Both the position numbers and the translations under genes were made by a program. A stretch of 64,000 nucleotides of DNA, from positions 1 to 64,000 of the forward strand of contig CAMAZP010000008.1 of NCBI GenBank assembly GCA_945863605.1. Reading direction: 5' to 3'. The stretch comes from Chitinophaga pinensis. GTDB taxonomy: Bacteria; Bacteroidota; Bacteroidia; Flavobacteriales_D; Crocinitomicaceae. Shown here in pieces: positions 1 through 64,000 of this stretch (the first letter of the stretch is position 1; each line of letters opens with the position of its first letter). The notes below the pieces were generated by a model, which ran no database searches, had not been told where the DNA came from, and saw only the letters and a program-made list of their open reading frames with translations.

Positions 1-99
1 TAATTCCATTCTTTTCATATCTGCACTAAACAGAATATCAACCAATGTTGAGCGTTTTGTTGGTTTTGTTACAACCCAAAATTTTTGAACTTTACTCAT
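1..99 (-). CDS. Hypothetical protein, N-terminal fragment cut by window edge
   Basis: An open frame reads leftwards from an ATG at 97-99 to the window edge without a stop, giving 33 residues that start MSKVQKFWVVTKPTKRSTLV. Its remaining part lies outside the window, so the family cannot be named. The peptide is basic at its start and shows no signal peptide or membrane segment. It points away from the accessory cassette region to its right and could be the last ordinary gene before it or part of the same accessory block. The call rests only on an uninterrupted frame with a plausible start. Confidence 0.4.
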   Translation of the reverse strand, partial: MSKVQKFWVVTKPTKRSTLVDILFSADMKRMEL

Positions 100-175
100 A
101 TTATTATAGTCGTTTTTCTATACCACGACAAAAGATTTTAGTTATTAATTAAAACCACGTTTATCAAATATGCCA

Positions 176-313
176 GCCCATAACATTGGGTTTGCAAAAG
201 CTGTGGCTTATCGCTTCGTTTGACATTTTTTTACTATATTTATACATCGGTTCTTCCTTGGTAGTTTGGTGGTAAAATCACCGCCTTCGCAAAGCGGCGA
301 AACCGTTATAAGC
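176..313. repeat. attC-like spacer A (putative recombination site)
   Basis: This noncoding stretch fills most of the 302-base gap between the first partial gene and the toxin gene. It begins GCCCATAAC and ends GTTATAAGC, so the outer ATAAC and GTTAT can pair. Just inside, GGTTTGC can pair with GCGAAACC leaving one bulged G, as in the L boxes of integron attC sites. A further GC-rich hairpin (CCGC/GCGG) lies at about 281-298. The layout resembles spacers B (1033-1214) and C (1977-2110). Assignment as attC is inference from shape and placement, not from a match to a known site. Confidence 0.35.
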
Positions 314-389
314 GATTTTGAGAACCCCGACAAATCAACATTTAGAAAAAATAAATCAATTTTTCTGTTTCACTTTAGGAAAACTTTTG

Positions 390-397
390 TAACTTTG
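390..397 (+). promoter_or_regulatory. Bacteroidota -7 promoter element of the toxin-antitoxin pair
   Basis: TAACTTTG followed by CAC matches the Bacteroidota -7 consensus TAnnTTTG. It ends four bases before the GTG start of the toxin gene, so the message would be leaderless or nearly so. It shows that this accessory gene pair carries its own promoter. Confidence 0.55.
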
Positions 398-401
398 CAC
401 T

Positions 402-749
402 GTGGACAAAAATCAGAAACATAGAAATATTACATTTTATAAAAACTACTTTCAAGACTTCTTTTCCAAACAAAACAAGAAAGTAAAAGCAAAAATTGTT
501 TGGACTTTTGACTTGGTTGAAGACTTACAAAGAGTTCCTGAAACTTATCTGAAACACCTAGAGAACACGGACGGACTGTATGAAATCCGAGTTCAACTTG
601 GTAGCGATATTTTTAGAATTTTCTGTTTTTTTGACCAAGGACAATTAGTTGTCTTAGCGAACGGATTTCAAAAGAAAACTCAAAAGACACCCAAAAAAGA
701 AATAGAAATGGCACTTAAAATAAAAGCAGAATATGAAAGCGAAAAATAA
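402..749 (+). CDS. HigB-type (Gp49-like) RelE/ParE-superfamily toxin
   Basis: A 115-residue basic protein that looks like the phage Gp49/HigB branch of the RelE/ParE superfamily, whose members are ribosome-dependent mRNA-cleaving toxins. Supporting features are the family size, the segment GLYEIRVQLGSDIFRIFCFF (the typical beta strands that end in a conserved RIFCFF-like core) and the basic run KKTQKTPKKE before the last helix. The start is GTG, set by the TAACTTTG promoter just upstream; no in-frame ATG exists near the N terminus. The stop overlaps the start of the XRE antitoxin by 17 bases, the toxin-first order typical of higBA. It lies between two attC-like spacers, consistent with carriage on a mobile cassette. 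Confidence in the family is good; the RNase activity is inferred. Confidence 0.8.
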   Translation: MDKNQKHRNITFYKNYFQDFFSKQNKKVKAKIVWTFDLVEDLQRVPETYLKHLENTDGLYEIRVQLGSDIFRIFCFFDQGQLVVLANGFQKKTQKTPKKEIEMALKIKAEYESEK

Positions 750-1038
750 AAACTTGATGACTCTCGAAGAGTTTAAAGACAAAAACTACGGAAAACGTGG
801 GACAAAAGAACGTGACGAACTTGAAGCTGGTTATGAAGCATTTAAAATTGGTGCTTTGATTCACGACACGCGTATTGAAATGGGAATGACACAGGAACAA
901 CTTGCAGAAAAAGTTGGGACAACTAAATCCTATATTTCAAAAATTGAGAACAACATAAAAGAAGCCCGTATTTCGACACTTCAAAAAATAATTGAACTTG
1001 GTTTTGGCGGACGACTTGAATTGAACATAAAAATCTAA
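733..1038 (+). CDS. HigA-type XRE-family antitoxin
   Basis: A 101-residue protein with a helix-turn-helix domain of the XRE/Cro type at about residues 40-95: MTQEQLAEKVGTTKSYISKI is a clear HTH_3 signature. The acidic N-terminal region (residues 1-40) is likely the part that touches the toxin. The gene overlaps the upstream toxin gene, so the two are translationally coupled. Antitoxins of this kind neutralise the toxin and repress their own promoter, here probably the element at 390-397; that regulation is known for the family and not visible directly. The stop codon sits inside ATCTAAC, the presumed left end of attC-like spacer B. Confidence 0.85.
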   Translation: MKAKNKNLMTLEEFKDKNYGKRGTKERDELEAGYEAFKIGALIHDTRIEMGMTQEQLAEKVGTTKSYISKIENNIKEARISTLQKIIELGFGGRLELNIKI

Positions 1039-1214
1039 CAAGACAGACTTGACAGAAGAAAGAAAAACCGCATAAACAGCACCTACAAGAAATTGGCGGT
1101 TCAGGCTTAAATGATCCCGCACATGCGGGATTGTGCTTCTATTCAAGTTCAGTGCTGGCGGACAGTTTTGTGCTTCGAAATCCCGCCCTTCGGGTAGCTG
1201 CAAACCGTTATGCG
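1033..1214. repeat. attC-like spacer B (putative recombination site)
   Basis: The interval starts with ATCTAAC, which fits the integron R'' box RYYYAAC and overlaps the antitoxin stop codon, and ends with GTTATGCG, which carries the conserved GTT of an R' box. Inside are a perfect seven-base hairpin (ATCCCGC/GCGGGAT, about 1110-1128) and a second GC-rich one near 1183. A stop-overlapping TAAC is a usual feature of cassette-borne attC sites. At 182 bases it is long for an attC site; an alternative left end at CGCATAAAC near 1069 would give about 146 bases. No gene is seen in it. Confidence 0.35.
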
Positions 1215-1244
1215 TAATTGTTTTTTGAATCTATCTGTAAAAAT

Positions 1245-1982
1245 ATGCTAAATTTCAATGATCTTTTGTCAAGTTTAATAGAGAGAAATAGACTGGTATT
1301 TCATTCTGAAGATGACTTTAAATTTTCTCTTAGCCAGGTGATTGCTGAAAGGTATCCAAACTTTTCTGTTAGGCTTGAAAGGCCTGCTGAAATTCCAATG
1401 CTTTATAGAAATGGTAATCCAACTTTTGTCAGAGCCCCTATTGATATCATTTTAATTGATGAGATAGGCAACACTATTCCTATTGAATTAAAATATAAAA
1501 CCAAGAAAGCTGTCTTTGATATAAACAATGAAAAATATTCATTATCAAATCATTCAGCAAACGATGTTGGAAGGTATAGCTTTAGAAAAGATATTTATAG
1601 AATCGAAAAATACCTTGAAAATAACCAAAACAGTAAAGTGGGTTACGTTTTAATTCTTACTAATGATCAAGCTTATTCAACTTCAAATGCTTGGGATAAA
1701 AACAATATTGACAAACACTTTACATTTCATCAAGGCGCTATAATTCCGAAAAAAGATGAAAGCTGGAATTCTGACTCAATTGATAAAACTAAATATTATT
1801 TTGACGATACAGATAAAAAGTGGAAATATATAGGATTGAAAAAAAATCACTGGACTTGCAGTGACGAACTGTATTATATATTAGATTTAAATAATAATTA
1901 CAATGTAAAATGGCAATTGTATTCTGAAGTACAGGCAAATAAATTTGAATACTGCTTATTGGAGATTATTAATAACGTTTAA
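1245..1982 (+). CDS. PD-(D/E)xK nuclease-like protein of unknown role
   Basis: A 245-residue protein counted from the ATG at 1245; a TTG 27 bases earlier would extend it but lies at the edge of spacer B and is less likely. An N-terminal helix with acidic residues (HSEDDFKFSL) is followed by PIDIILIDEIGNTIPIELKY, which has the D-x(n)-E-x-K layout of the PD-(D/E)xK nuclease core. A beta strand reading VGYVLILTND follows, as in restriction-endonuclease-like folds. No signal peptide or membrane segment is seen. The gene stands alone between attC-like spacers B and C. A role in DNA cleavage, perhaps anti-phage, is inferred from fold and setting only. Related full-length families could not be named by eye. 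Confidence 0.55.
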   Translation: MLNFNDLLSSLIERNRLVFHSEDDFKFSLSQVIAERYPNFSVRLERPAEIPMLYRNGNPTFVRAPIDIILIDEIGNTIPIELKYKTKKAVFDINNEKYSLSNHSANDVGRYSFRKDIYRIEKYLENNQNSKVGYVLILTNDQAYSTSNAWDKNNIDKHFTFHQGAIIPKKDESWNSDSIDKTKYYFDDTDKKWKYIGLKKNHWTCSDELYYILDLNNNYNVKWQLYSEVQANKFEYCLLEIINNV

Positions 1983-2110
1983 CATAGGTAGGCCAAAATT
2001 TGGGTATCGCAGAGTTGGAGATTCCGTTTTCTTTTTAACTCAGTTAAGAATTTAAAAATTTCGGTCATCAATCCAAAACTTCGGCTACTAAGCATCGGTT
2101 CGTTATAGGC
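1977..2110. repeat. attC-like spacer C (putative recombination site)
   Basis: It starts with GTTTAAC, an exact fit to RYYYAAC that again overlaps the stop codon of the gene before it, and ends with GTTATAGGC. Its length (134 bases) is close to spacer A. The right-end trinucleotide GTT follows a C, as in spacers A and B, and the next gene begins 12 bases later. CGTTTAAC here and the rc of GTTATGCG at the start of the same unit agree at six of eight bases, as expected when a cassette carries both halves of its own site. Confidence 0.35.
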
Positions 2111-2122
2111 AAAAAAAGAAAA

Positions 2123-2578
2123 ATGGAAAAAATCCTTATTGATGAATTAGTAGAAAGTAAATGGATATGTCCATTTGATATTAATACGCTAGAAATATTA
2201 CTATCGAATGAGGAATCAAGAGGTTTAATAGAAAAATTTTACTCATTATGCGATACTATAAATTATGAGTTTTCGTCTCCAGGTAATTCATTTGAAAGAA
2301 AATTAATAATTATACTCAACCGAAAATATCAACTTGAAAGATTAAATGGTCCCTGCTTAATTAGACATGCATGTGAATCAAATAATGAGTGGCTTGCAAC
2401 ATATGATAATTTGATTGATGCTATAAAAAATGATGCAAGTAAAATTAAGTTTCGAGAGTTTAAAGGTGGAAAATTGAGTTTTATTTTACTGACAGAAAAA
2501 GATATAATAGCTAAATTCAGATCAGATGTATTAAATAATGCAGGAATAATTGCGACCTATAATACATTTATATTATAG
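2123..2578 (+). CDS. Hypothetical protein
   Basis: A 151-residue soluble protein that I do not recognise. It has no signal peptide, membrane segment or Cys/His metal motif. The sequence reads as mixed alpha/beta with an N-terminal helical part (about 1-60), a central segment containing GPCLIRHACES, and a C-terminal part with alternating hydrophobics (KLSFILLTEKDIIAKF). The ATG follows attC-like spacer C by 12 bases, which suggests it is the last gene of the cassette-like block. No attC-like end is seen after its stop. It could be a stand-alone effector, an immunity or defence component, or a cassette gene of unknown use; nothing in the sequence decides this. Confidence 0.6.
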   Translation: MEKILIDELVESKWICPFDINTLEILLSNEESRGLIEKFYSLCDTINYEFSSPGNSFERKLIIILNRKYQLERLNGPCLIRHACESNNEWLATYDNLIDAIKNDASKIKFREFKGGKLSFILLTEKDIIAKFRSDVLNNAGIIATYNTFIL

Positions 2579-2596
2579 CAGTAACTTTTACAAGTC

Positions 2597-3376
2597 TTAA
2601 TTCTCCTTATAATTCTCCAACATTAACTTCCAATCATAAGGTCTAAAAATCAATTTGTAATCTGAAAGATCTTCCTTTTTATATTTTCCAATCAATTTTT
2701 TTATTCCTTTTTTGCCACCAAAATCTGCTCTGAACCAACTGAAAATTTTAGAGGTTTCAATCGTTTTTTTGTCTTGATTGATAATGCAATTCTCCGAAAC
2801 AAAAAATGCTTCGGCAATAGCTAACTGACTATCCAATTTATCCACCGAATAATAAGCAACAGCTGGACAAGCACTTGCACCACAATTCAACGCAAAATGT
2901 ATTCTGTAATCGGGCTTTTTGACACGCAGTTTTTTTTCTAAACTACCAACAAAAGTTTTGTTTAAATAACCCAAGCTCAGTTTACTTTTAGAATGCCTTA
3001 AAATACCATGTTCAATAAAATCAAAGCTCAATAATTTACCACCAATGTTTATTTGATTTTCACTAAAAAACTTGTTTCTATTCAGATATTGTTCGGGGTT
3101 TTTACTTAAGATTTTTTGAATAAAAGCATTGTAAAGGTTCAACCAAAAAGCAGTTTTTTGTGCATCCGTTTTAAGCTGATTTTGTAATTGTTCGATGGAC
3201 ACATTTTGTAATACCAAAATCAAAGAATCAGCTGTGTATTTATCGTTGATTTTAATGCGAATCAACAATACTTCTGCAATAAAATTCAAATTTCGGGTGG
3301 TATCTTTTTGCTCACTACTTTTTGCCATGCAATTGATGAAGCTCAAGAAAAATAATAGGGCAATCAAAATTTTCAT
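2597..3376 (-). CDS. DUF547 domain-containing secreted protein
   Basis: A 259-residue protein counted from the ATG at 3376; the frame opens earlier, but the internal Met begins a clear signal peptide (MKILIALLFFLSF). Signs of DUF547 are TAFWLNLYNAFIQ, SFDFIEHGILRH and the strongly conserved FALNCGASACPAVAYY. DUF547 proteins are common in Bacteroidota and plants; their biochemical role is unknown, although a papain-like fold has been suggested for relatives. The paired Cys of NCGASACP are conserved in the family. The gene lies 54 bases downstream of the radical SAM gene on the same strand and may be co-transcribed. It is convergent with the cassette-like region. Confidence 0.8.
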   Translation of the reverse strand: MKILIALLFFLSFINCMAKSSEQKDTTRNLNFIAEVLLIRIKINDKYTADSLILVLQNVSIEQLQNQLKTDAQKTAFWLNLYNAFIQKILSKNPEQYLNRNKFFSENQINIGGKLLSFDFIEHGILRHSKSKLSLGYLNKTFVGSLEKKLRVKKPDYRIHFALNCGASACPAVAYYSVDKLDSQLAIAEAFFVSENCIINQDKKTIETSKIFSWFRADFGGKKGIKKLIGKYKKEDLSDYKLIFRPYDWKLMLENYKEN

Positions 3377-3430
3377 ATTGGAAATATAAGCAGGTGAGGA
3401 ATCCTTCATAAAATTAAAATCAATCTATCA

Positions 3431-5284
3431 TCAAAGAAAACCTTCAATTAAATTCTTTGGATGCGTAGTGGCGACAACTGGAAAATCAAACCAAGAAGAC
3501 AATTGCTTTTCAAAACCTGTTTTGTTTAAGTAACTGTTCAAGGCTGCGTTAAGTCCATTCGTGAACTTCTCATGGTCGGCGCCTTTTGGGTCGAGGTGGA
3601 TTAAGTCATTTTGTGCGAAGCCTTCAAAAATTGGACCTGTAATTTCAATCTCAAATTCCTCCGGATTTAGACCAATTGGGCTGTGTGCGGTTGCAGTAAA
3701 CAAATGCCAAAACGCCGATTGAATGCAATTTTTTTCAAACAGTTGTCTTACCACTTCTAAGGAATCAATTGTTTCTTGCTCCGTTTCCGTTGGAAAACCA
3801 TACATCAAATAAGCATGTACAAAAATTCCAAAGCTTGAAAAGTTATGTGTCACTCTTGTTACTTGAGCAATGTCCACACCTTTTTTCATCTTTGCCAAAA
3901 GACGGTCGGAAGCAACTTCCAAACCACCAGTGACAGCTATGCAACCTGCTTTTGCCATAAGTTCACACAACTCCGCTGTAAACGTTTTTTCAAATCGAAT
4001 GTTGGTCCACCAAGTAATTGAAAGATTGCGTTTCATCAATTCTAAAGAAAGTGTCCGTAACATTTTAGGAGGTGCAGCTTCATCTACAAAATGAAAACCT
4101 GTTAAACCTGTATCTTTTATTATTTTTTCGATTTTATCCACCAACTTTTCGGCGGTCGTATTTTGGTAATTCCCAATATAATCAAGACTTACATCACAAA
4201 AGGAGCACTGTTTCCAATAACAACCGTGCGAAACTGTTAGCTTGTTCCATCTTTTGTCTGTCCACATGCGGTGCATTGGGTTCACCACATCTAAAAAAGA
4301 AATGTACTTTTCATGCGGTAAATCAAGGTAACTTGGAGCAGGTAACTGTTCATGGTGAAAGATTTTATTGGGAATTTGATTTTTGTAAACCACCTGATTG
4401 TTTTCTAATACAAACGTTCTTTCCAACTCGTTACTACTGATTTTTCCTTCAATCAACTGCACCATTTTTAGAATCGGTCCTTCACCGTCGTCTAAGGAAA
4501 TGAAGTCGAGGTAGTCAAAAATCCGTGGGTCTTCCAAGCTTCGAAGTTCCGTATTGCAATAACCACCACCAAAAGCAACGTAAATAGCTGGATAAAAATC
4601 TTTTATGAATTGTGAACACCGCAAGGCTGCGAATAAATTACCTGGAAAAGGTATTGTGAACCCCACTAGATTTGGTTCATACAATAGAATTTTTTTCTCT
4701 AAAATCTGCAGCATTTCTTCTTCAATGAGCGTTGGTTCGTAGTGCAAAAATTCATCTATTTGATCAAAACTACTCGCTGATCGTGCGATTTGTTCGGCAT
4801 ATTTTGTGAAAGCAAAAAACTCATCAACATTGGCTTGAATAAAGTCGCCGATTTCTTCAATGAAAAGGGTCGCGAAATGTTTTGCTTTGTCAATGATTCC
4901 AGCATCGCCTTCTTCCCATTTAATTGCTGCGTTCACCTTCGCTAATCGGTGACCATTGGGTAAAAATCCTGGTTCTATAATTTTATGAGCCGTTTCTAAA
5001 TCGTGTTTTTGTAAAAATCGAATCACTAAGTCAACTCGTACGATGTATAACTGCTTCATTTTTTTAACACCCGGAAAAAAATTACTTCCAGTGTATTTAG
5101 CTTCCTTAAAAAGCTGCACCAAAAAATCACTAGTAAACACTGAAGTAAACAGCTCAATACTTAAATCGCAATGTGAAACTGAGACGTCATGTTCATCCAA
5201 AAAACCTTTCAAATAAGCCGTTGCAGGATAGGGAGTGTTCAGCTGTGTAAATGGGGGCGTTATGAGAAGTAACTTAGTTTGCAT
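3431..5284 (-). CDS. B12-binding-type radical SAM protein
   Basis: A 617-residue protein of the COG1032-like class: an N-terminal cobalamin-binding-like Rossmann region (about 1-280, with LLLITPPFTQLNTPYPA at the start) followed by a radical SAM TIM-barrel. The cluster-binding cysteines are C355, C360 and C363 in HGCYWKQCSFCD, spaced C-x4-C-x2-C rather than the usual C-x3-C-x2-C. FHFVDEAAPP follows in the barrel. The DxHxxG cobalamin ligand motif is not evident, so B12 binding is uncertain. The start at 5284 is chosen because a TATATTTGC promoter lies directly before it and would exclude the longer frame to 5338. The substrate is unknown; relatives methylate or rearrange unactivated carbons. 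Confidence 0.85.
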   Translation of the reverse strand: MQTKLLLITPPFTQLNTPYPATAYLKGFLDEHDVSVSHCDLSIELFTSVFTSDFLVQLFKEAKYTGSNFFPGVKKMKQLYIVRVDLVIRFLQKHDLETAHKIIEPGFLPNGHRLAKVNAAIKWEEGDAGIIDKAKHFATLFIEEIGDFIQANVDEFFAFTKYAEQIARSASSFDQIDEFLHYEPTLIEEEMLQILEKKILLYEPNLVGFTIPFPGNLFAALRCSQFIKDFYPAIYVAFGGGYCNTELRSLEDPRIFDYLDFISLDDGEGPILKMVQLIEGKISSNELERTFVLENNQVVYKNQIPNKIFHHEQLPAPSYLDLPHEKYISFLDVVNPMHRMWTDKRWNKLTVSHGCYWKQCSFCDVSLDYIGNYQNTTAEKLVDKIEKIIKDTGLTGFHFVDEAAPPKMLRTLSLELMKRNLSITWWTNIRFEKTFTAELCELMAKAGCIAVTGGLEVASDRLLAKMKKGVDIAQVTRVTHNFSSFGIFVHAYLMYGFPTETEQETIDSLEVVRQLFEKNCIQSAFWHLFTATAHSPIGLNPEEFEIEITGPIFEGFAQNDLIHLDPKGADHEKFTNGLNAALNSYLNKTGFEKQLSSWFDFPVVATTHPKNLIEGFL

Positions 5285-5287
5285 GTG

Positions 5288-5295
5288 CAAATATA
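5288..5295 (-). promoter_or_regulatory. -7 promoter element deciding the radical SAM start
   Basis: On the minus strand TATATTTG ends three bases before the ATG at 5284, so transcription would begin at or beside the start codon. The 19-base block from this element into the coding sequence matches the one at 47792-47810 at all but one base. Confidence 0.6.
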
Positions 5296-5516
5296 AACAA
5301 GATGGAGGCTTTGTGGGGAAACACCTAGAAAACGACATTTAGCAAAATACAATTGATTTTAGTTCAAAATTGAAAAAGAAACAGCGAATATCCGCCACAG
5401 CGGAGGCAAAGGCGCCTTAAAATAAATTTCAGAATTGTTTCATTGCAAAATTGAAATTGTTTGTTTCAGGCTTATTTTAGGGAATTCTATTAACTTTAGT
5501 CGAATTATCCTCAACC

Positions 5517-6062
5517 ATGACCTTTGAATTAAAAATTGACGAAAACGATTATCTGACTTATCAACTTTTTGTTGCCTCACAATCAAAAACCATTAAAAGA
5601 AAAAGAAGTCGCAACAAAATCATCATGCCAATCTTGTATCTCGTGCTTGGTGCTTCTGGTTTTTATCAAAAAAATCTTTTAATGGGTGTTTTATTTTGTG
5701 TTTTATCCATTCTTTGGTTTTTCCTTTACCCACTTTGGGAGCGAAATAATTACATCAAACATTACAAGAATTTCATACAAGAAAATTACAAGAATGCTTT
5801 CGGAAAAAGTGCCTTTTTGGAAATCAGCGATCAAACAATTTTTATCAAAGATGAATTAAGTGAAGCGAAAGTTAGCACGAGCGAAATCCAAGAAATCTAC
5901 GAAATTCCAACAACAATCTTTATAAGAATGAAAGCTGGTAAAACGTTAATTTTGCCGAAAGAAAAAATTGCTACAATTCAAGAGCTAAAAACGGAACTAA
6001 TAAGTCTAGCAGGCGTTTTAAAAATCAGCTATGTTTCGGATGAGAACTGGGTTTGGAGGTGA
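5517..6062 (+). CDS. YcxB-like membrane protein
   Basis: A 181-residue protein with two adjacent membrane segments at about residues 35-70 (IIMPILYLVLGASGF and LLMGVLFCVLSILWFFLYPL), flanked by a short cytosolic N terminus and a C-terminal soluble domain. The layout and the C-terminal stretch (SEIQEIYEIPTTIFIRMKAG followed by a strand and ILPKE) fit the YcxB-like family, in which a PH-like domain follows a membrane hairpin. The function of the family is unknown. A TAACTTTA element at about 5490 could serve as promoter. The gene stands alone, divergent from the radical SAM gene. The 178-base gap before it contains a small GC-rich hairpin (TCCGC/GCGGA near 5392) of unknown use. Confidence 0.75.
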   Translation: MTFELKIDENDYLTYQLFVASQSKTIKRKRSRNKIIMPILYLVLGASGFYQKNLLMGVLFCVLSILWFFLYPLWERNNYIKHYKNFIQENYKNAFGKSAFLEISDQTIFIKDELSEAKVSTSEIQEIYEIPTTIFIRMKAGKTLILPKEKIATIQELKTELISLAGVLKISYVSDENWVWR

Positions 6063-6102
6063 AGATGTTAACTAAAATAATAACTAATGAAATAACTTTA
6101 AA

Positions 6103-6516
6103 ATGAAACAACTTTTCTTTCTAAACATATTATTTTTAGTTAGTTGCAGCGATTCGGCAAATAAAATGAAATTTCCAATTGAAAGAATCAATGAACATAT
6201 CGTTTTTAATTCTTATAAAAATAAATCCTATTATTCAGTCAATATTGGAGATACAATTAATATTTACTATACAACTAACTCGTGCTGCAAATACTGTCAA
6301 CCAAACACGAAAAAATTACAACATTTAGAATATTTCGAAAGCAAAATTGTCATTCCATCAAAAAAAGATTGCGAGGGTTGTAATTACACTTCTGCACTAA
6401 TGTTTGTCGCTAAAAGTGTTGGAGTTGACACAATTAAAGATGTAATAATTTCACCATTTTCAAATTGCAATGACACTCTTAAAGAGTTAAAAAAATACAT
6501 TGTTAGGATTAAATGA
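6103..6516 (+). CDS. Small lipoprotein with Cys-rich domain
   Basis: A 137-residue protein with a lipoprotein signal: MKQLFFLNILFLVSC, where LVSC fits the lipobox and the Cys at 15 would be lipidated. The mature part contains six more cysteines, including CCKYC, CEGC and one near the C terminus, which suggests disulfides or metal binding in the periplasm. No known family was recognised. It follows the YcxB-like gene by 40 bases on the same strand and may be in one transcript with it. It probably sits in the inner face of the outer membrane, inferred only from the lipobox. Confidence 0.6.
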   Translation: MKQLFFLNILFLVSCSDSANKMKFPIERINEHIVFNSYKNKSYYSVNIGDTINIYYTTNSCCKYCQPNTKKLQHLEYFESKIVIPSKKDCEGCNYTSALMFVAKSVGVDTIKDVIISPFSNCNDTLKELKKYIVRIK

Positions 6517-6550
6517 GAGTTTTATTTGTTTTAAAAATGATTCTTATTTT

Positions 6551-7171
6551 TTAAATCATACTTCTCGACTGACTTAATCCTGAATTTGCACCAATATTCC
6601 ATTTAATTCCAAGTCCTGAAGAGCTTAGATCAATAGTATTCATCATCTTATTCAAAGATTTCTTTGCGTGTTGATTATGGAGAAGGTAAGCTGTTAAGTC
6701 AAATAAAAACAAAAATCCACCTTGCATCAACAAACTGTTTCCGTAGCCATTGAATTGAGCGCGCTTAGAAAGATTAATTTTTGCGTTGCTCCGTAACAAT
6801 AATCCTGCTGAAATGTAGGCTACGTCTAATCCCGAATTTATTAAAAATATTTTTTCTGTTTTATGTTGAATCAAAACTGATTTATCAAAAGTTAAATTTG
6901 GGTTTGATTTCTTCGCATTAAAATAACCAGGAATTGCCAAACCAATATTCACCGTATTCCACAGCACATTCATTTGATGAAAATAGTGCGCTTCTCCTTT
7001 TGGAACTGTTGCCCACCCTACTCCACTTACTAAAAAATTAGCACTAGCCCAAGAACCAAGTCCTAGCATCAATCGCTTGTCTGTTTGAAAGCGCTCTTGA
7101 TTGAACTCTAAAAGCGGTTGTGCAAAAGAACTTAAAGTGTAAGACAATGAGAAAAGGAGGAAGAACTTCAT
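6551..7171 (-). CDS. Exported or membrane protein of unknown function
   Basis: A 206-residue protein with an N-terminal signal (MKFFLLFSLSYTLSSFAQP, likely cut after the Ala-Gln region) and several hydrophobic stretches: GSWASANFLVSGVGW, VLWNTVNIGLAIPGYF, FLINSGLDVAYISAGLLL and LLMQGGFLFLFDLTAYLLH. This pattern resembles a small Bacteroidota-specific membrane protein family annotated only as a domain of unknown function (possibly DUF6992, from memory and unverified). It is convergent with the lipoprotein gene at 6103-6516 and divergent from the HNH gene. No catalytic motif is visible. Confidence 0.6.
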   Translation of the reverse strand: MKFFLLFSLSYTLSSFAQPLLEFNQERFQTDKRLMLGLGSWASANFLVSGVGWATVPKGEAHYFHQMNVLWNTVNIGLAIPGYFNAKKSNPNLTFDKSVLIQHKTEKIFLINSGLDVAYISAGLLLRSNAKINLSKRAQFNGYGNSLLMQGGFLFLFDLTAYLLHNQHAKKSLNKMMNTIDLSSSGLGIKWNIGANSGLSQSRSMI

Positions 7172-7365
7172 ATTATTTGCTTAGGAGTAGAATTTTTAAA
7201 CAAAAATTTGTAATTTAAGTTTAAAATACAAATTTTATAATCACTTTTGAGATTAAAAACAACTAAACAAAATACTTGAAAAGAAACAGTTATCTATTAT
7301 TCAAGTAATTTTAGTTCATAAAAATGAAAAATTAAAACAAAATTTTAAATTCGTAAAATCAAAAA

Positions 7366-7794
7366 ATGATGAAAAAACTATTACTGTTCTTTTCACTTTT
7401 CTTTTTCTGTTTATTCGGTTTTTCGCAAAGTCGCTATATACCTGTCTCCATAAAAAAGATTGTTTATTCACGTGATGGCGGAGCTTGTCAATGTTGTGGA
7501 AATACGTCGAGTTTGGAATATGACCACATCACCCCTTTTTCATGTGGAGGAAGTAGTACTGATGCATCAAATATTCAACTACTTTGCATGAGTTGCAATC
7601 GAAGTAAATCAAACAGTTGTTATTGTAAAATTCATGACCGAAAAGTTGGTACAAATTGTTGTAGTAATGGATCTTACAAATCTTCTTCAACTAGTTCCTC
7701 TAATATTGCGCAACAATGCTTTGGAACGACAAAAAAAGGATCTAGGTGTAGAAATATGACAAAAAACTCAAGTGGTAGGTGTCATTTACACTAA
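7366..7794 (+). CDS. Secreted HNH endonuclease-like protein
   Basis: A 142-residue protein. Residues 1-20 form a signal peptide (MMKKLLLFFSLFFFCLFGFS), so the protein leaves the cytoplasm. Residues 35-82 are an HNH nuclease module: RDGGACQCCG, then YDHITPF with the catalytic His 54, then DASNIQLLCMSCN with Asn 69 and the second zinc pair Cys 74/Cys 77. The C-terminal 25 residues (CFGTTKKGSRC ... CHLH) form a separate Cys-Cys-Cys-His knuckle, a module seen at the end of other Bacteroidota proteins. HNH domains cut DNA; with a signal peptide, roles in nutrient DNA breakdown or competition are possible. No immunity gene is recognised, although a 77-residue gene follows by 30 bases. Confidence 0.8.
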   Translation: MMKKLLLFFSLFFFCLFGFSQSRYIPVSIKKIVYSRDGGACQCCGNTSSLEYDHITPFSCGGSSTDASNIQLLCMSCNRSKSNSCYCKIHDRKVGTNCCSNGSYKSSSTSSSNIAQQCFGTTKKGSRCRNMTKNSSGRCHLH

Positions 7795-7824
7795 TAATCG
7801 AATCCTATTTAATTTTAAATTTAA

Positions 7825-8058
7825 ATGAATATGTTATTCGCAATAGACCAAAATACAAACGAAATAATTGTTTCTGAATCACCAAAAGGAAGTAATAAAA
7901 TAAATCTTGTGGAACGAATTAAAAGGGATGATAATATTATTTTGTACAATGCCGTTGTAACACTTTCTAGTATCTCAAGTTCAAGTAATCTAGATATTTC
8001 TCTTTTTAAAGCGATGGATAAAGTTTGTATGTTAATCTATGAAAAACAAAAGAAATAG
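7825..8058 (+). CDS. Small hypothetical protein
   Basis: A 77-residue protein without signal peptide or membrane segment; its middle reads LVERIKRDDNIILYNAVVTL. It lies 30 bases after the secreted HNH gene on the same strand and could be co-transcribed with it. The initial Met-Asn-Met offers two starts six bases apart. No family was recognised. Its size and position would allow an accessory or immunity role for the nuclease, but nothing in the sequence shows this, and a nuclease acting outside the cell would not obviously need one. Confidence 0.45.
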   Translation: MNMLFAIDQNTNEIIVSESPKGSNKINLVERIKRDDNIILYNAVVTLSSISSSSNLDISLFKAMDKVCMLIYEKQKK

Positions 8059-8129
8059 TCATATATAATTGGTATTATTGTTAATTGTGATTTGAAGCTA
8101 ATTTATTGTAGAGGAGGGTATTAATTGAT

Positions 8130-9347
8130 ATGAATAAAATAAATTTAGGTCTTCGTGAAAATTGGCAACAATTCACAATCCTTGTAATTATAAATGCCTT
8201 TGTTGGTGGAATGGTGGGTTTAGAACGCAGTATTTTGCCACAAATTGCTGAAGAAGAGTTTCACATTGCAGCCAAAACAGCTTTACTCTCCTTCATTGTT
8301 GTTTTTGGAATCGTAAAAGCACTTACAAATTATTACACAGGAGTTTTAGCAAACAAAATCGGAAGAAAAAACTTGTTAATTTTTGGCTGGGTTATCGCTA
8401 TCCCAATTCCTTTTTTACTAATTTATGCTCCGACTTGGAATTGGATTATTGCCACGAATGTTCTTTTAGGACTTAGTCAAGGATTAACTTGGTCTTCAAC
8501 AGTTGTAATGAAAATCGATCTTGTAGGAGACAAACAGCGCGGATTGGCAATGGGATTAAATGAGTTCGCAGGTTATATTTCAGTGGCGATTGTGGCATTT
8601 TTAACAGGTTGGATTGCTGCAAGTTATGGATTGCGACCTTATCCTTTTTATATTGGTTTTGCTTTGGTTTTTCTCGGATTAGTTGGAAGTATATTTTTAG
8701 TAAAAGATACCCGTCAACACGTAGCTAGCGAAAGTAATTCAAGTAATGTTCCTCGTTTAAAAGTTCTTTTTTGGGAAACTACCTGGAAACATCAAAACTT
8801 AGGTTCAGTAACACAAGCTGGTTTGGTAAACAACTTAAACGATGGAATGGTTTGGGGAATTTTCCCTATCGTTTTGGCCCTTAAAAATTTCACACTTGCT
8901 GAAATTGGAATTATCACAGCAGTTTATCCTGCGGTTTGGGGTTTAGGACAATTAATAACTGGGAAAATGGCAGACGTATTTCCTAAGAAACAGCTTTTGT
9001 TTTGGGGAATATTTATGCAAGCAGTTGCCTTGTTTTTTTTCATCTACGCAGAAACTAAAATGCAATATATTACTTTAGCTGCAATTTTAGGTTGGGGGAA
9101 AGCAATGGTTTACCCAACGTTTTTGGCGACAGTTGCTGAAAATACACATCCTCAAGATCGAGCAAAAAGTATTGGTGTTTTTAGATTGTGGCGCGATTTA
9201 GGATACGCAATTGGAGCAATCATCACTGGAATTATTGCAGATTGGTGGAATATTAATACGGCAATTGTATTCATTTCAATTCTTACATTATTATCCGCAA
9301 TTATCATCCAAATTAGGATGCGTGCTTTGAAGAAAATTGAAAATTAA
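8130..9347 (+). CDS. MFS transporter
   Basis: A 405-residue integral membrane protein with about 12 predicted membrane segments in two halves. The first half carries the MFS signature loop between TM2 and TM3 (GVLANKIGRKNLLIFGW) and the second half has the matching GKMADVFPKKQLLFWG. ERSILPQIAEEEF near the N terminus and the segment GLSQGLTWSSTVVMKIDLVG are typical of the drug/metabolite-type branch. The substrate cannot be told. Unusually for this window, a GGAGG sequence lies about 11 bases before the ATG, like a Shine-Dalgarno site. It stands alone, with the VbhA-like antitoxin gene 46 bases downstream. Confidence 0.88.
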   Translation: MNKINLGLRENWQQFTILVIINAFVGGMVGLERSILPQIAEEEFHIAAKTALLSFIVVFGIVKALTNYYTGVLANKIGRKNLLIFGWVIAIPIPFLLIYAPTWNWIIATNVLLGLSQGLTWSSTVVMKIDLVGDKQRGLAMGLNEFAGYISVAIVAFLTGWIAASYGLRPYPFYIGFALVFLGLVGSIFLVKDTRQHVASESNSSNVPRLKVLFWETTWKHQNLGSVTQAGLVNNLNDGMVWGIFPIVLALKNFTLAEIGIITAVYPAVWGLGQLITGKMADVFPKKQLLFWGIFMQAVALFFFIYAETKMQYITLAAILGWGKAMVYPTFLATVAENTHPQDRAKSIGVFRLWRDLGYAIGAIITGIIADWWNINTAIVFISILTLLSAIIIQIRMRALKKIEN

Positions 9348-9393
9348 AACAATAAAAAGCTTAAATTTGAATTTGTAATCTAGAACTTTCTTT

Positions 9394-9615
9394 ATGTATA
9401 AACCTATTGATATTGACCGTGAAAAACTGACTTTAATGGGGGTTAAATTTTCTGATTTAAAATCATTGGAAAGCACAGCAAATGCGATTGGAAGTAATAT
9501 GTTTGAGGGGTACGAACCAACTGTAAAAGGAATTGAAATTATTAGAGATTATATTCTTGGAAAAATTACAATAGGCGAATTGATCGAATTTACGAAAAAG
9601 AAGGCTTATGTCTAA
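9394..9615 (+). CDS. VbhA-like antitoxin of a class I Fic system
   Basis: A 73-residue protein just before a Fic gene. It carries SNMFEG (residues 34-39), an exact fit to the Fic inhibitory motif (S/T)xxxE(G/N), whose Glu blocks the ATP gamma-phosphate site of the partner. The surrounding TANAIGSNMFEGYEPTVKG and the C-terminal YILGKITIGEL match the VbhA-type small antitoxin pattern. Its last eight bases overlap the Fic start, so the pair is translationally coupled with the antitoxin first. Function as a Fic inhibitor is inferred from the motif and the position. Confidence 0.85.
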   Translation: MYKPIDIDREKLTLMGVKFSDLKSLESTANAIGSNMFEGYEPTVKGIEIIRDYILGKITIGELIEFTKKKAYV

Positions 9616-10201
9616 TTCTTACAATTACATTGATCCAGACTATGTTTATACTGACCCAAAAACAGGAATCTTAAGAAATTTAGCTGAAACAACAGATTCA
9701 AATGATTTGCTATTTTTAGAAACAGCTGCAGTTTCAAAAAGGATAAAGGAATTAGAAGAAAACCCAATAAAAATAAAAGATTCAAATGCTCTTTTACAAA
9801 TTCATTATCATTTATTTCAAGATGTTTATGCCTGGGCTGGAAAAGTAAGAACGGTGAATATTAGCAAAAACGGAAAACCTTTTTTTAGTGGTGAACGTTT
9901 TAGTATTGCATTTCATTATACAGATACCTTGATTCTTGAATATCGAAGTATTCGTAAATCGAATAAAAAAGCTTTAGCCCAAAAGTTGGCTGAAATACTA
10001 GATACTATTAATTTCTTACACCCATTTAGGGAAGGAAACGGACGGACTCAAAGAGAGTTTATTCGTTTACTAGCATTGGAAAAAGGGTTGAATCTGAATC
10101 TTAATCCTGCCAACAATTTAAGTGTTTATGAACGTTACATGAAAGGAACTATTGAAAGCGATGTACAACTCTTAACCGAATTGATTTTAGAGGGAATATA
10201 A
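9608..10201 (+). CDS. Fic-domain AMP-transferase toxin
   Basis: A 197-residue protein with a complete Fic motif HPFREGNGRTQR at residues 138-149; His 138 is the catalytic base and the GNGR part binds the ATP phosphates. The beta-hairpin flap NISKNGKPFFSGERF (about 84-98), which positions the target, is also present. Fic enzymes transfer AMP from ATP to a protein hydroxyl; VbhT-type toxins target DNA gyrase and topoisomerase IV. There is no C-terminal secretion (BID) domain, so it looks like a cytosolic toxin rather than an exported effector. The antitoxin overlaps upstream. It is convergent with the TauE-like gene seven bases away. Confidence 0.9.
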   Translation: MSNSYNYIDPDYVYTDPKTGILRNLAETTDSNDLLFLETAAVSKRIKELEENPIKIKDSNALLQIHYHLFQDVYAWAGKVRTVNISKNGKPFFSGERFSIAFHYTDTLILEYRSIRKSNKKALAQKLAEILDTINFLHPFREGNGRTQREFIRLLALEKGLNLNLNPANNLSVYERYMKGTIESDVQLLTELILEGI

Positions 10202-10207
10202 ATTCTT

Positions 10208-10981
10208 TTAAATCAATCCCAAGCCTAAACCTAAACTCATTAAAATTAGTAACATAGCAACAATCGTTTGAACAAATTTTAATGTCACTTTTTTCAATAA
10301 TTTGTTACCTAAAAATGCGCCTAGAAATGCCGCAAGTGTCGCTACAATAATTAAAGTTGCATTTGCATTTAAATCGGAAAGTTTAAGATTGCTTGCGTAA
10401 ACTGAAAGTCGCGTGAAGTCAACGAAACAAGAAATAACAACCGTTGTGGCTACAAAAACCTCTTTGCTTAAACCAACTTTAATTAAAAACGCACTTCTCA
10501 AAGCACCTTGATTTCCGGATAAGCCGCCAAAAAAACCGCTTAACACCCCACCAATTGGAAGGTGTTTTTTACCAAATTGAATACGATTCAAAAAAGGAAC
10601 TAAATCCATAACTGCGAAAAAGGCAAGTAACAAAGCCATTGTAAATTTCAAAACAGAAACCTCAACGAATTTTCCGAAAGCAGAATAACTATACAGTACT
10701 TGTGATGTAGGTATTTGAACTAAAACCCAAGCACCAATAAAGGCTGCAACAATTGCTGGAATTCCAAAACGAATAAGAATTTCTTTATTGGCATTTTTCC
10801 CAACTAAAAATAATTTAAACAAGTTGTTTAAGAAATGAACAATCCCCGTTAAACCAATCGATAATTCAATAGGGAAAAACAACATGAAAGCTGGAGTTAA
10901 TATAGTTCCAAGTCCAAAACCTGAGAAAAAAGTCAGTATTGATACCAAAAAAGCAACGAGCGGTATGATGATTATTTCCAT
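10208..10981 (-). CDS. TauE/SafE (TSUP) family membrane transporter
   Basis: A 257-residue membrane protein with seven to eight hydrophobic segments. The repeated signature of the TSUP family is visible twice: GFGLGTILTPAFMLFFPIEL near the N terminus and GGVLSGFFGGLSGNQGALRS in the middle. Family members move sulfite, sulfoacetate or other organosulfur anions, but the substrate of this one cannot be told. It follows the TPR gene on the same strand by 25 bases (10982-11006) and may share its transcript. No regulatory site was seen. Confidence 0.85.
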   Translation of the reverse strand: MEIIIIPLVAFLVSILTFFSGFGLGTILTPAFMLFFPIELSIGLTGIVHFLNNLFKLFLVGKNANKEILIRFGIPAIVAAFIGAWVLVQIPTSQVLYSYSAFGKFVEVSVLKFTMALLLAFFAVMDLVPFLNRIQFGKKHLPIGGVLSGFFGGLSGNQGALRSAFLIKVGLSKEVFVATTVVISCFVDFTRLSVYASNLKLSDLNANATLIIVATLAAFLGAFLGNKLLKKVTLKFVQTIVAMLLILMSLGLGLGLI

Positions 10982-11006
10982 TTCAATAGCTAATTTAAAA
11001 CTTGAG

Positions 11007-13148
11007 TTAATTCATAGCATTGGCTCGATCAAGATACTCTTGCATTTTGGCTTTATTCCCCAATTTTTCGTAGTTAATCGCATTGTTTTTCCACGGACGT
11101 TTGTCGTTTGGATGGTATTGAATTACTTTATTGTTAAAGTTGATGGACTTCTGATAATCGCCCAACATTCCGTAACAATTTCCAACATTCAAAAGCGCAT
11201 CTAAACTTGTAGGATTCATTTTCAATACTTCATTGAAATTATCAATGGCTTTGTTATAATCGCCTTTTGAAGCAAAATCATAAGCGATTGAAAAATAATA
11301 ATTTGCATCTTTTTCACCATTTAAAGTATCCACTTTTTGGTTTAAAGGTTCAAGTAAATTATTGATTCCCACTTTTTTCAATGCGTCGCGTGCTACAATT
11401 GCAGCCTGAAATTCTGGATTAAACTGTAAGGCTTGATTATAGCAGTAAGAAGCGTACATCATATCTGCTTTCTCATTCTGATATACTGTTCCCAAATTAT
11501 AGTAAGCTTCAGCTCTTAAATTTCTACTCGGTTCGCAACCAATACACTTTTTATAATTTTGAATGGCTTTATCTGCGTCTTTCATATACAACTGATAAAC
11601 GACCGCTGTTTTCAAATAACTTTCCGCAAATTTCGGATGCATTTTTAAGGAAATTGCAAAAGCTTTCAACGATTCTTTCGCAAATGCTAATTGTTTCACA
11701 CTGTCTTTTTCTTCCATTGCCCTTACTAATGTTTGTTCCGCATAATGACGTTGATTTTGAGCACTGTTTTGTCCTGTTTTGATATCCGTTGAAAAAAGTG
11801 TGTAATTATCTTTCCAAACTTTATTTCTATTAATTGTTTTAAACGAATACAATGAAAAGATAATTCCACACACAACAAATAAAGGAATTGCTTGATTAGT
11901 AGCAGATTTTGCAGATCCCCAATTGATTTTTTTTGCTAGTTCGATGAAACCAATTACCAAAAGAAGTACAAAACCCAGGGTCGAAGTGAATAAAAATCGT
12001 TCTGCAAATATTCCTCCACGTAGAATCGTGAAAGCTAAAGAAGGACCAAAGTTTAAGTAGAAAATCGCCAATGGAATTCCCAACATTTTTTTATTCCAAA
12101 CGAGTTTAATCGTAAAATAGGCACCGATGAAAAAAACCAATAATCCAACTAGAGCTAATGGATTTGAGAAATCAACTGCTGGAATTTGATTGTAAGAATA
12201 ATCATAACGCAAAGTTAATGGCAATACCAACAGATTCAAACCAAAACCAAATAGATAGAACGCCATTGAATACTTTGCCGAATCGTTTACATGCGGCGGA
12301 ATGTAAGGGTAATTGATAATGTCTATAGGTATGGTAGCTTCTAAGGTTCCTAAAGCCATTTTTTTCTGAATAAAAAATAAAAATATCGCTAAAAACACTG
12401 GGACACTTTTTAGAGCACTTTTAACAATTGTTTGACTATCAAAAACATAGTAAAAAACTGGAATTAATACCAAACCTGTAAGAGCGGTTTCTTTCGACAA
12501 CATTCCTAAAAATGAAAAGGCAAAAACGAAAGGCAGATACCACCATATTTTAGTCTTGATGTGTCGAAGCACGAAGAAAAGCGCAACGAATAAATTAAGG
12601 AAACTCAATAATTCATCTCGACTTTTAATGTTTGCAACAACCTCTGTGTGAATCGGATGAGCAATAAAAAGTAAGGTTGCAATCAAGGGAAGCCACTGAT
12701 GAAATTTTCCAAAAATTTGTTGTAAGACTAAAAACAAAAAGACGCCACTCAAAGCAAAAATCAGCACATTATTAAAGTGACTTACGTGAGGCGCATTCCC
12801 AAAAAATTCAATTTCGATGGCAAACGTAATCAAAGAAAGTGGTCGATAATAACCCAATTTCACATCCGAAAATTCCCACAAATCCATTTTTAAAATCTTT
12901 GGAATTCCTTTGATTCCCTCTTGTACATTCAAATTTTGTGCAATTGCTCCCGTATCGTCAAGCGCATAATCATGGTTGATTGTATTTGCAAAAAGTAGAA
13001 ATCCAACAAAAAACACGATTGCACTCCAAGCAATTAATTTTGTTTTTCCAAGTGTTGAAAAGAAATCTAAATCAAACCAAGGTTCGGCTGACACAATTGG
13101 AGTGGACATAGTTTGTGCTGAATTCGATTTTGCTTGATTTTTTGCCAT
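11007..13148 (-). CDS. TMTC-like membrane protein with C-terminal TPR repeats
   Basis: A 713-residue protein. The N-terminal 430 residues carry about ten membrane segments and look like a GT-C fold: the first periplasmic loop has NHDYALDD, with the Asp pair used for lipid-linked sugar in this superfamily, and the region GYYRPLSLITFAIEIEFFG and FIAHPIHTEVVANIKSRDE matches the TMTC/DUF1736 group. The C-terminal 250 residues hold several TPRs (for example AEAYYNLGTVYQNEKADMMY and LDALLNVGNCYGMLGDYQKS). Eukaryotic TMTC proteins O-mannosylate proteins; a similar sugar transfer to exported proteins is possible here, by analogy only. The start ATG at 13148 is followed by a 40-residue cytosolic segment before the first membrane helix. 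Confidence 0.8.
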   Translation of the reverse strand: MAKNQAKSNSAQTMSTPIVSAEPWFDLDFFSTLGKTKLIAWSAIVFFVGFLLFANTINHDYALDDTGAIAQNLNVQEGIKGIPKILKMDLWEFSDVKLGYYRPLSLITFAIEIEFFGNAPHVSHFNNVLIFALSGVFLFLVLQQIFGKFHQWLPLIATLLFIAHPIHTEVVANIKSRDELLSFLNLFVALFFVLRHIKTKIWWYLPFVFAFSFLGMLSKETALTGLVLIPVFYYVFDSQTIVKSALKSVPVFLAIFLFFIQKKMALGTLEATIPIDIINYPYIPPHVNDSAKYSMAFYLFGFGLNLLVLPLTLRYDYSYNQIPAVDFSNPLALVGLLVFFIGAYFTIKLVWNKKMLGIPLAIFYLNFGPSLAFTILRGGIFAERFLFTSTLGFVLLLVIGFIELAKKINWGSAKSATNQAIPLFVVCGIIFSLYSFKTINRNKVWKDNYTLFSTDIKTGQNSAQNQRHYAEQTLVRAMEEKDSVKQLAFAKESLKAFAISLKMHPKFAESYLKTAVVYQLYMKDADKAIQNYKKCIGCEPSRNLRAEAYYNLGTVYQNEKADMMYASYCYNQALQFNPEFQAAIVARDALKKVGINNLLEPLNQKVDTLNGEKDANYYFSIAYDFASKGDYNKAIDNFNEVLKMNPTSLDALLNVGNCYGMLGDYQKSINFNNKVIQYHPNDKRPWKNNAINYEKLGNKAKMQEYLDRANAMN

Positions 13149-13253
13149 TTTTTAGTTGCTAATTAATTGTAAATATGAGAAAAAGTTCGAAAAATAGTGT
13201 TTTGTTTTTTTTACAAATAAACTTTTAGTAATTTTAATAGCAAATCTAAAAAT

Positions 13254-14168
13254 ATGTTTAGAAAATTAAATCTTCTTTTTGCCTTAGCTTTTCTTTCAGG
13301 AACTGCAACTGCACAAGATTCAGAATCTATTGCTTCTATTTTTTCTAATCAAGGATTGACCTTGGATGTTGTTTCTGCTTCACAAGACCAATCGACTTTT
13401 GCTGGTATTTCAAAAGAAACCTCCTCCTTAATTGTAGCTCAAAAGAAAATTGGCAATTACAAACTTCCGGAAAAAATAGATGAGAGTTTAACGGAAGGTG
13501 CGTTTCGTCCAGTTGGTTTTTCTGAAAATGAGTATTTGTTTTTTAGTGTTTACGATGCTTCGAGTTTTATTATTGAAAATAAATATTATGTCTTAAGACC
13601 AACTTATGTGAGAAGAGAGAATTATATCACCAATTCAAACTATTCAAATTTAGTGATGAATTCTTTTGAAAGAAATCCGAATCGAGCAATTGCAACTTTT
13701 GGATATTACCGTCCACAACGATTTTCTCCTTACCACCGATCCAATCAACAAAGAAGTATTAGAAGAGTTGGAATTGATATTAAAAAGATTGATAAAACAG
13801 TAGATTTATTTACAGAGTCTAAAGCTATTGTAATGTTCACGAATAACTTCTCTACTTTAATTCGCTTAAATCTTGACGGCACAATTGCATCTGAAAATGA
13901 AATCCAATTGAAAAAACCATTTTTTTGGTCAAATAAAGGTCGTGGAGTGGTAAAAGATGAAGTAACAAACGAATATTACATTTATACAGAGACTAATTTT
14001 TCTTACAATTGGTACAGTTTAAATTCAGAAACAGGAGCAACAAAATTCATTACTAAAATGAACGATGTTTGGAATAATCCAAATTTCAGAATTGAATCTG
14101 GTCAACTTCATTACCAAAGAATCAAAGCAGGAAAGTTGGAAAATTACAAGTTGGATTTAAGAAATTAA
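13254..14168 (+). CDS. Secreted protein of unknown function
   Basis: A 304-residue protein with a signal peptide (MFRKLNLLFALAFLSGTATAQ, cleavage after the second Ala-rich stretch). The mature part is rich in beta-strand-like alternation and in Tyr/Asn, with no Cys in the core and no T9SS sorting domain at the C terminus (it ends KAGKLENYKLDLRN). A basic patch of Arg/Gln/His sits near residues 145-175 (RPQRFSPYHRSNQQRSIRR). I do not recognise the family. It probably works in the periplasm or at the outer membrane. It is divergent from the TPR gene; TAATTTTA near 13228 may be its promoter. Confidence 0.65.
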   Translation: MFRKLNLLFALAFLSGTATAQDSESIASIFSNQGLTLDVVSASQDQSTFAGISKETSSLIVAQKKIGNYKLPEKIDESLTEGAFRPVGFSENEYLFFSVYDASSFIIENKYYVLRPTYVRRENYITNSNYSNLVMNSFERNPNRAIATFGYYRPQRFSPYHRSNQQRSIRRVGIDIKKIDKTVDLFTESKAIVMFTNNFSTLIRLNLDGTIASENEIQLKKPFFWSNKGRGVVKDEVTNEYYIYTETNFSYNWYSLNSETGATKFITKMNDVWNNPNFRIESGQLHYQRIKAGKLENYKLDLRN

Positions 14169-14235
14169 TTGATTTTCAACATTATTTTATTTCCATAATT
14201 CGCTTTCATTTCCATACAATTTCTAACTTCGTAAA

Positions 14236-14334
14236 ATGAGTTGGTTAGAGTTGATAAAAAAGTACTTTCCAGATGTTTGGCAATACTTAATAATAATTTT
14301 AATTTTCATTATCGCTGCTTTGTTTATTCTTTAA
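14236..14334 (+). CDS. Tiny single-span membrane protein (32 residues)
   Basis: A 32-codon frame, MSWLELIKKYFPDVWQYLII and then a run of Ile/Leu/Phe/Ala to the end, closes with TAA at 14332-14334. It has a short amphipathic charged N terminus and one membrane helix of about 16-18 residues. A TAACTTCG element, one base from the TAnnTTTG consensus, ends five bases before the ATG, so a near-leaderless transcript is plausible. It fills most of the gap between two secreted-protein genes. The amino-acid make-up is that of a real small membrane protein rather than random AT-rich sequence. No family is known to me. Confidence 0.45.
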   Translation: MSWLELIKKYFPDVWQYLIIILIFIIAALFIL

Positions 14335-14405
14335 AGTGCTTTTCGATAGAAGATTAATCCTAATATAAACAAGTTCGTTTGCTTGTTGTTTTTTTAGAAA
14401 AAAAA

Positions 14406-16793
14406 ATGAATTTTATGCTTAAACAAAACAGTTTTCTTAGTTTGCTTTCGAAGGTAATTATTACATTCATCTACCTGCTTTTTTTCGATAATGTATCAGC
14501 TCAAATTGATGCTTCGCTAAATATAGATTCACTTTCTCATATTGATTATCAGCAATTACATCAAGCCAACTTAAATGATGTTTGGGCTTACGCTGATGGT
14601 GAAGGAAATGAATATGCAATCGTTGGTACTTCTAAAGGAACTTCGATTGTAGATGTTACCGACCCAAATAATCCTGTTGAAGTTTTTTGGCTTCCGGGTA
14701 CAGAATCAATTTGGCGCGACCCTTGTGTTTATGGCGATTACGCATACATCACTACTGAAGCCGAGGACGGCTTAACCATCATTGATTTAAGTTCTTTACC
14801 TGAATCAACAAATTTAACTCACACACTTTACACAGGTCCACTCGGGAATTCGTGGCAAAGCGCACATACTTGTTTTGTCTCTGAAGATGGTTACGCTTAC
14901 ATTTTTGGTTCTAATCGTGGGAATCGAGGTGCAATTATTTTAGATGTTCACTCAAATCCAATGTCACCAATTGAAGTGGGTGTTTTTGATGATTGGTACG
15001 TGCACGATGGATACGAACGAAACGACACACTTTACCTAGCTCATATTTACGAAGGGTTTATCAGTTTAGTTGATGTTTCAGATAAAGCAAATCCCGTTTT
15101 AATTGGAACGCGAACTACACCCAATAACTTTGCTCACAATGTATGGCCATCTCAAAACGGTCAATTTATTTTCACAACCGATGAAGTTTCTGGAGCTTTT
15201 CTTGCTGCTTATGACATTTCTAATCCAACTGCGATTGTTGAAGTTGATCGCATTCAAAATTCACCTGATGTAGGAGTAATTCCGCACAATACACACATCA
15301 AGGGCGATTATACCATTACAAGTTATTATTCAGATGGTGTGATTATTCACGATGTCACTTATCCCTACAATATTATTAAAGTTGCTTCTTACGACACTTA
15401 TCCGGGACAGACAACTGGTTTTGATGGCTGTTGGGGAGTTTATCCCTTTTTACCGTCAGGAACAATTTTGGCATCCGACATTACTGAAGGTTTATTTGTT
15501 TTAAATGCGAATTATCAAAAAGCTTCTTATTTGGAAGGAATTGTTCGTGATGAATCTAATAATCAGGTTCTAAATGATGTAAAAGTTCAAATCATCTCAA
15601 ATGATCAAGAAGAACGCACCAATTCAAGTGGATTTTACGCAACAGGACTTTTTGGAACAGGAACGTATCAAGTTTCATTCTTCAAAGTTGGTTATTATCC
15701 CAAAACGGAAACTGTTCAATTAATACAAGGACAAATTGTTAATTTAGAAACACTACTTACTCCAATTCCTCCTTTTAACTTGAATGTTCGTGTATTTGAA
15801 GCTGGTACTTCCATTCCAATAACAGATGCAATAATCAATCTAAAGATTCCTTTGATAACACACGAAGGAAACTCGAACGGTTTAGGAGAACGCGATTTTG
15901 CACTTTATTATGCAGAAGAATATCAAATAACAGTTGGAAAATGGGGATATATTTCTAATTGCTTTAGTCAAGTTTTAGATGAAAACACAATAACTTTAAA
16001 CGTTGAATTAACAAAAGGATACTACGACGATTTTGAATTAGATTTTGGATGGATTGTAACAGGCACAGCCTCAAAAGGTGTTTGGGAAAGAGGTGTCCCA
16101 AATCCAACGGACGGAACAATGGTTGACTTTGACGCACCTTATGATTGTGGCGCAATTGCTTTTGTTACTGGAAATGACCCTAACTTTGATGCTGATTTTG
16201 ACGATGTTGATGAAGGTGAAACTGTTTTGATTTCTCCTCAGATGGACTTAACAAGCTATACAACACCTTACATTAACTTTGCTCGGGCTTTTTTCTGTTA
16301 TCACGGTGAAACTCCTTTTGATGATACATTGAAAATTTTTCTTTCAAATGGAACGACTTCCGTTTTAATCGATCAAATTGGCGCACCACAAGGAAATTTA
16401 ATGAGCTATGAATATGTGAGCATTCCGATTTCAGGTTTGTTGCCTATAACGAATACGATGCAATTGACCGTTAAAATTTCTGATGAAGATCCAACTATCA
16501 ACATCACAGAAGCTGCGTTCGATCACTTTAGGGTGACAGAGAACAGTACTTTGTCCGTTGATGAAGCAATAAATCAAACAAATGCGATTATTTTCCCAAA
16601 TCCGATAAGCGAACATTTCCAACTGTTAAACTCAAAAATTGGTGAAGAAATTTCGATTTTTGATCTTCAAGGTAATTTAATAGTGCATATACAAATGACT
16701 GAAGAAAACCAAAAAATAAATATCGAAAGCTTAGATAAAGGAACCTATCTTGTTTATTATAAAAATGCTTATTTGAAAGTTATAAAGTTTTAA
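14406..16793 (+). CDS. Choice-of-anchor B family protein with T9SS sorting domain
   Basis: A 795-residue exported protein counted from the ATG at 14406; a TTG 27 bases earlier opens the frame but has no signal-like context. After the signal peptide (SLLSKVIITFIYLLFFDNVSAQ) comes a beta-propeller of the choice-of-anchor B family, with repeats such as GTSKGTSIVDVTDPNNPVEV and the His-rich FAHNVWPSQNG. A carboxypeptidase-regulatory-like domain (about 385-460), a second similar domain, and a jelly-roll-like region (about 550-720) follow. The C-terminal 70 residues starting IIFPNPISEHF are a T9SS type A sorting domain that directs secretion and attachment to the cell surface. The enzymatic or binding role is unknown. 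Confidence 0.85.
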   Translation: MNFMLKQNSFLSLLSKVIITFIYLLFFDNVSAQIDASLNIDSLSHIDYQQLHQANLNDVWAYADGEGNEYAIVGTSKGTSIVDVTDPNNPVEVFWLPGTESIWRDPCVYGDYAYITTEAEDGLTIIDLSSLPESTNLTHTLYTGPLGNSWQSAHTCFVSEDGYAYIFGSNRGNRGAIILDVHSNPMSPIEVGVFDDWYVHDGYERNDTLYLAHIYEGFISLVDVSDKANPVLIGTRTTPNNFAHNVWPSQNGQFIFTTDEVSGAFLAAYDISNPTAIVEVDRIQNSPDVGVIPHNTHIKGDYTITSYYSDGVIIHDVTYPYNIIKVASYDTYPGQTTGFDGCWGVYPFLPSGTILASDITEGLFVLNANYQKASYLEGIVRDESNNQVLNDVKVQIISNDQEERTNSSGFYATGLFGTGTYQVSFFKVGYYPKTETVQLIQGQIVNLETLLTPIPPFNLNVRVFEAGTSIPITDAIINLKIPLITHEGNSNGLGERDFALYYAEEYQITVGKWGYISNCFSQVLDENTITLNVELTKGYYDDFELDFGWIVTGTASKGVWERGVPNPTDGTMVDFDAPYDCGAIAFVTGNDPNFDADFDDVDEGETVLISPQMDLTSYTTPYINFARAFFCYHGETPFDDTLKIFLSNGTTSVLIDQIGAPQGNLMSYEYVSIPISGLLPITNTMQLTVKISDEDPTINITEAAFDHFRVTENSTLSVDEAINQTNAIIFPNPISEHFQLLNSKIGEEISIFDLQGNLIVHIQMTEENQKINIESLDKGTYLVYYKNAYLKVIKF

Positions 16794-16841
16794 TTGTGTA
16801 ATAATCCTTGAAAGATAAGCGCAGAATTCATTCTAACCTAT

Positions 16842-16849
16842 TAATTTTG
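16842..16849 (+). promoter_or_regulatory. -7 promoter element deciding the GT2 start
   Basis: TAATTTTG fits TAnnTTTG and lies 15 bases before the ATG at 16865. It falls inside the longer TTG-initiated frame that begins at 16808, so the shorter protein is the better choice. Confidence 0.5.
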
Positions 16850-16864
16850 ACTAAAACATTTGGT

Positions 16865-17812
16865 ATGCAACTCGATTTATCTATAGTAATTCCTTTATTT
16901 AACGAAGATGAGTCTTTACCAGAATTACATACGTGGATTCAAAAAGTAGTCAATCAGCACAATTTCTCTTATGAAGTGATTTTTGTCGATGATGGAAGCA
17001 AGGACAAATCGTGGAAAGTAATAGAAAGTTTAAGCCAACTTGATTCTAATGTAAAAGGGATTAAATTCCAACGCAATTATGGAAAATCAGCTGCTTTACA
17101 CAATGGTTTTGATATGGCATCTGGTAAAGTTGTGATTACAATGGATGCGGATTTACAAGATTCTCCCGATGAAATTCCAGAACTTTACAGAATGATAATG
17201 GAAGACGATTTTGATGTTGTCTCTGGTTGGAAGAAAAAAAGACACGATCCAATTTCTAAAACACTACCTACAAAACTTTATAATTGGGCCGCTAGAAGAA
17301 TTACTGGTATTTATTTGCACGATTTTAATTGTGGCCTGAAAGCATACAAATTAGCAGTTGTGAAAAGCATCGAATTGTATGGTGATATGCATAGATATGT
17401 TCCTGCATTAGCTAAATATGCTGGTTTTACAAATATTGGAGAAAAAGTGGTGCAACATCAAGCTCGTAAATTTGGGGTTACAAAATTTGGTTTAAACCGT
17501 TTTTTAAATGGACCACTAGACCTTATGACTGTCGCTTTTATGGGTAAATTTGGGAAAAAACCAATGCACTTTTTCGGTGCTCTCGGCACACTCATGTTCA
17601 TAATCGGTTTTGGTATAGCTTTCTATCTTGGAATTGATAAACTATTCATTCATAAAACAGCTACAAAACTGGCCGAAAGATCTGAATTTTTTATTGGTTT
17701 GGTAGCGATGATTATAGGAGTTCAATTTTTCTTAACTGGTTTCATTGCTGAAATGATTGGTCGCAATTCTTCGTCACGCAATCAGTATTTAGTTGAAAAA
17801 GAAATCAAATAA
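16865..17812 (+). CDS. Family 2 glycosyltransferase (DPM1/GtrB-like)
   Basis: A 315-residue protein. Residues 1-230 are a GT-A domain: LSIVIPLFNEDESLPEL at the start, FVDDGSKDKSW, then ITMDADLQDSPDEIPEL with the DAD metal-binding motif. VQHQARKFGVTKFGLNRFL is the typical region before the membrane part. Two membrane segments end the protein (about 240-262 and 278-302), as in GtrB/DPM1-type enzymes that make polyprenyl-phosphate sugars. It likely charges a lipid carrier with one sugar for later transfer outside the cytoplasm; the TMTC-like protein at 11007-13148 is a conceivable user. Its stop overlaps the next ATG by one base, so the HAD phosphatase is coupled to it. Confidence 0.88.
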   Translation: MQLDLSIVIPLFNEDESLPELHTWIQKVVNQHNFSYEVIFVDDGSKDKSWKVIESLSQLDSNVKGIKFQRNYGKSAALHNGFDMASGKVVITMDADLQDSPDEIPELYRMIMEDDFDVVSGWKKKRHDPISKTLPTKLYNWAARRITGIYLHDFNCGLKAYKLAVVKSIELYGDMHRYVPALAKYAGFTNIGEKVVQHQARKFGVTKFGLNRFLNGPLDLMTVAFMGKFGKKPMHFFGALGTLMFIIGFGIAFYLGIDKLFIHKTATKLAERSEFFIGLVAMIIGVQFFLTGFIAEMIGRNSSSRNQYLVEKEIK

Positions 17813-18348
17813 TGCTCGACTGGTCAGTAAATGAAAATTGGACACTTTTCTTAGATAGAGATGGTGTAATTAACGAGCGTATTATGGGTGGATATGTCTT
17901 GGAATATAAAGACTTTCATTTCAAACAAGGCGTTTTAGAATCAATTGCAGCACTAAGTTCAAAATTCAAATATATTTTCGTTGTCACCAATCAACAATGT
18001 GTGGCACTTGAAAAAATTTCAGATGCAGCATTAGCTGAAATTCACCGCCAAATGAAAGTCGATATTGAAAAAGTTGGTGGAAAAATAACACAAGTATTCG
18101 CAGCAACTGAATTAAAAGATCAAGAGCCTTTTATGCGTAAACCATCAATTGGAATGGGAAAATTGGCAAAATCACTTTATCCTGAAATTGATTTTTCAAA
18201 AGCCATTATGGTGGGCGACACCAATACGGATTTGATTTTTGGCAAGAAACTTGGAATGAAGACCGTGCTCATTGTTACCGAAGAGAAAGTTTCCGTTAAA
18301 GCTGATTGTGTGGTAAAATCTTTGTCTGAATTTAATCAATTGATATGA
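17812..18348 (+). CDS. HAD-IIIA phosphatase, GmhB/HisB-N-like
   Basis: A 178-residue HAD-superfamily phosphatase. Motif I is FLDRDGVIN (nucleophile Asp 15, acid/base Asp 17), motif II is VVTNQQCVAL, motif III the Lys in MRKPSIGMG, and motif IV MVGDTNTDLIFGKKLGMKT. This is the layout of D,D-heptose-1,7-bisphosphate phosphatase (GmhB) and the HisB N-terminal domain. The Cys-rich zinc loop of GmhB, expected just before RKP, is absent and the loop is shortened, so the substrate may differ. A gmhA-like isomerase lies far away at 60368. The gene is coupled to the GT2 gene upstream and overlaps the next gene by four bases. Confidence 0.85.
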   Translation: MLDWSVNENWTLFLDRDGVINERIMGGYVLEYKDFHFKQGVLESIAALSSKFKYIFVVTNQQCVALEKISDAALAEIHRQMKVDIEKVGGKITQVFAATELKDQEPFMRKPSIGMGKLAKSLYPEIDFSKAIMVGDTNTDLIFGKKLGMKTVLIVTEEKVSVKADCVVKSLSEFNQLI

Positions 18349-19097
18349 ACAAGTTTGTTTTACTTTTTATTTTATTGCCTTTTCTAACTTTTGCTCAATT
18401 CAATCAAAAAGATACGAAAGGTAGAAAACAAGGAACTTGGCAAAAAAATTACCCGAATAGCAACGTTCTACTATACAAAGGACAGTTTAAAGACGATGTA
18501 CCTGTTGGAGAATTCACTTATTTCTACTCAACTGGCGAAGTAAGAGCAATTATTGAGCACATACCCAATAGCAAACGTTCTTACGGTTTTTATTATCACA
18601 AAAACAAAGAACTAATGAGCGAAGGTCCATTTTGGGATCAGAAAAAAGATTCGGTTTGGGCAAATTACAATCCAGAAGGGTACGTTCTTGGTACAGAAGA
18701 ATATAAAGACGATAAACTGAACGGAAAAAGAGTTCTTTTTTATCTGAGAAGCCAACAAGAATTCGGAAAAATGGACGTACTTTCTATTTCAAATTACAAA
18801 GACAGTGTTTTACATGGTGAATTCAAGGAATTTTTCTCCAATGGTAAATTAAAAAAATCAGGATTTTATTCAAAAGGATTAAAAACTGGCGAATGGCAAG
18901 AATTTGACATGAATGGTATCTTGGTTGGCAAAGTCCGCTACAAAGATGGTTTACCTCATGGTTGGGCTTATGCTTACAACTCGAAAGGAATTAAAATCAG
19001 TGACACTTTATATCAAAACGGTGTTTCTTTAAGAGGAAAAGAGTTAGAAGAATTTTTATTGAAATGTGAAAAACAAGGTATTGACCCAAATCAATAA
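18345..19097 (+). CDS. MORN-repeat (YwqK-like) exported protein
   Basis: A 250-residue protein with a signal peptide (MNKFVLLFILLPFLTFAQ) followed by a run of MORN-like repeats: KQGTWQKNYPNSNVLLYKGQ, VGEFTYFYSTGEVRAIIEH, LNGKRVLFYL, LHGEFKEFFSNGKLKKSG, KTGEWQEFDMNG and so on through the C terminus. Automated pipelines often label such proteins as YwqK family antitoxin; here the signal peptide and the lack of a toxin neighbour argue against that. Such repeats probably form a beta meander that binds partners in the periplasm or at the surface. It overlaps the HAD gene (ATGA) and is followed closely by a lipoprotein gene with its own promoter. Confidence 0.75.
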   Translation: MNKFVLLFILLPFLTFAQFNQKDTKGRKQGTWQKNYPNSNVLLYKGQFKDDVPVGEFTYFYSTGEVRAIIEHIPNSKRSYGFYYHKNKELMSEGPFWDQKKDSVWANYNPEGYVLGTEEYKDDKLNGKRVLFYLRSQQEFGKMDVLSISNYKDSVLHGEFKEFFSNGKLKKSGFYSKGLKTGEWQEFDMNGILVGKVRYKDGLPHGWAYAYNSKGIKISDTLYQNGVSLRGKELEEFLLKCEKQGIDPNQ

Positions 19098-19103
19098 GTT
19101 TTG

Positions 19104-19111
19104 TACTTTTG
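19104..19111 (+). promoter_or_regulatory. -7 promoter element before a lipoprotein gene
   Basis: TACTTTTG fits TAnnTTTG and ends six bases before the ATG at 19118. It supports that ATG over the TTG at 19109 that opens the frame. Confidence 0.5.
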
Positions 19112-19117
19112 ACTCGT

Positions 19118-19810
19118 ATGAATATTTATTTTCGACTTTTCTTAATCGCTGCAACTAGTTCTTTATTGCTTTTGAATTCGTGTAAAAAAAAATTAGTAAA
19201 TAGCAATCAATTTCTTTACAGTTCTTATTATGAACTAAAAACCGGAAAGTTCATTGAATACGATGTTATGGAAATTACGCACGACGAAAATGCGTCTAAC
19301 CAACACGACACAAGTTACTACCAATTAAAATGTATAGTCGAAGATACTTTCACAGACAACGCTGGAAGACTTGCTTTTAATTACGTTCGATACAAAAGAA
19401 CAAATTCAACAGAAGCTTGGGTGCAATCAGATTTATGGTCAACAACTATTTTCAACAATAAAGCGGAATTAGTTGAAGAAAATCAACGCATTGTAAAATT
19501 AATTTTTCCTATATCAGAATTTACAACTTGGAACGCCAATCAATTTAACACTGCTGTTAAATTAAATTGTAGTTACGATAATCTGCACGCTCCGAAAGCG
19601 ATTAGTGGTTTTTCGTTCGATAGCACGTTAGTCGTTGAACAAGAGGATAAAAGAAATTTAATTGAATTCAAACGAAAATATGAAGTGTATGCCAACCGAG
19701 TGGGAATGGTAAAAAAATACTACAAAGACTTACAAATCTCAAACTTCGATACCTTAAATATCAAATCAGGAAAAGAAATATTTATGACTTTGACAAATTT
19801 TGGAAATTGA
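19118..19810 (+). CDS. Lipoprotein of unknown function
   Basis: A 230-residue protein starting MNIYFRLFLIAATSSLLLLNSC, with a lipobox LNSC and a following run of lysines (KKKL) that is common in Bacteroidota lipoproteins. The mature part alternates hydrophobic and polar residues as in a beta-rich fold and includes two likely strands (GKFIEYDVMEITHDE, AFNYVRYKRTNSTEAW). No family was recognised. The TACTTTTG element directly upstream suggests it can be transcribed apart from the GT2/HAD/MORN cluster before it. It is convergent with cvfB 18 bases away. Confidence 0.65.
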   Translation: MNIYFRLFLIAATSSLLLLNSCKKKLVNSNQFLYSSYYELKTGKFIEYDVMEITHDENASNQHDTSYYQLKCIVEDTFTDNAGRLAFNYVRYKRTNSTEAWVQSDLWSTTIFNNKAELVEENQRIVKLIFPISEFTTWNANQFNTAVKLNCSYDNLHAPKAISGFSFDSTLVVEQEDKRNLIEFKRKYEVYANRVGMVKKYYKDLQISNFDTLNIKSGKEIFMTLTNFGN

Positions 19811-19828
19811 TGATTTTTAATACCAATT

Positions 19829-20668
19829 TTAGTTAATCGAATCATTTTTCAACCTGATTCCCTTTTCTTCAATCGTGATTTTCTGTTGTTTATATAATTT
19901 CCCAACAGCTTGTTTGAAGAGTTTTTTGCTCATTCCTAATTGCTCGCGAATATCATCAGGTCCAGAGTGATCATTGAGTTCTAAATAACCATCGTTCGCT
20001 TGCAATTCCTCTAAAAGAAATGAGCTTGCTTGATCAAATTTCTCAAAAGTCAAAGGTTCAAATTGAATGTCGATTTTACCATCTTCGCGTACCAAACGAA
20101 CATAAGCTTTCGTAAAAGAACCCCTTGGTAAAACTTTTGAAATGTTATTTCTGAAAATTAATCCATCATAACGATTATTCACTATGACACTCAATCCAAG
20201 AGCATTTTCCTCGCAAATCATAATGTCAACTTCTTGACCGTTCAAATCTTCAGTGCAAGGTTCTAGGAGTTTTTTAACACGCATTGTTCCGTACAAACGA
20301 TCCGTTGCATTGTCATATTGAAGTGAAAATAGATACTTTTCTTCTTGTTCCAATCGATGCAATTGCTCGCTAAAAGGAACCAATAAATCTTTGTCTAATC
20401 CCCAATCAACAAAAGCACCATACGGATTGACATGAATTACAGTCAAATAACGAAAATCACCTAAATATAAATGAGGAACTTCTGTGGTCGCAACAATTCT
20501 ATTTTCAGAATCTTTGAAGACAAATACGTCCACTATATCTTCTAATTCAAAATGTTCTTCCACATATTTATTTGGTAATAAAACTTCGTTACCAAATTCA
20601 TCTTCCAAAAATGCTCCAGGAGGAGTAAATCGATTGATTTTTAATTTATTTACTACACCTAATTGCAT
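19829..20668 (-). CDS. S1-domain RNA-binding protein, CvfB family
   Basis: A 279-residue protein made of S1-like OB domains followed by a winged helix, as in CvfB (YitL). The N-terminal OB unit reads FLEDEFGNEVLLPNKYVEE; the central canonical S1 unit reads VIHVNPYGAFVDWGLDKDLL; a third OB unit contains IVNNRYDGLIFRNNI. The C-terminal 60 residues (HSGPDDIREQLGMSKKLFKQ onward) form the winged helix. In Gram-positive bacteria CvfB binds RNA and influences virulence factor expression; the role here is unknown. The start codon overlaps the stop of the upstream gene by one base (TAATG), so translation is likely coupled. Confidence 0.85.
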   Translation of the reverse strand: MQLGVVNKLKINRFTPPGAFLEDEFGNEVLLPNKYVEEHFELEDIVDVFVFKDSENRIVATTEVPHLYLGDFRYLTVIHVNPYGAFVDWGLDKDLLVPFSEQLHRLEQEEKYLFSLQYDNATDRLYGTMRVKKLLEPCTEDLNGQEVDIMICEENALGLSVIVNNRYDGLIFRNNISKVLPRGSFTKAYVRLVREDGKIDIQFEPLTFEKFDQASSFLLEELQANDGYLELNDHSGPDDIREQLGMSKKLFKQAVGKLYKQQKITIEEKGIRLKNDSIN

Positions 20669-21771
20669 TAATCTATTTTTTTTGTTCTTTTTGATTTGTA
20701 TTTACCTGTTGTAACCGACATGCTTTCAGGTTTTCTGCGGTCTCTTCGATTGCGTTTTACTTTCTCAATAACAGGATCTTCCATCATTGATGCGGCCAAT
20801 GCTGCTTCACTTTCTGGCGTTCTAGCAACGTGTTTGATATCTTCTGCTTTGTTAATATCCGTTGGATCAATCCACTCTTTTTTCAAAGGAACTTTTTCAG
20901 GTTTACCTGTTTTGTCGTTTAATGCATAAAAGTACTTTTTGTCCTTTTCCTCTTCTGGATTGACGGCAATTACATCTTCATTTAGCACCCAAATACCTTC
21001 CGAATAATTATAAGAATCGTAAGACATATCTGGAACATAATACGAATAAACACCAGCTAAACTAGGTGATTCTGGTGATAAATGATCGAAAACAATACGT
21101 CCATATTTCTCTTCAAATTTCACAGTCATGTTTGATTTATCCGAATATTCAAAAATTACACGTTTCAAAGTTGATTTTTTGACTTTAAAAACAGGACTTC
21201 CTAGCTTTAGATTATTGCCTGTGAAAGAAAGTACGTCGATTAATTTGAAATTACTCCCGGCTGTCCCGCCATCCCAACCTAATAAAACGTACTCCATTTT
21301 ATTATTGCGCTCAAAAGGAATCATTTTGTAATAAAGCGCACCATACCAGTTTTTGGAATCGATAACACCCTCAGGTTTTGGCTCGTAAGCATCTAAATTA
21401 TCCACTAATTCTGTTGTGATGATTTTATCCTTGTTTTCGTCTTTGCGCATCACAAATGCACAATAGCGATAGGTCATATCTGTATATTCCAAGTTCCAAT
21501 TAACAATCCTAATTTTCCCATCAGGACTGTCAATAATTGCGACTGTTTTAAGCTGTGTGAATTTATGGTTGAAAGCATCTTCGTTTTTCAAAAAAGCTTC
21601 CATTGCTTTTCTAAAATTTGCATTCAAATCATCGATTTCTTCATCAGTTTTTGCGCTTCGAAGTGCTAATAATTTGATATTTAATTCTGCTTCTTTTTCA
21701 TTTAAATCTTTTTGAGAAAAGAAAGAGAAACAATTTAAAAATACCAAAAAAGTGATGCCTAAGATTTTCAT
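20668..21771 (-). CDS. Exported protein of unknown function
   Basis: A 367-residue protein with a signal peptide (MKILGITFLVFLNCFSFFSQ). It has a helical N-terminal part (about 22-70, KEAELNIKLLALRSAKTDEE), a beta-rich middle containing YVLLGWDGGTAGSNFKLIDV, and a basic, probably disordered C terminus ending in KRNRRDRRKP and KYKSKRTKK. The GWDG segment recurs in Bacteroidota proteins of this size that I cannot name. It is coupled to cvfB downstream through a one-base overlap. The export signal and the basic tail together suggest an outer-membrane or peptidoglycan contact, which is inference. Confidence 0.65.
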   Translation of the reverse strand: MKILGITFLVFLNCFSFFSQKDLNEKEAELNIKLLALRSAKTDEEIDDLNANFRKAMEAFLKNEDAFNHKFTQLKTVAIIDSPDGKIRIVNWNLEYTDMTYRYCAFVMRKDENKDKIITTELVDNLDAYEPKPEGVIDSKNWYGALYYKMIPFERNNKMEYVLLGWDGGTAGSNFKLIDVLSFTGNNLKLGSPVFKVKKSTLKRVIFEYSDKSNMTVKFEEKYGRIVFDHLSPESPSLAGVYSYYVPDMSYDSYNYSEGIWVLNEDVIAVNPEEEKDKKYFYALNDKTGKPEKVPLKKEWIDPTDINKAEDIKHVARTPESEAALAASMMEDPVIEKVKRNRRDRRKPESMSVTTGKYKSKRTKKID

Positions 21772-21808
21772 AGTCTTACTAACGCAAACAAATGTGTTTT
21801 GTTACTGA

Positions 21809-22453
21809 TTACAATTTTTTCAAAGCAGAAATCGTCGCTTGTGGATCGACAGAATTAAAAACGAAACTTCCAGCAACTAATGCTTGAGCTCCTGCTTCTG
21901 CCAATAATTTTCCTGTTTCTAAATTCACTCCACCGTCAATCTCAATAATTGCATGAGCATTTTTTTCTTTTATCAATTTTGCTAATTTCTCGACTTTCGC
22001 AATTGAAGCTTGAATAAATTTTTGTCCACCAAAACCAGGATTAACAGACATAATCAACACTAAATCCAAATCTTGAATTACTTCTTCTAGTAAATGGACA
22101 GGCGTGTGGGGATTCAAAGCAACTCCAACTTTCATCCCTGCTTCTTTGATAGCGCCAATTGTTCGGTGCAAGTGCGGACAAGCTTCATAATGAACAGTTA
22201 AGATATCAGCTCCTGATTTTTTAAAGTCTAAAATGTATTTATCAGGATTTTGAATCATCAAATGAACGTCCATTACTTTGTCGGAATGCTTACGAATTGC
22301 CTCTAAAACTGGAAAACCGAACGAAATATTCGGAACGAAAACACCGTCCATTACATCGATGTGTAACCAATCTGCTTCCGATTGATGCAACATTTGCGTA
22401 TCGCGTTGAATATTACCAAAATCACAAGAAAGAACTGAAGGAGAAATAATCAT
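21809..22453 (-). CDS. rpe: Ribulose-phosphate 3-epimerase
   Basis: A 214-residue TIM-barrel enzyme that interconverts D-ribulose 5-phosphate and D-xylulose 5-phosphate in the pentose phosphate pathway. Family motifs are complete: SVLSCDFGNI at the N terminus, HIDVMDGVFVPNISFG with the catalytic Asp and metal ligands, DVHLMI, VNPGFGGQKF, and EIDGGVN with the second catalytic Asp. The length fits the family. A TAACTTTG element upstream at 22467-22474 is its likely promoter. It stands alone between the unknown exported protein and the L,D-transpeptidase, both on the same strand. Confidence 0.96.
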   Translation of the reverse strand: MIISPSVLSCDFGNIQRDTQMLHQSEADWLHIDVMDGVFVPNISFGFPVLEAIRKHSDKVMDVHLMIQNPDKYILDFKKSGADILTVHYEACPHLHRTIGAIKEAGMKVGVALNPHTPVHLLEEVIQDLDLVLIMSVNPGFGGQKFIQASIAKVEKLAKLIKEKNAHAIIEIDGGVNLETGKLLAEAGAQALVAGSFVFNSVDPQATISALKKL

Positions 22454-22466
22454 TTTGTTTTTTTTA

Positions 22467-22474
22467 CAAAGTTA
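22467..22474 (-). promoter_or_regulatory. -7 promoter element of rpe
   Basis: TAACTTTG on the minus strand fits TAnnTTTG and lies 13 bases before the rpe start. Confidence 0.5.
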
Positions 22475-22510
22475 CTCTTCAATTTTCAATTAGACTCAAG
22501 AAGTTAAATC

Positions 22511-22536
22511 ATTTTCAATTTTACATTTTCAATTCT
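22511..22536. repeat. 26-base repeat copy 1 at the 3' end of the L,D-transpeptidase gene
   Basis: The 26 bases are identical to those at 36524-36549. Both copies lie on the trailing side of a minus-strand gene; this one includes the stop codon. It is built from an ATTTTCAATTTTAC-like unit. Confidence 0.6.
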
Positions 22537-24106
22537 TCTTCCCCTTTTTCAAAACCGCCACCAACTCCATCTCACGGTTATACAAATCAATGTAAAAAAC
22601 CATTCGATCGCGATAAGCAACAACGCTCTGATATTCAATGAAAATTGGCACTGATTTTTTTAGTGGAATTGGATAGTTGCTTTCTAACTTCATTATACTG
22701 TCAAAAACTTGGCTTGTGATTGGTTCTTTTCGACCGATGCTGTCGTATTTCAAAATTGTTTTTGCCAGTTCCTGTGGGTATTGACAGCGCATACATCCGT
22801 GAGAGTAACTTCTAAAAGAATTATTGAACAAGCCTCGTGAAGGTGTATCGTGAACGTAAACACTGTGCGAATTGTTAAATTCAAATTTCACTAATCCCAA
22901 ACTGTTCCATTTTCCGGGTTGTTGGACCACTTGAAATGGAAAAGAACTGTATTTAGACCAATTAATAGTGGTTGGATCAACTTCTTTTTCCTTAGCGTAT
23001 AATTTGTAGTGATGTTTTTCCAAGTAGTTTTTATTACGCTTTAAGTCAGGTAAAATTTCCTTGGATGCAATTGAGTAGGGTACTCTCCAATATGGGAAAC
23101 AAGTAATGCGATTGATATTTGAAACCAATTCTGGTGTTTGATTTGTTACTTTGCCAATAATAATGCGGTGTTCACTTCTCAAGGTATCATCCGAGAAAAA
23201 ATACAATTTGAACTCCGGTAAATTGATTCGAACATGTTTGGAAGGTTTTTTTGCTTGGCTTCGTAAATTATCGAGTGCAAGTGAAGCTCTCAGAACTTTA
23301 TCATAGGTACTTTCATTTAACGCTTTAACGGTATTGAATCCCAATTTTGCGTCGGCACCAATTCCATTCTCTAATTGAAACGCTTTTAAAGTTTCGATAA
23401 TCAAAGCACTATCAGCGTCTTCAGCAAGATAATTTTTGGAAACTAGCACTTTTTTCACTCTACCTAAAACATCGATTGAATCTTCCTTTTCCGTTTTCAA
23501 GGTAAAAGATGTTGTATCAACTTTGTAATTTTTACAATAATTGTATAAATGTTTGGCTAGAAAACGATAATTAGTATCAGAAGGGCCTTGTTTTAAAAGC
23601 AATTTAGTGACTGAAATAGTATCTAATTCTTTGATTTTTAAACGCATTTCTTGATGGGAAATAGCTGAAATTTCTTTTACTTTTTTAGTTGTAAAATCAA
23701 AAAAACCAGCATTCAAATCGTTTAAAATCACTGCGAAATTTGCTAGCATTAAAGCTTCTTTTTCAAGGGGATGTAAGTTTTTTTCTATTGGCTTAATTCG
23801 TTGATTTGGAATTCCGTAGTAAAGAGATTGATTTATTTCTTCTTGCAATTTTAATCCTTTTTTTGAAATCGTTGAATCTGTTGCAAATACAGGTTTAAAT
23901 CCTCTTTCAGTGTAGAATTTTATAATGTTTGAACTAACGCTCTCAGAAATCCCCAACGAAGATAGATAGGAGGCTGTGACGATTTGTTTCATTTTTGCCG
24001 TTGCACTTAGTTTTTTGTCTTTTAAAAAGTTTTTTTCGACTTCTTTTTGATTTTCTGAGCAAGCTAAAAGCAAAAAGATGATTAAAAAATAGGGAATAAT
24101 TTTCAT
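22529..24106 (-). CDS. L,D-transpeptidase (YcbB-like) lipoprotein
   Basis: A 525-residue protein with a lipoprotein signal (MKIIPYFLIIFLLLAC). The middle carries a long scaffold domain and a peptidoglycan-binding region (ETLKAFQLENGIGADAKLGF, about 238-257). The catalytic YkuD domain follows: HDTPSRG then YSHGCMRCQYP, giving the His-x-SHGC motif with nucleophile Cys near residue 438. Enzymes of this branch cross-link peptidoglycan stems 3-3 or attach proteins to them from the periplasm, and the larger YcbB-type is the close match. A Cys-x2-Cys after the catalytic Cys is notable but is seen in relatives. It stands alone, divergent from the rhomboid gene. Confidence 0.9.
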   Translation of the reverse strand: MKIIPYFLIIFLLLACSENQKEVEKNFLKDKKLSATAKMKQIVTASYLSSLGISESVSSNIIKFYTERGFKPVFATDSTISKKGLKLQEEINQSLYYGIPNQRIKPIEKNLHPLEKEALMLANFAVILNDLNAGFFDFTTKKVKEISAISHQEMRLKIKELDTISVTKLLLKQGPSDTNYRFLAKHLYNYCKNYKVDTTSFTLKTEKEDSIDVLGRVKKVLVSKNYLAEDADSALIIETLKAFQLENGIGADAKLGFNTVKALNESTYDKVLRASLALDNLRSQAKKPSKHVRINLPEFKLYFFSDDTLRSEHRIIIGKVTNQTPELVSNINRITCFPYWRVPYSIASKEILPDLKRNKNYLEKHHYKLYAKEKEVDPTTINWSKYSSFPFQVVQQPGKWNSLGLVKFEFNNSHSVYVHDTPSRGLFNNSFRSYSHGCMRCQYPQELAKTILKYDSIGRKEPITSQVFDSIMKLESNYPIPLKKSVPIFIEYQSVVAYRDRMVFYIDLYNREMELVAVLKKGKKN

Positions 24107-24167
24107 CGTTAGGTATTTGAACGCTAAGTTCTATTAATTTTACTCAACATACAACTAAATTTAAAAA

Positions 24168-24779
24168 ATGAGTCTTGTTTTAATAATTATTGGAATAACA
24201 GTATTGATTTCATTTTCAGTGGAAAACAAGCCCGAACTCAAAGAAAAATTACTTTTTATTCCCTACCAGATCAAGCATCAAGGGGAATACCAACGGATGA
24301 TCAGTTCCATTTTTATTCATGCTGACATCAATCACTTAGTTTTCAATATGATTTCCTTGTATTTTCTGGGAAATCTTTTTGAGCAACAAATGATTCAAAT
24401 TTATGGAGTTCAACTTGGAAGTGTTAATTTTCTTCTATTGTATTTTTTAGGTGGTGTTGCAGCGGAAATTTATCCATTTATTCGCCATCAAAACGACGTC
24501 TATTATCGTAGTTTGGGAGCATCTGGTGCTGTTTCAGCTGTTATTTTTGCTGCCATTTTTTGGAACCCAACTATGGATTTATTTTTATTTTTTATTCCAA
24601 TTCCAATTCCTGCTTATATCTTTGGACCAATTTATTTGGCATTTGAATATTTTTCAATGAAAAGTGGTAAAACAAATATTGCTCACGATGCTCACATTGG
24701 CGGAGCACTTTTTGGAATTCTCTTTGTTTTATTATTGAATTCGAATAAAGGTATTGAATTTTTTGAAGCGATTTTTTAA
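24168..24779 (+). CDS. Rhomboid family intramembrane serine protease
   Basis: A 203-residue protein of about six membrane helices. It has the complete rhomboid set: H-x4-H-x3-N in HADINHLVFN (residues 51-60), the nucleophile in GASGA (Ser 119) and the catalytic His in AHDAHIGGALFG (His 176). Rhomboids cut substrate helices inside the membrane. The long loop YSMKSG-like region before the last helix carries FFIPIPIPAYIFGPIY, a typical L1/L5-side element. The start follows a TAATTTTA sequence. The next gene, a class IV aminotransferase, begins three bases after its stop, so both are likely in one transcript. Confidence 0.92.
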   Translation: MSLVLIIIGITVLISFSVENKPELKEKLLFIPYQIKHQGEYQRMISSIFIHADINHLVFNMISLYFLGNLFEQQMIQIYGVQLGSVNFLLLYFLGGVAAEIYPFIRHQNDVYYRSLGASGAVSAVIFAAIFWNPTMDLFLFFIPIPIPAYIFGPIYLAFEYFSMKSGKTNIAHDAHIGGALFGILFVLLLNSNKGIEFFEAIF

Positions 24780-24782
24780 AGT

Positions 24783-25643
24783 ATGGCAACACTTTACGTC
24801 AACAATAACGGCACAATTTTAACTGCAGATGCGCCGACAATTCATCCAGGAAATAGAGGTCATTTATATGGTGACGGTGTCTTTGAAAGTATTCGAGTAA
24901 TGAATGGAAGACCATTGAACGTAATTAACCATGTTCAAAGAATGCTTGAAGGTGCAAAAGTTATCAAAATGAGAACACCTTCCTATTACACAACTTCATT
25001 TTTCGAGGAGCGAATTGTTGAATTACTTCAATTATCAAACATAACAGATGGTGGAAGATGTAGAATGTCATTAGACAGAGCGACAGGTGGTGCATATCTC
25101 CCAGAATCAAGTGAATGTACTTTTTACATTGAAGTTTATCCATACGATGTTAGTCATTTTGAATTAAATGCTAAAGGTTTAGAGATTGACATTTACCAAG
25201 ACATAAAAATTCAAAAAAACTTTCTATCTAATTATAAAACCAAAGCAGGATTAACGTATGTGATGGCTGCAATTGCTGCTAAAGAAAAAAAATTAGACGA
25301 TTTATTTTTAGCCAATGATAAAGGAAATATTCTTGAAACATCCTGTTGTAATTTTTTCTTAGTAAGTAATGGAGTTCTTTATACACCCGGAATCGATGAA
25401 GGATGTTTAGCGGGTACAATGCGTATGCAAATTATTAACTTAGCGATTACCAATGGAATTAAAGTTTATGAATGTACCATTTTACCACAAAATTTACTTG
25501 CTGCTGACGAAATATTTGTCACAAATGCAATTAGAGGTATAAATTGGATTGGTGGCTATCGAACCAAAAGATTCTTAAATAATATGTCTAGAAAATTGGT
25601 TGTTTTGTTGAATGAATATTGGGAAAAAGAGCTTGGGATATAA
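24783..25643 (+). CDS. Class IV PLP-dependent aminotransferase
   Basis: A 286-residue fold-type IV PLP enzyme. GHLYGDGVFESIRVMNG near the N terminus, the catalytic Lys in NYKTKAGL (about residue 152), DDLFLANDKGNILETSCCNF and the phosphate-binding LAGTMR are all in place. The family covers branched-chain and D-amino-acid aminotransferases and aminodeoxychorismate lyase (PabC); the sequence does not settle which. The fold-type IV calls for an amino acid and a keto acid or, for PabC, for elimination of pyruvate. It follows the rhomboid gene by three bases. Length fits the family. Confidence 0.88.
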   Translation: MATLYVNNNGTILTADAPTIHPGNRGHLYGDGVFESIRVMNGRPLNVINHVQRMLEGAKVIKMRTPSYYTTSFFEERIVELLQLSNITDGGRCRMSLDRATGGAYLPESSECTFYIEVYPYDVSHFELNAKGLEIDIYQDIKIQKNFLSNYKTKAGLTYVMAAIAAKEKKLDDLFLANDKGNILETSCCNFFLVSNGVLYTPGIDEGCLAGTMRMQIINLAITNGIKVYECTILPQNLLAADEIFVTNAIRGINWIGGYRTKRFLNNMSRKLVVLLNEYWEKELGI

Positions 25644-25705
25644 ACACACCATCCTGCTTAATTCTATCATATCAAACAAAATCTTTACAATTCTGTTAAA
25701 ACTCT

Positions 25706-27010
25706 ATGAATGAGAAAACTATATTTTGGCATCGTCGTGATTTAAGAATTGAGGATAACGCGGGACTTTATAAAGCTTTAAAATCAGGTTTAAATGTTCA
25801 ACCAATCTTCATTTTTGACAAAAACATACTTGATAAACTTCCCAAAAACGATCAACGTGTTTTGTTCATTCATCAGGAAATCAAACGTTTAAAAGCCGAG
25901 TATCAACAATTAGGTTCAGACATCAAAGTGTTTTATGGTAATCCCTTGGAAATTCTTCCAAGAATTGTGAAAGAGCATGGAATTGCAAAAGTTTTTACGA
26001 ATCGCGATTACGAACCTTATGCGTTAGAACGCGATGCTTCCATTTTTGAAAGCCTTAAAAGTTTGAATTGTGAGTTCATTGGTGCTAAAGATCATGTAAT
26101 TTTTGAGAAAAACGAAGTACTCAAAGACGATGGTCTACCTTACACGATTTTCACGCCCTATTCACGCAAATGGAAAGCGAAAATTAATGATACTCACCTT
26201 AATTCTTACCCAACCTTAAAATACAGTGAAAACTTGCAAGAATCTACCTTACAAGAATTGATTCCTTTGCAGGAAATGGGGTTTGAATCCACCCAATTAT
26301 TTCCTTTTCCTGAACGATTCCCAGACGAAAAAATCATTTCTAATTACTCGCAACAACGAGATATTCCTGCGATTCGAGGTACTTCAAAATTGAGTGTTCA
26401 TTTACGATTTGGAACAATTAGCATTCGTCAGTTGGCACAGCAGGCTATTAACTTAAACGAGTCGTATTTAAATGAATTGATTTGGCGGGACTTTTATCAA
26501 ATGATACTTTTTCACTTTCCACATTCAGTCAAGAATTCTTTTAAAAGACAATACGACAAAATTGTTTGGGAAAAAGATGATCAACTTTTCAAAGCTTGGT
26601 GTGAAGGAAAAACAGGTTATCCCTTAGTTGATGCGGGAATGCGGGAATTAAATACGACTGGTTTCATGCATAACCGAGTGCGAATGGTGACAGCAAGTTT
26701 CTTAACAAAACACTTACTTTTAGATTGGCGATTGGGTGAAACATACTTTGCAGAAAAATTAATGGATTTTGACTTAGCAAGTAATATTGGAGGATGGCAA
26801 TGGGCAGCAAGTTCTGGTTGTGACGCAGCACCTTATTTCCGTGTGTTTAACCCAACTTCACAACAAGAAAAATTTGACAAACAATTTATGTATATAAAAA
26901 AATGGGTTCCAGAATTTGGGACAAGCTCCTATCCTACTCCAATTGTAGAACACAAATTTGCAAGAGAACGTGTTTTAGATAGATTTAAACAAGCACTAAA
27001 CGAACACTAA
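25706..27010 (+). CDS. Deoxyribodipyrimidine photolyase (cryptochrome/photolyase family)
   Basis: A 434-residue light-dependent DNA repair enzyme. The N-terminal antenna-binding Rossmann part (IFWHRRDLRIEDNAGL, residues 4-20) is followed by the helical FAD domain: RGTSKLSVHLRFGTISIRQL, WRDFYQMILFHFP, TGYPLVDAGMRELNTTGFMH and GGWQWAASSGCDAAPYFRVF with the Trp and Asp residues of the FAD and lesion site. This is the class I CPD photolyase pattern, which splits cyclobutane dimers; the cofactor in the antenna site is not decidable. It is followed by the peroxiredoxin gene one base later, a plausible stress-response pair. Confidence 0.95.
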   Translation: MNEKTIFWHRRDLRIEDNAGLYKALKSGLNVQPIFIFDKNILDKLPKNDQRVLFIHQEIKRLKAEYQQLGSDIKVFYGNPLEILPRIVKEHGIAKVFTNRDYEPYALERDASIFESLKSLNCEFIGAKDHVIFEKNEVLKDDGLPYTIFTPYSRKWKAKINDTHLNSYPTLKYSENLQESTLQELIPLQEMGFESTQLFPFPERFPDEKIISNYSQQRDIPAIRGTSKLSVHLRFGTISIRQLAQQAINLNESYLNELIWRDFYQMILFHFPHSVKNSFKRQYDKIVWEKDDQLFKAWCEGKTGYPLVDAGMRELNTTGFMHNRVRMVTASFLTKHLLLDWRLGETYFAEKLMDFDLASNIGGWQWAASSGCDAAPYFRVFNPTSQQEKFDKQFMYIKKWVPEFGTSSYPTPIVEHKFARERVLDRFKQALNEH

Positions 27011-27011
27011 A

Positions 27012-27464
27012 ATGATAAAAATAGGTGATAAATGTCCAGACTTTCAACTTCCTGATGCAACTGGTAAAGTTTTTAAAATATCTGAATTAATAAATAAAAA
27101 AAAACTAATAATCTACTTTTATCCTAAAGACGACACGCCAGGCTGCACTTTAGAGGCATGTTCTTTTAGAGATCGTTATGAAGACTTTAAAGATTTTGAT
27201 TGTGAGGTTATCGGTATTTCTTCGGATAACGAACAAAAACACGCAGCATTTGCTACAAGACATCAACTTCCTTTCATTCTATTGGCTGATAAAGATAAAA
27301 CAGTAAGGAAATTATTTGGAGTACCAGGAAATCTATTTGGTTTGATTCCAGGTCGTGTAACTTATATCATCGGAGTTGATGGAATAGTGAAAGGAATTTA
27401 TAACTCACAAACAAATCCTTTGGGGCACATTGAGAAAGCTTTAGAGCTTGTTAGGACAATGTAA
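27012..27464 (+). CDS. bcp: Thiol peroxidase of the Bcp/PrxQ type
   Basis: A 150-residue peroxiredoxin that reduces hydrogen peroxide and alkyl hydroperoxides using thioredoxin. FYPKDDTPGCTLEACSFRD holds the peroxidatic Cys 45 and the resolving Cys 50, the five-residue spacing of Bcp/PrxQ. The upstream Thr and downstream Arg of the catalytic triad are in place, and NLFGLIPGRVTYIIG fits the fold. Length fits. It lies one base after the photolyase gene and is convergent with tsaC. Cytosolic. Confidence 0.94.
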   Translation: MIKIGDKCPDFQLPDATGKVFKISELINKKKLIIYFYPKDDTPGCTLEACSFRDRYEDFKDFDCEVIGISSDNEQKHAAFATRHQLPFILLADKDKTVRKLFGVPGNLFGLIPGRVTYIIGVDGIVKGIYNSQTNPLGHIEKALELVRTM

Positions 27465-27483
27465 GTTCTTTCGAATTAGGATT

Positions 27484-28455
27484 TTAACGTAATTTCTCAA
27501 ACTTTTTCGTTGCACGATTTAACCGGTCATTCATAGAAATCCCCAATCCTACTTCTTCAAATCGTTCAATGAATAATTTTGAATAGTGTTTTTGATCCAT
27601 AAAATGAATTGCAGCGTATAATTTTTGTGCAGCCTCTTTTAAATCTCCTGTCTGTGTTAGAATGTGTTTTTGAGTATACGGAATTTCAGGTCGATTATCT
27701 TTTAATAAAATAAATCCATCATTTTTATCTTCTTCAAAAACAAAATCAGTTTCTAAATAAGCAAAAGGTGTATTTGGTGCATAGTGATGCTTTACCATTC
27801 CACTTGTCAAAGGTTGATTCTCTGTATGATTTTTGATAGGTGGTCTGTAGCCGATAACATTTTCTAGCTGTTCCAAAGAAATACCACCTAAACGATAAAC
27901 AATCAGTTGCTCATTATCTAATCCTACAATGGTAGACTCAATTCCATTTTCACAAGCTCCACCATCTAAGATATAGGGGATTTTACCTTGTAATTGGTTT
28001 AACACGTGTACTGCTTGAGTTGGACTAACCATACCATACAAATTTGCACTTGGCGCAGCTAATGGAAAAGATAAAATTTCAAGTAACTCACGTATTAGAG
28101 GTTGAGCTGGAACCCTAATACCAACACGATCTAAACCTGCAGTAACAATTTCTGGAACTAATGATGTTTTATTTAATAACAAAGTCAAGGGGCCTGGCCA
28201 AAAGAAGTCAGCAAGTTTTTCCAAAATAGGTGGTAAATCCAAAACATAGGGGTTAATTGCCTGTTTTGAACTAAAATGCAAAATTAATGGGTTACTTAAA
28301 GGACGACCTTTTGCTTCAAAAATCTTATGAATTGCTAATTCATTCAATCCATTTGCAGCTAAGCCATAAACAGTTTCCGTCGGAATTGCAACAACTTCAC
28401 CTTTTTCTAACAAAAGACGAGCTTGATTACAATTATTCCCTACAAGAGTTTCCAT
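27484..28455 (-). CDS. tsaC: L-threonylcarbamoyladenylate synthase (Sua5 type)
   Basis: A 323-residue enzyme that makes threonylcarbamoyl-AMP from threonine, bicarbonate and ATP, the first step of the tRNA t6A37 modification. The YrdC domain (about 1-210) shows GEVVAIPTETVYGLAANGLN, FEAKGRPLSNPLILHF, WPGPLTLLLNK and AAPSANLYGMVSPT. The C-terminal Sua5 domain (about 235-320) with GMVKHHYAPNTPF closes the active site; TsaC proteins without it are about 200 residues, so this is the longer Sua5 form. A TACCTTTG promoter lies upstream. Cytosolic and normally essential. Confidence 0.95.
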   Translation of the reverse strand: METLVGNNCNQARLLLEKGEVVAIPTETVYGLAANGLNELAIHKIFEAKGRPLSNPLILHFSSKQAINPYVLDLPPILEKLADFFWPGPLTLLLNKTSLVPEIVTAGLDRVGIRVPAQPLIRELLEILSFPLAAPSANLYGMVSPTQAVHVLNQLQGKIPYILDGGACENGIESTIVGLDNEQLIVYRLGGISLEQLENVIGYRPPIKNHTENQPLTSGMVKHHYAPNTPFAYLETDFVFEEDKNDGFILLKDNRPEIPYTQKHILTQTGDLKEAAQKLYAAIHFMDQKHYSKLFIERFEEVGLGISMNDRLNRATKKFEKLR

Positions 28456-28473
28456 TTAATAGTTAATTTTAAT

Positions 28474-28481
28474 CAAAGGTA
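28474..28481 (-). promoter_or_regulatory. -7 promoter element of tsaC
   Basis: TACCTTTG on the minus strand fits TAnnTTTG and lies 18 bases before the tsaC start. Confidence 0.5.
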
Positions 28482-28573
28482 AAATTATTCAAGTTACAGA
28501 ATTAGGAATTACAAACTGAACTATAGCTAGAATTGGATATAAATAACGAAAGAAAATAAATTTAGTTGTCGTT

Positions 28574-29530
28574 TTATTTTGTTTCTAACAGCTCGACTTT
28601 TACATTTTCCAACATCACCTTGACCATCGCTTCTAAATCAAATTTATGATTCCAACCCCACTCTTTTTTGGCGTTAGTATCGTCGATTGAATTGGGCCAA
28701 GAGTCTGCAATGGCTTGTCGAAAATCTGGTTGATAATCGATTTCGAAACTAGGTATTTCCTTTTGAATTGCTTTAGAAATTGTTTTTGGGGTAAAGCTAA
28801 TTCCACCTAAATTGTAGGCAGAACGAATTTTTATATTTTCTGCTGGAGCTTCCATCAATTGAATAGTTGCATTGATAGCATCGTCCATAAACATCATCGG
28901 TAAAGCGGTATCCTCTTTAAGAAAACACGTAAATTTTTCACCAGCTTTTGCCTTATAAAAAATATCAACCGCATAATCAGTTGTGCCACCACCAGGTAAA
29001 CTTTTATATGAAATCAAACCTGGATAACGAATACTTCTAACATCGACATTAAATTTATTGAAATAATACTCACACCACCTTTCACCTGCTTGTTTGGAAA
29101 TTCCATAGACAGTTGAGGGCTCCATAATCGTATGTTGAGGTGTATTATCCATTGGAGTAGTTGGTCCAAAAACAGCGATAGAACTCGGCCAAAATATTTT
29201 TGAAATGTAACCCTCTTTTGCCAAATCAAGGACAGTAAATAAACCTTCCATATTTAATTTCCATGCAAAATCAGGATTTTTTTCCGCAGTTGCAGAAAGT
29301 AGAGCAGCCAATAAATAAACCTCTTTAATCTCGTTCTTGATTATATATTCTCTAACGAAATCACGATCTAAAATATCCATTTTCACATATGCACCACCAG
29401 CCAGTAAAGGTGGACAGGAATCTTTTAAATCTGCGGCAACAACCCTATGTTCTCCATTCAATTTTCTAAGTGCAAGAACGAGTTCAGTACCAATTTGACC
29501 TGCTGCACCAATTACGATTATTTTAGACAT
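28574..29530 (-). CDS. L-threonine 3-dehydrogenase (extended SDR type)
   Basis: A 318-residue NAD-dependent enzyme of the extended short-chain dehydrogenase family. IVIGAAGQIGTELVLAL is the NAD-binding start, the catalytic Ser-Tyr-Lys are in WPSSIAVFGPT and STVYGISKQAGE, and the region RSIRYPGLISYK with PGGGTTDYAVDIF is the signature of the SDR-type threonine dehydrogenases found in flavobacteria and Cytophaga. It oxidises L-threonine to 2-amino-3-ketobutyrate, which gives glycine and acetyl-CoA. UDP-sugar epimerases are the main alternative and lack that region. The promoter TAAATTTG lies upstream. It is divergent from hmgA-hppD, making a small amino-acid breakdown locus. Confidence 0.88.
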   Translation of the reverse strand: MSKIIVIGAAGQIGTELVLALRKLNGEHRVVAADLKDSCPPLLAGGAYVKMDILDRDFVREYIIKNEIKEVYLLAALLSATAEKNPDFAWKLNMEGLFTVLDLAKEGYISKIFWPSSIAVFGPTTPMDNTPQHTIMEPSTVYGISKQAGERWCEYYFNKFNVDVRSIRYPGLISYKSLPGGGTTDYAVDIFYKAKAGEKFTCFLKEDTALPMMFMDDAINATIQLMEAPAENIKIRSAYNLGGISFTPKTISKAIQKEIPSFEIDYQPDFRQAIADSWPNSIDDTNAKKEWGWNHKFDLEAMVKVMLENVKVELLETK

Positions 29531-29549
29531 TTAACTAAATAGTTTGATA

Positions 29550-29557
29550 CAAATTTA
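29550..29557 (-). promoter_or_regulatory. -7 promoter element of the threonine dehydrogenase gene
   Basis: TAAATTTG on the minus strand fits TAnnTTTG and lies 19 bases before the start. Confidence 0.5.
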
Positions 29558-29726
29558 GTAGAATAATTAGACGAAAATCAGCAAAGTAATCAAAAATGAA
29601 ATATTTTAAAAAGAATAATGGACCACAACTAAAAAAAAATAATTCAATAGCTTAACAAATAATCAATTTATTCCTCTAAAATTAAAACTCGTCAAAATAA
29701 GTTAAACAAAAATCAATAATGATTAT

Positions 29727-29734
29727 TATTTTTG
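29727..29734 (+). promoter_or_regulatory. -7 promoter element of hmgA-hppD
   Basis: TATTTTTG fits TAnnTTTG and lies 26 bases before the hmgA start. Just upstream and overlapping, AATAATGATTATT forms a perfect 6-1-6 inverted repeat at about 29716-29728 that could be an operator, although it is pure A/T apart from the centre. Confidence 0.4.
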
Positions 29735-29759
29735 ATACTTAATAGAATTAAATTTAAGT

Positions 29760-30917
29760 ATGCCATTTTATCAAAAATTAGGAAAAATACCTCATAAACG
29801 TCATACTGTTTTTAGACAAGAAAATGGGGAATTATATCACGAACAACTTTTTGGAACAGCAGGCTTTGATGGTATGTCAACCTTAATGTATCATATTCAA
29901 CCACCAACAGTTATCAAAGAAATCAGAGGACAAAAAAATATAGCTCCAGAAATTGCAATTGAGCGAAATATGTTGCCAAGAAGTTTTAAGGGATATGAAA
30001 TAACTCCAAGTAAAGATTACTTAGAAAGTAGAAATCCAGTTCTCGTAAATAACGATGTATATATTGAATTAGCTGCTCCACAAGCATCAATGAGTGAATA
30101 TTTTTATAAAAATGCTGATGCTGATGAAGTTATATTTATTCATAATGGAAAAGGAAAACTGAGAACACAACTTGGAAATATAAATTTTGCATATGGTGAT
30201 TATTTGGTGATTCCACGAGGTATGATCTACCAATTAGAATTTGACAACGACGATAATCGTCTATTAATTATACAATCTTTTCATCCAGTATTTACTCCGA
30301 AAAGATATCGCAACTGGTTTGGACAACTACTCGAACATTCTCCTTACTGTGAGAGAGATATGCGGCCACCAACTGAATTAGAATCACATAATGAAGTTGG
30401 AGATTTTTTAATAAAAATAAAAAAGCAAGATATAGTATATGACTATGTGTATGCACATCATCCATTTAATGTTGTAGGTTGGGATGGATTTAATTATCCA
30501 TATGCGTTTTCTATACATGATTTTGAACCAATTACTGGTCGAATACATTTACCTCCTCCTATACATCAAACATTCGAGACCTCTGCTTTTGTAATTTGTT
30601 CTTTTGTACCAAGATTGTATGATTATCACCCCAACTCAATTCCAGCACCTTATAATCATAGCAACATTGATTCAGATGAAGTACTATATTATGTTGATGG
30701 CGATTTTATGAGTCGTAATAATATAAAACACGGTCAAATTACTTTGCATCCAGCAGGAATACCTCATGGTCCACATCCTGGTGCATACGAGAGAAGTATC
30801 GGAAAAAAAGAAACTATGGAATTGGCCGTAATGATTGATACCTTTAAGCCTTTAAAAGTTACTAAATCAGCTTTAGGAATTGAATTAGAAGGTTACGAAA
30901 AATCATGGATACATTAA
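29760..30917 (+). CDS. hmgA: Homogentisate 1,2-dioxygenase
   Basis: A 385-residue enzyme that opens the ring of homogentisate to maleylacetoacetate in tyrosine and phenylalanine breakdown. It begins MPFYQKLGKIPHKRHTVFRQ and shows the family cores LYHEQLFGTAGFDG, VIPRGMIYQLEF and PPPIHQTFETSAFVICSFVP. The iron-binding region is NHSNIDSDEVLYYVDGDF with the His and following acidic residues, and LHPAGIPHGPHPGAYERS holds the last His ligand. The bacterial short form is about 385 residues; the human form is about 445. It is followed by hppD 40 bases later on the same strand, the preceding step in the same pathway. Confidence 0.92.
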   Translation: MPFYQKLGKIPHKRHTVFRQENGELYHEQLFGTAGFDGMSTLMYHIQPPTVIKEIRGQKNIAPEIAIERNMLPRSFKGYEITPSKDYLESRNPVLVNNDVYIELAAPQASMSEYFYKNADADEVIFIHNGKGKLRTQLGNINFAYGDYLVIPRGMIYQLEFDNDDNRLLIIQSFHPVFTPKRYRNWFGQLLEHSPYCERDMRPPTELESHNEVGDFLIKIKKQDIVYDYVYAHHPFNVVGWDGFNYPYAFSIHDFEPITGRIHLPPPIHQTFETSAFVICSFVPRLYDYHPNSIPAPYNHSNIDSDEVLYYVDGDFMSRNNIKHGQITLHPAGIPHGPHPGAYERSIGKKETMELAVMIDTFKPLKVTKSALGIELEGYEKSWIH

Positions 30918-30957
30918 TAAACAAAAATATAATAGTTTTAGATTAACGCATTTTATT

Positions 30958-32133
30958 ATGTCAATAGAAAATACAAAAAAAGAAATAAAAAACGTTGAAT
31001 ACGGTTTAGAAAAAATATTTGAAGGAGCACAAGATTTTCTTCCTTTATTAGGAACAGATTATGTTGAATTTTATGTTGGTAATGCAAAACAAGCAGCGCA
31101 TTACTACAAAACAGCATTCGGTTATCAGTCTTTTGCATTCGCGGGATTGGAAACTGGCATGAAAGATCGTGTTTCCTATGTTTTAAAGCAAGACAAAATT
31201 AGATTGGTTTTGACAACCGCATTGAGAAGCGACTCACCGATAGGTGAGCACGTAAAAAAGCATGGAGATGGAGTTAAAGTTATTGCACTTTGGGTTGAAG
31301 ATGCTACCTCAGCTTGGGAAGAAACTACTAAAAGAGGTGCTGTTTCCTACATGGAACCAACACTCGAAAAAGATGAGTTTGGTGAAGTTGTTCGCTCAGG
31401 AATTTTTACGTATGGTGAGACAGTACATATATTTGTAGAGCGTAAAAACTATAATGGAATTTTTCTTCCTGGATTTGAAAAATGGGAATCTGACTACAAT
31501 CCAGAACCAGTAGGATTGAAATTCATAGATCACATGGTTGGGAATGTGGGTTGGGGAGAAATGAATACGTGGGTTAAATGGTATGAGGAAGTAATGGGAT
31601 TCGTAAACTTCCTTTCATTTGACGACAAACAAATCCATACAGAATATTCAGCCTTAATGTCTAAAGTAATGTCAAATGGTAATGGGAGAATTAAATTTCC
31701 TATAAATGAACCAGCTGTGGGAAAAAAACGTTCACAAATTGAAGAATATATTGATTTCTATGAAGGACCAGGAGCTCAACATATTGCTGTAGCAACTGAT
31801 GATATAATAACTACTGTAAGAGAATTAAGAGCAAGAGGTGTAGAATTTTTATCTGCACCACCACAAGCGTATTACGATGAAATTCCTGCACGATTGGGTG
31901 TTCACATGGACATGATGAAGGAAGATTTGAAAGAACTTCAAAGTTTATCCATTATGATTGATGCAGACGAAGAAGGGTATTTATTACAAATTTTCACAAA
32001 ACCTGTTGAAGATCGACCAACATTATTCTATGAAATAATTCAAAGAATGGGAGCAAAAGGATTTGGAGCCGGTAACTTTAAAGCACTTTTTGAATCAATT
32101 GAACGAGAACAAGAAAAAAGAGGAACATTGTAA
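30958..32133 (+). CDS. hppD: 4-Hydroxyphenylpyruvate dioxygenase
   Basis: A 391-residue enzyme that converts 4-hydroxyphenylpyruvate to homogentisate, the substrate of the hmgA product encoded just upstream. Two vicinal-oxygen-chelate domains are seen. The iron ligands are His 192 (FIDHMVGNVG), His 275 (AQHIAVATDDI) and Glu 359 (TLFYEIIQR), with the spacing of known enzymes. The C-terminal GFGAGNFKALFESIEREQ is the family's gate helix. A rho-independent terminator follows the stop at 32157-32189. No separate promoter is evident, so hmgA and hppD likely form one transcript. Confidence 0.96.
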   Translation: MSIENTKKEIKNVEYGLEKIFEGAQDFLPLLGTDYVEFYVGNAKQAAHYYKTAFGYQSFAFAGLETGMKDRVSYVLKQDKIRLVLTTALRSDSPIGEHVKKHGDGVKVIALWVEDATSAWEETTKRGAVSYMEPTLEKDEFGEVVRSGIFTYGETVHIFVERKNYNGIFLPGFEKWESDYNPEPVGLKFIDHMVGNVGWGEMNTWVKWYEEVMGFVNFLSFDDKQIHTEYSALMSKVMSNGNGRIKFPINEPAVGKKRSQIEEYIDFYEGPGAQHIAVATDDIITTVRELRARGVEFLSAPPQAYYDEIPARLGVHMDMMKEDLKELQSLSIMIDADEEGYLLQIFTKPVEDRPTLFYEIIQRMGAKGFGAGNFKALFESIEREQEKRGTL

Positions 32134-32156
32134 TTTACTTTACTTCAAATATTTGT

Positions 32157-32189
32157 AAACTGTCGTGAGTATTTGCGGCAGTTTTTTTT
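32157..32189 (+). terminator. Rho-independent terminator after hppD
   Basis: AAACTGTCG and CGGCAGTTT pair over nine bases (one G-T) around a ten-base loop, followed by a run of eight T. Confidence 0.85.
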
Positions 32190-32229
32190 AGTGAATAAAA
32201 TTCAATGCTTAAATTAAATAAGATTTTGT

Positions 32230-32237
32230 TATATTTG
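32230..32237 (+). promoter_or_regulatory. -7 promoter element of tRNA-His
   Basis: TATATTTG followed by CAC fits TAnnTTTGC and lies 15 bases before the tRNA. Confidence 0.55.
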
Positions 32238-32252
32238 CACCCACCAAAAAAT

Positions 32253-32330
32253 GGAGATTGTAGCTCAGTTGGTTAGAGCGCCGGATTGTGGTTCCGGAGG
32301 TCGCGGGTTCGAGACCCGTCTTTCTCCCCA
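32253..32330 (+). tRNA. tRNA-His (GTG anticodon)
   Basis: The cloverleaf is visible: D arm GCTC...GAGC, anticodon stem CCGGA/TCCGG with loop TTGTGGT (anticodon GTG), T arm GCGGG/CCCGT with loop TTCGAGA, and an encoded CCA end at 32328-32330. The extra G(-1) at 32253 opposite C73, the hallmark of histidine tRNA, is encoded. The acceptor stem pairs at positions 1-4 and 7, but positions 5 and 6 are both T opposite T (32258-32259 against 32321-32322). Confidence 0.9.
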
Positions 32331-32336
32331 AAATTA

Positions 32337-32367
32337 AAAGGTCGATGAAAAATCGGCCTTTTTTTTT
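32337..32367 (+). terminator. Rho-independent terminator after tRNA-His
   Basis: AAAGGTCGAT and ATCGGCCTTT pair over ten bases (one G-T) around GAAAA, followed by a T run to 32367. It may also stop transcription of the convergent gene at 32393-33784. Confidence 0.85.
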
Positions 32368-32392
32368 CAAAAAAAAAAGCAAAGACCTAATT

Positions 32393-33784
32393 TTATTTTC
32401 CCTTTGCTTTAAAAACAATAATTATTGTATAAAACATAATTTTCACATCTAAAGCCAAATTTCTATTTTTTAAATAAATCAGGTCAAATTTCATTCGCTG
32501 AAGCATTTGTTCAACATTTTCTGCATAACCATATTTAACCTGCCCCCAAGAAGTAATTCCAGGTCGAACTCGATTTAAATGAAGGTATTGTGGCTCAATT
32601 TTCACAATTTGATCAATATAAAATTGCCTTTCTGGGCGAGGCCCGACTAAAGACATATCGCCTAATAATACATTTATAAACTGTGGGAACTCATCAAGTC
32701 GTGTTTTTCGCATAAATCGACCAATTTTTGTAATACGCGGATCATTAGAAGAAGAAAGTTGAGGACCTGACAACTCTGAATTAACATACATTGTTCTAAA
32801 CTTGATAATTTTAAATTGTTGCCCATTCAATCCTACACGTTCTTGCAAAAATAAAATTGGGCCTTGTGATGATAATTTTACAGCAATTGCACTGAAAATA
32901 TAAAATGGAATTAATAGGATAACAGCAATAAATGATAAGACAATATCCATTACCCTTTTAATTGCTCGTTGCCAATATGGCATCGGATCAGACGATATTT
33001 CAATTAATAATGCTCCATAAATATTTGTCATTTTAACTGACCCAGCCAAAATTACATACATATCAGGGAGGACTTTAATTTTTGTAGTTCGGTCATCAAT
33101 TCTTACTAATATATCTTTTAATCGATCATGGTCTGAACTTTCAATAGCAATGATGACTTCCTCTATTTCATACTTTTTAATAAGTTCCTCCAAATCAATA
33201 TACTTCCCTAAATTTGGAATAAAATCTTTCAGTAAATTATCTACACCATTTATGTTAACGTAACCAATAAACTCGTTTACATTTTTTGAAAGATTGATTA
33301 ATTCTTGATAAATTTCTAAAGCTTTTTCATTTCCGCCAACAATCAACGTTTTAAAACCTTGACCTTTTTTTCTAACTGTTGAAACTAAAATTGTAGTTAG
33401 AATTAACCGAGTTGTAACAGCACTTGAAAAATGAATTCCAAAAAGTAATAAAAATGCTTGATAATAATCTTGATAGCTTCTTACATCATCATCTAACAAA
33501 AGCGTGAAAAAAATCAGAATACTACCAGCTAAAGATGATAAAAAAGTCATATTCAAAATACGAATTCTGAACATTCGCCTTGTTTCGTAATAGGTTCCCT
33601 GTAATGCATATAGTAACATCCAAGCAAGCGGAATGAAAACAATACCAAGGTATAAATTTATCTCCAACTCAAAGTCTTGTTTTTCAATAATCGTTTTGCG
33701 AAGGTAAAAAAATAGTGACCAAGAGAAAAGTGCCGTAATCCAATCGACAATTATAAATAATACAGCCCAATTTTTACCTCTCAT
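32393..33784 (-). CDS. Polyprenyl glycosylphosphotransferase (WcaJ/WbaP family)
   Basis: A 463-residue initiating enzyme for exopolysaccharide or O-antigen that transfers a sugar phosphate from a nucleotide sugar to undecaprenyl phosphate. Four N-terminal membrane helices and a CoA-binding-like Rossmann domain (TLIVGGNEKALEIYQEL) come first; the C-terminal catalytic part shows ERVGLNGQQFKIIKFRTM, RLDEFPQFINVLLGDMSLVG and PRPERQFY. The sugar is not decidable. The start at 33784 is an ATG; a GTG two codons earlier overlaps the stop of the upstream gene and is also possible. It is the last of three coupled genes starting with the Gfo/Idh oxidoreductase. Confidence 0.92.
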   Translation of the reverse strand: MRGKNWAVLFIIVDWITALFSWSLFFYLRKTIIEKQDFELEINLYLGIVFIPLAWMLLYALQGTYYETRRMFRIRILNMTFLSSLAGSILIFFTLLLDDDVRSYQDYYQAFLLLFGIHFSSAVTTRLILTTILVSTVRKKGQGFKTLIVGGNEKALEIYQELINLSKNVNEFIGYVNINGVDNLLKDFIPNLGKYIDLEELIKKYEIEEVIIAIESSDHDRLKDILVRIDDRTTKIKVLPDMYVILAGSVKMTNIYGALLIEISSDPMPYWQRAIKRVMDIVLSFIAVILLIPFYIFSAIAVKLSSQGPILFLQERVGLNGQQFKIIKFRTMYVNSELSGPQLSSSNDPRITKIGRFMRKTRLDEFPQFINVLLGDMSLVGPRPERQFYIDQIVKIEPQYLHLNRVRPGITSWGQVKYGYAENVEQMLQRMKFDLIYLKNRNLALDVKIMFYTIIIVFKAKGK

Positions 33785-33786
33785 TC

Positions 33787-34656
33787 TCACTGAAAATGTA
33801 TAACCTTTATGTTGTCTATTAAAATGATTCCTTCTGTATTTCCTTCATCTAGAGAGGCAATAAATGATTGTGAAAAAACACTTCCAGAGGGAGAATTACC
33901 AATTAATTCTCTTAAATCAATGTATATTTTTTTCCAAACAGTGACTTCAGGTTTTTGAGCATTTAATCTTATATTCAGATTATTTGTTGTAGATTCAGAA
34001 GTTACATATAAAAGTCCTGTTGTTAGATTATTAGTTACTTTATAATCAATTTCTAAATAGCATTCTTGTCCTTTTGGTAAAATCATATAAGGTTCACTTG
34101 TAAAAGCTATCCAAGTTGAATCTTCAGCATTTAGTACTACTTTTCCGTATGCATTGCCATTAAACCACTGTAAGTTTGTATTGTCGGTATTAATATTAGC
34201 AGCCGATGTATTTGGATCATCAGTGATTTGAAAACTAGCATCTTCAAAATCTTCTACCCAGAAATTTAAATTTTCTTTATATTGAGTAGTTGGATTAATT
34301 GTAAAAACTTGATTTTTGACTAATGTACCATTGATTACATACTCTTTTAAAAATGGATAGATTTTTTTTGTTGCAGATATTCCATTGTTCTTAATTGCAG
34401 GAAATATTTTGAAGGTCACATTACCCTCCTTTAAGATTGGTATTTTGAATGGAACTTGAAAAACACCTATTACCTCATCGTTAATGTAGACCCAAGCTTC
34501 ACTAATGTTTTCTGTTAATTCTCCTTCTTCTAAAGACAAGCTTGGATTGGCACTAATAGTCCACTCATTTACTTGTAACCAAGATGGATCGGGATTATTT
34601 TTAACACAGGCACTAAACAGAAAAAATAAACTCAATAAATAAAAAAATAATCGCAT
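33787..34656 (-). CDS. Lipoprotein with carbohydrate-binding-like fold
   Basis: A 289-residue lipoprotein: MRLFFYLLSLFFLFSAC has a lipobox FSAC with the lipidated Cys. The start is the ATG at 34656; an upstream TTG is ignored. The mature part has a short N-terminal strand region (WTISANPSLSLEEGELTEN) followed by a jelly-roll-like C-terminal domain (about 130-289, WVEDFEDASFQITDDPNTSA to EGIILIDNIKVIHF) of the type that binds sugars or ligands on the cell surface. It overlaps the sugar-phosphate transferase gene and follows the Gfo/Idh gene by about 35 bases, suggesting a role in the same polysaccharide pathway. Not recognised as a named family. Confidence 0.75.
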   Translation of the reverse strand: MRLFFYLLSLFFLFSACVKNNPDPSWLQVNEWTISANPSLSLEEGELTENISEAWVYINDEVIGVFQVPFKIPILKEGNVTFKIFPAIKNNGISATKKIYPFLKEYVINGTLVKNQVFTINPTTQYKENLNFWVEDFEDASFQITDDPNTSAANINTDNTNLQWFNGNAYGKVVLNAEDSTWIAFTSEPYMILPKGQECYLEIDYKVTNNLTTGLLYVTSESTTNNLNIRLNAQKPEVTVWKKIYIDLRELIGNSPSGSVFSQSFIASLDEGNTEGIILIDNIKVIHFQ

Positions 34657-34691
34657 AAAAATCAAACGATATAGAATATAAATTATTGTCT

Positions 34692-35678
34692 TTAAAAATG
34701 AATTGATGATTTTTCCAATTTTGCTAATATACCATAAGCTACTTCCATTGCTGAATATCCATCTTCAACAGAAACTATTGGATGTTTTTTGAAAGTAATA
34801 GCGTTATGAAATGACTTCAACTCTTCCTTTATTGCATTGATTTCTGCTAATTCAGGTTTATCAATTAAGATTTTTTTACGCTTGTTATCTTTTCCGATTT
34901 CCAAAATAATATCAAATGGATCTGGTTCTCCTTGAACATCTTGAATACTTACAACTTCTAATTCTTTTGTCAAAAAATCGACACTTATATAAGTGTCTTT
35001 TTGAAAAAATCGAGATTTACGCATATTTTTCAATGATATTCTTGATGCGGTAAGATTAGCAACACAACCGTTTTCAAATTCTAATCGTGCATTAGTTATA
35101 TCATGTGAATCACTTACGACCGCAACCCCTGAAGCAGCAATACTTTTAACTCTTGATTTAACCACACTTAAAATAATATCCAAGTCATGAATCATTAAAT
35201 CTAAAACAACTGGAACATCTGTACCTCTCGGATTGAATTGCGCTAAACGATGCGTTTCAATAAACATTGGATTTTTCAAATAGGGTAAAGCAGCTTGAAA
35301 TGCAGGATTAAAACGTTCTACGTGACCAACTTGTACGACAACTTCAGCTTCAGTTGTTAACATAACCATTTTCTTTGCCTCTTCCATCGTTTCAGAAAGT
35401 GGCTTTTCTATAAAAATATGTTTTCTAGCACGTAAAGCTTCAATAGCACATGAGTAGTGACTTATTGTTGGGGTAACTATATCTAAACAATCAACCTCAT
35501 TTATTAAATCGAATATGCTATCAAATGATTTTATATTAAATTGATTTTCAACACTTTGTGCATTAATTGAATCAGCATCATAAAAACCAACAAATTCGAA
35601 AATTTCATTAAGTTCTAAAAGCAAACGTATGTGTATTTTCCCTAAATGCCCAGCTCCAACAACTCCTATTTTCAACAT
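34692..35678 (-). CDS. Gfo/Idh/MocA family oxidoreductase
   Basis: A 328-residue NAD(P)-dependent sugar oxidoreductase counted from the ATG at 35678 (MLKIGVVGAGHLGKIHIRLL), which begins the Rossmann fold directly; an upstream start would add a hydrophobic stretch of doubtful meaning. ALRARKHIFIEKPLSETMEE contains the EKP motif with the catalytic Lys, and the C-terminal alpha/beta domain holds VVLDLMIHDLDIILS. The substrate could be a UDP-sugar-linked hexose or an inositol-type compound. The next two genes are polysaccharide related, which favours a nucleotide-sugar role. Confidence 0.85.
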   Translation of the reverse strand: MLKIGVVGAGHLGKIHIRLLLELNEIFEFVGFYDADSINAQSVENQFNIKSFDSIFDLINEVDCLDIVTPTISHYSCAIEALRARKHIFIEKPLSETMEEAKKMVMLTTEAEVVVQVGHVERFNPAFQAALPYLKNPMFIETHRLAQFNPRGTDVPVVLDLMIHDLDIILSVVKSRVKSIAASGVAVVSDSHDITNARLEFENGCVANLTASRISLKNMRKSRFFQKDTYISVDFLTKELEVVSIQDVQGEPDPFDIILEIGKDNKRKKILIDKPELAEINAIKEELKSFHNAITFKKHPIVSVEDGYSAMEVAYGILAKLEKSSIHF

Positions 35679-35749
35679 GTTATTTTTTATTTTTAAAATT
35701 AACAGCATAAATAAAACAATAAACACCTTGTTCAATAACTTTTCAACAT

Positions 35750-35782
35750 AAAAAAAGCCATTAATCTTTCGACCAATGGCTT
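35750..35782 (-). terminator. Rho-independent terminator of the thrS-infC-rpmI-rplT operon
   Basis: On the minus strand AAGCCATT and AATGGCTT pair over eight bases with a twelve-base loop, followed by a T run. It lies 21 bases after the rplT stop. Confidence 0.85.
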
Positions 35783-35802
35783 CTGCTGATATAGTTTGAA
35801 AT

Positions 35803-36150
35803 TTATTTATTTACTGCGTCTACGATTGCTTTGAACGCATCTGGATGATTCATTGCTAAATCTGCTAAAACCTTACGGTTAAGTTCGATTCCACTTTTGT
35901 GAACACCTCCCATAAATTTAGAATAGCTCATTCCATATTGACGAACACCCGCATTAATACGAGTAATCCACAAAGAACGGAAATTTCTTTTCTTTTGTTT
36001 ACGACCTGAATAAGCGTAAACTAATCCTTTTTCGACAGCATTTTTAGCAACTGTCCAAACATTTTTTCTTCTTCCAAAGTAACCTTTGGCAAGTTTCATC
36101 AAGTTCTTTCTTCTAGCTCTTGACGCAACGTGATTTACTGATCTTGGCAT
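35803..36150 (-). CDS. rplT: 50S ribosomal protein L20
   Basis: A 115-residue ribosomal protein, the last gene of the operon thrS-infC-rpmI-rplT. [20 protein letters not shown] and [19 protein letters not shown] at the N terminus are the L20 extended arm, and [20 protein letters not shown] is the core. It binds 23S rRNA early in 50S assembly. The gene order is the same as in most bacteria. It is followed by a strong terminator. Confidence 0.98.
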
Positions 36151-36242
36151 ATTTTTAAGTTTTTTAATAAGGAGTGCGGCATTGTTTCAGCGGACTTATG
36201 TACTCGTTATTGGGTTAACAATTTATTAAACCGCAAAGCGGA

Positions 36243-36440
36243 CTACTTCATACAAAGTTGTAATTTGATATTTGATAAATCAGCATCATGTACTAATCCA
36301 GCATGTGTCAAATTACGTTTTCTTTTAGTAGCCTTTTTTGTCAAAATGTGGCTTTTGAAAGCGTGTTTACGCTTAATTTTTCCACTTCCAGTGATTGTGA
36401 ATCGCTTCTTAGCACTAGATTTTGTTTTCATTTTTGGCAT
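36243..36440 (-). CDS. rpmI: 50S ribosomal protein L35
   Basis: A 65-residue basic ribosomal protein. [20 protein letters not shown] and [16 protein letters not shown] are the diagnostic L35 core. It lies 92 bases upstream of rplT and about 110 bases downstream of infC. The spacing leaves room for an L20-type autoregulatory site, but no such structure was identified by eye. Confidence 0.98.
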
Positions 36441-36523
36441 TTTACTTTTTTTTTTGAGTTAAACTTCTATATCAGCATCTTTTGAATTTAAAATGTAAAA
36501 TGAAGCATGAAATTTAATTTTAC

Positions 36524-36549
36524 ATTTTCAATTTTACATTTTCAATTCT
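36524..36549. repeat. 26-base repeat copy 2 at the 3' end of infC
   Basis: Identical to the copy at 22511-22536. Here it lies just after the infC stop and is preceded by one further ATTTTAC-like unit, so the copy is a longer version of the same tandem pattern. Confidence 0.6.
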
Positions 36550-36550
36550 A

Positions 36551-37096
36551 TTATTTCTTTTTCGAATTAATCATAATAATCATCTTCTTACCTTCTAATT
36601 TAGGTAATTGCTCCACGGCACCAACATCAGCAAGTTCTTGTGCGAATTTCAACAACAAGATTTCACCTCTGTCTTTAAATACAATTGTTCTACCACGAAA
36701 GAAAACGTAAGCCTTAACTTTACTTCCTTCTTCAAGGAATTTACGGGCATGTGCCAATTTAAAATTGAAATCATGATCGTCAGTATTAGGTCCGAAACGA
36801 ATTTCTTTTACAACAACTTTACTTTGTTTTGCTTTTAATTCTTTTTGCTTGCGTTTTTGGTTGTACAAGAATTTCTTGTAATCCATAATTTTACAAACAG
36901 GTGGCTTAGCATTTGGAGAAATCTCAACCAAATCCAATTCATCCTCTGCTGCAAGAGCAATAGCTGCCGTAACAGTCATCACTTTAGGTTCTTCACCTTC
37001 AATCACTAATCGGATTTCCGACGCAATTATTTTTTCATTGATACGGTGTTGAGCTTCCTCAACTCTTTTGACAAACGGTCTCGTATTTTTCCTCAT
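36551..37096 (-). CDS. infC: Translation initiation factor IF-3
   Basis: A 181-residue factor that binds the 30S subunit and checks initiator tRNA pairing. The N domain ([20 protein letters not shown]) is followed by the linker and the C domain ([36 protein letters not shown]). The start is a plain ATG, not the rare AUU codon used by several other phyla for autoregulation. It follows thrS by eight bases and precedes rpmI. The length fits. Confidence 0.97.
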
Positions 37097-37104
37097 TCAA
37101 TTAT

Positions 37105-39045
37105 TTAAATTTCTATTGCCAATTCTTTATCAACGGCTGCTTTTACTATTTCTATGAACGCATCTTGTGACATTGCTCCTTTATCTCCTTCACCTCTTTC
37201 TCTTACTGACACTTGATTTTGTTCAAACTCTTTCTCACCAACAATTAACATGAAAGGTATCTTTGCGAGTTCTGCATCGCGTATTTTCTTGCCAATTTTT
37301 TCGTTACGGTCGTCAACGAGACCGCGAATATCGGAATTATTTAGGAATTCTGAAACTTTTTCTGCATACTCATTGTATTTCTCTGAAATTGGAAGCACAA
37401 TAAATTGCTCTGTGGCTAACCATAATGGGAAATCTCCAGCACAGTGTTCTAAAAGTACTGCCACAAAACGCTCCATAGAACCAAACGGTGCACGATGAAT
37501 CATTACTGGTCTATGTTTTGCGTTGTCAGCTCCAATGTACTCAAGTTCAAAACGTTCAGGTAAATTGTAATCCACTTGAATTGTTCCTAACTGCCACTCT
37601 CTTCCCAAAGCATCTTGCACCATGAAATCCAATTTTGGACCATAGAACGCTGCTTCACCATAAGCCACAACTGTAGGTAAATTCTTTTCTTCCGCCGCTT
37701 CAATGATTGCATTTTCTGCTTTCACCCAATTTTCTTCTGCGCCAATGTATTTGGCACGATTTGTTTTATCACGCAAAGAAATTTGCGCTTTGAAATTTTG
37801 GAAATCCAACGTTTTCAAAACGTATAAAACGATATCAATTACTTTTTTGAATTCGGCTTTTACTTGATCTTGGGTACAGAAAATATGAGCGTCATCTTGT
37901 GTAAACCCACGAACGCGTGTCAAACCGTGTAATTCTCCTGATTGTTCGTAACGGTAAACAGTTCCAAATTCTGCAAAACGTGCAGGTAAATCTTTGTAAG
38001 AACGTGGTTTTGATTTGAAAATCTCACAATGATGAGGACAATTCATAGGTTTCAAATAAAACTCCTCGTTTGGATCTGGCGTTTTAATCGGTTGAAATGA
38101 ATCTGCTCCATATTTTTCGTAATGACCTGAAGTCACATATAATTCTTTGTTTCCAATGTGCGGAGTGATAACTTGTTGGTAGCCCGCTTTTCTCTGCGCT
38201 TTCTTTAAGAAATTCTCTAATCGCTCTCTCAAAGCAGCTCCTTTCGGCAACCACATTGGCAATCCTTGTCCAACTTTTTGAGAAAAAGTAAACAATTCTA
38301 GTTCTTTACCTAATTTTCTATGATCGCGGCGTTTTGCTTCTTCAACTTTTTCTAAATATTCTGTCAATTCAGAGTTTTTAGGAAAGGTAATTCCGTAAAT
38401 CCTTGTTAGTTGTTTGTTTTTTTCGTCTCCACGCCAGTATGCACCAGCAATTGAAGTTAATTTAACTGCTTTGATAAATCCAGTATCAGGTATATGTGGT
38501 CCACGACATAAATCCGTGAAATTTCCTTGCGTATAAAATGTAATTGTTCCGTCTTCTAATTCTGATAACAATTCCAACTTATAAGGATCTTGTTTTTCTT
38601 CAAAATAGGCAATTGCTTCAGCTTTAGAGATTTCTTGACGAATGAATTGATTTTTTGCTTTTGCCAATTCTTTCATTTTCGCCTCTACTTTTTCCAAATC
38701 CTTTTCGGTAATGGAATAGTCCATAAAGTCGATGTCGTAATAAAAACCATTCGTTACAGGAGGACCGATTGCCAATTTGATTCCAGGAAAATGAAACTCA
38801 AGCGCTTCCGCCATTAAGTGAGCAGACGAGTGCCACATAGTCGATTTTCCTTCTGCATCGTTCCAAGTCAATAACTGTAGATTGCAATCTTCGGTTATTG
38901 GAAGATTAGCATCTTTTACTGTATCATTAATTTTAGCAGCTAGGACATTTCGTGCAAGCCCTTCAGAGATACTTGCTGCAATTTGTAGTGCTGATGTTCC
39001 CAGTTCATACAAGCGAACGGCTCCATCAGGGAAAGTGATTTGCAT
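37105..39045 (-). CDS. thrS: Threonine-tRNA ligase
   Basis: A 646-residue class II aminoacyl-tRNA synthetase. The start at 39045 ([16 protein letters not shown]) begins the TGS domain directly; the longer frame to 39117 is excluded by the promoter. The editing domain has [18 protein letters not shown] and [17 protein letters not shown], the catalytic core has [16 protein letters not shown] and [13 protein letters not shown], and the anticodon-binding domain closes the protein. It charges tRNA-Thr with threonine and edits Ser-tRNA-Thr. First gene of the thrS-infC-rpmI-rplT operon. Confidence 0.98.
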
Positions 39046-39064
39046 AACTTTAGAAATTAGATTG

Positions 39065-39072
39065 CAAAGATA
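39065..39072 (-). promoter_or_regulatory. -7 promoter element of the thrS operon
   Basis: TATCTTTG followed by C on the minus strand fits TAnnTTTGC and lies 19 bases before the thrS ATG. Confidence 0.6.
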
Positions 39073-39146
39073 CAATTTAAAAAAAAGGAAAATGAATAAA
39101 GATTTAGGAAATTCCATGCAATACTGATTGCATTATTTTTTAAAAT

Positions 39147-39175
39147 AAAAAAAGGCCGTAAAAAACTTTACGACC
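39147..39175 (-). terminator. Rho-independent terminator after the cyclophilin-FKBP gene
   Basis: On the minus strand GGTCGTAAA and TTTACGGCC pair (one G-T), followed by a T run. It lies 26 bases after the gene's stop. Confidence 0.8.
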
Positions 39176-39201
39176 CTCTAGAATTAAAAAAATTATTTCA
39201 T

Positions 39202-40326
39202 TTAATGTTTGTGACCATCGTGTGAATCGTGATTATGTCCATCGTGATTATGTCCATCATGTTCGTCTTTAGCCGGTGCTTCTACAGATAAAACTTCAAT
39301 GTCAAATACCAAATCAGAGTATGGAGGAATTGCACCTGGGCGACCACCTTTTCCATAAGCTTGAAAATAAGGAATGAATAATTTGGCTTTTCCACCAGTG
39401 CCCAACAAAGCAATACCTTCTTCAAATCCAGCAATCATGCGTTGTTTTTTAAAATTAAAGTCCATTGGTTGGTTTCTATCGCGCGAAGAATCAAACTTTT
39501 TTCCATCAGCCCTTAGAGTCCCTATGTAATGTAGAGATACTTTAGAACCATCAACTGGCTTCAATTTTTTTCCTTTTTTCTCCATTACATAAACCAAACC
39601 TGATTCTGTCATTTTGGCTTTTCTATAAATTTTCTTTACCTCGGCAAACATAAAAGCTTTATATTCCTCTTCCGTCATTGCTGCAATCTTCGCATAAGCT
39701 GCATTTTTCTTGTCTTCCTCTGCTTTTCTTGGTGCATACACTTTATTAAATTCAGCGTTTGCATTCCAGTTTTGTGCTTCAGCTCCAACACGAACAATTT
39801 TAATAGATTCAATTTTGTCACCTTGTTGCACAGCATCAACAATATCTTGTCCTTTAATTACGTGACCAAAAACTGTATGTTTGCCATCTAACCAAGGGGT
39901 AGCTTTGTGAGTAATGAAAAATTGACTACCATTTGTTGCTGGGCCAGAATTCGCCATAGATAAAATTCCAGGGCCTACGTGTTTCAATTCAGGTACAATT
40001 TCATCATAGAATTTATATCCTGGATCGCCCGTTCCATCACCTTTCGGACAGCCACCTTGAATCATAAAATCTTTAATAACACGGTGAAAAACAAGTCCAT
40101 TATAGTAGGGTTTAGAAATATTTACAGCGTCAACTTTTAAATTTCCTTCTGCTAAACCAACAAAATTACCAACTGTCATTGGTGTTTTTTGATGTTCCAA
40201 AACGCAAACAATCGTACCTTTTGAGGTATTGAATTCAGCGTAAAGACCTGGGTCGTATGAAGCTTGTTGTGCAAATAAACGAGCAGTTACAAGTGTTAAT
40301 GTTGCTACTAATACTTTAATTTTCAT
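39202..40326 (-). CDS. Peptidyl-prolyl isomerase, cyclophilin-FKBP fusion with His-rich tail
   Basis: A 374-residue exported protein (signal MKIKVLVATLTLVTARLFAQ). Residues 25-185 are a cyclophilin: FHRVIKDFMIQGGCPKGDG, SMANSGPATNGSQFFITHK and WLDGKHTVFGHVIKG hold the catalytic Arg and binding-site residues. Residues 255-350 are an FKBP domain: VSLHYIGTLRADGKKFDSS, GFEEGIALLGTGGKAKLFIP and AYGKGG. The last 24 residues alternate Asp/His/Gly/Asn (DGHNHDGHNHD), a likely Ni/Zn/Cu-binding tail like that of SlyD, encoded by a 15-base tandem repeat. It should speed proline isomerisation in the periplasm. Upstream lies a damaged FKBP gene. Confidence 0.92.
   Translation of the reverse strand: MKIKVLVATLTLVTARLFAQQASYDPGLYAEFNTSKGTIVCVLEHQKTPMTVGNFVGLAEGNLKVDAVNISKPYYNGLVFHRVIKDFMIQGGCPKGDGTGDPGYKFYDEIVPELKHVGPGILSMANSGPATNGSQFFITHKATPWLDGKHTVFGHVIKGQDIVDAVQQGDKIESIKIVRVGAEAQNWNANAEFNKVYAPRKAEEDKKNAAYAKIAAMTEEEYKAFMFAEVKKIYRKAKMTESGLVYVMEKKGKKLKPVDGSKVSLHYIGTLRADGKKFDSSRDRNQPMDFNFKKQRMIAGFEEGIALLGTGGKAKLFIPYFQAYGKGGRPGAIPPYSDLVFDIEVLSVEAPAKDEHDGHNHDGHNHDSHDGHKH
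39217..39264. repeat. Tandem 15-base repeat coding for the His-rich tail
   Basis: ATCGTGATTATGTCC occurs twice in direct succession at 39226-39255, with degenerate partial copies on both sides. It codes for the Asp-Gly-His-Asn-His repeats at the end of the cyclophilin-FKBP protein, and its length can be expected to vary between strains. Confidence 0.8.
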
Positions 40327-40334
40327 TTTTTTAT

Positions 40335-40960
40335 TTATTTAGAAATTCCTAATAATTCAACTTCAAAAACCAAAGGCATAAATGGTTCGATGATACTTCC
40401 AGGCTGTGGATTTGCGCCATAAGCCAATTCTTGAGGGATGTAAAATTTGTATTTTCCACCCACTTTCATCAATTGTAAACCTTCTGTCCAACCTTTGATT
40501 ACTTGGTTAAGTCCAAATTCTGAACTTTTACTTTTGAAGTCGCTGTTGGTTTTTCGCCTGTACCTTCAGTGATAACCTCGTATTGCAAACCACTTGCTGT
40601 AACTTTAATATTTGGCTTTTTCCTGTTTTCAGCCATGAATTTTTCGCCTTCAGCTTTACTGGCTGCATTTTCCTTTTCAGACATAGCTTGTGCCTTATTT
40701 TGAAAATAAGAGTTCATAACTGAATTACTTGGGTCATTACATTTTGGCGGTTTTCCATTGATAACATCTTGAATTGCAGCCAATAAGATTTCAACATTTG
40801 CTTCGCTAAAATCTTTTAAAATACTCGCTCCAATATTTAATCCAACCAAATAAGAAACAGAATCCACTTTATTTGTGATTTTCATTTGAGTTGGCGCTTG
40901 AGCCACAGTGGCACTTGAAAGAAGCAACCCAGCTCCTAAAATAATTAATCCTTTTTTCAT
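40335..40960 (-). pseudogene. FKBP-type peptidyl-prolyl isomerase broken by an internal deletion
   Basis: The first part (from the ATG at 40960, MKKGLIILGAGLLLSSATVA signal) reads the FKBP N-terminal dimerisation domain and reaches GLQYEVITEGTGEKPTATSK, then VKV at the start of the FKBP core, and stops at 40499. In a second frame the rest of the core follows uninterrupted: KSSEFGLNQVIKGWTEGLQL, KYKFYIPQELAYGANP and PLVFEVELLGISK, ending at 40335-40337. About 23 residues that normally follow VKV (the HYxGxLxDGxxFDSS segment with active-site residues) are missing, and the frame is shifted. Short AAAAGT repeats flank the junction near 40518-40535. The product would be a non-functional truncated protein. 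Confidence 0.85.
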
Positions 40961-40973
40961 TGTTTTTACTTTT

Positions 40974-41852
40974 TTAATTTCGGGTATCAATTCCCCACAA
41001 CATTTTATTTCTAATTGTATCTAAAAAATTATTGTCTTCAAATTTAATAACATTAACCATAAATTCTGCTTTTCGAATCACAACTTGTTCTCCTTGACGA
41101 ATACTTTTTGAGTTGCCATCCAAACTTAACAAATAAGTACGATCACGTCCTTCTACTTCTAAAGATATTGGGAAATGATCTGGAACAACCATTGGTCGAA
41201 CGTTCAAATTATGCGGAGCAATTGGATTTAAAATGTGTACTTGACAACCTGGCGTGATTATTGGCCCCCCACAACTCAGACTATAAGCTGTTGAACCTGT
41301 TGGTGTTGCAACAATTAAACCATCTGCCCAGTAAGTATTCAAATATTTATTATCCAAAGAGGCATGAACCGTAATCATTGAAGAAGTGTCTTTTTTATGC
41401 AAGGTCAGCTCATTCAATGCAAAGTTATCTGCTCCAAATAAATCTTCTTCTGTATGCACTCGCAATAAGGAACGCATCTGAAATTCGTATTCTTTATTTT
41501 TTACTTGTGCCAAGGTTTCATACATTGCATCTTTAGAAATATTTGCCAAGAAACCTAATCTTCCTGTGTTGATTCCCATGATAGGAACTCCAGAATTCCG
41601 AATGTAACTTACTGTTTTCAAAAAAGTTCCGTCTCCACCCATACTGATTACTAAATCTAAACCAGAATGAAAATCTTTATGGTCTCTAAAAACTTCATAG
41701 TTTTCTGAAATCCCCGCTTTTTGAATTAATTGATGATTCAATTCTTCTTCAATCACAGGTTTCCATCCAAATTCTTCTAAAATTTCGAGTAACTTGATGA
41801 AATATTCAGCTATTTGTTTGTTGACTTTTCTTCCGTAAATGGCTACTCGCAT
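40974..41852 (-). CDS. nadK: NAD kinase
   Basis: A 292-residue enzyme that phosphorylates NAD to NADP with ATP or polyphosphate. The GGDG motif is in ISMGGDGTFLKTVSYIRNSG, followed by MGINTGRLGFLA, NELTLHKKD and ATPTGSTAYSLSCGGPI, all hallmarks of NAD kinases. The start is taken at the ATG at 41852, two bases after the stop of the CBS gene; a TTG six bases earlier overlaps that stop. The FKBP pseudogene begins 14 bases after its stop. Cytosolic and normally essential. Confidence 0.97.
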   Translation of the reverse strand: MRVAIYGRKVNKQIAEYFIKLLEILEEFGWKPVIEEELNHQLIQKAGISENYEVFRDHKDFHSGLDLVISMGGDGTFLKTVSYIRNSGVPIMGINTGRLGFLANISKDAMYETLAQVKNKEYEFQMRSLLRVHTEEDLFGADNFALNELTLHKKDTSSMITVHASLDNKYLNTYWADGLIVATPTGSTAYSLSCGGPIITPGCQVHILNPIAPHNLNVRPMVVPDHFPISLEVEGRDRTYLLSLDGNSKSIRQGEQVVIRKAEFMVNVIKFEDNNFLDTIRNKMLWGIDTRN

Positions 41853-41854
41853 AC

Positions 41855-42517
41855 TCAAAACTTCATAAAATTCATTAAGGCATCATAGCGCCAATTTAAA
41901 TCTTCATCGCCCATTCCATATTGAAATGAAGCTTTAACAAGGTAGTCGTAACGTTCGAAAGTACGAATGATACTAGTTAAATCTAATTGATTGATTTTCA
42001 ACGTCACATCTAGTTTCGTAGAATCTGGGTTAGAAAGTATGTACGAACTTAAAATACGCGCATTGTTACTTTCCACGATTTGTGCAATTTGCGCCATTGA
42101 ATAATCAACGGTATTTATTTCCAAAATTAAAATTCCACCTGTTTCCTTAATACTTCCAGTGTTGGCTAATTCGGTCATTAGCTTGTAAATACTTGTACAA
42201 CCTACATAATGTTCTTGTTCGTCTAAAATTGGAATTACACTCAACTTAAACTCTGACATTTTGGCTAGCACTTCATATATGTGTGCTGAAGATTTAACGT
42301 GAGGTCGAGGTAAATGTTGAAACAAACCATCCAATGTTTTATCCAAATCTAAATGATCGAGAATATTAGACTCTGAAACAATGCCCACAAAATTCCCGTT
42401 TTTAAGGACAGGTAAGTGTGAAACCTTGAATTCATCCATCCAATTTATGGCCTTTTCGCCTGTATCTGTGTGTACTAGAGGAGGTATTTCCTCAGTAATT
42501 AAATCATTTGCTATCAT
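41855..42517 (-). CDS. CBS domain-containing protein
   Basis: A 220-residue protein with two CBS motifs in the N-terminal part (residues 1-120): MDEFKVSHLPVLKNGNFVGI followed by SNILDHL, and MSEFKLSVIPILDEQEHYVG followed by IYKLMTEL. Such tandem CBS pairs bind adenosyl ligands and sense energy or cofactor state. The C-terminal 90 residues (GGILILEINTVDYSMAQIAQ, SYILSNPDSTKLDVTLKINQ) read like an ACT-type regulatory domain. It directly precedes nadK and is probably co-transcribed; a regulatory link to NAD kinase is a guess from position. Start at the ATG at 42517. Confidence 0.85.
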   Translation of the reverse strand: MIANDLITEEIPPLVHTDTGEKAINWMDEFKVSHLPVLKNGNFVGIVSESNILDHLDLDKTLDGLFQHLPRPHVKSSAHIYEVLAKMSEFKLSVIPILDEQEHYVGCTSIYKLMTELANTGSIKETGGILILEINTVDYSMAQIAQIVESNNARILSSYILSNPDSTKLDVTLKINQLDLTSIIRTFERYDYLVKASFQYGMGDEDLNWRYDALMNFMKF

Positions 42518-42554
42518 AAGAAGTGCCAAAGTAGTAAAATCCTTTCAGAGTTTG

Positions 42555-42562
42555 TAATTTTG
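42555..42562 (+). promoter_or_regulatory. -7 promoter element of pdxJ
   Basis: TAATTTTG followed by C fits TAnnTTTGC and lies 19 bases before the ATG at 42582. It excludes the TTG at 42564 that opens the frame. Confidence 0.6.
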
Positions 42563-42581
42563 CTTGTCAAATTTTATACCA

Positions 42582-43298
42582 ATGTCGAAACTTAGTGTCA
42601 ATATCAATAAAATAGCAACCATCCGAAATGCACGTGGTGGAACAATGCCAAATGTGGTTCAATTCGCCATTGATTGCGAGCGTTTCGGTGCAGATGGAAT
42701 TACGATTCACCCTCGACCTGATGAACGACACATTACCACAAAAGACACTTATGAATTAAAGGAAGTAGTGACGACAGAGTTCAATATCGAAGGTTATCCC
42801 GACGCGCGATTTATGCAATTAATAAAAGATTTGCGACCAACACAAGCGACTTTAGTTCCAGATCCACCGGGAGTTTTGACATCCAACGCTGGCTGGGATA
42901 CGATTCAATATTTTGATTTTCTGCAAGAAATTTGTCAAACGATAAAAGATTTAGGAGTTCGCACTTCGATTTTTATTGAACCAAAAAATGAGTTGATTGA
43001 AAATGCTGCAAAACTTGGTGTTGAGCGAATTGAATTGTACACAGGACCATACGCAGAGCAGTATGCTTTCAATAGAGAAGAGGCAATTGTAGCTTATGTT
43101 GAAGCAACAAAATTCGCTGTTGCTGTTGGCTTAGGAATCAATGCTGGACATGATTTAAGTTTAGAAAATCTTCGTTATTTCAAACAATCTTTAGTTCAAT
43201 TAGATGAGGTTTCTATTGGGCATGCTTTAATTTCAGATGCTTTGTATTTGGGTATTGAAAATACGATTCAGCGTTATAAGTTGATGCTTGCTGATTAA
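42582..43298 (+). CDS. pdxJ: Pyridoxine 5'-phosphate synthase
   Basis: A 238-residue TIM-barrel enzyme that joins 1-deoxy-D-xylulose 5-phosphate and 3-amino-2-oxopropyl phosphate into pyridoxine 5'-phosphate, the ring-forming step of DXP-dependent vitamin B6 synthesis. LSVNINKIATIRNARGG, ADGITIHPRPDERHI, GYPDARFMQLI, LVPDPPGVLTSNAGW and GINAGHDLSLENLRYF are family signatures. Divergent from the CBS-nadK pair with 64 bases between starts, an arrangement often kept in Bacteroidota from memory. Cytosolic. Confidence 0.97.
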   Translation: MSKLSVNINKIATIRNARGGTMPNVVQFAIDCERFGADGITIHPRPDERHITTKDTYELKEVVTTEFNIEGYPDARFMQLIKDLRPTQATLVPDPPGVLTSNAGWDTIQYFDFLQEICQTIKDLGVRTSIFIEPKNELIENAAKLGVERIELYTGPYAEQYAFNREEAIVAYVEATKFAVAVGLGINAGHDLSLENLRYFKQSLVQLDEVSIGHALISDALYLGIENTIQRYKLMLAD

Positions 43299-43335
43299 TT
43301 TATTATATTTAATTGTTTTGATTGATTTAACCATA

Positions 43336-44445
43336 TCAATTTTTATCAATGATGACCGACCTCTTCGGATAAGGAATCATAATTTTATGTTCTCTGAATA
43401 AGCGATCAATTTCGAAGCGAATTTCAGATTTGTAAATACTTATATCCCAACTCTGATCAGCCCAAAAAACAAGTTGAATTTCTAATCCTGAATCACCGAA
43501 ATTATTTAATATAACAGACACTGGATGAGTACTTTTAACTTTGGGATGAGCTAATGCAGCTTGTTTTAATAAACGTTGAACAAGTTCCATATCACTCCCA
43601 TAATCAACAGAAATATCAATTTTAAAACGTGACAATTCTGAACCATGACTCCAATTTGCGATTTGTTCTTGTGTCAATTTTGTATTAGGAATAATCAACA
43701 TATTGCCATCTCTAGTTTGAATTTCTGTAGTTCTGACGTTTATTTTTACAATTTTTGCAATTATTCCTTCTTTATCTCCATTATTTCCAATTGAACTAAT
43801 TTCTACAATATCTCCAATTCGAATGTTACCTTCAAAAAGTAAAACAATACCTCCAAACATATCTTTAAATACATCTTGTAAACCCAGTCCAACTCCCACT
43901 AACAAAGCCGCAGAACCAGTTAAAAGCAATGTTAGATCGATGTTTAATATTTGAAAACATAATAAAATCGAAAAAACATAAATTACATATCTTGTTACTT
44001 GCATGTACACGTATTCTGTTGCTAAATCATGACTTTCACTATTTCTAAATTTACGACCTAAATACAAGCGAACTAGATTTACTAAAATTCGTGCGCCATA
44101 AAACACAGAAACGATTACTAAAATGTCGTAGAAATCTAGTTGAAAGGATTTTAAATCAATTAATTTAAAGTCAAGAAAGTCACCAAAGGTTATGTCTTTA
44201 TTATTGAATTTAAAACTCAAAACTCCTACATAAATAGCCAATAAATAGACACTTTGACTGATTAATTTCAACCAAGTTAAGCGACGACCTTGGATATTGA
44301 TGTTTGCAGATTTAGCGTATTTTTTTAATAATTTATGAACTACTCGACGGAGAATTGCAGCAATTAAGAATATGATTGCCAAGAAAATAAGATTCCAAAA
44401 GCAAATGTTAAATGGTCCGATTTTGAATAAAGTTGCGCTAAACAT
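43336..44445 (-). CDS. MscS family mechanosensitive channel
   Basis: A 369-residue membrane protein with about five helices, the last being the MscS pore helix region LLTGSAALLVGVGLGLQDVF. The following DMFGGIVLLFEGNIRIGDIV and PNTKLTQEQIANWS are the beta domain signature of the small-conductance channel family, which opens on membrane stretch to release solutes. No N-terminal extracellular domain is present. It follows dnaG by two bases and is the last gene of the operon starting with the polyprenyl synthase. Confidence 0.9.
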   Translation of the reverse strand: MFSATLFKIGPFNICFWNLIFLAIIFLIAAILRRVVHKLLKKYAKSANINIQGRRLTWLKLISQSVYLLAIYVGVLSFKFNNKDITFGDFLDFKLIDLKSFQLDFYDILVIVSVFYGARILVNLVRLYLGRKFRNSESHDLATEYVYMQVTRYVIYVFSILLCFQILNIDLTLLLTGSAALLVGVGLGLQDVFKDMFGGIVLLFEGNIRIGDIVEISSIGNNGDKEGIIAKIVKINVRTTEIQTRDGNMLIIPNTKLTQEQIANWSHGSELSRFKIDISVDYGSDMELVQRLLKQAALAHPKVKSTHPVSVILNNFGDSGLEIQLVFWADQSWDISIYKSEIRFEIDRLFREHKIMIPYPKRSVIIDKN

Positions 44446-44447
44446 AA

Positions 44448-46418
44448 TTATCTTAAAATTATTCGACCTAGTTTTTCGGAAAAGACTTTCTTCACTCGTT
44501 CATAAGCCATTTGCTCGGAAAGCAATAGTAATAAATCGTTGTCCTCAAAGGTTTCACTTGACAGTTTTCGTTTTATTTTTTTTATGTGTAAATCTACTTT
44601 ATTGTACTTAAAATTGTAAATTGAAAAAATGACCGTTGAATACAAATCATCGCTTTCTAATCGTGTGAAAATATTTTTTTTGACGACCCAATTATGACTT
44701 AATTCTTGCTCGTTAGATTCGATATCGCTTACAAAACTTACAATTTCTTGATCCTCATGTCTCAAAAAGAACGAAGAGGTGTAAAGTGTATTTTCACTCA
44801 AACCCTCCACAAATTGACTGTAAATTTTTGAAAACATAGGAAAATCGAAAGTCAATTCGTCTTTATTTAATTCTTCGTGTATAAGCTCAATGACGCTCGT
44901 TTTGTTTTTTTCAGTGTCAACTGCATTTGGAATATGAACTTCGTTAATTCCATATTTCATTAACAAGCGAATCAGTTCTTTTTCAAACAAGAAATTGCTT
45001 TCGTTCTCATTTTGTACTAATTCAGGTGCTTGATTTGTATCAAAAAAACCGTTGTTTTGAGGTAAAGGAGCTTCTTTTAATTCCGGTTCTTGAATTTGTT
45101 TTGCAATCGTGTTTTTTCGCAAACGCATCAACTCATTACTAATGATTGTTTCACTAATATCGAATTGTTTTGCAATTTCTTGCACATATACCGAACGCGT
45201 TATTTGGTCAGGAATCAACGAAACAGAATGAACGATTTCTCGAATTAACTCCGATTTTTTAAGAGGATCAGACTCTCCTTCTTTCAGTAAAATCGATGCT
45301 TTAAAGGTTATGAAATCTTGTTTATGTGATTTTATAAAGGTTTCTAATTCGCTTGTGCTTGTCTTTTTTGCGAACGAATCAGGATCTTCTCCATCGGGAA
45401 AAAGCACAACTTTTACGTTCATACCTTCCTCCAAAATCAAATCAATTCCTCTAAAACTAGCTTTAATTCCTGCTGCATCGCCATCATATAAAATCGTTAA
45501 ATTTTGCGTGTAGCGTTTCACCAATTTAATTTGCTCCTTCGTTAATGAAGTGCCTGAAGAGGAAACCACATTTTGAATCCCTGATTGGTGCATGGAAATT
45601 ACATCTGTATAACCTTCACACAACAAACATTCGTCATATTTAACGATGTCGCCTTTGGCAAAAAACAAACCGTAAAGTATTTCACTTTTGTTGTAAATGA
45701 TACTTTCTGGTGAGTTGAAATATTTTGCAATTTTTTTATCTGTGAAAAGCGTTCGACCTCCAAAACCTAAAACTCTTCCTGAAATACTGTGAATTGGAAA
45801 CATTACTCTTCCGCGGAAAAAGTCGAAGTTGCGATCGTCTTTAGTTTTTACTAAACCAACGTTTTGTAAATACTCTAATTTGTATCCTTTTGCAATTGCA
45901 GCTTTCGTAAAATCGTCACTAACATTAATGCTATAACCTAATTGAAAACGTTCGATGATTTCTTTTCGGAAACCTCTTTCTTCAAAATAAGTGATTCCAA
46001 TTGCTTTGCCCTCTTCACTTTCGTGCAGATTTTGCATAAAATGATTTTTCGCAAATTCATTAATGATATACAATGAATCTCGTTCAGATTTTACAGCTAA
46101 TTCAGCTGCAGTTGGTGCAGTTTCTTCAGGGATTTGAACGTTGTATTTGTCAGCAAGCCAGCGCAAGGCCTCAGGGTAAGAAAAATGTTCTTTTTCCATC
46201 AAAAAAGTCACAACTGAACCTCCTTTCCCTGTTGAGAAACACTTGAAAATTTGCTTTGCAGGGGAAACAACAAACGAAGGTGTTTTCTCATCCGTAAAAG
46301 GACTTAATCCTTTGAGATTCGAACCAGCGCGCTTAAGACTTACAAATTCCCCAATAACCTCCTCAATACGAGCAGTTTGTATAATCTCATCAATCGTATG
46401 ACTTGGAATTTTACTCAT
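44448..46418 (-). CDS. dnaG: DNA primase (zinc-site degenerate)
   Basis: A 656-residue primase that makes RNA primers at the replication fork. The N-terminal CHC2-type zinc-binding domain is recognisable (GLSPFTDEKTPSFVVSP, FKCFSTGKGGSVV), but three of the four usual zinc ligands are replaced: Ser 39, Thr 42 and Thr 63; only Cys 60 remains. The Toprim core is intact: CLLCEGYTDVISMHQSG and LYDGDAAGIKASFRG, with the acidic metal-binding residues, then DGEDPDSFA. The C-terminal 250 residues form the helicase-interaction region. The gene lies between the MORN-like lipoprotein (four-base overlap) and mscS. Confidence 0.95.
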   Translation of the reverse strand: MSKIPSHTIDEIIQTARIEEVIGEFVSLKRAGSNLKGLSPFTDEKTPSFVVSPAKQIFKCFSTGKGGSVVTFLMEKEHFSYPEALRWLADKYNVQIPEETAPTAAELAVKSERDSLYIINEFAKNHFMQNLHESEEGKAIGITYFEERGFRKEIIERFQLGYSINVSDDFTKAAIAKGYKLEYLQNVGLVKTKDDRNFDFFRGRVMFPIHSISGRVLGFGGRTLFTDKKIAKYFNSPESIIYNKSEILYGLFFAKGDIVKYDECLLCEGYTDVISMHQSGIQNVVSSSGTSLTKEQIKLVKRYTQNLTILYDGDAAGIKASFRGIDLILEEGMNVKVVLFPDGEDPDSFAKKTSTSELETFIKSHKQDFITFKASILLKEGESDPLKKSELIREIVHSVSLIPDQITRSVYVQEIAKQFDISETIISNELMRLRKNTIAKQIQEPELKEAPLPQNNGFFDTNQAPELVQNENESNFLFEKELIRLLMKYGINEVHIPNAVDTEKNKTSVIELIHEELNKDELTFDFPMFSKIYSQFVEGLSENTLYTSSFFLRHEDQEIVSFVSDIESNEQELSHNWVVKKNIFTRLESDDLYSTVIFSIYNFKYNKVDLHIKKIKRKLSSETFEDNDLLLLLSEQMAYERVKKVFSEKLGRIILR

Positions 46419-46825
46419 TCTTCAGGATAGCCAAAGTCTTTTTTGGTTACTAATTTACCTTTTTCATTGTATGTTTTCCATACACCAACCGTTTTATCAT
46501 TCTTGTATTCTCCTGTGTAATGAATTGCACCGTTTGGATATTTCACAATTGTAAAACCTTCTCGTTTGCCATTTTCATATAATGTCATAGAAAGTTCATT
46601 TCCAGTTTCAGAATAAAATGTCCATTTGCCATTTCTGTCGCCTTTTTTTGTCAACATTCCTTGAAACTTGATTTGTTTTTTACCAGGATACCATTCAGTA
46701 AAACGTCCATTTTTAATTTCAGTAAGTTTTTCAGTTTTTGGTTTTTGAGTTGTTTCTTTCTCGTTTTTATCTGTACAAGCAACAGCAATGAAAAGTAATA
46801 AAAAGGTATAAAGTGCAAGTTTCAT
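46415..46825 (-). CDS. MORN-like lipoprotein
   Basis: A 136-residue lipoprotein: MKLALYTFLLLFIAVAC ends in a lipobox VAC-like Cys. The mature part has MORN-type repeats such as KNGRFTEWYPGKKQIKFQGM, RNGKWTFYSETGNELS, REGFTIVKYPNGAIHYTGEY and VGVWKTYNEKGKLVTKKDFG. Such repeats bind lipids or proteins and are common in Bacteroidota envelopes; no partner can be named. It lies between the polyprenyl synthase (two bases) and dnaG (four-base overlap), so it is surely in their transcript. Confidence 0.75.
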   Translation of the reverse strand: MKLALYTFLLLFIAVACTDKNEKETTQKPKTEKLTEIKNGRFTEWYPGKKQIKFQGMLTKKGDRNGKWTFYSETGNELSMTLYENGKREGFTIVKYPNGAIHYTGEYKNDKTVGVWKTYNEKGKLVTKKDFGYPEE

Positions 46826-46827
46826 AT

Positions 46828-47799
46828 TTATTTATCTCTATTTATAGTGTAATGAACTAATCCAATTAAAGAACGTTTTGCAACACTTTCAGGGAGTGGC
46901 TGAAGGATTGTCAATGCTTCGTTTGCAAGTTCAGTCATTCGTTGATATGCATATTCAATTCCACCATTATTGATTACTAATTGAATCGCTTTTTGGATAT
47001 ATTTTGATTCTTCGTTATGGTTTTTTACAATGTCCACCAACTCCGAACGCGCTTCTTTTGAGCCATGATTGATGGTGTAAATGATCGGCAAGGTCATTTT
47101 CTGTTCTCGGATGTCATTTCCTGTAGGTTTTCCAATATTCCCGGGGCTTCCGAAGTCGAAAATATCGTCTTTAATTTGGAAGGCTAAACCAACTAATTCT
47201 CCAAATTTACGCATAGTTTCTCGTTGCTCTATTGCGCCAACGCTAATTGCTCCTGCTTCACAGCAAGTTGCGATTAATGATGCTGTTTTTTTTCGAATTA
47301 CCTCAAAATAGATTTCTTCTGTGATATCTAAATGGCGTGCTTTTTCAATTTGCAATAACTCTCCTTCGCTCATCTCTCGGACAGCTCTAGCTACAACTCC
47401 CAATAAATCAGTATTATTTTTTTCTATTGATAGCAAAAGAATTCGAGAAAGCATATAATCTCCAACTAAAACAGCTATTTTATTTTTCCAAAGAGCATTA
47501 ACTGAAAAAAAACCACGACGTTCATTTGCATCATCAACCACATCATCATGAACTAGTGTTGCAGTATGTAATAATTCCACTAATGATGCTGCATCAAAAG
47601 TAGTTTCATTTATGTCACCAAGCATTTTAGCAGTTAAAAACACAAACATCGGACGCATTTGTTTGCCTTTTCTTTTTACGATATAATGTGTAACTTTATC
47701 TAGGAGTGGTACATCAGAATGCATGGTGTTTTTGAAATGTTTCTCAAATTGAGTGAGTTCAATTTCAATTGGTGCCATAATTTCCTTAACTGTTTGCAT
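46828..47799 (-). CDS. Polyprenyl diphosphate synthase
   Basis: A 323-residue trans-isoprenyl diphosphate synthase. Both Asp-rich motifs are clear: LVHDDVVDDANERRG (first, with the Arg pair) and QIKDDIFDFG (second). It extends isopentenyl diphosphate onto an allylic starter to give a long-chain product such as the menaquinone side chain; the chain length cannot be read by eye. The start is the ATG at 47799; a TATATTTGC promoter sits directly before it, so the message is leaderless. First gene of the operon with the MORN-like lipoprotein, dnaG and mscS. Confidence 0.92.
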   Translation of the reverse strand: MQTVKEIMAPIEIELTQFEKHFKNTMHSDVPLLDKVTHYIVKRKGKQMRPMFVFLTAKMLGDINETTFDAASLVELLHTATLVHDDVVDDANERRGFFSVNALWKNKIAVLVGDYMLSRILLLSIEKNNTDLLGVVARAVREMSEGELLQIEKARHLDITEEIYFEVIRKKTASLIATCCEAGAISVGAIEQRETMRKFGELVGLAFQIKDDIFDFGSPGNIGKPTGNDIREQKMTLPIIYTINHGSKEARSELVDIVKNHNEESKYIQKAIQLVINNGGIEYAYQRMTELANEALTILQPLPESVAKRSLIGLVHYTINRDK

Positions 47800-47802
47800 A
47801 TG

Positions 47803-47810
47803 CAAATATA
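47803..47810 (-). promoter_or_regulatory. -7 promoter element of the polyprenyl synthase-dnaG operon
   Basis: TATATTTG on the minus strand ends three bases before the ATG at 47799. The block is nearly identical to that of the radical SAM gene at 5288-5295. Confidence 0.6.
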
Positions 47811-47974
47811 GGTATTAGACAGGCAAAACACTTAATTAAAAACAAAAGGAAGAAAACATAATTTAAAAATATGTTACTTACAATTATTAATTTCTAGGGT
47901 TTAGGTGAATATTGTCTTAAAATGAAATGCTACTAACTTAAATTAAGCACAGAAATATCAAATAACTTGAAATA

Positions 47975-48006
47975 AAAATGGCTACATCAAATGATGTAGC
48001 CATTTT
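47975..48006 (-). terminator. Rho-independent terminator after the T9SS hydrolase gene
   Basis: AAAATGGCTACATCA and its perfect complement form a 13-15-base stem with a very short loop; the minus strand continues into T. Confidence 0.85.
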
Positions 48007-48024
48007 ATTAGAACTAGTACAATG

Positions 48025-49620
48025 TTATTCTATAATTAATCTTTTAGTTATTCTATTTCCACCAACATTCAATTCTACTAGGTAAACCCCTGAACTGAAA
48101 TTTGATGTATTTATGTTTTCTGTAATTGAACTTGTTACAAAACCAAAGTTTTTAGTAATCAAAGTTTTACCAGAAAGATCAACTAATTTTAAAATAACTG
48201 AAGATTCAGTGTTCAGATTAAAACTAATTATAGCGTCAGAGCTAGTTGGATTTGGATAAATTTGAATAGAAGAAATTGCATTATCAATTTCATTGATAGT
48301 TGAGATACCATCAAGGTTCGTTCCCCTAACGATTCTTCTGCAAAAATAACCTAAAGTTGAATCAATGTAAGCCATTGATTTTGACATACTCATGTTAGGA
48401 TTTTGTTGAAGATTTGAGACATGTGCTTGAGTACCTTGAGCTGCAGGTAAACCTAAAGATAAAGCTATATTAACCGTTGTTGTTGAATCCCAAAAATCCC
48501 ATGGAGAACCTTCAAAAGGATTACCTGTTAAAAATGGAAATACATTATCAACTGGTGCGCCAATTACAGTTCCTCCGATATCTGACAAACCTGCAACGTT
48601 TTGCGATGCTGCATTTGCTGCAAGCGTGTATGGATCATTACTAGCATTTACAACATCAAAAACTGTATTATTCCCTAATAAATTTGCTTTTTTCATTACA
48701 TCATAACTACCGCTAATATCTGTTGTAACTATACCTATAGATGCGATTGCAACATCACCAGTTGTGTAAGTTGCAACAGGATCAGTTGGACAATGAACAG
48801 CAATCATAGGAACATCACCAGCTTCTAGCCAGCTCAAATCTCCCATTCCACCACCCATACTACAAACCATGTGAATATCATTTGAATATCCTAAGTTTGT
48901 CTCTATATTAAATTGACCTCCAATACCGTCCCAATCACCAATGATTGTTGTGTCTACAAGAGGTAAAGCATTTGCGTCAAGAAATTTAGGTAATTGAATC
49001 TCAGCTAATTTATCAACTGTTGCATATCCCAATGCAATCCAACCACCTGAACCTTGTCCACACAAAATAATTTTAGATGTATCAATTCCCCATTGATTTC
49101 CATTCTCATAATCCTTTCTGAAGTAACGAACAGCACTTTTTGTATCTTGAATTGCTCTATAAACAGCTTTCATTAAGCTTGCTGCTCTGTCTGCTTGAGT
49201 AGGTGCTGCAGGATTCCAACCCAAACGGTATTCTAAATTTGCAACTGTATATCCTCTTTTTGCATAACTTTGACAGATTTGAGAAGTTGCAAAATCAAAT
49301 CTTGAACCAGTTGGATTACCATTATAAATAATTGGTAAAAAAGTACCTGTGTGCAACATAATGATTAATGGTCTTTCAATCAATGTATCATTAACTGGTT
49401 GATAAAAATCAAAAACCAATGCAGGAGCTTGTGGTATTGTACCTGTTTGTACGTATGGTAACCCTGCAGATTCAGCAATTACAGAGTTATTTACACTGTA
49501 TACAATACCAGTATCTACAGTAATACTAGAAAATACTTCATTGATAAACCTTTGATTTTGTCCAAAAACAGAGGAGTAAGAAAGAAGAGCAAGAATAAAA
49601 GGTAAAATTGTTTTTTTCAT
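48025..49620 (-). CDS. Alpha/beta-hydrolase-like protein with T9SS sorting domain
   Basis: A 531-residue exported protein (signal MKKTILPFILALLSYSSVFG). The alpha/beta-hydrolase fold of the carboxylesterase type is visible: RPLIIMLHTGTF (oxyanion loop), GYTVANLEYRLGWNP, and ILCGQGSGGWIALGYA at the nucleophile elbow. In that elbow the usual GxSxG reads G188-Q-G190-S-G192, so the nucleophile position is Gly with a Ser one residue later. CSMGGGMGDLSWL and AHVSNLQQNP lie where the acid and His would be sought. The last 75 residues (IQIYPNPTSSDAIISFNL to KRLIIE) are a T9SS type A sorting domain. It follows the TonB receptor gene by 50 bases and may work with it. Confidence 0.8.
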   Translation of the reverse strand: MKKTILPFILALLSYSSVFGQNQRFINEVFSSITVDTGIVYSVNNSVIAESAGLPYVQTGTIPQAPALVFDFYQPVNDTLIERPLIIMLHTGTFLPIIYNGNPTGSRFDFATSQICQSYAKRGYTVANLEYRLGWNPAAPTQADRAASLMKAVYRAIQDTKSAVRYFRKDYENGNQWGIDTSKIILCGQGSGGWIALGYATVDKLAEIQLPKFLDANALPLVDTTIIGDWDGIGGQFNIETNLGYSNDIHMVCSMGGGMGDLSWLEAGDVPMIAVHCPTDPVATYTTGDVAIASIGIVTTDISGSYDVMKKANLLGNNTVFDVVNASNDPYTLAANAASQNVAGLSDIGGTVIGAPVDNVFPFLTGNPFEGSPWDFWDSTTTVNIALSLGLPAAQGTQAHVSNLQQNPNMSMSKSMAYIDSTLGYFCRRIVRGTNLDGISTINEIDNAISSIQIYPNPTSSDAIISFNLNTESSVILKLVDLSGKTLITKNFGFVTSSITENINTSNFSSGVYLVELNVGGNRITKRLIIE

Positions 49621-49670
49621 ATTTTTTTTTTAAATGTTACTAAAATTAAGCATAATTTATTAAACAGCTA

Positions 49671-52457
49671 TTAAACTTTACTATTTGTATCAAAAGAAAT
49701 TGAAATGTAAAACATTCTTCCAACAAAAGGTCCCCCATACACTTGTAGAACTTTGTTATTTAATATATTTGATGCCCCTAGTTTTATCGTAAGATTTGCT
49801 TTTTCAATCAATTTATTTACTTGCGCATCAACCAATCCATACGAGGGAATAATGCCTGTAAATTGGGGTGATCCTTCAGATAAAAAACCTTGAATCCACT
49901 TGTAATTTATATTAAATCCAATACCATTAACTTTTTTAATTGCTAAGTCTTTACCCTGAAATCCTAAATTGAATTTATTTTCAGGTGTATTATATGCAGG
50001 AATAATAGGGTCATTCGATACTTTTCGCAGTTCGTTCCATGAGTAGTTTCCGTTTAAAGCTAAATGATCATTTAAATAAAAATTTAATCCAATAGTTATT
50101 CCTTGTGTTGTTATTTTTTCTTTTGAATTTGTGGCTATACGGTAAACATCTTCAATAATAATTGTACTATTCGGGGTGACAAAAATATCTGCACCATTTA
50201 CATAACCTATAAAATTTGTGTAGCGATTAAAATAGTAACCTAGATCCAGGTACAACTTGTTAAAAAACAAACCTTTATAACCAAATTCAAATGACAAAAC
50301 CTTTTCTGGAGCAATTGGATCCAAATTAAAGTACTCTAAAGTATCAATATTAGGAATCAAAGTTGAGTAACAATTTTGAATTGACTCTATTGTAACAAGT
50401 GAGTCATAGCCACTAATATTACCTAGTAATTTGGCTCTTCCAACATTGTAATACATATATTGATTTAATAATGTTGGATTTCTAATTGCTGATGTAACGG
50501 TTCCTTTAATCGTTTGTTGCTTATTCGGTTGCCAAATTAAAGATGCTGCAGGTGAAGGTAAAAAGTCAAAGTTTTGATTTTTATCAACGCGTATACTTGC
50601 TCTTAAAATCCATTTATCAGATGCAAACTTCTTATCAACACCTGCATAAATTCCAAATTCTTTATTTATGATTCGAACACCATTTGTATCGCTAAAAAGA
50701 GATCCTCCTGATTTAGGCGTATAAATTCTACCATTACCGCCAATAGTAAACTTTGCAAATGAGGTATTAAATATTTTCTCTGCATGAATGTGATATAATG
50801 CTGATTTATCTACTATTCTTGAACCACCCTCAAGAAATGAAGTTTTTCTTGTTATATCTGCTAGCAGTGAATCGAATCGTTGAGTGCCGGGTTGAAAATA
50901 ATCTTGCATTTCCAAATTACTGAATTCACTATCAGCAAATTCTCTTGCTTCTTGGTGCCAAACAAACATTGAATCTGGATTAGCATCAATAACCGCATTG
51001 ATAGCATCATAATCTGCTGGTGAACCAACAATTGGTGTCCATTGAACACTTGGGTCTAATGCTCTTACTCGACTTGTTATTTGACTTGACCAATATTGAC
51101 GGTATCTATTTTGCCAATTAGCATCAGTTGCTGCAGCATCTTGCAATAAAAAAGCTGTTAAGACCGCATCGTATGAATTTCCTGCGTCCTCATTTGTAGC
51201 ATAGGCACGAATGAAAAAATCATCTTTTTTCTGAATTTCGATTCGATTTTGAAAAAACAAAATATCTTTTAAGCTAAATCTATTATCACCTTGGTAAACT
51301 GTTGTTCCTGTTCCAAAATTGGAGGCAAAAATCATTTCTACTTTCGGAGTTAGCATAAAATGTAAAGCCCCTGAAGCTTTTAAATTCTCAGTTTTGTAGT
51401 CAACAATATCTTTTTCCCAATATCCCGTTCTGTGCCAACGTCTTAAACCAGGAGTTTGCCAAACAGCACTTAAATCTAATGCATTATTAATATTTGGTGA
51501 AAGATTTTCATCACCGTATCTATTAACGGCATCGTATCCTCCAGGATTATATATATCAGTATCTAATCCTTCTACAGAATTGCTATTACTTGCCTCCCAG
51601 TCATTTGCTCGCATATATGCTACATTAACTTTATAAGCAAATACATCTCTTTCTTTTTTAAATTTATAGGCTTTTGCATAACGAACAGCGTACTCAGTTA
51701 AAAAACGTTCACCAGCTTTAACACTTGCACTAAATCCCTGAAATTTGAATGGATTCTTTGTGTTCATACTAATTACTCCATTAAAAGCATTAGGACCATA
51801 AAAAGCAGAACTTGCACCAGAAATAATATCTACTTGCATAAGATCTAGTTCAGAGGCTCCAAGAAAATTACCCAAAGAAAAACTAAGTCCAGGAGAAGCA
51901 TTATCAACGCCATCAATCAATTGTAATGTTCGAACAGGTGACGTAGAATTGAAACCGCGTGTATTGATTACTTTAAAACCAATACTAGCGGAAGTTAAAT
52001 CAACACCTTTCATATGACTTAATCCTTCATAAAAATCTAAAGCTGGAGTTGCTTTTATTTCAGCTAATGACATTGTTTCAACCGATAGCGCTGAAACTTT
52101 CTCTTTTTCATTTGCAAAACTTCTAACGCTAACTTCTCCAAGAACTTTAACATTATCAGGATTTAATCGAATAATTATACTATCATTTACATCTTTAACA
52201 ACTACATCTGCTTGAATGTAGCCAAACATTGTGCACGTTAAGTTAATTGGGAAATTTGAGCTAATATTTGTAATTTTAAAACGGCCACTGTTATCTGAAA
52301 TGGCTCCATTGTTTACACCGACCACTTTAATTTTGACACTTTCTAAAGGTTTATTAGAAAAATCATCGTAAACTATTCCTGTAATAGAATTTTGAGCTGA
52401 TAAATTAATTGCACTGAGTACAAAAAATAAAAGATAAACTATTTTATGTTTGATCAC
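49671..52457 (-). CDS. TonB-dependent outer-membrane receptor
   Basis: A 928-residue outer-membrane protein. After the signal (HKIVYLLFFVLSAINLSAQN) comes a carboxypeptidase-regulatory-like domain (SITGIVYDDFSNKPLESVKI), then the plug (NTRGFNSTSPVRTLQLIDGV, IISGASSAFYGPNAFNGVIS), then a long beta barrel ending in aromatic RMFYISISFD. The start is GTG; no ATG fits the signal peptide. The protein lacks a SusD partner next door, so it is not a SusC-type pair. It presumably imports a bound ligand, driven by TonB. The T9SS hydrolase-like gene directly downstream suggests its ligand may be a product that protein releases or binds. Confidence 0.92.
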   Translation of the reverse strand: MIKHKIVYLLFFVLSAINLSAQNSITGIVYDDFSNKPLESVKIKVVGVNNGAISDNSGRFKITNISSNFPINLTCTMFGYIQADVVVKDVNDSIIIRLNPDNVKVLGEVSVRSFANEKEKVSALSVETMSLAEIKATPALDFYEGLSHMKGVDLTSASIGFKVINTRGFNSTSPVRTLQLIDGVDNASPGLSFSLGNFLGASELDLMQVDIISGASSAFYGPNAFNGVISMNTKNPFKFQGFSASVKAGERFLTEYAVRYAKAYKFKKERDVFAYKVNVAYMRANDWEASNSNSVEGLDTDIYNPGGYDAVNRYGDENLSPNINNALDLSAVWQTPGLRRWHRTGYWEKDIVDYKTENLKASGALHFMLTPKVEMIFASNFGTGTTVYQGDNRFSLKDILFFQNRIEIQKKDDFFIRAYATNEDAGNSYDAVLTAFLLQDAAATDANWQNRYRQYWSSQITSRVRALDPSVQWTPIVGSPADYDAINAVIDANPDSMFVWHQEAREFADSEFSNLEMQDYFQPGTQRFDSLLADITRKTSFLEGGSRIVDKSALYHIHAEKIFNTSFAKFTIGGNGRIYTPKSGGSLFSDTNGVRIINKEFGIYAGVDKKFASDKWILRASIRVDKNQNFDFLPSPAASLIWQPNKQQTIKGTVTSAIRNPTLLNQYMYYNVGRAKLLGNISGYDSLVTIESIQNCYSTLIPNIDTLEYFNLDPIAPEKVLSFEFGYKGLFFNKLYLDLGYYFNRYTNFIGYVNGADIFVTPNSTIIIEDVYRIATNSKEKITTQGITIGLNFYLNDHLALNGNYSWNELRKVSNDPIIPAYNTPENKFNLGFQGKDLAIKKVNGIGFNINYKWIQGFLSEGSPQFTGIIPSYGLVDAQVNKLIEKANLTIKLGASNILNNKVLQVYGGPFVGRMFYISISFDTNSKV

Positions 52458-52592
52458 TATATGAAAAAATTAGTTTTTGAATTAAGTAGATTCAATCAAA
52501 AATATCTTATTTCTAGCTGAAAACAAAATTAAAGTTGAAAAAAAGCAAATATTCTTAACTTATAAAATTAAATTAAACCAATTATTAAAACG

Positions 52593-52619
52593 AAAAAGGC
52601 TGTCAAAATAGACAGCCTC
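52593..52619 (-). terminator. Rho-independent terminator after the Omp28-like gene
   Basis: On the minus strand AGGCTGTC and GACAGCCT pair over eight bases around a six-base loop, followed by a T run. Confidence 0.85.
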
Positions 52620-52651
52620 TTAAAAGTAATAGGTTATAATGTTTTCTTAAA

Positions 52652-54667
52652 TTATTCAACCACTAATCTTTTGGTAACTTTTTTACCATCGATTGTAAAT
52701 TGAACCAAATATACTCCTGCAGTGAAAGCAGATGTGTTAAGATTAACAGACCAAGTTCCATTTAAAGAACCATAGTTTTTTTCAGCCAAAACTTTTCCGG
52801 AAATATCAATCAATTTCATTTCAACTTGAACTTGATTTTCTAAATTTAGGCTAATTGTAGTATTTGAATTTGCTGGATTTGGATAAATCTTTACCATTGC
52901 GTCTAATTGATTTTCAAGGGCTTCAAATAAACCTGCATTACTTCCATCCACAAAACCATTTGTTACAGCCTCAGCAATTGTAGCTTTTCCAGCATTATCG
53001 ATTCTTCCTGCTGGATCAATTAATAAACCAACTATGTGCATTTCATTTGCTTCCCAAGTTGTTGGTAATTCAAATGTGAAATTTAAAGTATGTGATTCTC
53101 CAGTGCTTACCGCTGCAGGAAAGCTGTTTGTATAACCTGCAAAACTTGGAGCAATTGCTCGTGCAACGTGATCATAAACCATTTGTGAAGCTGGAACAGG
53201 ATTTGGTTTAGTTTCAAACCCACCCATAATTCCATTTGCACCTCCAGCATAAGAATTTGATTGATTATAACCTGAACCAGTCCCAGTTACACCATCTTCA
53301 GTTAACACACATGCCAATTTATAACTGTTTGTTGCATTTGCTGTAAAATTAGCTGTAACAGAAACATTCAATGTTCTTGAAGTTTCATCCCAAAGTGCTC
53401 CATTAACAATTGTTGCTTTTGGAGCTACTTGTAAACGCTCAAAAAACTGAGGTCCCATTCCAGAAGGATCAACATCGGTTCCTCTATCTACTAGTGAACT
53501 TGGATAACCAGCAATTAAACTTCCAAACGCAGCATCGTAATCTGTAATTGTCATTGGATCATTGTTATGAACTGCAATTCCTATCCAATAATCATCATAC
53601 TTTTGAGTAAATAAGTCCATGTAAACAGTTCCACGAGGACACCATTGACACCAAGTTCCAGTACCTTCTTCACTGACAACCATTTTACCAGTAGCTGGAA
53701 CGACTGGATTAATTGCTTTTGTAAGTGTATCGTCAGAACTTATATCATCTATTCCCATATTTACATTTGAAACGATAGCTTTGTAAAGCCCATTACCTGG
53801 TACAAGTGTAATATTCGGTAACGTTGCTTCATAAGTTGCTAAACTTGCAATATTCTGTCCTGAAACATTAGCTGTATAGGTTGCACCATTATATTCAAAA
53901 TCAACATCAAAAGAATTGATTGCTGTAGTTCCACCATTTAAAACACGAACTTTTGGAGCGAAAGTTTGACCAGAAATTTCACCTGTAGTAATGATTTGTG
54001 AAGTCAATGCATTTAATGCTGGTAAAGTATAATTCTCATGATCAAAACTTACATCATCGACATAGAATTGGCTATTTTGAATCGGATAATAGTCCACTGA
54101 AGCTACTACATTTACACCATTTGTCCAAGTAGAAATTAGTACATCATTCACATAAGCTTTCCAAACTTTAAGGGTAAGATTTGCGACGATTTTAAGATTG
54201 AACCAAGTTGCAGGAGTGTAAGTTCCTACTGCTAAATCTGCTGTAGTTCCATCGTCAATACGAATTTCTCCTCCATCCATATTTACATTTAAAGTATAAG
54301 TTGTACCAGCAGTTAAAGCTCCTTGAATATTGAAATATCCATTTTTACCAGTATTGATGTAGAAATTATTCTCAAGAGTGAATATTCCACTGTTGTAAAC
54401 TTGACCAAATTTCAAGAGCACATCTTGTGGTCCGCCATTAGCTGCTGTTGAGGCAAAATAAATTGATTGCGCACCACTTAAAGCTTGAACGTCGGTTGTT
54501 TTTACATCTTCAGTATTTCCTTCAGTTCCAGACCAAGTTGACCAATTTGTTGATTGAGGACCAATGTAAGAACCGAGTGCATAGCCTTCGAAATCATCTG
54601 AAAATAATTGTCCAAAAGTGAAGTTGGAAGCAATTAGTATAGAAGCAAATAAAGTAAATTTTCTCAT
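52652..54667 (-). CDS. Omp28-related protein with T9SS sorting domain
   Basis: A 671-residue exported protein (signal MRKFTLFASILIASNFTFGQ). The N-terminal 200 residues are a concanavalin/jelly-roll-like region (DDFEGYALGSYIGPQSTNWS). The centre (about 320-600) is Omp28-like with a thioredoxin-type CxxC in TGTWCQWCPRGTVYMDLFT, then IAVHNNDPMTITDYD and GYPSSLVDRG. Members of this group are thought to act on thiols or bind ligands outside the cell; the role is not established. The last 80 residues (MVKIYPNPANSNTTISLNL to KRLVVE) are a T9SS type A sorting domain. It has its own terminator. Confidence 0.85.
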   Translation of the reverse strand: MRKFTLFASILIASNFTFGQLFSDDFEGYALGSYIGPQSTNWSTWSGTEGNTEDVKTTDVQALSGAQSIYFASTAANGGPQDVLLKFGQVYNSGIFTLENNFYINTGKNGYFNIQGALTAGTTYTLNVNMDGGEIRIDDGTTADLAVGTYTPATWFNLKIVANLTLKVWKAYVNDVLISTWTNGVNVVASVDYYPIQNSQFYVDDVSFDHENYTLPALNALTSQIITTGEISGQTFAPKVRVLNGGTTAINSFDVDFEYNGATYTANVSGQNIASLATYEATLPNITLVPGNGLYKAIVSNVNMGIDDISSDDTLTKAINPVVPATGKMVVSEEGTGTWCQWCPRGTVYMDLFTQKYDDYWIGIAVHNNDPMTITDYDAAFGSLIAGYPSSLVDRGTDVDPSGMGPQFFERLQVAPKATIVNGALWDETSRTLNVSVTANFTANATNSYKLACVLTEDGVTGTGSGYNQSNSYAGGANGIMGGFETKPNPVPASQMVYDHVARAIAPSFAGYTNSFPAAVSTGESHTLNFTFELPTTWEANEMHIVGLLIDPAGRIDNAGKATIAEAVTNGFVDGSNAGLFEALENQLDAMVKIYPNPANSNTTISLNLENQVQVEMKLIDISGKVLAEKNYGSLNGTWSVNLNTSAFTAGVYLVQFTIDGKKVTKRLVVE

Positions 54668-54816
54668 TTTATAATTTTAAGTTTTTAATAATTTAGACAA
54701 TGAAATTACTATTTTTTTTTAAAATTAAAAATCATTTATAAAAAATATAAAAAGATTTTAAAATTCTAAAATCGTTGAAAAGATAAATTGATTATAAACT
54801 TAGTTTAATACTAATT

Positions 54817-54844
54817 AAAAAAGGGAAACATATCTGCTTCCCTT
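54817..54844 (-). terminator. Rho-independent terminator after carB
   Basis: On the minus strand AAGGGAA and TTCCCTT pair over seven bases, followed by five T. It lies 23 bases after the carB stop. Confidence 0.7.
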
Positions 54845-54867
54845 ATCAAATAATAAAAATTAAAATT

Positions 54868-57684
54868 TTACTTCGATAAATGCATATTTCGCTCCGAATA
54901 AATCTTCGTGAAAAATGGATCTTTCAAGTTTTTGATAAATCGAATGGCTTCACCTGTAGATTTCATTTCTGGTCCAAGTTCCTTTTTTACATCTGGAAAT
55001 TTCTCGTAAGAGAAAACCGGAATCTTAATCGCATAACCTTCTTTCCGTGGATTGAAATTGAAATCCGTTACTTTGTTAACTCCCAACATTACTTTAGTAG
55101 CGTAATTTACATAAGGTTCGTCGTATGCTTTCGCAATAAACGGTACTGTGCGCGATGCTCTTGGATTGGCTTCAATTACATATACTTTGTCATCTTTGAT
55201 TGCAAACTGAATGTTTAACAATCCAACAGTTCTTAATTCAACTGCGATTTTACGAGTAATATCTTCAATTTGAGTCATAACAAAATCTCCCAAATTGTAT
55301 GGAGGCAACACCGCATACGAATCACCTGAGTGAATTCCAGCTGGCTCGATATGTTGCATAATTCCAATGATATATACATTTTCACCATCACAAATTGCAT
55401 CAGCTTCAGCCTCAATCGCACCACCTAAAAAGTGATCCAATAAAATTTGATTGTTACCCATTTCATTTAAAATGTCAACCACGTGATGTTCCAATTCATT
55501 TTTATTGATGACAATTTTCATTTTTTGTCCTCCTAAAACATAGGAAGGACGAACTAATAAAGGAAACCCTAAATCATCTGCCAATACTAAAGCTTGTTCA
55601 GCGCTTTCAACAACTCCATATTGAGGGAAAGGAATATTGTTTTTCTCCAATAATTTTGAGAATCTACCTCGATCTTCAGCTAAATCTAAAGCGTCAAAAC
55701 TTGTTCCCAAAATTTTAATTCCCATTCGGGTTAATTTCTCAGCTAATTTCAATGCTGTTTGACCACCTAACTGAACGATTACACCCTCTGGTTTTTCGTG
55801 TTGAATGATGTCGTAAATATGTTCCCAGAAAACAGGTTCAAAGTATAATTTGTCAGCTGTATCAAAATCTGTAGAAACAGTTTCCGGATTACAGTTGATC
55901 ATAATCGTTTCAAATCCACATTCTTTCGCAGCTAAAACACCGTGAACACACGAATAATCAAACTCAATCCCCTGCCCTATTCTATTTGGACCAGAACCTA
56001 AAACAACAACTTTTTTCTTGTCAGTGACAATGCTTTCGTTCTCGTATTCAAAAGTAGAATAATAATAAGGTGTTTTGGCTTCAAACTCAGCAGCACATGT
56101 ATCAACTAATTTGAAAACACGATTGATTCCAAAATCTGTTCTTTTTTTATAAACTTCTGATTCTAAACAACGTACCAAATGTGCAATTTGACGATCGGCA
56201 TATCCTTTTTGTTTGGCTTCAAACAGTAAATCTTTCGGTAAGTTACCGATATGGAATTTATCTATTTTACGTTCTAACTTAATTAAATCCTCAATTTGTT
56301 TCAAAAACCAAATATCAATTTTCGTTTTCTCGACAATCGTTTTGAAAGGAATACCCAATTTAATGGCATCGTAAATGTGAAACAAACGGTTCCAACTAGG
56401 ATGCTCTAACGAATAAAGAATTTCATTTTGGTTGGTTAATTCACGTCCATCAGCACCTAAACCATTTCTATCCACCTCTAATGATTGACAAGCTTTCTGC
56501 AAAGCTTCTTGAAAGGAACGACCAATCCCCATAACCTCACCAACAGATTTCATTTGTAAACCTAATTGACGATTTGTTCCAGGGAATTTATTAAAGTTCC
56601 AACGCGGGATTTTCACAATAACATAGTCCAAAGTTGGTTCGAATAATGCAGATGTTGTTTTTGTAATTTGATTATTTAATTCATCTAGGTGATAACCAAT
56701 CGCTAATTTTGAAGCAATTTTCGCGATTGGATAACCTGTTGCTTTAGATGCTAAAGCTGAAGAACGGGAAACGCGGGGATTGATTTCAATGGCAATAATG
56801 TCTTCTTTTTCGTCTGGAGATACAGCAAATTGAACGTTACAACCACCAGCAAAATTCCCAATCGAACGCATCATCAAAATTGCCATATCGCGCATTTTTT
56901 GAAACGTTGTGTCGGAAAGTGTCATCGCAGGAGCAACAGTAATTGAATCTCCTGTATGAATTCCCATTGGATCAAAATTCTCTATTGAACAGATAATTAC
57001 AACGTTATCGTTTGCATCGCGCAACAATTCCAATTCGTATTCTTTCCAACCCAAAAGTGCTTTGTCAATCATCACTTCATGAATTGGTGATAATTGCAAA
57101 CCTCTTTCTAATAAATTATCAAATTCTTTAGGCTCGTGAAGAATCGAAGCTCCTGAACCACCAAGTGTATAAGACGGACGAATACAAAGTGGGAAACCAA
57201 ATTCTTGTGCAATTTCTTTACCCTCAAGGAACGATTTCGCCGTTTTTTGAGGCGCCATTCCTACCCCAATTTTCAACATCAATTCTCGGAAAGCTTCACG
57301 ATTTTCAGTGATTTCAATTGCAGCGATATCTACACCAATGATTTTCACACCATAATCTTCCCAAATCCCCATTTCATCACATTGAATACACAAATTCAAA
57401 GCTGTTTGTCCTCCCATTGTTGGAAGCACGGCATCGATTTTGTGATTTTTCAAAATTTCAATGATACTTTCTGGCTCTAAAGGTTGTAGGTAAACATTAT
57501 CCGCAACGACTTTATCCGTCATAATTGTTGCTGGATTTGAATTGATTAAAGTTACTTCAATTCCTTCATCTCTCAAAGAACGTGCAGCTTGTGATCCTGC
57601 ATAATCAAATTCACAGGCTTGACCAATAACAATTGGACCACTTCCGATAATTAGTATTGATTTAAGGGATAAATCTTTTGGCAT
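54868..57684 (-). CDS. carB: Carbamoyl-phosphate synthase large subunit, lacking the MGS regulatory domain
   Basis: A 938-residue enzyme that makes carbamoyl phosphate from bicarbonate, ammonia and two ATP for arginine and pyrimidine synthesis. Both ATP-grasp halves are present: SILIIGSGPIVIGQACEFDY and RPSYTLGGSGASILHEP in the first, VVVLGSGPNRIGQGIEFDYS and RPSYVLGGQKMKIVIN in the second. The protein ends at IKNLKDPFFTKIYSERNMHLSK, where other bacterial CarB proteins (about 1070 residues) continue with an MGS-like allosteric domain of about 130 residues. That domain, which senses UMP and ornithine, is absent. No carA gene is adjacent; the small subunit must be elsewhere. Confidence 0.97.
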   Translation of the reverse strand: MPKDLSLKSILIIGSGPIVIGQACEFDYAGSQAARSLRDEGIEVTLINSNPATIMTDKVVADNVYLQPLEPESIIEILKNHKIDAVLPTMGGQTALNLCIQCDEMGIWEDYGVKIIGVDIAAIEITENREAFRELMLKIGVGMAPQKTAKSFLEGKEIAQEFGFPLCIRPSYTLGGSGASILHEPKEFDNLLERGLQLSPIHEVMIDKALLGWKEYELELLRDANDNVVIICSIENFDPMGIHTGDSITVAPAMTLSDTTFQKMRDMAILMMRSIGNFAGGCNVQFAVSPDEKEDIIAIEINPRVSRSSALASKATGYPIAKIASKLAIGYHLDELNNQITKTTSALFEPTLDYVIVKIPRWNFNKFPGTNRQLGLQMKSVGEVMGIGRSFQEALQKACQSLEVDRNGLGADGRELTNQNEILYSLEHPSWNRLFHIYDAIKLGIPFKTIVEKTKIDIWFLKQIEDLIKLERKIDKFHIGNLPKDLLFEAKQKGYADRQIAHLVRCLESEVYKKRTDFGINRVFKLVDTCAAEFEAKTPYYYSTFEYENESIVTDKKKVVVLGSGPNRIGQGIEFDYSCVHGVLAAKECGFETIMINCNPETVSTDFDTADKLYFEPVFWEHIYDIIQHEKPEGVIVQLGGQTALKLAEKLTRMGIKILGTSFDALDLAEDRGRFSKLLEKNNIPFPQYGVVESAEQALVLADDLGFPLLVRPSYVLGGQKMKIVINKNELEHHVVDILNEMGNNQILLDHFLGGAIEAEADAICDGENVYIIGIMQHIEPAGIHSGDSYAVLPPYNLGDFVMTQIEDITRKIAVELRTVGLLNIQFAIKDDKVYVIEANPRASRTVPFIAKAYDEPYVNYATKVMLGVNKVTDFNFNPRKEGYAIKIPVFSYEKFPDVKKELGPEMKSTGEAIRFIKNLKDPFFTKIYSERNMHLSK

Positions 57685-57904
57685 AGGAGTTTCAATTTAC
57701 ATTTATTTAAGGTAATTGTTTACCGTAAATTGAGCACAAATTTAACCTTTATAGCTTAAATTACTACCAAAAAAAAGCAATGTTTTTAACAACTTTTGAG
57801 CATTGAGCTTTGACGACTTAAAAATCAAGATTGAGTTATAATTTAAAAAGAAAGAATTTCAAGAAAGTTAAAACTAAAATTAGAATGAAAAGTAATATTT
57901 CAAT

Positions 57905-57912
57905 TAAATTTG
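57905..57912 (+). promoter_or_regulatory. -7 promoter element of the rhomboid-like gene
   Basis: TAAATTTG fits TAnnTTTG and ends four bases before the ATG at 57917, giving a leaderless or near-leaderless message. Confidence 0.5.
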
Positions 57913-57916
57913 AGGC

Positions 57917-58864
57917 ATGAAAGAAATCCTGAATACAATTTTGAAAAATTTCAAGCAAGCTCGATTTACTTTTGTTATACTTTTATATAGTCTGATTGTA
58001 CTTGTAGGCATTCATATTTTTAAAACCGGTGAGATAGTTTCGAATGAAATTTTAACCTATTTCGGTGCTCCGGTTGCGATTGACATTTACAATTTTCACT
58101 ATTGGGGAATCGTTACAAATAGTTTTGTACATTATGAAATAGGTCATTTTTTACTTAATGCTATTAGTTTTTTATTATTAGGAACCTATCTTGAACGAAG
58201 AATTGGGACTAAAAATTTCATTCTTTTTGGATTGATTGCATCTACAATTAGTTCTGCCTTTCAATTGGCATTTTCCAATGATGCAGGAATCGGACTTTCA
58301 GGTGTAAACTATGCTTTTTTTGGATTTATTTTCGCTAAAACTTTTATTGATAATCGCTTTAGGATAGTTACCAAAAATATAGCCTTACTAGTGATGCTTT
58401 TATTTATTCCATTTTGCGAATATATGAATCGTTTTGGTGGATGGAATGTTGCAACTATAGCTCTTTTATCGGGTTTTCTACTTGGTGTATTAATTGCTTT
58501 CTACAAAACTACTTACGTTAAAATGGTTCAATTTTTTGTAGTTAGTTTATTCGTTTTATCAGTTATTTCTCTTTATTACACTCCGTGGTCAGCTCAATGG
58601 AATTGTTCGAAGGGAATTTCTTGGCACGAGAAAGGCGACACAGAAATAGCTAAAGCGTATTATCTCAAAACTATTTACTACGATGAAGCATCCCTTTGCG
58701 GTAATGATAATTTGAAAATAATTAAGCTAGACGAGCTTTCAGCAAAGGCTTTTACAGCACATAATCGAGGTGATTATTTAAAGGCACGTTATTTCTATGA
58801 AGAAATATTGAAAATTGATACTGAAAATAGTTGGGCTAAAAATAATATAAAACGTTTACCGTGA
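57917..58864 (+). CDS. Rhomboid-like membrane protein with TPR-like tail, catalytic His missing
   Basis: A 315-residue protein with seven likely membrane helices and a soluble C-terminal domain. The rhomboid frame is present: H-x4-H-x3-N in HYEIGHFLLN (residues 72-81) and the nucleophile in GLSG (Ser 128). Where a catalytic His should precede the GxxxG of the last core helix, the sequence is GGWNVATIALLSGFLLG, without any His. The soluble tail (about 225-315) reads KGISWHEKGDTEIAKAYYLK and TAHNRGDYLKARYFYEEILK, a TPR-like pair. It may be an inactive rhomboid that binds rather than cuts proteins. Its last bases overlap the next start. Confidence 0.8.
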   Translation: MKEILNTILKNFKQARFTFVILLYSLIVLVGIHIFKTGEIVSNEILTYFGAPVAIDIYNFHYWGIVTNSFVHYEIGHFLLNAISFLLLGTYLERRIGTKNFILFGLIASTISSAFQLAFSNDAGIGLSGVNYAFFGFIFAKTFIDNRFRIVTKNIALLVMLLFIPFCEYMNRFGGWNVATIALLSGFLLGVLIAFYKTTYVKMVQFFVVSLFVLSVISLYYTPWSAQWNCSKGISWHEKGDTEIAKAYYLKTIYYDEASLCGNDNLKIIKLDELSAKAFTAHNRGDYLKARYFYEEILKIDTENSWAKNNIKRLP

Positions 58865-59673
58865 TTCAAAAAATCATTAATTACGAAGATTTGCAATTGG
58901 AATACTTTGTGAAAGGAACAGGACCGAATGTTATTTTTTGTATGCATGGGCACAGTAAATCACCTTATGATTTTGAGTTTTTAGCCAACGAAAATCGCAC
59001 CATAATTTCACTTCATTTATTTTACCACGGAAATTCTCATTTTCCAGAAAGTCGAATTGAGAAAAACCCATTACAAGTTCACGAGTTTAAAGCTCTAATT
59101 GACTTGCTTTTAGAGAGAGAAAAAGTAGAGAAATTTCACACGCTTGCATTTTCACAAGGTGGACGTTTTGTTCTTTCCATTCTACCACTTTATGCTCCAC
59201 GAATCATAAGCGTTCAATTGATTTCACCCGACGGAATGGACAATAATAGCTTCTACAATAGAACATCCAGAAAAAAATGGGCAAGAAAGTTATTTAGTAG
59301 TTGGGAAAGTAATCCAAAATCAATAATGAAATTTGCTTACATAGGTAAAAAACTAAGATTGGTAAGACCAAAAGTCTATCAATTCATGGAAAATCTTACG
59401 GCTAATCCCGAAACATTTCAGCGTGCTTCTAAAACTTGGAGAGGATTTCGATTTGTCCAACCGGACGAAGCAGAAATCTCAAAAGCACTCGAAAACTATA
59501 AAATTCCCTTTAAAATCATTATGGGAAAATTCGATCAAGTCATACGTCCTGCTCAAGCTTACTCCTTTGCTAAACGGATTAAACAAGAATCAAGGATAAT
59601 TGAAATTGATTGTGGTCATGATTTTTTTAATGACAAGTACAGAGCAATGTTGGAAAATGTTTTGGTGTTTTAA
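58861..59673 (+). CDS. Alpha/beta hydrolase
   Basis: A 270-residue cytosolic alpha/beta hydrolase. NVIFCMHGHSKSPYDFE holds the oxyanion loop HGH, LAFSQGGRFVLSI the nucleophile in FSQGG, and GKFDQVIRP with IDCGHDFFND the acid and catalytic His. No signal peptide or lid domain is recognised. The start is GTG, overlapping the stop of the rhomboid-like gene (GTGA), so the two are translationally coupled. The substrate is unknown. A weak hairpin with a T run lies about 90 bases downstream. Confidence 0.8.
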   Translation: MIQKIINYEDLQLEYFVKGTGPNVIFCMHGHSKSPYDFEFLANENRTIISLHLFYHGNSHFPESRIEKNPLQVHEFKALIDLLLEREKVEKFHTLAFSQGGRFVLSILPLYAPRIISVQLISPDGMDNNSFYNRTSRKKWARKLFSSWESNPKSIMKFAYIGKKLRLVRPKVYQFMENLTANPETFQRASKTWRGFRFVQPDEAEISKALENYKIPFKIIMGKFDQVIRPAQAYSFAKRIKQESRIIEIDCGHDFFNDKYRAMLENVLVF

Positions 59674-59760
59674 ATAACGGACTTTAGGACTCCAACCGGG
59701 CTGAAGGAATTTAGGGTACTTGGACTTTATGAGGGAATGATGTTACAATATTTTGTGTTT

Positions 59761-59789
59761 AAGAAATAGTACTTTTAGTTATTTCTTTT
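59761..59789 (+). terminator. Weak hairpin, possible terminator
   Basis: AAGAAATA and TATTTCTT pair over eight A/T-rich bases around an eleven-base loop and run into T. The stem has little GC, so termination is doubtful. The rest of the 220-base gap before yraN shows nothing else. Confidence 0.3.
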
Positions 59790-59894
59790 GATAGATATTC
59801 TATTAATATAGTTTTCTTTCGTTCAAAGAGTCACATTTTTATCAAATCACTTTATTTTAAATCAACTTTATTCTTACCTTAAAGTAAAAATTAT

Positions 59895-60254
59895 ATGACA
59901 AAGGACGAATTAGGAAAATGGGGTGAAGATTTTGCAACGAATTTTTTACTTCAAAATGGTTATTCTATAGTGGAAAGAAATGTGCGTTTTAAAAAGTATG
60001 AAATTGATATCATTGCAGAAAAAGAAAATGAATTAATAGTAGTTGAAGTAAAAGCAAGAAATACTGCTGAAATTGGTGAACCTTGGCGGGCTGTTACTAA
60101 ATCAAAGCAAAGACAAATTATTACAGTTGCTGATTATTACGTACAGAAAAATCATATTGATAAAGATGTTCGATTTGATATTATTTCAATTGTACACAAT
60201 AATTACCGTACAAATCTGGAACATATTGCTGGTGCTTTTGATACACTTAAGTAA
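59895..60254 (+). CDS. YraN (UPF0102) family protein
   Basis: A 119-residue protein with the endonuclease-like core of the YraN family: LGKWGEDFATNFLLQNGYSI, VRFKKYEIDIIAEKENELIV then VEVKARN, the D-x(n)-E-x-K pattern of PD-(D/E)xK nucleases. The fold is related to Holliday junction resolvases, but the cellular role of the family is not established. Length fits the family. It stands alone, upstream of gmhA by about 110 bases. Confidence 0.92.
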   Translation: MTKDELGKWGEDFATNFLLQNGYSIVERNVRFKKYEIDIIAEKENELIVVEVKARNTAEIGEPWRAVTKSKQRQIITVADYYVQKNHIDKDVRFDIISIVHNNYRTNLEHIAGAFDTLK

Positions 60255-60346
60255 AATCTATCCTAAAAGGATTAAAATTGTGTTTGAAATTATTATTGAA
60301 TTTATAAAACAGAAATACAACTTGATTTCTAAAAATTAAAAAATAC

Positions 60347-60354
60347 TACATTTG
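60347..60354 (+). promoter_or_regulatory. -7 promoter element of the gmhA-like gene
   Basis: TACATTTG fits TAnnTTTG; a TTG at 60322-60324, 22 bases upstream, may be the -33 element. It lies 13 bases before the first ATG. Confidence 0.5.
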
Positions 60355-60367
60355 ATATCAAAAAAAG

Positions 60368-60946
60368 ATGATGCAACTCGAAGAACAAATCCGTCAAGAA
60401 TTTCAAGAATCACAGCTTGTTTTGGAGCAATTTCAAACTGCAGAAAATTTTTCCAAAATTGCTGAAGCAATTCGATGGATGAGTGAAGCAATTATTTCAG
60501 GAAATAAAATTATTAGTTGTGGTAATGGTGGTTCGATGGCTGATTCAATGCACTTTGCAGAAGAATTGAGTGGACGTTTTCGTGGTGACCGAAAAGCGCT
60601 TGCTGCTGTTTCAATTTCAGATCCAACACATATTAGTTGTGTCGCAAATGACTATGGTTATGATTTTATCTTTTCTCGGTATGTAGAAGCACTAGGCAAA
60701 TCAGGCGATATTTTACTCGGTATTTCAACTTCAGGAAATTCGGCAAATGTCATTCGTGCAGTAGAAATTGCGCAAAAACTAGGAATGAAAACCATTGTTT
60801 TAACAGGAAAAGACGGTGGTAAATTGGCGCAATTAGCTGACTTAGAAATTCGTGCACCTCATTCAACTTACGCTGATAGAGCACAAGAAATTCACATTAA
60901 GGTAATTCATAATTTGATTTTGGGAATTGAATCATCAGTGAAGTAA
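60368..60946 (+). CDS. gmhA: Phosphoheptose isomerase-like SIS-domain protein
   Basis: A 192-residue SIS-domain enzyme. [20 protein letters not shown] is the GmhA signature with the phosphate-binding Ser, followed by [32 protein letters not shown] and the C-terminal [16 protein letters not shown] with the second conserved Glu/His. GmhA makes D-glycero-D-manno-heptose 7-phosphate from sedoheptulose 7-phosphate, a lipopolysaccharide precursor. Other sugar isomerases share the fold, so the substrate is inferred. Two ATG codons start the gene; either fits. The HAD protein at 17812-18348 would suit the next-but-one step, but lies elsewhere. Confidence 0.88.
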
Positions 60947-60971
60947 TAAAGTTTTAATAAATATAAAATCC

Positions 60972-60979
60972 TAAATTTG
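60972..60979 (+). promoter_or_regulatory. -7 promoter element of mutB
   Basis: TAAATTTG fits TAnnTTTG and lies 49 bases before the mutB ATG, the longest leader among the promoters seen here. Confidence 0.45.
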
Positions 60980-61028
60980 TTCAACGCTTAAAAATGGTAT
61001 CATCATCACTCAAAACAACTTGAAATTC

Positions 61029-63155
61029 ATGAATAGAATTGACTTTTCTAACTATTCGTTTAAAGCTTTAAAAACGGAATCCAAAAACGAACCGACTTTT
61101 GAAACGGCAGAGAAAATAACGCTGAAACCAAGTTATACCAAAGAAGACACTGCTAATTTTATTCATACAAAATATCGTTCGGGTTTTGCGCCTTTTTTAG
61201 GTGGACCTTACGCTTCAATGTATGTTTCAAAACCGTGGACCATTCGCCAATACGCAGGATTTTCAACAGCTGAAGAATCAAATGCATTTTATAGAAGAAA
61301 TCTTGCTGCCGGTCAAAAAGGTCTTTCAGTAGCTTTCGATTTAGCGACGCATAGAGGCTATGATTCTGACCACGAACGTGTAGTTGGTGATGTTGGAAAA
61401 GCAGGAGTTGCAATCGATTCCATCGAAGATATGAAAATATTATTCGATCAAATTCCACTAGGAGAAATGTCAGTTTCGATGACAATGAACGGTGCTGTTT
61501 TACCAATTATGGCTTTCTATATTGCAGCTGCAATCGAACAAAATGTGGTTATTTCAGAACTAGCTGGTACAATTCAAAATGACATATTAAAGGAGTTCAT
61601 GGTGCGAAATACGTACATCTATCCTCCAACGCCTTCGATGCGAATTATAGCGGATATTTTTGAATTTACCTCGCAAAAAATGCCCAAATTCAATTCGATT
61701 TCAATTTCGGGCTATCACATGCAAGAAGCGGGAGCAACGGCTGCAATTGAGTTGGCCTACACTTTAGCTGATGGTTTGGAATACATTCGCACTGGATTGA
61801 AAGCAGGTTTAAAAATTGATGAATTTGCTCCACGTTTAAGTTTTTTCTGGGCAATCGGAATGAACCACCACATGGAAATTGCCAAAATGCGCGCAGGTCG
61901 TTTGTTATGGTCGAAATTGGTACAAGAATTCAATCCAACAAGTCAAAAATCATTGGCTTTACGCACGCATTGTCAAACTTCAGGTTGGTCATTAACCGAA
62001 CAAGATCCTTTTAATAACGTAGCTAGAACTTGCATTGAAGCTTTAGCTGCAGCATTAGGAGGAACACAATCTTTGCACACAAATGCATTGGATGAAGCAA
62101 TTGCTTTACCGACAGATTTTTCTGCACGAATTGCAAGAAATACACAAATCTATTTACAGCAAGAAACTGGGATAACACGTTTCATTGATCCTTACGCTGG
62201 CAGTTATTATGTCGAATCGTTGACGAATGAATTGGTAAACGAAGCTTGGAAATTGATTCAAGAAGTGGAAGAATTGGGTGGAATGGCGAAGGCTATTGAA
62301 ACTGGAATTCCAAAAATGCGCATTGAAGAAGCTGCGGCAAGAAAACAAGCACGCATTGATTCTGGAAAAGATATAATCGTTGGCGTAAATCGCTTTGAAC
62401 ACAATGAAGCTTCACAAATCGAGATTTTGGAAGTGGACAATGCAAAAGTGAAAGATTCCCAAATCAAACGTTTGCAAGAAGTTAAATCGAATCGCAATAG
62501 CGAAAACGTAAAAGTATTATTACAAGAATTGGAGGATGCAGCAAGAAATTCTACTGGAAATTTATTAGAAATAGCCGTTCGTTGTGCACAAGCGCGTTGT
62601 ACTTTAGGTGAAATTTCTACCGCTCTTGAAAATGTTTACGGTCGTTATACTGCTACAATTCGTTCAATCAGTGGTGTTTATTCAAAAGAAGCTATGAAAG
62701 ATGAAGATTTTGCAAAAGCAATGGAATTGGTTGAAACTTTCGCTAAACTAGAAGGTCGTCGTCCGCGAATTATGATTGCAAAAATGGGACAAGATGGCCA
62801 CGACCGTGGAGCAAAAGTAATTGCAACTTCCTTTGCAGATATTGGTTTTGATGTAGACATAGGTCCTTTATTTCAAACTCCAGAAGAAGCAGCGCGACAA
62901 GCAGTTGAAAACGATGTACATATTTTAGGTGTATCATCTTTGGCTGCAGGACATAAAACCCTTGTGCCCTCAGTAATTTCTGAATTAGAAAAAATGGGTA
63001 GATCCGATATTATGGTAGTTGCTGGTGGGGTGATTCCACAACAAGATTATGACTTTTTATATGAGCTTGGAGTATTTGGTATTTATGGTCCAGGTACTAA
63101 AATTGCAAAGGCAGCACAAGATATATTGAACCTACTTATTCAAAGCCACGAATAA
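61029..63155 (+). CDS. Methylmalonyl-CoA mutase, large-subunit type
   Basis: A 708-residue adenosylcobalamin enzyme that interconverts methylmalonyl-CoA and succinyl-CoA. The catalytic barrel shows [40 protein letters not shown] and [19 protein letters not shown]. The C-terminal domain carries [13 protein letters not shown] with the cobalamin-ligand His of DxHxxG, then [15 protein letters not shown]. The start at 61029 ([11 protein letters not shown]) is preferred over the TTG at 61020. No small-subunit gene lies next to it, and its length fits a homodimer such as E. coli ScpA; a distant small subunit is possible. Cytosolic. Confidence 0.96.
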
Positions 63156-63209
63156 TTTTGTAAATTCGGCACAATAATTGAAAACCGCAAAGTATTAAAA
63201 TTGAAAAAC

Positions 63210-64000
63210 ATGAAAACTACTTTACTATTTCGTCTGACATTGTTACTTACAATCACTTTATTGACTGGAGTTTCTTTTGGACAAAAACCTTCATTAAGTA
63301 TGAAATCCAACAAAAGAATTTTAACGCTAGATGAAGAGGATGACAGTCCTGGTAACAACACGGTTAAGTTGGACGCTACTTTTATTCCAGCTGGAACAAA
63401 AAAAATTGGGACTTTATGGACTATCTCAGGTATTCAAGATAAAGATTGGGAAGTAATTGGTGGTACATTAAATTCACCCTCTGTTGAATTAAAATTTAAA
63501 AAAGTTGGTAATTACGATGTTACTGTTACAACAACTTATTCTGTAAAGGTAAAACTCAAAAATGGTGAATTTGAAGAAGAGGAAACAGATATTGAAGTTG
63601 AGGAAGAAGCATTCATAACTGTTACTAATAATTTAGATGAATTAACCCAAATACATGCTGATAGTAATTTTGTTAAATTGGTTAAAAAATCTGCTGATTA
63701 TGTAGTAAAACCCAAATTTGCGGGTGATCCAACTCCAACTATATTCTTGGCTAAAGGATATTATGGTATGTACAGAAAAGATATTAAAGACCCACTAATT
63801 AACGAACCTTATGATGAAGCAATTAATGCAGTAGCCTCTGCAATAGAAATGGATCAAAATGGAATTTTTTATGTTCCTGTTCATAAAATGTGGCTGAATA
63901 ATTTTCAAACCGAAATTTTGAATAATGAAATTTTATTCAAATTAGAAAATCAATATGGATATCCCTCATTTTATCAAGGAAATCCTAGCAAAGAATTAAT
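63210..64000 (+). CDS. Secreted protein, partial (cut by window edge)
   Basis: An ATG at 63210 opens a frame that runs 791 bases to the window edge without a stop. The product starts MKTTLLFRLTLLLTITLLTG followed by SFGQ, a typical signal peptide with cleavage after the Gly. The first 120 mature residues have a PKD/Ig-like strand pattern (IGTLWTISGIQDKDWEVIGG, VELKFKKVGNYDVTVTTTYS). The acidic run EEEETDIEVEEEA follows. Later residues read YDEAINAVASAIEMDQNGIF. It could be a T9SS cargo, but the C terminus is not in the window. Confidence 0.75.
   Translation, partial: MKTTLLFRLTLLLTITLLTGVSFGQKPSLSMKSNKRILTLDEEDDSPGNNTVKLDATFIPAGTKKIGTLWTISGIQDKDWEVIGGTLNSPSVELKFKKVGNYDVTVTTTYSVKVKLKNGEFEEEETDIEVEEEAFITVTNNLDELTQIHADSNFVKLVKKSADYVVKPKFAGDPTPTIFLAKGYYGMYRKDIKDPLINEPYDEAINAVASAIEMDQNGIFYVPVHKMWLNNFQTEILNNEILFKLENQYGYPSFYQGNPSKEL

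Follow-up and report, generated by a model that had tools for sequence, protein, structure and literature searches.

A Two-Gene Locus on the Minus Strand

The window analyzed here is a 64-kb stretch of Chitinophaga pinensis contig CAMAZP010000008.1, in which two adjacent ORFs, both open, lie on the minus strand. The first, with a GTG start, encodes a TonB-dependent receptor of 928 aa (49671..52457) and the second an esterase-like protein of 531 aa (48025..49620), referred to below as the pseudoesterase; the receptor stop and the pseudoesterase start are separated by 50 bases. A hairpin with a T-rich tail lies 3' of the pseudoesterase gene (47975..48006, minus strand; -19.7 kcal/mol, z -7.0) and a second one, with a T-run, between the receptor gene and an Omp28 gene (52594..52621, minus strand; -17.1 kcal/mol, z -6.9). 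Both are terminator-like; the latter is the only one of the two listed by a consensus scan, in which the region held 3 terminator-like sites against a shuffle mean of 3.2, i.e., no excess. The T9SS-tailed Omp28 gene upstream (52652-54667) was considered as a further member of the unit and rejected, as the stable hairpin between it and the receptor gene suggests a separate unit and none of the six closest loci that we opened contained a separate ORF matching Omp28. Some of the pseudoesterases at these six loci match the T9SS tail of the Omp28 protein. At gathering score, neither the window nor any of 7 homologous loci yielded a riboswitch, the cobalamin type included.

An Esterase-Fold Protein with T9SS Export Signals

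Pfam assigned to the pseudoesterase a BD-FAE domain (E 2.8e-12) and a T9SS tail (E 5.6e-13). The former, an alpha/beta-hydrolase domain (PF20434), was found in all 53 rows of our homologue alignment, which comprises the window and 51 of the 80 named loci (one locus giving two rows), fragments and near duplicates being omitted. Comparison of the AlphaFold2 model (pLDDT 87) with the PDB gave Z scores of 23.8 to Thermogutta Est2 and 23.2 to 6xyc. The protein has a hydrophobic start without Cys, modeled as helix 2-21, and we assigned a putative signal peptide to residues 1-20 (49561..49620, minus strand), with a proposed cut before Gln21, a residue kept in 52 of 53 rows. Export by the T9SS had been proposed in the first-pass annotation, and the sorting tail was borne out: the type A sorting domain (residues 454-530; 48031..48261, minus strand) scored over cut-off with both PF18962 and TIGR04183, PF18962 was present in 53 of 53 rows, and the window's genome encodes the T9SS sortase PorU (NF033707, 1227.7 bits against a cut-off of 420). 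We infer that the pseudoesterase is located at the cell surface.

Two Catalytic Residues Have Been Replaced across the Family

Residue equivalences among the pseudoesterase, its paralogues and solved structures were taken from alignments. The elbow reads G188-Q-G190-S191-G192-G193 (49042..49059, minus strand), and the initial observation that Gly stands at the nucleophile position proved correct. Gly190 (codon 49051-49053) matches the Ser of GSSAG in the paralogues in a gap-free alignment, pairs, in a sequence profile match to the phosphorylated esterase 7bfr, with its modified residue X, and lies in the AlphaFold2 model between strand 179-189 and helix 191-201, the arrangement of a nucleophile elbow. 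It is invariant in all 53 aligned rows, the window included, which argues that the Gly elbow is not due to chance.

The catalytic His is replaced as well. Its position in the intact sisters is occupied by Val360 (48541..48543, minus strand), an assignment made from row counts with which hhalign agrees; residue 360 is His in all five intact sister rows, where the site reads an invariant HVPY, and in none of the 114 other rows (65 Leu, 37 Val, 5 Ala, 4 Tyr, 2 Met and 1 gap). The oxyanion-loop region reads H90-T-G-T-F-L-P96 (49333..49353, minus strand), the intact paralogues having HGGxF. Asp280 at the catalytic-acid position (48781..48783, minus strand) is retained in 53 of 53 rows, and Trp374, on the loop beyond the last strand of the fold (48499..48501, minus strand), is likewise invariant. 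As read from the alignments, the pseudoesterase lacks the nucleophile Ser and the catalytic His and retains the acid Asp280, which supports the dead enzyme that the first-pass annotation had offered as one of two options.

In a tree built with the elbow columns removed, a single branch (SH-aLRT 100) had 56 Ser-less rows on one side (55 Gly, 1 Tyr) and 17 rows with Ser, the intact GSSAG esterases, on the other. The pseudoesterase gene is under purifying selection, with dN/dS values of 0.04-0.10 in four pairs (the first pair having a dS of 1.1, near saturation), and Gly190 is encoded by all four Gly codons across 81 homologues. With the Gly elbow family-wide, dN/dS low and all four codons in use, a local mutation or a decaying gene can be rejected; GxSxG homologues pointing to a local mutation, named at the outset as a possible refutation, were not seen. 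No viral copy was confirmed among 22 pattern matches.

The Partner Receptor

The receptor contains a plug (PF07715) and a barrel (PF00593), both over the Pfam cut-off, plus a CarboxypepD_reg-like domain; among 36 receptor homologues, the plug was found in 36 and the barrel in 27. Its predicted model has a pLDDT of 74, and Foldseek returned general receptor matches alone (Cir, BtuB, PirA, FrpB, OprC and FepA). The SusC/RagA signature TIGR04057 reached 18 bits, below the cut-off of 46.2. The description of the receptor as lacking a SusD held: Pfam found no SusD domain in the five locus proteins scanned, and the SusD models PF07980, PF14322 and PF12771 had no match in the window's 3.09 Mb assembly, with a Bacteroides control positive each time. 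In the core of the plug (residues 150-200 of the plug at 123-228; 51774..52091, minus strand) the commonest residue averages 93% of a column across the 36 receptors, a level of conservation that speaks for a single, chemically uniform substrate throughout the class. Loop L4 (residues 425-548; 50814..51185, minus strand), which has five predicted helices and measures 123-141 aa in each of the 36 receptors aligned, is a candidate docking site on what would be the extracellular side.

The Two Genes Occur Together

The pairing of the pseudoesterase and receptor genes is tight, and the receptor is the sole strongly recurring neighbour. It lies directly upstream of the pseudoesterase in 57 of 74 named loci and was found in 95 of 115 loci, a set in which, as in the family-wide elbow surveys, some loci are the same genome twice; the next commonest neighbour family was found in 18 of the 115, and no conserved third partner was found among them. 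The other 17 of the 74 named loci have no matching receptor directly upstream. One of these (L160) has the receptor downstream instead, and another (L179) has a different outer-membrane barrel protein with a CarboxypepD_reg domain upstream. The ten neighbours scanned were an E1-type dehydrogenase, an M50 peptidase, DNA polymerase III beta, a hybrid histidine kinase, the L179 outer-membrane barrel protein, two small barrel-like proteins, a DUF6134 protein, one T9SS-tailed protein and one intact esterase sister.

At the level of the order, 153 of 399 genomes carry both genes, 7 the hydrolase only, 12 the receptor only and 227 neither, and at the level of the class the corresponding figures for 395 sampled genomes are 168, 4, 20 and 203, the genomes in these counts being related to one another and hence not independent. 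Lack of co-occurrence elsewhere, which the first-pass annotation had named as counter-evidence, was not seen, as the pair recurs in other genomes. We opened 10 of the genomes counted as "receptor only" (32 in all): five turned out to carry an adjoining partner after all, in four the contig ends inside or at most 0.7 kb from the receptor gene, and one has no partner there. Among the matches listed, the genes are non-adjacent in 24 of the 124 class genomes with both (on different contigs in 22, a few kb apart in 2), so adjacency is not obligatory; this count excludes second copies, of which seven are listed, and none of them shares a contig with the receptor of a non-adjacent genome. Within the window's own genus, 20 listed genomes lack the pseudoesterase and the same 20 lack the receptor, showing that the unit is dispensable.

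An intact sister esterase lies next to the pseudoesterase-receptor pair in some lineages, a hint that the substrate is an ester or a related compound.

A Proposed Capture-and-Import Unit

The dismantling of the active site points to capture rather than cleavage, i.e., the dead esterase probably catches something for the receptor rather than cutting it. We favor, with somewhat better than even confidence, the reading that the two genes constitute a bicistronic unit for capture and import, in which the esterase-fold protein, having lost its Ser and His, persists as a binding protein. The signal peptide would take the pseudoesterase across the inner membrane and the T9SS would take it across the outer membrane, where it would be anchored at the surface. 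The old active-site cleft, with Asp280 retained and the invariant Trp374 nearby, may bind the ligand; alternatively, the pseudoesterase may cap the receptor. The ligand would then be passed on, within a putative complex, to the TonB-dependent receptor for uptake. A pseudoesterase that captures ligand in the place of SusD, as first suggested, fits the lack of a SusD match in the genome. More tentatively, and at slightly less than even confidence, the pair may represent a further class-wide capture-and-import system of Bacteroidota beside SusCD, in which a T9SS-anchored dead esterase would serve a single receptor family as its own surface binder; this system, found in over 40% of the class genomes sampled, would take up one conserved compound.

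The pseudoesterase could instead act in surface binding or scaffolding, such as adhesion or receptor assembly, without handing over a ligand, the pairing then reflecting co-expression or assembly alone. Neuroligins match the sequence profile (best E 6.8e-05) and the genes stand apart in the 24 of 124 genomes among the matches listed, both in keeping with such a role, but its co-occurrence with one receptor family is near-obligate and the plug core of that family is extremely conserved, and we consider the scaffold reading unlikely.

Conservation of Gly190 is by itself not proof of a binding role, and another chemistry may also be possible, in which the Gly elbow retains an oxyanion-like pocket and the conserved H90, H276, D261, D280, W374 and R165 take part in a non-hydrolytic reaction or bind a cofactor. 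In its favor, many polar residues are invariant or near-invariant; against it, the solved relatives by sequence comprise, besides sorting-domain matches, esterases/lipases and the non-catalytic neuroligins, with no Gly-elbow catalyst among them, which leaves such a chemistry improbable.

The nucleophile elbow of this fold requires a small residue at nucleophile minus 2. Hydrolysis by Ser or Thr191 as a nucleophile one residue on, the other option of the first-pass annotation, is very improbable. One or the other residue occupies the site in each of the 53 rows and Asp280 is retained, but Ser191 is not invariant (34 Ser, 19 Thr) and so the Ser has not simply shifted by one. In addition, residue 189, which that register would put at nucleophile minus 2, is in most rows bulky (36 Gln, 5 Leu, 3 Tyr, 3 Glu, 3 Val and 1 each of Ile, Thr and Asn), Leu or Val stands in place of the catalytic His, the model places 191 as the first helix residue, and the intact sisters carry Ala there.

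Relation to Known Systems

Bacteroidota receptors of this type are best known with lipoprotein partners, e.g., SusD and BtuG. The partner described here seems to be a secreted former enzyme, no longer catalytic, that the T9SS delivers, and with the pair present in 168 of 395 sampled class genomes, a common, so far unexplained uptake route becomes testable. SusC-SusD and RagAB similarly combine a TonB-dependent receptor carrying a CarboxypepD_reg-like domain with an exported partner encoded adjacent to it; in contrast, the window's locus and genome have no SusD match, the receptor falls below the SusC signature cut-off, and the partner is a T9SS cargo without the lipoprotein Cys. BtuG has a fold different from that of esterases. 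In the BtuB-BtuG system, a B12 receptor is associated with a non-SusD surface lipoprotein (excerpts of PMC10404256 and PMC6143338), i.e., a TonB-dependent receptor with a dedicated surface binder, as proposed, from co-occurrence, for the pair described here. Unlike the BtuG lipoprotein, the partner here is a T9SS-tailed protein with the fold of an esterase and a dead active site.

We found no description of the pseudoesterase-receptor pair in titles and abstract starts of the open-licence PMC literature, an absence that is weak evidence, or in excerpts of PMC12611786 and PMC10434189. At the Prevotella intermedia HmuY locus, the gene that follows, which encodes a T9SS cargo, is co-induced with the haem uptake gene (excerpt of PMC10434189). 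This T9SS type A protein, encoded with an uptake gene, resembles the pseudoesterase in its sorting type and genetic setting; it is not known to have an esterase fold or to be paired with this receptor family.

The gibberellin receptor GID1 retains the Ser. Its active-site His is replaced by Val or Ile (excerpt of PMC4728528), much as the His of the pseudoesterase is replaced by Val or Leu, and it exemplifies an esterase fold turned ligand receptor, although as a plant hormone receptor. Neuroligins are surface proteins without the catalytic serine that are active in adhesion (excerpt of PMC12931606); they share with the pseudoesterase a cell-surface alpha/beta-hydrolase fold lacking this Ser but are eukaryotic, membrane-spanning and of another fold branch, and they serve as a parallel case only. 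Closest in structure are the BD-FAE/carbohydrate esterases (PF20434; 6xyc, 6tkx) and Thermogutta Est2 (7bfr, 5ao9), which share the fold (Z 23-24), the acid Asp and the strand-elbow-helix arrangement, whereas the pseudoesterase has Gly for Ser and Val or Leu for His, and adds a long insert before the last helix as well as the T9SS tail. A BD-FAE match by itself would mislabel these proteins as esterases.

A Glycine Replaces the Catalytic Nucleophile Throughout the Family

The minus strand of the window carries an open ORF for a TonB-dependent receptor (49671-52457, 928 aa) with CarboxypepD_reg-like, plug and barrel domains. Head to tail with it, 50 bases on, lies a second open ORF (48025-49620, 531 aa), which combines a BD-FAE esterase-fold domain (E 2.8e-12) with a T9SS type A tail (E 5.6e-13) and which we call the pseudoesterase. 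The first-pass annotation had placed a Gly at the nucleophile position of its elbow, G188-Q-G190-S191-G192-G193, and three separate alignments bear this out. MAFFT aligned Gly190 with the nucleophile of the paralogues, whose elbow is GSSAG[GA] in 24/24 rows; an hhalign comparison between the family and eight intact sisters (same-fold esterases with Ser at this position) gave the same register (E 1.4e-78); and in a PDB profile match the modified residue X of 7bfr, a paraoxon-phosphorylated esterase, aligned to Gly190. The predicted model (mean pLDDT 87, 53 sequences) has a strand at residues 179-189 followed by a helix at 191-201, as around a nucleophile elbow, and among solved structures it comes closest to Thermogutta Est2 (Z 23.8) and the gut carbohydrate esterase 6xyc (Z 23.2).

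We found homologues in 160 of 399 genomes of the order (E <= 1e-45), in 172 of 395 genomes of the class (E <= 1e-42) and in named public genomes, where the best 80 of at least 485 relatives were taken, all titled Bacteroidota and nearly all MAGs. In an alignment of 53 pseudoesterases, window included, G190, D280 (the acid) and W374 are invariant, H90 is kept in 52 rows and H276 in 48. After the addition of 66 rows, position 190 was Gly in 113, Ser in five and Tyr in one. The five Ser rows come from intact sister genes that are distinct from the pseudoesterase and adjoin the pair; the Tyr comes from a second copy (GEYTGG), and Ser at 190 was absent from all examined rows of the Gly group; a second copy in another genome reads GTNSGG. 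The Gly elbow is a family trait. Second copies with Tyr or Asn at the nucleophile position lie beside the pair at L149:11445-12932, L227:12072-13559 and L228:7607-9106, the first two, whose contigs are equally long, probably on one contig.

The remaining catalytic machinery is also altered. The intact sisters have an invariant HVPY, whose His corresponds to residue 360 by both hhalign and MAFFT; this residue is His in 5/5 intact sister rows, and in the other 114 rows it is L (65), V (37), A (5), Y (4), M (2) or a gap (1). Elsewhere in residues 281-440 the commonest His, at residue 400, occurs in 43/114 rows. On alignment grounds, the catalytic His of the family is gone. The oxyanion loop has changed from HGGxF to mostly HTG[TSN]F.

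Two readings of the elbow had been offered at first pass: a catalytic Ser moved by one residue, or a dead enzyme that binds its ligand. The former fares poorly, as residue 191 (S in 34 rows, T in 19 of the 53) could not easily serve as a substitute nucleophile, given the Thr rows and a usually bulky residue 189. The dead binder is favored by the family-wide Gly, the loss of the His and the dN/dS values of four pairs (0.10, 0.075, 0.087 and 0.036), although binding itself is inferred. All four Gly codons were found at position 190 in 81 homologues, and the protein is a pseudoenzyme that has been retained rather than left to decay. When 145 rows were thinned by similarity to 73 and a tree was built without the elbow columns, a single branch parted all 56 non-Ser rows from the 17 Ser rows (SH-aLRT 100), therefore one loss suffices if Ser is ancestral.

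The Pseudoesterase Is Paired with the Receptor

The two genes, proposed at first pass to act together, do occur together elsewhere. Both were found in 168 of the 395 class genomes, against 4 with the pseudoesterase only, 20 with the receptor only and 203 with neither; the corresponding order counts, window's genome included, were 153, 7, 12 and 227 of 399, and kinship among genomes would inflate any p-value for this co-occurrence. Among the 74 named loci in which 500 or more bases are available upstream of the pseudoesterase, 57 have the receptor immediately before it (gaps of 3-416 bases), and the receptor is the only strongly recurrent neighbor (95/115 loci; the next commonest, 18). Where both places were listed (124 class genomes), the receptor precedes the pseudoesterase in 97, the order is reversed in 3 and the genes are non-adjacent in 24; in two of these 24 they share a contig at a distance of a few kb. 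Ten of the 32 receptor-only cases were opened: five have the partner next door, where the search threshold had excluded it, four have a contig end inside the receptor gene or at most 0.7 kb after it, and one (G660) has a PLP-dependent enzyme as the next gene. In the window's genus, the 20 genomes for which no pseudoesterase was listed have no listed receptor either. The genes around the pair differ from lineage to lineage, which speaks for a real unit.

Several loci depart from this arrangement. The pseudoesterase comes first at loci L160 and L229 and in genomes G430, G523 and G556. At L179:6830-9646, the usual upstream receptor gives way to a different outer-membrane barrel protein (PF14905), which has a CarboxypepD_reg-like domain. 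Genome G188 has only fragments of both genes at the loci opened (L074, L075 and L076), some with stops, and seems to be a lineage losing the pair.

In the window, a stable hairpin follows the pseudoesterase gene (-19.7 kcal/mol, z -7.0) and another precedes the receptor gene (-17.1 kcal/mol, z -6.9). With hairpins on both sides, the pair looks like a single transcription unit, apart from the Omp28/T9SS gene further upstream. A consensus terminator scan, whose overall total was not above its shuffles, listed only the hairpin ahead of the receptor gene. Behind that hairpin, directly upstream of the receptor gene, the window encodes a T9SS-tailed protein with an Omp28 domain (52652-54667); none of the six closest loci opened showed it next to the pair.

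A Putative Surface Binder for a TonB-Dependent Receptor

Most likely, T9SS sets the dead esterase on the cell surface, where it would bind a ligand and hand it to the receptor for import. In this scheme the sequence losses, their conservation and the gene pairing are directly observed, and the surface location, the complex with the receptor, the ligand and the import are inferred. The window's assembly (3.09 Mb, the window lying on contig 8) encodes a complete PorU sortase; three SusD models gave no match in it, in keeping with the description of the receptor as lacking SusD. The conserved Gln21 of the pseudoesterase agrees with the Q-rule that applies to signal peptidase I in Bacteroidetes (PMC5837995). 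In 36 receptors, the commonest residue averages 93% of each column in the plug core (150-200), conservation that may reflect a single shared substrate. Loop L4 (425-548) is 123-141 aa long in 36/36 receptors with five predicted helices, so it may be a docking site; the receptor was modelled at medium quality (pLDDT 74, plug partly below 50).

The same hand-over has been described for BtuG, which passes its ligand to BtuB (PMC10404256), although the present putative binder is unrelated to BtuG. A T9SS type A protein has been reported as co-induced with the haem-uptake gene hmuY (PMC10434189). Binders evolved from esterase folds are already known: neuroligins are without the catalytic serine and have a role in adhesion (PMC12931606), and gibberellin receptors have Val or Ile in place of the active-site His (PMC4728528). 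In the family described here, both residues are missing. The pair seems to be a new variation on the theme of a receptor working with a surface partner, and a literature search of open-licence papers found no published description of it.

Intact Sisters and Doubled Domains

An intact BD-FAE sister with a GSSAGA elbow lies elsewhere in the window's genome (contig C2:74566-75282). In 7/80 named loci such a sister adjoins the pair, downstream at L147, L151, L154 and L172 and just upstream of the receptor at L152, L155 and L156; among further loci, which may overlap with the named ones, it is downstream in 5/29. Three-gene clusters of receptor, dead and live sister were seen at these seven loci and at L189, L194, L202, L209 and L214. 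At five loci (L098, L099, L100, L105 and L107) the pseudoesterase domain is doubled in tandem within one ORF of 1,174-1,383 aa, with the Gly elbow in both domains; L099 is cut by a contig end. Copies also occur in public MAGs titled Chryseobacterium gleum or Chitinophaga pinensis (L112, L116, L117, L153, L159 and L162), and since the first three are close to the window's form, these organism titles look unreliable.
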